From Hepatocystis sp. ex Piliocolobus tephrosceles (taxonomy: Eukaryota; Apicomplexa; Aconoidasida; Haemosporida; Plasmodiidae): a stretch of 39,166 nucleotides of DNA. The first letter of the stretch is position 1; every line of letters starts with the position of its first letter. The stretch spans positions 1 through 39,166 of the forward strand of contig CABPSV020000048.1 of assembly GCA_902459845.2 (NCBI GenBank), given 5' to 3'. The notes under the pieces were generated by a model. That model saw only the letters and a program-made list of their open reading frames with translations, had not been told where the DNA came from and ran no database searches. The translations under genes were made by a program, and so were the position numbers. Below are positions 1-39,166 of the stretch, one piece after another.

Positions 1-47
1 ATAAAATATAAAATATAAAATATAAAATATAAAATATAAAATATAAA
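1..47. repeat. 7-bp tandem repeat ATAAAAT at window edge
   Basis: The window opens inside a short tandem array with unit ATAAAAT, about six to seven copies. It is followed by a T run and a segment (about 50-110) that resembles 2430-2500, upstream of the second aminotransferase gene. The array is cut by the window edge, so its true length is unknown. Confidence 0.8.
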
Positions 48-176
48 TTTTTTTTTTCTAAGTACATATATATTAGTGTATACCTACATATTTTTTAGTT
101 TATATTTCAAAAAAAAAGAAAAAAAAAAAAAAGATTAAAATAAATAAAAAAAAAGTGTTTAGATAGATAATACATA

Positions 177-361
177 CACATATACATACATACATATATA
201 CATACATACATACAAACATACATACAAACATACATACATAGAAACATATATACATACATACATATATACATACATACATATATACATACATACATATATA
301 CATACATACATACATATATACATACATACATATATACATACATACATATATACATACATAC
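177..361. repeat. 16-bp minisatellite CATACATACATATATA upstream of OAT copy 1
   Basis: An imperfect array with a 16-bp period lies just 5' of the first OAT gene and ends about 33 bp before its start codon. The same position upstream of the second OAT gene (2915-2940) carries only one or two units. The array therefore expanded, or contracted, after the duplication. It probably lies in the 5' UTR or core promoter. Confidence 0.85.
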
Positions 362-394
362 AATTTCGTTTTTCACTAACCATCACAAACCAAA

Positions 395-1681
395 ATGGAT
401 TTTTTAAAAACATTAAAAACCACTCAGGACTATATAAACACCGACCAGGAATATGGCACACACCACTGCAAAACTATCCCTGTTGTATTAGCAAGAGGAG
501 AAGGTGTTTATGTATATGACGTTGAAGGTAAAAGGTATTATGATTTTTTATCAGGTTACTCGTGTTTAAATCAAGGACATTGTCATCCTTCAATATTAAA
601 TGCTATGATAAATCAAGCAAAAACATTATCAACATGTAGTAGAGCATTTTATAATAACATGTTAGGTACATGTAACCGATATCTTTGCGAAGTCTTTGGT
701 TATGATAAAGCTTTGTTGATGAACTCGGGAGCAGAAGCTAATGAAGTGGCGTTTAAGTTATGTAGGAAGTGGGGATATGAAGTAAAAAAAATTCCAGAAA
801 ATATGGCTAAGATAGTAGTATGTAAAAATAACTTTTGTGGGAGGACTATAGCTTGTATATCCTGTTCGAATTATACTTTTTGTACAAAAAACTTTGGACC
901 TTTATTACCAAATTTTATAAGCGTAGAATATAACAATGTAGAAGAATTAGAAAATGCACTAAAAGACTTTAACGTGTGTGCTTTTTTCGTTGAACCAGTA
1001 CAAGGAGAAGCAGGTGTTATTTTACCTTCCAATACTTATTTTAAAAAAGTACAAGATTTGTGTAAAAAATATAATGTATTATTTGTAGCTGATGAAATTC
1101 AAACAGGTTTAGGAAGAACAGGTTATTTATTAAGTTTACAACGTTACAATGTTAAACCTGATTTGACTTTAATTGGTAAAGCTTTATCTGGAGGTTTTTA
1201 TCCTGTATCTGCTGTTTTAGGGAATAACGATGTCATGCTCTTATTAAAACCAGGTGATCATGGTTCAACTTATGGTGGTAATCCATTAGCTTCAGCAATA
1301 ACTATAGAAGCAATAGATGTTATAATTAGAGAAAAGTTATGTGAAAAATCAGAAAATTTAGGTAAAATATTTTTAAATGCATTAAGAGTATATTTACAAC
1401 GCAGTCAAATAATAAAAGAGATTAGAGGGTTAGGTCTAATGTGTGCTATAGAATTTAAAAAAGAGTTTTGTCCAAATTTATTTAACTTTTGTGTAAAACT
1501 GAAAGAAAATGGTATAGTTGCAATGTATGTACATGACAAAACGATTCGATTGTCACCTCCATTATGCATTACTGAAGAGCAACTTAATGAATGTGTACAA
1601 ATTATTTTGAAAACGTTTCGACACTTTGATGAGAATGTGCCCGAGTATAGTGATTCGTGCAAACCTGTTTTACAAAATTAA
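395..1681 (+). CDS. OAT: Ornithine aminotransferase-like protein, copy 1
   Basis: A 428-residue class-III (fold type I) PLP-dependent aminotransferase. The family enzyme moves the delta-amino group of ornithine to 2-oxoglutarate, giving glutamate semialdehyde and glutamate; in malaria parasites it is cytosolic and links arginine/ornithine to proline and polyamine metabolism. Visible motifs are FLSGYS (Tyr55 in the second Tyr of human numbering 85), GHCHP, NSGAEA (PLP phosphate), GRT (Arg150 = human Arg180), EPVQGEAG (Glu205 = human Glu235), DEIQTGLGRTG (Asp233), the Schiff-base Lys262 in GKALSGG (human Lys292), HGSTYGGNP and Arg385 (human Arg413). The alignment to human OAT is ungapped from residue 25 to 262. 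Cys25 sits where OATs have the ornithine-contacting Tyr55. The C-terminus runs about 14 residues past the usual ~414. The start is the first ATG in AAAATGG context. No intron is seen. The family call is firm; ornithine as substrate is uncertain. The human numbering is from memory. Confidence 0.93.
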   Translation: MDFLKTLKTTQDYINTDQEYGTHHCKTIPVVLARGEGVYVYDVEGKRYYDFLSGYSCLNQGHCHPSILNAMINQAKTLSTCSRAFYNNMLGTCNRYLCEVFGYDKALLMNSGAEANEVAFKLCRKWGYEVKKIPENMAKIVVCKNNFCGRTIACISCSNYTFCTKNFGPLLPNFISVEYNNVEELENALKDFNVCAFFVEPVQGEAGVILPSNTYFKKVQDLCKKYNVLFVADEIQTGLGRTGYLLSLQRYNVKPDLTLIGKALSGGFYPVSAVLGNNDVMLLLKPGDHGSTYGGNPLASAITIEAIDVIIREKLCEKSENLGKIFLNALRVYLQRSQIIKEIRGLGLMCAIEFKKEFCPNLFNFCVKLKENGIVAMYVHDKTIRLSPPLCITEEQLNECVQIILKTFRHFDENVPEYSDSCKPVLQN

Positions 1682-2971
1682 AACTTTTACATGGATATAC
1701 ATATATACATATAATAGTTATGCACATATTGCTTAAAGATAACAAAAAACATTGATCAGTATTATGATTTTTTTTTTTTAATTTTATAGCTAGCGATATA
1801 TAAATGTGTACTTATGTTATACGTATGTATACATATGTGTAAAACACAACATGTTAAATTATTTTAATTTTAATACAATTTACATATAGACAAGTTTATG
1901 CACCCATGTTAATTTTTTTTTTTACCTTTTTAACAAACACATATGTACATTCATGTTATAGTCATATATATATATATACTTTTTTTTTATTATTTAAATG
2001 CATTGATCGTACATTATTTCTTATTTAAAACTTTAATAAATAAATATCAAAAAAAAGTAAGGGATAAAAACAGTAACTTATTTCTATTTTATTTTATTTT
2101 TTATATATTATTTTCTATAAATACCTGATAAAATTGTGGTTTTTAAATATATGCATAAAAAAACTTTATAAATTTAGAAAAAACATGTATATATAAAATA
2201 ATAAAATTATTTAATATAGAGAATATTATGTATACTCCAAAAAAAAAAAAAAAAAGTGCAGTGAAAATCATACAGTTTGTTCATAAGTAACTAATATAAA
2301 TAGAAATTAGTAAATCCGAAATATATATTTACAAATCTAAAACCTAACATCATATAACACAAAAAAGCGAAAATAATATGTCAAAAATACAGGATCTAAA
2401 ATTTAAAATATATAATCCAAAATCTAAAATTTTTTTTTTTTCTAAGTACATATATATTAATGGTGTACCTACACATTGCTTAATTTACATTTCCAAAAAA
2501 AAAAAAATAAATAAAATAAATAACCCATTTACGCATTCTATATTTGCTAAACATATGTATTAGCCCTTTCGTACATACAATTTAAAATTTTATTTTTTTT
2601 TTTATATTATATAAAGTTGTCACATATACATATTAAACACAATGTTATACATGTAGGAACTACATTTTATTATATAAATATTTATATATAAAAAGATTTA
2701 TAAATATATAGATATAGTTATCCTTTACCCTATGTATACCAAACTAAAAAATATTACAAAAATAGTTTTTTTTTTTTTTGTGTTTCATTTTAAATTAATA
2801 AAACTGTAGAACATGTATTACCATATTGGTATATTTTCTTATCTACACATATACACAAAAAATATTTATATTTAAAAAAAAAAATAAAATAAAAAGAAAA
2901 TATTTAGGTAGATAATACATACATATATACATACATACAATTTCATTTTTCACTAACCATCACAAACCAAA
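1682..2971. other. Intergenic region between the two OAT genes
   Basis: This holds the copy 1 3' flank (duplicated up to about 2035), then AT-rich DNA with A/T runs and the presumed promoter and leader of copy 2. The 22 bases before both start codons, including TTTTTCACTAACCATCACAA, are shared, which marks a conserved leader. Short open frames at 1943-2128 and 2378-2563 are Lys/Ile/Tyr-rich and look like chance. I see no other gene. Confidence 0.7.
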
Positions 2972-4258
2972 ATGGATTTTTTAAAAACCTTAAAAACCAC
3001 TCAAGACTATATAGACAACGACCTGGAATATGGCACACACTACTGCAAAACTATCCCTGTTGTATTAGCAAGAGGAGAAGGTGTTTATGTATATGACGTT
3101 GAAGGTAAAAGGTATTATGATTTTTTATCAGGTTACTCTTGTGTAAATCAAGGACACTGTCATCCTTCAATAATAAATGTTATGGTAAATCAAGCCAAAA
3201 CATTAGCAGCATGTAGTGCAGTGTTTCATAATAATACGACAGGTATATGTAATCGATATCTTTGTAAAATTTTTGGTTATGATAAAGCTATGCTACTGAA
3301 CTCGGGATCAGAAGCTAGTGATATGGCGTTTAAGTTATGTAGGAAGTGGGGATATGAAGTAAAAAAAATTCCAGAAAATATGGCTAAAATAGTAGTATGT
3401 AAAAATAACTATTGTGGAAGAACTATGGCTTGTATATCCTGCTCAAATGATAATTTATGTAGAACAAACTTTGGACCCTTTTTATCAAATTTTATAAGCG
3501 TAGAATATAACAATGTAGAAGAATTAGAAAATGCACTAAAAGATCCTAATGTATGTGCTTTTTTCGCTGAACCAGTACAAGGAATAGCAGGTGTTATTTT
3601 ACCTTCCAATACTTATTTTAAAAAAGTACAAGATTTGTGTAAAAAATATAATGTATTATTTGTAGCTGATGAAATTCAAACAGGTTTAGGAAGAACAGGT
3701 TATTTATTAAGTTTACAACGTTATAATGTTAAACCTGATTTGACTTTAATTGGTAAAGCTTTATCTGGAGGTCTGTATCCTGTATCTGCTGTTTTAGGGA
3801 ATAACGATGTCATGCTCTTATTAAAACCAGGCAATCATGGTTCAACTTATGGTGGTAATCCATTAGCTTCAGCAATAACTATAGAAGCAATAGATGTTAT
3901 AATTAGAGAAAAGTTATGTGAAAAATCAGAAAATTTAGGTAAAATATTTTTAAATGCATTAAGAGTATATTTACAACGCAGTCAAATAATAAAAGATATT
4001 AGAGGGTTAGGTCTGATGTGTGCTATAGAATTTAAAAGAGAGTTTTATCCAAACATGTGTAACTTTTGTGTAAAACTGAAAGAAAATGGTATAGTTGCAA
4101 TGTATGTACATGACAAAACGGTTCGATTGTTACCTCCATTATGCATTACTGAAGAGCAACTTAATGAATGCGTACAAATTATTTTGAAAACGGTTCGACA
4201 CTTTGATGAGAATGTGCCAGAGTATTGTAATTCGTGCAAACCTGTTTTACAAAATTAA
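2972..4258 (+). CDS. OAT: Ornithine aminotransferase-like protein, copy 2 (divergent active site)
   Basis: A second 428-residue class-III aminotransferase in the same orientation, aligning to copy 1 without gaps. By my count about 48 residues differ, some 36 of them within residues 15-205; residues 206-265 are identical and only three differ between 206 and about 360. Lys262 (PLP), Asp233, Arg150, Arg385, Tyr55 of FLSGYS and the HGSTYGGNP loop are kept. Changes fall at active-site positions: Ile205 (GIAG) replaces the Glu equivalent to human Glu235, Tyr147 replaces Phe177, Cys25 replaces human Tyr55 (also in copy 1), and the OAT signature SRAFYNN becomes SAVFHNN. The frame is intact, so this is not a simple pseudogene. 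It could have a new amino donor, a regulatory (heteromeric) role, or be decaying. The function is not resolvable from sequence. Confidence 0.9.
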   Translation: MDFLKTLKTTQDYIDNDLEYGTHYCKTIPVVLARGEGVYVYDVEGKRYYDFLSGYSCVNQGHCHPSIINVMVNQAKTLAACSAVFHNNTTGICNRYLCKIFGYDKAMLLNSGSEASDMAFKLCRKWGYEVKKIPENMAKIVVCKNNYCGRTMACISCSNDNLCRTNFGPFLSNFISVEYNNVEELENALKDPNVCAFFAEPVQGIAGVILPSNTYFKKVQDLCKKYNVLFVADEIQTGLGRTGYLLSLQRYNVKPDLTLIGKALSGGLYPVSAVLGNNDVMLLLKPGNHGSTYGGNPLASAITIEAIDVIIREKLCEKSENLGKIFLNALRVYLQRSQIIKDIRGLGLMCAIEFKREFYPNMCNFCVKLKENGIVAMYVHDKTVRLLPPLCITEEQLNECVQIILKTVRHFDENVPEYCNSCKPVLQN

Positions 4259-4530
4259 AAATTTTACATGGATATATATATATATATCTATGCACATATT
4301 TTTTAAAGATAAAAAAAAACATTGATCAGTATTATGATTTTTTTTGTTGAATTTTATAGCTAGCGATATATAAGTGTGTACTTATGTTATACGTATGTAT
4401 ACATATGTGTAAAACACAACATGTTAAACTATTTTAATTTTAATGCAATTTACATATAGACAAGTTTATACACCCATGTTAATTTTTTTTTTACCATTTT
4501 AACAAACACATATATATATTCATGTTATAG

Positions 4531-4567
<37 letters not shown>

Positions 4568-4940
4568 TTTCTTATTATTTAAAGGCATTGATTGTACATT
4601 ATTTCTTATTTAAAATTTTAGCAATAAATGTAAAACAAATAAATAAGATATAAACATTTTAATATTTCATTAATACTATTTATTCAAAAAAACGAGTTAA
4701 GTTAAATATCTATATAAGCCGCAGTATTTACAAAAACCAACAGGTATATACAGTGGCTGTAATTTATGTTCATATGTGCATATATACTTATGTATATTTT
4801 TATTATTAAAAATTAACAATTTTGTTTAAGCCATTTCCTAAGCATTTACTTTTTCGATCTTTGTTTTAAAAAAAAAAAAAAAAAAAAAAAAGTAATAACA
4901 TATACGGATGCTGGCAAAAAAAACTGTGCAAAGACGTTGA

Positions 4941-4987
<47 letters not shown>

Positions 4988-5160
4988 TTCCTGTTCCCAT
5001 TCCTGTTTTTGCTTTTGTTTATAATAGAGCTAAAAATGTATGAAGTTAATAAGGTGAGTCAGTTTTTGTTTGTCACATTTTTTTTAAATTGAATTTGCTC
5101 ATAAACGCATAACTAAACGAACATGTGAATTTGTAATATTATTTTTAATCTTTTTTTTTT

Positions 5161-5199
<39 letters not shown>

Positions 5200-5471
5200 T
5201 TAAGCCAATTAACATAAACACGACTTTATAAATCCGAAGCTGTGAATGGCATTTAAAAGAAAAAGCGCAGCACATATACACATATGTATATATATATATA
5301 TATATGTATGTATTTGTGTCCCTTTTTTTATACCACACAAATTACTTTACTCGCTCTAGCATGATCCCCATACCTCTTAAATTCGACACGTACACATATA
5401 CACAAAAAGCTAAGCCCCAGCGTCTGTATACACTTACTACATCGCTTATATAAGTTTAGAGCCTACTCAAC
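4259..5471. other. Intergenic region between OAT copy 2 and COG8-like gene
   Basis: The first ~360 bp duplicate the copy 1 3' flank, with an enlarged (AT)n tract at about 4532-4564. Then come an A run near 4867-4890, a pure run of 44 A at 4942-4985, and (AT)n tracts at about 5164-5192 and 5287-5305. The ~150 bp before 5472 are less repetitive and probably carry the next promoter. No gene or RNA is recognised. Confidence 0.7.
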
Positions 5472-8330
5472 ATGAGTGATGATGCTAACACAGACTATAA
5501 TTTTTTACACAATAATGACGTTAAAATAATGATAGAAAACAACGAAAAGGATATAAACTCTTTTGTTCTTAATAAAAAAATGAACTTAACGCAAGAAAAA
5601 AATGAAAATATTAAAAAAAAAAAAAAATTAATTTTAAATCATCCTGATGTTTTTGTCAACAATTCAATTTTATCAAAAGAATTAAAAAAAAACATACTTA
5701 CATACAATGAATTACTATTTGGTGATATAAATAAAAGTTATGAACAAATAACAGATCTATACAATAGTAACAATTTTAAACAAACTATGGAGAAACTAAA
5801 ATATAATTGTAATAAATCTATACAAACAAACATCCATTTAAATCATATTTTTAAAATACCTTTATTAATGTATATATCTAATGAAAAAAAAGACTTACAA
5901 CAATCTATAAAATATATTAAAATCGGTTCTAAAATAAAAACTTTCCTTTATAAATATTATTATACTTCTAATTTAAACAACGTACAATCAATAAATTATT
6001 TAAAAACGTATGAACAACAGATGAATAAGGAAGTTAAAAAAACTAAAGAATATATAAATAAAACTATTATGAAATGTGAAAATATACAAAACTTAAAACT
6101 ATATTTGCAATATTTATATGATATATTTCATTATTTTAATTTGACGTATGATGGGTCAAACATGAAGACAAAAATGGGAGCTAGCGAAGATAAAAATGGG
6201 GTAACTATGGAAGATGGTAAAGAAAAAAATGGGGTAACTATGGACGATGGTAAAGAAAAAAATGGGGTAAATAGTATAAACGAGTTAACACAAACGTCAG
6301 CAAACGAAGATGACAGAACCGAACAAACAAAAATAGAACACGGAAAAAACACATTTTTAAAATTAAAACATTATAATATATTATCATCTATAAAAAAGGA
6401 ACTTTTTTTTAATGAAAAAGAAAATTACATAAGTGTTTACCAAATTATAAATACAATTTTAAATAAAATTGCACAATTAACAAAATTATACGAAATATTA
6501 TTTAATTCAGTTGATACATTATTGTGTAAACATATAATATATTTATATTACTTTGCGCTTATGTTAATAAATATTAAAATAATACATAAAAATAATTTAC
6601 TATTAACAAATAATGACGGTATTACTAACAATGTTAATGTAAATGATGAAATAAATATATTAAATAATTTTAATAATAGAGTACTTACACAAACGAGTAA
6701 TAAAAATTGTTATAATGATGATTCTGTTAGGGGAGATAAATTGTTTGTAAAAGATCAAGTGCGAGATCATGAAAAGGAAAAGGGAAAGGAAAAGGAAAAG
6801 GAAAAGGAAAAGGAAAAGGAAAAAGAAAAAGAAAAAGAAAAAGAAAAAGAAAAAGAAAAGGAAAAAGAAAAAAAAAAGGAAAAGCGTAACATACCAAGTG
6901 AAAAAAATAACGAATCCATTAGGGAGTACGGACAAAAGAGCAACGACAAAAATGAAGAAAAAAATAAAAATATAAAAAAAAATATTTCCACTAACATTGC
7001 AACTACGAAATATCCATTTTTAAATTTAAATGGTTGCATATTTAATTATATATACTACTATGTTTTTTTCAAAGACAAGCAAAAAAAAATTATTTATAAC
7101 GATTGTAATAAGAAAAAAGAAAATTGCAACAATGTAAATAATAATACTACTACGGATGGTATTATGACAACGGTAAAAAACGATAAATATTATACACATA
7201 AACAAAATACATATTTACAAGATAAGGCTACTAACATGACACATACCCAAAATGCGTCTATACAAAACCATTTTAACTTGATTAACTATTTATATAAAGA
7301 AGAATGCGAAAAATATAAAATAGAAAAAAAGAAAAAGAAAAAAAAGTTTATATATTTCAACCATTATACATCGATTCAATATTATATTCAAAAACAAAAA
7401 ATGAAAGAAACTGTTATTAATTTGAATTATTGTAGAAAAAATTATTTGCGTTTTTTTTTACTAAATGGTAACAATAGTGAAAAAAACAATAATAACATGC
7501 AAAAAGGCAACAATAATAGCAACAAAAACTATATGGTAGGCCTTGAAATATCTACTTTATTCGACAACTTATTAAATAAAATATTCATAACATACATTTA
7601 CGAGTTTCTTCAAAAGAATAATTATTACTTTTTAAAAAACATTTTATTTTATAATGATAACGATGAAGGTAGTTATAATAACAGCAATGACTATAATAAC
7701 AACTCAAATGACATAAGTGCAATTAGAACGTCTATTAAAAATCAAAAAAAAGATTTACTGATAAACGTTTTCGAAGTTCTAAAATCAAAAAAATATGACA
7801 ATAATGTGAGTGAGTATGATAAGGTACTAGGAACGGGTTCCACAAATGTTGACCCATATGACAACACACCCAACCCAGACCAAACAAAACATATATACAA
7901 AAGCTATAATAAAAAATTAGATTTAACAAAAATTACAGAAAAAATAAAACATCCTTTTTTAGCTACCTATTTTTACAACATTATTTTTATTTTAAGACAT
8001 ATTAAACTATATATTGATAAATCTTTATTTTATATAATAATACATTTATTTGAAAATTCGTTTACAAATATTATTGAAATATTAACAATGAAAGTAGTAA
8101 CAAATGCAAATTTATTTTTTAAATATTCTATATTTTATTTTATCATTGAAAATCTTTTTAATATTATTTTCCCTTATACATTTTCATTCCTTTCGTGCGC
8201 TTTTGAAATGAGCCTTACAAATTCAACGGTTAGTTTGCGGTGGTATACAATACGCATGTATAAGTCTGTACATATACAACATGTTGTATATTGTTTTTAT
8301 GTGCATAAATATATACTAAAAAAAAATGAT

Positions 8331-8361
<31 letters not shown>

Positions 8362-8482
8362 TCGTATTATTAACGTATATGATGAGACTACTCCAATTTT
8401 TATTTTCGACTTTTTTTTTATATTATTTTTTTTTTTTTCGCAGGAAAAAATACTTAACGTTCTTAGTAACTTTTCTATGTAA
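5472..8482 (+). CDS. COG8: Conserved oligomeric Golgi complex subunit 8-like protein (two exons)
   Basis: Exon 1 is 5472-8228 (919 codons) and exon 2 is 8444-8482, giving 931 residues. The segment at residues about 75-230 resembles COG8/Dor1 proteins: an ELL...SYEQITDLY helix pair, then a stretch ending in IFKIPLLM, like the ILEIPQLM motif of animal COG8, followed by a segment matching the (Y)EEALELAAYVRRL helix. A later EISTLFDNLLNKIFITYIY segment fits the second half of the family. COG8 is part of lobe B of the COG tether for retrograde intra-Golgi vesicles. The protein is longer than animal COG8 (about 600 residues) because of parasite-specific inserts: a 39-bp repeat (KNGVTM-DDGKE, about 6191-6270), a Lys-Glu run near residues 433-470, and Asn/Lys-rich loops. 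Splicing is inferred: GTTAGT donor, TTCGCAG acceptor, phase 0, removing a hydrophobic AT-rich tail. The family call rests on my memory of COG8. Confidence 0.62.
6769..6884 (+). repeat. Lys-Glu (GAAAAG/GAAAAA) hexanucleotide repeat in the COG8-like CDS
   Basis: About 18 near-perfect hexamers encode an alternating Lys-Glu stretch, which may form a single charged alpha helix. The unit is a multiple of three, so length change keeps the frame. It lies in an insert between conserved blocks. Confidence 0.85.
8229..8443 (+). other. Predicted 215-bp intron of the COG8-like gene
   Basis: Starts GTTAGT and ends with a long T tract plus CGCAG. It contains (AT)n typical of parasite introns. The intron is open in the upstream frame, so unspliced mRNA would still encode an alternative tail up to a stop at 8487-8489. 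Confidence 0.65.
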
Positions 8483-8790
8483 CCAATAAAATAGGAACTG
8501 TTTTCTGTTTTTTTAAATAGCATATGCTTACTTTTTTTTTAGCACCTCCGTCCTGCCTTATAACATTATAACAAATAACAAATTACTATAATGTTAGTGC
8601 AAAAATAAGTCTTATATGTAAATATTTTTTTTTTTTTTTTGGTAATATATTTTTATATATACAATTACTATTTTATATTTGTGTACATGTTTATATACCA
8701 GTTACGTAGCAAAAAAAAAAAAAAAGCGTTATAGAATCGTTTGCACAGGTCAGACATTTGTTCCATGCAATGATATCATGCTTAAATATT

Positions 8791-8930
8791 GCATAATATT
8801 GCATAAAATTGCATAAAATTGCATAAAATTGCATAAAATTGCATAATATCGCATAAAATTGCATAATATCGCATAATATTGCATAATATCGCATAATATT
8901 GCATAATATTGCATAATATTGCATAAAATT
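8791..8930. repeat. 10-bp tandem array GCATAAAATT, 14 copies
   Basis: Fourteen uninterrupted decamers of the form GCATAAAATT or GCATAATATT/C, with no indels. The period is close to one DNA helical turn. The array is bordered by CTTAAATATT on the left and GCTTAAATAT on the right. Confidence 0.95.
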
Positions 8931-8947
8931 GCTTAAATATTATATAC

Positions 8948-8981
<34 letters not shown>

Positions 8982-9424
8982 ATATACGCATTTGTAACGA
9001 TTAATGATGTTTATGCATTTTTTTTTTATACTAATTTATTCCAAGTTAATGACAATGGTAGTTTTTTTTTTTTTTTTTTTTTTTTTTGTGCTTCGTGATA
9101 TGTAACATATATTCATATAAATGTCCATACGTATATCCTTCTCAGTATACACGCATAGACATATGTATATAAACCTAACATATAACAGACATGAGGGAAA
9201 AGCTATGTTTTTCTGTATATATACATAAATATTGATAATACATTGGTTACCTGCAACGACAAAAAAAAAAAAAAAAAAAAAAAAAATGCTCTCATTTAAC
9301 TTTCATTTATTTGCTCTCTAAAAACAGAAACGATATATAAATTTATTGCTATAAGGTGATGTAACAAAAATGCTATCCTTTACTTTTTTTTTACAAAAAA
9401 ATGGTAAAGTTTATTGTCACGGCT

Positions 9425-9608
9425 GGTTAAATAGCTTGCTTGCTAAATAACTTGTTGGTTAAATAACTTTCTGGCTAAATAAATTGTTGGTTAAATAACT
9501 TTCTAGCTAAATAGCTTGCTGACTAAATAACTTCCTGGTTAAATAACTTTCTGATTAAATAACTTTCTGGTTAAATAACTTTCTGGTTAAATAACTTTCT
9601 GATTAAAT
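9425..9608. repeat. 16-bp minisatellite GGTTAAATAACTTTCT, 11 copies
   Basis: Eleven 16-bp units plus a partial unit, with the consensus GGTTAAATAACTTTCT and substitutions mostly in the left units. The 3' units are most alike, which suggests recent expansion at that end. Confidence 0.92.
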
Positions 9609-9725
9609 ATTTTTCTTTTTGTTGGCCATTTTAAAGAAGTCAACTTGTTGTAATTATAAAATTTATATGAACTTTTTTGGGAGAAAAAAAAAAAAAAAAA
9701 TTACAAAGTGACAAGCGACAAGTTT

Positions 9726-9757
<32 letters not shown>

Positions 9758-10940
9758 AAACTTAAATATAAATATAAATATAAAAAAGAAACACCGAGTG
9801 ACAAATTAATATAACAAAATAAAAAAAATAAATTTTATAAACCTAAAAGGAACAAAAAAAAAAAAAGGAAAAAGAAGAAAAAAAAAAAAAAAAAAAAAAA
9901 AAATAGAAAAAAGATAAAAAAAAAAAATAAGAAGAAAAAATATAAACATACACAATTTGATCATTGTTATATAAATTTCTTCGAATACTTGTATTTAAAT
10001 ATACATGTGCATTTGTAATTATATATCTTCATATACGTGTTTATGTTTGCAGAACAAAATTTTAACGGTATTTTTATTTTTTTTTTTGAGAAAAAACACA
10101 TAACTGTTATGTTTCTGCAATGTTTAATTTGTAGGCAAACATGATATAATGTGAGATTTGCTTACATGAGCTTGTAAATCTTCATCTTTCACACGAGCAA
10201 ACGTTTTATATACATACATATATACATACATATATATATATATATATACATTTTTTTATTAACGCTGCAAATTGCTTGCTAACTATATAAACAAAAACAT
10301 AAATGTTACGAAATTGTTAACAGATATTTGCATAAAGAAAAATTCGTACATTCGATGCATGTTCTCTTTGTATGAACACCTTTTTATAAATATTTATAGA
10401 TAGCTCGCTTTTTTTGCTCATTTATTACTATTTCATGTGTTTTTATATCATACGTTTTTCCATTGCATAATTTGTATATGCATATATACGCCTGTTAACA
10501 CGTACACGCATATACAGGTACTTCCTTAACTCAATTACTTATACTTGAACAACCATTATGTTTATGTTGTATACTATCATATTACATACTCAATCCATCC
10601 ATATGTTTTAAATGCTGTATTTATGTTGTACACTATATCATTAAAAAAAAAATAAATAAAAGTGAACGAATTTATTATTAAAATTTTATGTACAATTGAT
10701 ACAGTTCGTTCATTTTTGTCACGTTTACGTTCATAAGTGTTCGTGTGTGTTTTTTTTTTTTTTTTTTTCGAATTTTATTAACTTTTTTTTTTATTTTATT
10801 TTTTTTATTTAATACGATATAACGTTGTAATGTCCCAAATCAACCTAAACGGATCAAAATAATATGCATGTGTACTTACTACCCACTCCATTAATACTTT
10901 ATGCCAAATTCATTTTTATGTTAACGTGACAAAAAAAAGA

Positions 10941-29552
<18,612 letters not shown>

Positions 29553-29642
29553 AAAAAAAAAAAAATAAAATAAAATAAAATAAAATAAACAGGGTAGACA
29601 CACACACATACACGCAGGCTGGCCGTTGGTGAATAATTGATA

Positions 29643-29683
<41 letters not shown>

Positions 29684-29720
29684 ACAAGAGATCGCACAGT
29701 AATTTTTGGTGCACATATTT

Positions 29721-29833
29721 ACATAACATTACACCATTTACATAACATTACACCTATTTACATAACATTACACCTATTTACATAACATTACACCTATTTA
29801 CATTACATTACACCTATTTACATAACATTACAT
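29721..29833. repeat. 20-bp minisatellite CATAACATTACACCTATTTA
   Basis: About five and a half units with an exact 20-bp period, the first unit one base shorter. It lies 170 bp downstream of the giant gene stop. Confidence 0.92.
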
Positions 29834-30093
29834 AACGTAACGTTTTTTATTTTTTTTATCGTAATAGTTCATTATATACATACATGTATGTACCTACGCG
29901 CATATGATATGTGCTTATTTATTTTTTTACTTTTTTATATTTTTTTTAAAAGTTTTAAAATGTACTATGTTTTAAAAAAAAATTAAAATACAAACAATTT
30001 AAAATAATAATTTTACTACAAAAAAATAATATGTATATATATGGAGCAAAAACATGTACATGCATGAATAAACAAAAAAAAAAAAAAGAAAAA

Positions 30094-30240
30094 AACATTA
30101 TCTTATGAAAAAAACATTATCTTATAAAAATAACATTATCTTATGAAAATAACATTATCTTATGAAAATAACATTATCTTATGAAAATAACATTATCTTA
30201 TGAAAATAACATTATCTTGTGAAAAAAACATTATCTTATG
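30094..30240. repeat. 19-bp minisatellite AACATTATCTTATGAAAAT
   Basis: Eight units with a 19-bp period; the core ACATTATCTTATG is constant and the A-rich spacer varies. It lies in the convergent gap. Confidence 0.92.
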
Positions 30241-30643
30241 TATAAGTAATAATAAAAAAAACAAAAAAAAATGTAAATTTACTAATACCAATAACGAATT
30301 TATGAGCGTATGTATGTATACATATATTTGTACTACGAATACAACGCTACCATCTACAAAATTCGTTTATACATATATAATGATTTTATATATATAATAT
30401 TTAATTATTTAAAATAAATATAAAAAATTAAACTGACAAAATAACATATGTGTAATCCTTTATAAATAAGAAATGTGTCAACAAATGTACGTACGTAAAT
30501 TATAAGGATACAACCGTTTCATATATTTGTATATTTGCTTTTGCTTATTTTTTAATTTATTTTTTAATTTATTTTTTAATTTATTTCCAATTTATTTATT
30601 TTGCTGTTTGGTTTTTCCGTTATCCCCCTTACCACTTTTCCTT

Positions 30644-30810
30644 TTATTTAACCACTGTGTGTGAATGACCTCCTAAATGACCATGAACGATTGTTAATCT
30701 AATTAATGTAAATGCTATCAAGCAAGAAGTTGTAAATGTTAGCCATTTTACAAATCGCATTGTTTTACTCAATTTTTGTTTTATCTCGTTTAATAGTATC
30801 TGAAAGGGGT

Positions 30811-30846
<36 letters not shown>

Positions 30847-30865
30847 ATGTGATATAATAGATTAA

Positions 30866-30916
<51 letters not shown>

Positions 30917-32350
30917 AAAAGATGTTATAGCAAACTGTGTAACACATTAGCAAAGCATTTTCTTTTAACTTTGTTTATATACAAATACATATATACATTT
31001 ACATGTTTTATTATATATGTTCTTACTTCAAGCCCTATGAAGAGTAATGTACCAGCTGAAATACAATTGATTATACCCGTTGTTAATGTACCTGTTACAA
31101 TAATTTATTATTTATATATAGAGGAATGTTATTTATTTATATAATTTGTAAAAAAAAAAAAAGAAAAAATGATAAATTAATGCTAAAATAAATTATTAAT
31201 TGTACAAAGAATAAAGTATAAACTGTTCACATAAATTAGTAAAAAAAAAAAAAAAAAAAAAATATATGGTAAAATAAAATTTATTACCTCCCTTTTCCGA
31301 TATCAAATGACCAATAATTATTCCAATAGGTGAAGCAAATATGAAAGTTGCAAAAAAAAATGTCTTCAATCCTTTGCTCTATAAACGAATAAATGAGAAG
31401 GGATAGAAAATGAAATAACAAGTAATTGTTGTAGTAGAAAAAAAATTAAAAAAAAATTAAAAAAAAAAAAAAAAAAAAAAATGCATGAACAAACGGATGA
31501 ACCATTCACATATGTATGTAAAATTTAATTACCACGTGGTTATTTTTTAACGAAAGGGCTATCGTCATTCCACCAATCCACTTATGTGCCAAAATGCAAA
31601 TTGTTGTTATGTAAGGAAAATAATTATCATTGGATGTTCCTACCACCATACCTAAAACGTTGCAAAAAAAATGAATAAAAAAAAAATGATGCATATAAAA
31701 CAACATATATGTGCTAAACAAAACATAATACATACTATCTTTATGTTAAACATATATTTCTTCTTTACAAAAAAGAAAGGGGGAAAATATTTATATTCTT
31801 AGTTTATATTTTCAGTTTGAGCTTGAGCTTTAGTTTCAAACTTATAGTTACACTTTAATCATATATATATATATATATATGTGTTTTTCTTTTTTTTTTT
31901 TATTTACCTTCAATGCATGAATGTACAGCCAATGATACCGTTAAGACAAATGACTGCAAAGTTAAAACTTGTAAACAATTAGAAACCCAATTTTTTTTAT
32001 GTAAGTGTTCTTCAACATCATACGAATGTATATATTCCTTTTCGTTACAGATCTAAAAAAAAAAAAAAAAATAATAAATAATAAATAAAAAATAATAAAT
32101 AAAAAATAATAAATAATAAATAAAAAATAATAAATAAAAAATAAAAAATAATAAATAAAAAATAAAGAAAAGATTAACCCAGTTTAATCCAATAAAAAAT
32201 AAACTCGATAAAATGTTAAAAATGTAAAAGGAATATCATACCGTGTTGTTAATTTCGATATCAGTCGGATTAGCCATACATTTGTCTAAACTTTTGCTAA
32301 AAAAACAAAAAAAAACAAGAAAAATGTAAGATAGTAGTATTAATAAATGA

Positions 32351-32384
<34 letters not shown>

Positions 32385-32917
32385 AACTAGATACTGATAA
32401 ATGAAGTAAGTACAAATAAAATAAGACATGATAAAAAGGATATGTCCAGGTTTTCATTTGTATATGTATATATATAAATATATATGTATATTTTTTTTTT
32501 TTTTTACTTAGAAGCATTGTCATCTAAAACATGGTTAACATTCTCATGAACACCACAACACATGCTACGTTCATCAGCTAACACATATTCTAATATTAAT
32601 TGCAAAGAGAAACCAACAAATAAAAAAAAAAAAATGAATAATATTTTTAATTCATTGTTTGTAAAATTGAAAACGCTTAACTCTTCATGCGAAATAAAAT
32701 CCATTATAGTTTCAGGTACTATATGAAATAAAACAATAGAAAAAATAAATCCTGAACCAAAACAGTTCATAATAGCTAATATTTTGTTTATTCTTTTTTC
32801 ATTGAAATATTTATTTATCTTCCCGTACGTTTCAATTAAATATGGTATGGCGCAACCGAATGTTGCAACAATGATAAAAGCAAATATACATATACCTTTT
32901 ATTTTAATTTTATCCAT
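30644..32917 (-). CDS. ZIP1: ZIP-family zinc/iron transporter, seven exons
   Basis: Exons on the minus strand: 32917-32508, 32296-32242, 32052-31908, 31651-31533, 31378-31288, 31091-31027 and 30799-30644. All introns are GT...AG, 154-256 bp, and all phases join, giving 346 residues. Eight membrane segments fit a ZIP (SLC39) permease that imports zinc or iron into the cytosol. Segment 2 has GSGFIFSIVLFHIVPE, segment 4 has the family motif HSxxEG (His199, Glu203), segment 5 has HKW (His226), segment 6 has SPIGIIIG, and segment 7 has the SAGTLLF...E signature. Gly230 occupies the place of the second metal-site Glu of some ZIPs. The loop between segments 3 and 4 has a CC pair and His residues, and the C-terminus ends in HGHLGGHSH. 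Synteny with OAT and the citrate-synthase-like gene supports Plasmodium ZIP1. The start is the first Met before membrane segment 1. Confidence 0.92.
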
Positions 32918-32961
32918 AATTATTACTAAAAAATAGAGTTATATATATATATATGTTTTAT

Positions 32962-33002
<41 letters not shown>

Positions 33003-33483
33003 CTCGTATTTACTAATTTAATTATGTAGATACTGTTTATATATAATTTTATAGTTTCTTCACTAATTTGATTTATTACGTTAATTTGTCAAGTTGATTT
33101 ATCATACATATGTGCAAAGAAACTATATGTCTTTAGTTTTTATTTATTTTAAAAATGTAGGAACAAGGTACAGTAGTACATGATCACTAAAAATAATATT
33201 ATAAGAGCTCTAAAGTGTATGAATTCATATATTGTTATAATAATTATAATTTCTGTACAATACGCACATGTACATTTCTTTAGCCTTCAATAAATATATA
33301 TATATATATATATGTTTATATGTATATACACAATTAGTAGATCATTTGAGGTCACTTTTTTTTTTATATTACATTGTTTTTATATAAATAATTTGTTTTT
33401 TTTTTTGTTTTATCAAGGTACTCTTTTTTTAAATAATAAATTATTAATATATAAAGCAAGCTTTACAAATCTTTATATATACG

Positions 33484-33514
<31 letters not shown>

Positions 33515-34407
33515 CACTTAAAAAAATTAATACTAATTATGTTACAAATATATAAATATTTTAAAAACTTAAAAAAATATTAATAAAAAGAACATTATAC
33601 CATTAAATGAAGAAATAAGTAAAAGGCTAAAAAATTAAAAAATTAAAAAGTTGAAAAATTAAAAAGTTGAAAAATTAAAAAGTTGAAAAATTAAAAAGTT
33701 GAAAAATTAAAAAGTTGAAAAATTAAAAAGTTGAAAAATTAAAAAATTAAAAAGTTAAAAAATTAAAAAATTAAAAAATAAAAAAATTAAAAAGTTAAAA
33801 AGTTAAAAAGTTAAAAAGTTAAAAAGTTAAAAAGTTAAAAAGTTAAAAAATTAAAAAGTTAAAAAATTCACAGGTTCGAAATCTACAAAATTAAAAAAAA
33901 AAAAAAAACTACATAATTTTTTTTAAAATTCGCAAAAATCGAAAATTAACTATTAAAAAAAAAAAAAAAGCATTTCTAGGATTTTTTTTTAAATTTCCAT
34001 TTATGCACTGTGTATGTATACACATTATCTTTTTTCGATATATATATATATATATATTTGTATTTTTTTTGGTTTTTAACAATACAACCAAATTACAACC
34101 ACATACTTATCCTTCATTATAATATAAAAAAAACGTATTTTAAAAAAATAATTTAAAAATTATGTTTTTAAATTTGAGAAATATATAAAACATACATGTT
34201 AATGAATATACATGAGCATGTACAGAAAAATGTATTCACATGAATATGCATAAGCACATAAACAACTCGTACATATAAACATTTTTTTTTTTGTGTATAT
34301 ATAAACACTTTATGTTTGTTTTTTTTTTTTTTATTTACTTGTTTGAGTAATTTTTTATGAACATGTAATTATAATTTTTTTTTTTTTTTTTTTTTTTTTG
34401 CTTCATT
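32918..34407. other. Divergent intergenic (promoter) region
   Basis: This lies between the divergent ZIP and citrate-synthase-like genes, so it must hold both promoters. It contains a T run at 32967-32998, (AT)n at about 33294-33312 and 33484-33510, the A-rich minisatellite 33625-33866, and poly-A and poly-T stretches near 33893-33908, 33954-33968 and 34376-34399. Open frames at 33312-33521 and on the minus strand at 33909-34091 are low-complexity. No gene is seen. Confidence 0.7.
33625..33866. repeat. 16/8-bp minisatellite AAAAAGTTGAAAAATT
   Basis: A purine-rich array on the plus strand. The left half has a 16-bp period (AAAAAGTTGAAAAATT), and the right half collapses to an 8-bp period (AGTTAAAA). 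It lies in the divergent promoter region. Confidence 0.9.
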
Positions 34408-34772
34408 ATGGTTAATAAGCTAAAGCTGAAATTGTACACTATAAGTCATCATATGAAATATAATTTTTTTAAAAACTATAGGGTTGCTATAAAAAAAATA
34501 AAATTTTGTACATATAAAAATGGAGAAAATGATAAATCTACTAAGTTTAACAACCTAATGAGGAAAACTGAACAAACGATACCTCATATTTTTTTAGAAA
34601 CTGAAATTTATTTTGAATTTAAAGGTGAAAAAAAATAAAATAAAATGATAACATTTATGAGTTCCACTTTATTGTCAACACTTTTATATAATGAGCGAAA
34701 ATGTTGACAATATTAAATGCTTACAAAGTGAAAAAGAAATTTTTATTTTGTCTTTATATATATATGTCTTCC

Positions 34773-34804
<32 letters not shown>

Positions 34805-36094
34805 CATTTATTGTTTTTTTTTAAATGTATATAAAACCAGAAAATACATATATATATATATATATATGGTGTTTATGTGTATGTATACATGTTAGACATT
34901 TTTTATAGAGGGTTAAATTTACACAGTTTGTGCTCTTATTCCACATTTGACGATATAATTTATTTATTGTTATATAAAAGACTACCAACAAGAAAAGAAA
35001 TAAGTGATAAAAATTGTTACATAGAAAACAAATTTAAAAATGCAGACTTAACAAAATTAATAAAAATAATAAAAATACTAGAAGAAGACAATTTCTTAGA
35101 ACTAATAAGAATTAGTATATTACAACTTTCATTGAAACAACAAATGTATACTAGAGATAATAATTTAAATTATTATGATGTTATGGCATATTCTTTAAAA
35201 TTGTTAATGTTTTTTTATTATAAAAAAATAAATTACTCCTATGATATGAAACATATAAAATATGATAATTTATGTTCACATATTATTACATACTATGGAA
35301 ATAAAAAGTTTTATAAATGTAACGAAAATAATGAAAAAAAAAGTGACGAAAATAATGAAAAACAAAGTGACGAAAATAATGACAAACAATGTGATGAGAA
35401 AAAAAAACTTTTAAATGCTCTTTTTATTTTACTATGTGAAAATGATATAAACGAAAACACCTTTTTAATAAGAATGATATCTAATGCGAATAGTAATAAC
35501 TACTTTAATATATGTCTATCCGCTATAAGTTTTTTTATTGATACTTTGAAAAAAATAGATTTTTACCTAGCCTTAACATCTTTTTTAAATTTTTATACAC
35601 TTTTAAAAAAAAGAGAGGCACAAAATAACAAAAAAAAAATCGGAAAAAATGCCAAAACTATAAACGAAAACACAAATGAAAACACAAATGAAAACACAAA
35701 TGAAACCCCAATTGACATAATGAACATTTACAATATTGAATTATTTTTTTACAATAATAATTCCTATGTTAAAAAAAATAAAATATTAAAAAAATATTTA
35801 ACAACTTTTTGTAATGGCACATCGCAATATAATATAAACTTAATTAATGCTTTTATACAAATTGAAGAAACGATTTTGAAACATAAAAATAAATACCCAT
35901 CATGTTATTTTTATGCACTTTTAATTTTCCACGTGTTAGACATACCATTAGAATTATTATCTTCTTTTTACTTCTTAACAAGGTTAGCAAGTTTTACTGC
36001 ACATATAAATGAACAAAACCAAAATAGAAAAATCGTTAAATTTTCTAGTGTATATATAGGAAATACAACTATGAGACAGCCGGATGAAGTATAG
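34408..36094 (+). CDS. Citrate synthase-like protein, probable pseudoenzyme (two exons)
   Basis: Exon 1 is 34408-34624 and exon 2 is 34911-36094, giving 466 residues; the 286-bp intron starts GTGAAA and ends ATAGAG, phase 1. The join creates FEFKG-LNLHSLCSYSTFDD, matching the YRG(Y)xIxxLxxxxxFxE motif of citrate synthases, followed by LLLYKRLPTRKE (family: LLxxGxLPT). The C-terminus has YPSCYFYA (family YPNVDFYS), FYFLTRLASFTAHINEQ (family FxxSRxxGWxAHxxEQ) and VYIG near the end. The three catalytic sites look lost: Tyr405 for the Asp, no LHGGAN-type His near the LKKIDFYL stretch, and no GHRVYK-like His. The first ~37 residues are basic with no acidic residue, consistent with a mitochondrial targeting peptide. 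Asn/Glu/Lys repeats interrupt the middle (about 35318-35400, 35675-35710). Genuine citrate-forming activity is unlikely. Synteny suggests the conserved Plasmodium 'citrate synthase-like' locus. Confidence 0.82.
34625..34910 (+). other. Predicted 286-bp intron of the citrate-synthase-like gene
   Basis: Donor GTGAAA, acceptor TTTATAGAG (second AG used). It contains ten C at 34771-34780 directly followed by about 24 T. Using the first AG (34908) instead would put a stop right after the junction, which decides the acceptor. Confidence 0.75.
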
Positions 36095-36113
36095 AACACT
36101 GTAAAGAAAAATG

Positions 36114-36145
<32 letters not shown>

Positions 36146-36201
36146 CATTTAATCGTTTTTCTTTTTGTTTATTTGTTTGTTTCATCGGTTATAAATATAT
36201 A

Positions 36202-36239
36202 TATGATCGACAGCTGGGTCGGCTAATCGATCGATCATA
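36202..36239. other. Perfect 9-bp inverted repeat with 20-base loop
   Basis: TATGATCGA at 36202-36210 pairs exactly with TCGATCATA at 36231-36239. The loop contains CAGCTG and a GGGTCGG stretch. It lies about 110 bp past the stop codon of the citrate-synthase-like gene, so it could be a hairpin in its 3' UTR, but the stem is short. Confidence 0.5.
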
Positions 36240-36598
36240 CTGTTAATTATTCCGTTTTCTTACTTTTGTGTTACTGTCAATTTATTAAATAAAAAGTAAA
36301 CAAAGTGCTACTTTAGTTATCATTTTACAAAACGGCAGTTTTCTAAAATGTTAATACACATCTACGCATATATACATATATATATATAAAACTTATATAA
36401 ACAAACAATTTGGGGCTAAAAAAAAAACAAAAAAACAAAAAAACAAAAGTTGATTTGAAAGGTATATTATCCATAAAAAAAACACATATGTGCAAATCCT
36501 TCCCTTTTTTATAAAAAACATCAAAAAAAAGATAGTTTGAACGGTATAGTAAAATAAAAAATAATATATGGAACAAAACACGCTTTTTGATAACAGTA

Positions 36599-36631
<33 letters not shown>

Positions 36632-36776
36632 GGTTATTTTATTTTTGTTTTTTTTGATAAACTGAGTTATCAATTTTGTTGAAATAACATTTATCTCTTT
36701 TGTATTTTTTTTTACATCACAAAGTTGAAAATAAAACTTTATAAAAGAACAGTAAGGTAAATAAGGTTTGTAAACC

Positions 36777-36778
<2 letters not shown>

Positions 36779-36836
<58 letters not shown>
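36779..36836. repeat. Poly(T) run of 58
   Basis: A pure T run, the longest homopolymer in the window. True length is unreliable because such runs are error-prone in sequencing and assembly. Confidence 0.9.
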
Positions 36837-36837
<1 letters not shown>

Positions 36838-37805
36838 ACGCTACCTCTTACTTATACGTATTAAAGCATTATGTTACATTATATTATTTTAACAAGTCAT
36901 GTGCTAGGCATTTTATCATATATACATATACGTATGAATACTTATGTATAGCCTTAAACAATATACTAAGTTGTTACGATGTCTTAGAATAGTAATAATA
37001 CTATTTAATGATTAATCACTAAATTGTAAGATAAAAACTTAATTAAATTATAAAAAAAATTTTATATCTCATTTCTGTGTTTTTTTTTTTATTGTTGACT
37101 TAACATCAAAAAAATATAACTCTTATAAATATATTTTAATACTTCCATAATTAACCTACTTCCATACATAATATATATATATATATATATATGTAAGGTA
37201 ATAAATAATTTACCATGCTCACTAAAATTGTAGAAAAAGATTAATACAATTATGTGTTATATGTTATATATATATATATATATAATGTATATATGTATAT
37301 GTAAATTTTTTTTTTTTTTATTTTTTTTCGTAAAAAACTCATTGTAGGCATCCTTACAAAAATAAAATTTTTAGTATATGTTACTACTTTTATTGATTTA
37401 ACTTTATTACTTTTATAACTTTATTTTATATATATTTTTTTTTTCTTTCCTTTCTTTTTTCACATTTTCTTAATGAAAGAATCATTAAATTAAACTTTTA
37501 TTTTTTAAAAAAGTTGTCAATATTTTAAAAAAAAAAAAAAAAAAAAACTTACTTTTTTAAAAATTTTCAACATATTATAATAAGGTATATGTCGTAAAAA
37601 GTTCACTTATATTGGATGATTACATATATATATATACACTTATTAACGTATATACATATAAAAATATATTATGCGTACTGATATATAAAATAATTTTGTT
37701 TATGTTTGTTGAATTTGTCTGTATAAATACACAAAAATGTAAGAAAATTGCTTACCCTTCTTTTATGCGTGTTTTTTTTTTTTGTACATATTTCTTTTTA
37801 TACAT

Positions 37806-37903
37806 GCTACATTTTATACATACTACTTTTTATACGTACTACTTTTTATACTTGCCACTTTTTATACTTGCCACTTTTTATACATGTCACTCTTTATATA
37901 CAT
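37806..37903. repeat. 16-bp minisatellite ACTACTTTTTATACGT
   Basis: Five exact 16-bp units (for example ACTACTTTTTATACGT and GCCACTTTTTATACTT) and a longer sixth. The unit is unrelated to the other 16-bp arrays except for its period. Confidence 0.88.
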
Positions 37904-38111
37904 GTTTTTTTTTTTTTTTTTTTTTTTTTAATATTTACAAAATCTTTATACATAAATATTTGTACATGTGCATATATTATAAACACAGTAATATATAACA
38001 TATACACATACCCGTTAATATAATAACTAAACAAGACATGTATATATATATGCACATGTATAAAAAAATAGAACTTCATAGAAAGAACGAAACAAGATGT
38101 TTGAATTTTGA

Positions 38112-38405
38112 CAAAAGAGAGATTTAACTAAAAAAGAACTTATAAATAAACTGAACAATAATTTAATAATTAATAATAAAAAAAAGTATTTATCTTTTCT
38201 GAAAGAGAATGAAAGTATGGGATTTACGCCAGAGATAAACAATCAACTACCATATGAAAAAAAAAAGAATCAATTTAATTATATAAAACATGAAAATGAA
38301 TTAAAAAACGATATAACTAATAATGAGATAAAAAAAACCTATGTAATAGAACACAACGATAATGTTAATAAATATAATTCTACTGACAAACAAACAAAAA
38401 TATAA
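38112..38405 (+). CDS. Candidate small coding exon, hypothetical
   Basis: An open frame with parasite-like coding composition runs from 38112 (after a TGA at 38109) to a TAA at 38403-38405. Its first internal ATG at 38217 would give 62 residues starting MGFTPEINNQLPYEK. The open frame continues upstream of that ATG (KKELINKLNNN, then KKYLSFLKENES). An ATG at 38097 is in the same frame but is stopped by TGA after four codons. It could be a small gene, the last exon of a spliced gene, or chance. I do not recognise the product. Confidence 0.3.
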   Translation, partial: QKRDLTKKELINKLNNNLIINNKKKYLSFLKENESMGFTPEINNQLPYEKKKNQFNYIKHENELKNDITNNEIKKTYVIEHNDNVNKYNSTDKQTKI

Positions 38406-38722
38406 AAACGAAGTAAATTGCAAATAAAATGAATTATAAATAAAATAAAAATAAAGCCAAAATAAAAACTAAGCCAAACTAAAAAAAAAAAAAAAAAAAA
38501 AAGAGTATATTATAAAAAATTGTGTGTACTAATATTTAACTAGTTTATACACTTATTCATGTGCATATTTATCAACGTAAACTATTAACAAAAATATCGA
38601 ATTAAAAATTTAAGAATAACAATAATAAATTTACTTAGTCGACACACTTTTTTTTTTTTTTTTTTTTTCCTACATATATATAGTACATATGTGTGCTTTT
38701 TTTTTTTTTTTTATTATGTAAG

Positions 38723-38831
38723 ATTTTGTTAAATTCAAGGTATTACTTTATATACATGTTTTTTCTTTCACATTTTATATTTTTAGAATAAAATAATTAC
38801 CTCGATATTTAACAAATTATATAACACCTAT
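38723..38831 (+). CDS. Candidate pair of short exons, unresolved
   Basis: A possible exon at 38723-38739 (after poly-T and TGTAAG, donor GTATTA) and one at 38787-38831 (after ATTTTTAG, donor GTATAT) join in one open frame reading FVKFK then NKIITSIFNKLYNTY. They are separated by a 47-bp T-rich spacer with GT...AG ends, short for a parasite intron. A donor with compatible phase exists upstream at 38215 (GTATGG). The product is unknown and the model is weak. Confidence 0.22.
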
Positions 38832-38936
38832 GTATATACCCTTATAAACTATTTTTTATTTATTGTTTTTTTTTTTGTGTGTCTCCTTTAATATCTAAAC
38901 ATATGTATATATTTAGTTATTTGTCTTTTTATATAT

Positions 38937-39110
38937 ATGAACTTTACTATACATACTTTTGAAAACTTAAGTGTACATAAGATTCAATGGACCAAATATA
39001 CTAACATATCCTTGTGTTTTTTTAAAAACGTGTTTGTCATAAACACTTACCTAAACCAATTTTGTTTAAAAATTAATGTAGATGCTGAAAAATATCCCAA
39101 TATATTTTAA
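38937..39110 (+). CDS. Short ORF of 57 codons, hypothetical
   Basis: ATG at 38937 to TAA at 39108-39110 encodes 57 residues of mixed composition, beginning MNFTIHTFENLSVHKIQ and ending VDAEKYPNIF. It lacks the homopolymer bias of nearby chance frames and follows a TATATTTAG acceptor-like site at 38916, so it could be a last exon. The phase does not join simply to the exon ending at 38831. On the other strand, a GTAAGT donor lies near 39051, so the region may instead belong to a minus-strand gene. Confidence 0.25.
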   Translation: MNFTIHTFENLSVHKIQWTKYTNISLCFFKNVFVINTYLNQFCLKINVDAEKYPNIF

Positions 39111-39166
39111 AAGTAACTCAATGTAATTAAAAAGCAAATAGTTTTATACATGTGATAATAAAAAAA

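Follow-up and report, generated by a model that had tools for sequence, protein, structure and literature searches.

In malaria parasites, ornithine aminotransferase (OAT) connects the breakdown of arginine with proline and glutamate (PMC7909243). In the human enzyme, Phe177 is described as contacting PLP, and the idea of a 'Glu235 switch' has so far been probed with engineered human variants, of which E235S costs only about 8-fold (PMC13327489). Plasmodium OAT, with structures 3lg0 and 3ntj from P. falciparum and 1z7d from P. yoelii, has the same fold and belongs to the same family as the two genes described here, called copy A and copy B. The four named Plasmodium clusters among the matches listed are 64-67% identical to A and 62-64% to B; the OATs of P. 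gallinaceum, P. yoelii, P. gaboni and P. relictum keep Tyr25 and Glu205, consist of 414 amino acids and lack the C-terminal tail of the pair. Cysteines 154 and 163, which in Plasmodium OAT presumably have a thioredoxin role, are present in both copies. The first-pass annotation of this DNA had taken malaria parasites to have a single OAT gene. This agrees in part with the one OAT each in P. gallinaceum, P. yoelii, P. gaboni and P. relictum among the matches listed, as a count in a 90%-clustered database that would hide near-identical duplicates and in which P. falciparum and P. vivax were not separately named. Described here is a side-by-side OAT pair of mosaic structure, one copy of which has lost invariant residues, in a relative of the malaria parasites that is Hepatocystis-like and no ordinary Plasmodium. 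A duplicated haemosporidian OAT is not reported in the titles and abstract beginnings of the literature matches listed, although a case may have been published elsewhere, and the words 'ornithine' and 'aminotransferase' are absent from the main text of two Hepatocystis genome papers (PMC7425995, PMC12187015).

The window (the whole stretch of 39,166 nucleotides analysed) carries the pair on a single contig with a spacing of 2577 bases from A to B (Table 1). An ORF check found each copy intact from ATG to stop, with 428 codons, exactly where the first-pass annotation had placed it, and both pass the curated cut-off of 378.4 bits of TIGR01885 (ornithine aminotransferase). Ungapped comparison yielded 81 nucleotide and 48 residue differences, and pairwise omega was below 1 (codon ML, p=0.0001). 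All silent counts are undirected differences between A and B, assigned to neither copy.

Table 1. Coordinates of the tandem OAT genes, their segments and flanks in the window.
Feature	Position	Strand	Remark
Distal 5' flank, unit 1	3..131	+	homologous to 2384-2516; 20/129 aligned sites differ
Proximal 5' flank of A	338..394	+	homologous to 2915-2971; 1/57 sites differs
OAT copy A	395..1681	+	428 aa ORF; TIGR01885 583.2 bits; 82% to P0002
Diverged core of A, codons 58-205	566..1009	+	54/444 nucleotides differ from B
Near-identical segment of A, codons 206-360	1010..1474	+	9/465 nucleotides differ; dS 0.057
3' flank of A	1682..2068	+	homologous to 4259-4654; 34/379 aligned sites differ
Distal 5' flank, unit 2	2384..2516	+	BLAST match to 3-131
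Upstream stretch of B	2517..2873	+	no BLAST counterpart upstream of A; matches on either side only
OAT copy B	2972..4258	+	428 aa ORF; TIGR01885 558.8 bits; 89% identical to A
Diverged core of B, codons 58-205	3143..3586	+	pairwise dS 0.315, dN 0.110 (codon ML)
Codons 83-84 of B, Ala-Val	3218..3223	+	Arg-Ala in 220/220 others
Codon 147 of B, Tyr	3410..3412	+	human Phe177; Phe in A and 220/220 others
Codon 205 of B, Ile	3584..3586	+	Glu in A (1007-1009) and 220/220 others; human Glu235, switch residue
Near-identical segment of B, codons 206-360	3587..4051	+	counterpart of A 1010..1474; 9/465 differ
3' flank of B	4259..4654	+	BLAST homology stops at its end

Of the 81 nucleotide differences, 54 lie in codons 58-205 and 9 in codons 206-360. 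Near-identity over residues 206-360 and around residues 26-57, with most of some 36 N-terminal replacements in between, had been noted before and is borne out by the counts: 5 changed residues in the former segment, no replacement and one silent difference in residues 26-57, and 32 of the 36 changed residues N-terminal to 206 within residues 58-205. Residues 361-428 carry 7 changed residues (11/207 nucleotides, stop included). Permutation scans and codon models were used in place of GENECONV. Replacements cluster, a free-boundary scan selecting residues 68-172 with a score equalled in 0/500 permutations. Silent changes are denser in the core as well, as a comparison with the boundaries of the first-pass annotation showed: 15/113 same-residue degenerate codons in codons 58-205 versus 9/260 elsewhere (Fisher p=0.0009), versus 3/148 in codons 206-360 (p=0.0004) and versus 30/613 for all other silent and near-flank sites (p=0.002). 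These boundaries were derived from the same data as those tested, which we counted against a conversion reading. A silent-only scan with free boundaries selected codons 56-194 and was equalled in 80/2000 permutations; the two-level silent divergence looked for in converting paralogues is present with the earlier boundaries, and silent sites alone give it modest support when the boundaries are free. The longest run of identity between A and B measures 163 bp, a length reached in 15/10000 permutations. The core itself is not uniform and includes a 64 bp identical run within codons 118-139. With the non-coding flanks added, the scan did not single out the core: the best interval merely separated the distal 5' flank where this was included (128-1978; 18/1000 permutations) and reflected a 3' edge effect where it was left out (176/1000). 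Clustered multi-nucleotide mutation was tried as a cause of the hot core and was not supported (9 adjacent difference pairs versus 6.4 expected, p=0.18).

Two codon models with equal numbers of parameters were compared, an older core with one dN/dS and equal age with extra replacement in the core. The older core led by 6.0 lnL; simulations of the selection-differs model attained this gap in 1/200 cases, and those of the age-differs model exceeded it in 53/100. By codon ML, dS was 0.315 in the core versus 0.081 elsewhere and dN/dS was alike in both zones (0.34-0.35 in the core, 0.31-0.32 outside), a second omega for the core being unnecessary (p=0.91). Because dN/dS is equal inside and outside, the core looks older between the copies, not faster-selected, which fits gene conversion acting on an older tandem duplication; gene conversion between A and B is likely on these sequence patterns. 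The first-pass proposal that conversion homogenised the ends is carried by the better of the two models. Its 'local diversification' of the core finds no counterpart in dN/dS and survives in the unequal share of replacements, the core protein branch of B (0.24) being about four times that of A (0.058). This branch, the loss of invariant residues specifically in B (see below) and the 80/2000 of the silent scan would all suit a duplication of uniform age in which positive selection or lost constraint in B, and no conversion, produced the extra replacements in 58-205. The core's silent sites are raised too in comparison with codons 206-360, and the 6.0 lnL gap goes against such a history, which we regard as unlikely.

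The 5' flank shows two levels of divergence as well, distal and proximal, which was counted for conversion; the near 3' flank, with 20/296 sites differing, is not especially alike and was counted against it. In the 3' flanks, 18 of the 34 differences fall in one 99-site block near the far end. The unmatched stretch upstream of B is bordered by BLAST matches of 3-131 with 2384-2516 and of 126-194 with 2874-2939, and in its place A carries a TACATA-type microsatellite (about 170-337).

The contig begins within the 5' flank of unit 1, in low-complexity sequence, as might be seen if two alleles or clones had been placed in tandem by the assembly. Such an artefact is very improbable given the distance between the copies, their diverged flanks on one contig and the behaviour of two other contig genes, neither of which has a near-identical second copy in 12.4 Mb of contigs: 34877-36094 matched, besides itself, 20 short stretches of about 58 to 110 bases at 71-83%, and for the protein encoded at 5472-8486 two weak partial matches turned up (35% and 56%). 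Two alleles of one locus are an unlikely source of the pair because both copies and their diverged flanks share one contig. Protein and Pfam model searches of the 12.4 Mb, an incomplete genome in which this contig starts inside unit 1, found no third OAT copy, and the intergenic stretch between the copies matched this contig only. P5C reductase is present in these contigs; arginase was not found in them, an absence that means little in an incomplete genome.

The nearest relative, P0002, is an OAT filed under Piliocolobus tephrosceles (red colobus) which is almost surely from Hepatocystis; it is 82% identical to A and 79% to B. Like the pair it has Cys25 and the C-terminal tail (427 aa), but only one copy was found and all six residues lost in B are kept. 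A and B join in both segment trees, without disagreement between the segments, as would follow from conversion anyway outside the core. In the core, the part least touched by conversion, the best topology joins A and B (95/93) with P0002 outside; a topology joining A and P0002 was not rejected (p-AU 0.139), and derived residues are common both to B and P0002 (V70, A79, A80) and to A and P0002 (Y160, K165, F192). Both observations would be compatible with a core of B that was imported by recombination from a divergent lineage or allele and is not the older portion of a gene duplicated in place. We consider this quite improbable, as the best core tree still groups A and B and 12.4 Mb of the incomplete genome hold no further OAT.

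Six positions that are identical in 220/220 other OAT-family proteins are altered only in B, whereas A keeps the counterparts of Glu235 (E205), Phe177 (F147) and Arg113 (codon 205 was matched to human Glu235 by a gap-free offset of 30). Divergence of the PLP- and substrate-binding segment, claimed at first pass, turned out stronger than stated, B being without a Glu235 counterpart. That invariant residues were lost on the side of B is an asymmetry absent from the earlier annotation. Both copies retain counterparts of the PLP site (K262, D233, Q236, S291 and T292, i.e. human Lys292, Asp263, Gln266, Ser321 and Thr322) and of the substrate site (R150, R385 and Y55, i.e. human Arg180, Arg413 and Tyr85). 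Human Tyr55, a contact of the ornithine alpha-amino group, is Tyr in 220/220 others and Cys25 in A, B and P0002, which would make A less of a textbook OAT too. Replacements assignable via P0002 number 38, with 26 on B and 12 on A. An AF2 model of B (pLDDT 87.1) has 3ntj and 1z7d as its best PDB matches.

Judged by these residues, A likely keeps OAT function and B is likely a paralogue that was kept and whose pocket has changed; we class B as OAT-like by descent and refrain from calling it a working OAT. Since human E235S costs only about 8-fold, loss of the Glu need not abolish OAT activity in B. The six lost invariant residues, the Glu235 and Phe177 counterparts among them, and the excess of assignable replacements could also mark B as a decaying copy or pseudoenzyme, kept intact by its youth or by renewal of its ends through conversion from A, and possibly a partner in an A/B dimer. 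We hold this to be rather unlikely in view of the intact reading frame, the retained counterparts of Lys292, Asp263, Arg180, Arg413 and Tyr85, the confident OAT fold of the model and a core omega of 0.35, for which omega=1 was rejected (p=0.0017) and to which constraint on A alone could contribute. Decay of B concerns its function and is compatible with conversion. A tentative possibility is that B is a new class-III aminotransferase which arose from OAT in the Hepatocystis line and uses a non-ornithine donor, selection guarding its core and conversion keeping the rest alike; this builds on the missing Glu235 shield, the replaced Phe177 contact and the earlier loss of Tyr55, common to A, B and the Hepatocystis OAT.

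The joint explanation that we favour, and consider fairly probable, is a tandem duplication followed by ectopic conversion of the ends, with A as working OAT and B with a changed pocket. The tandem pair, its mosaic, the single dN/dS for both zones and the uneven loss of invariant residues are observed; we infer conversion as the process, the order of events and the changed specificity of B. OAT would have been duplicated in tandem in a haemosporidian akin to Hepatocystis, most likely once its line had separated from that of Hepatocystis ex Piliocolobus. Later, ectopic gene conversion would have overwritten one copy from the other, from the proximal 5' flank to about codon 57 and from about codon 206 onward, and codons 58-205 would have escaped, or their converted versions were not kept. 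A would be the working OAT, and B, predicted to be still OAT-folded with its PLP lysine kept, would probably be poor with ornithine because the Glu shielding the substrate arginine is lost, and readier with glutamate or another amino donor.

In this pair, conversion and functional divergence could be traced within one small gene. B, in which one stretch has drifted and residues were lost, may do a different job, and the shared loss of Tyr55 hints at a reshaped OAT pocket in the Hepatocystis line as a whole. A pair with one copy lacking the invariant switch Glu would put the 'Glu235 switch' to a natural test. The human OAT variants E235A, E235S, Y55A/G/H and Y85I (PMC13327489) are likewise changed at this Glu or at Tyr55, but they are single engineered or patient changes, whereas B carries a natural Glu to Ile exchange plus changes at five more invariant residues. 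DBLMSP and DBLMSP2 of P. falciparum are also malaria-parasite paralogues with evidence of non-allelic gene conversion (PMC10919680); they are merozoite surface proteins studied with population data, whereas the OAT pair encodes a metabolic enzyme and comes from a single genome.

Two tandem ornithine aminotransferase (OAT) genes, A and B, of 428 codons each, were the only class-III aminotransferase matches (two candidates, both scored) in the genome searched, an incomplete 12.39-Mb assembly of 611 contigs in which the window is contig C46. Homology between the two units reaches beyond the genes on both sides, and further OAT copies upstream are possible because the contig start truncates unit 1, the stretch carrying A. 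A and B may differ in expression, given the unlike sequences found upstream of each between the matching stretches. On contig C6 of the same assembly P5C reductase was located; the arginase family was not found in these incomplete 12.39 Mb. Elsewhere in the window, a frame encoding 6208 aa combines a very long stretch of polyglutamine with GLGTG and FG-type repeats and presumably resembles a large nucleoporin; no Pfam match was obtained for the two pieces of it tested.

Coordinates of features in the window (first and second positions refer to units 1 and 2 where paired)
Feature	Position	Counterpart	Remark
OAT genes A and B	395-1681	2972-4258	both intact, head to tail
Unit match	338-2068	2915-4654	92%
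Unit match	3-131	2384-2516	82%
Unit match	126-194	2874-2939	86%
Upstream sequence between matches	about 170-337	2517-2873	microsatellite (A); unique sequence (B)
Codon 25 (Cys)	467-469	3044-3046	counterpart of human Tyr55, ornithine-binding
C-terminal tail	1637-1678	4214-4255	last 14 codons before stop; common to A, B and P0002
Neighbour gene	5472-8489		four protein matches, all Plasmodium (P. gonderi, P. ovale wallikeri, P. vinckei, P. reichenowi), 30-36%
Long frame	10926-29552		single frame
ORF	34877-36094		match (101.5 bits) to a citrate synthase C-terminal domain

The top foreign match of both proteins was P0002, a 427-aa OAT (82% to A, 79% to B) that UniRef files under the monkey Piliocolobus tephrosceles. 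P0002 was grouped with A and B at 100/100 and four Plasmodium OATs joined them at 99/98, which identifies it as a parasite protein; since, as an excerpt of PMC7425995 describes, the Hepatocystis assembly came out of reads underlying the red colobus genome, we took P0002 as Hepatocystis. On this placement the window comes from a Hepatocystis-like parasite.

The patchwork of near-identity and divergence described in the first-pass annotation was confirmed: A and B differ at 54/444 sites in codons 58-205 (the core) versus 9/465 in codons 206-360. Substitutions numbered 7/171 in codons 1-57, 11/207 in codons 361-428 plus stop, 1/57 in the proximal and 20/129 in the distal 5' flank, and 34/379 in the 3' flank, 18 of them within one 99-site block near its far end. 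Silent codon differences were more frequent in the core (15/113) than in codons 206-360 (3/148, p=0.0004) or at all other silent and near-flank sites (30/613, p=0.002); this signal weakened when boundaries were free (80 of 2000 permutations as strong), and a heterogeneity scan with flanks added did not single out the core. A codon model was fitted to the pair split into core and rest, with boundaries derived from the same data, which makes the following tests generous. One age with two omegas gave lnL -1966.82 and two ages with one omega -1960.79 (-1966.13 and -1961.13 with the core redrawn to 68-172); a second omega brought no improvement (p=0.91), a second age was required (p=0.0005). The observed gap of 6.03 was attained in 1/200 one-age simulations, and two-age simulations (n=100) averaged 6.23. 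The core is thus set apart by age more than by selective regime, and the gene conversion that the first-pass annotation had read from the patchwork is likely, though not proven.

In the core, the portion least touched by conversion, the best topology united A and B (95/93); joining B to P0002 was rejected (p-AU 0.008) while joining A to P0002 was not (p-AU 0.139), so that a duplication later than the split from the P0002 line is favoured but not shown. Outside the core, union of A and B is expected from conversion anyway.

Using P0002 as outgroup let us polarise 38 of the 48 replacements, 26 on B and 12 on A (20 and 7 within the core). Protein branch lengths for B and A were 0.24 and 0.058 in the core and 0.039 and 0.018 in the rest. 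Columns were compared with 220 other proteins, which were all the matches listed except P0001 and P0002 (those named mostly bacterial, the sample uneven). Six columns uniform in 220/220 of these were changed in B only (R83A, A84V, L90T, E117D, F147Y and E205I) and none in A only; E17 and L260 were changed in both. Y25C is common to A, B and P0002 (Tyr in 220/220 other OAT-family proteins), and the residues at 24, 26 and 27 likewise depart from the common ones. Alignment to human OAT, gap-free at an offset of 30 with a two-residue gap ahead of R385, equates E205, F147, C25, Y55, R150, K262 and R385 with Glu235, Phe177, Tyr55, Tyr85, Arg180, Lys292 and Arg413.

The PLP lysine is present in B, as are the two arginines of the substrate site, and the predicted fold of B is confidently that of an OAT (pLDDT 87.1; A, 88.0; best PDB matches of B, 3ntj and 1z7d). 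Pairwise omega over the whole gene was 0.35, part of which constraint on A alone could supply. Mixed A/B dimers are possible because the C-terminal parts are nearly alike. Cysteines 154 and 163, which we take to be the thioredoxin cysteines of P. falciparum OAT, are present in both proteins, and A and B differ at 5/6 residues across 160-165. In vitro, P. falciparum OAT became 75% more active in the presence of thioredoxin (PMC2660430, in excerpt).

In human OAT, according to excerpts of PMC13327489, Glu235 is thought to shield Arg413 in the ornithine half-reaction, its contact chiefly restricting reaction with glutamate; ornithine efficiency drops to 1/1000 in E235A, the cost of E235S is only about 8-fold, and Tyr55 variants fall below 1/100 (see also PMC9136103, in excerpt). 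From this role and these variants, B, lacking the Glu235 counterpart, should use ornithine weakly and accept glutamate or some other donor more readily. A too may depart from a textbook OAT, because the loss of Tyr55 is common to A, B and P0002. What is new here is that B, an OAT paralogue that has been retained, lacks the switch glutamate of the human enzyme; the four Plasmodium OATs compared, at 414 aa, differ from A, B and P0002 in lacking their C-terminal tail.
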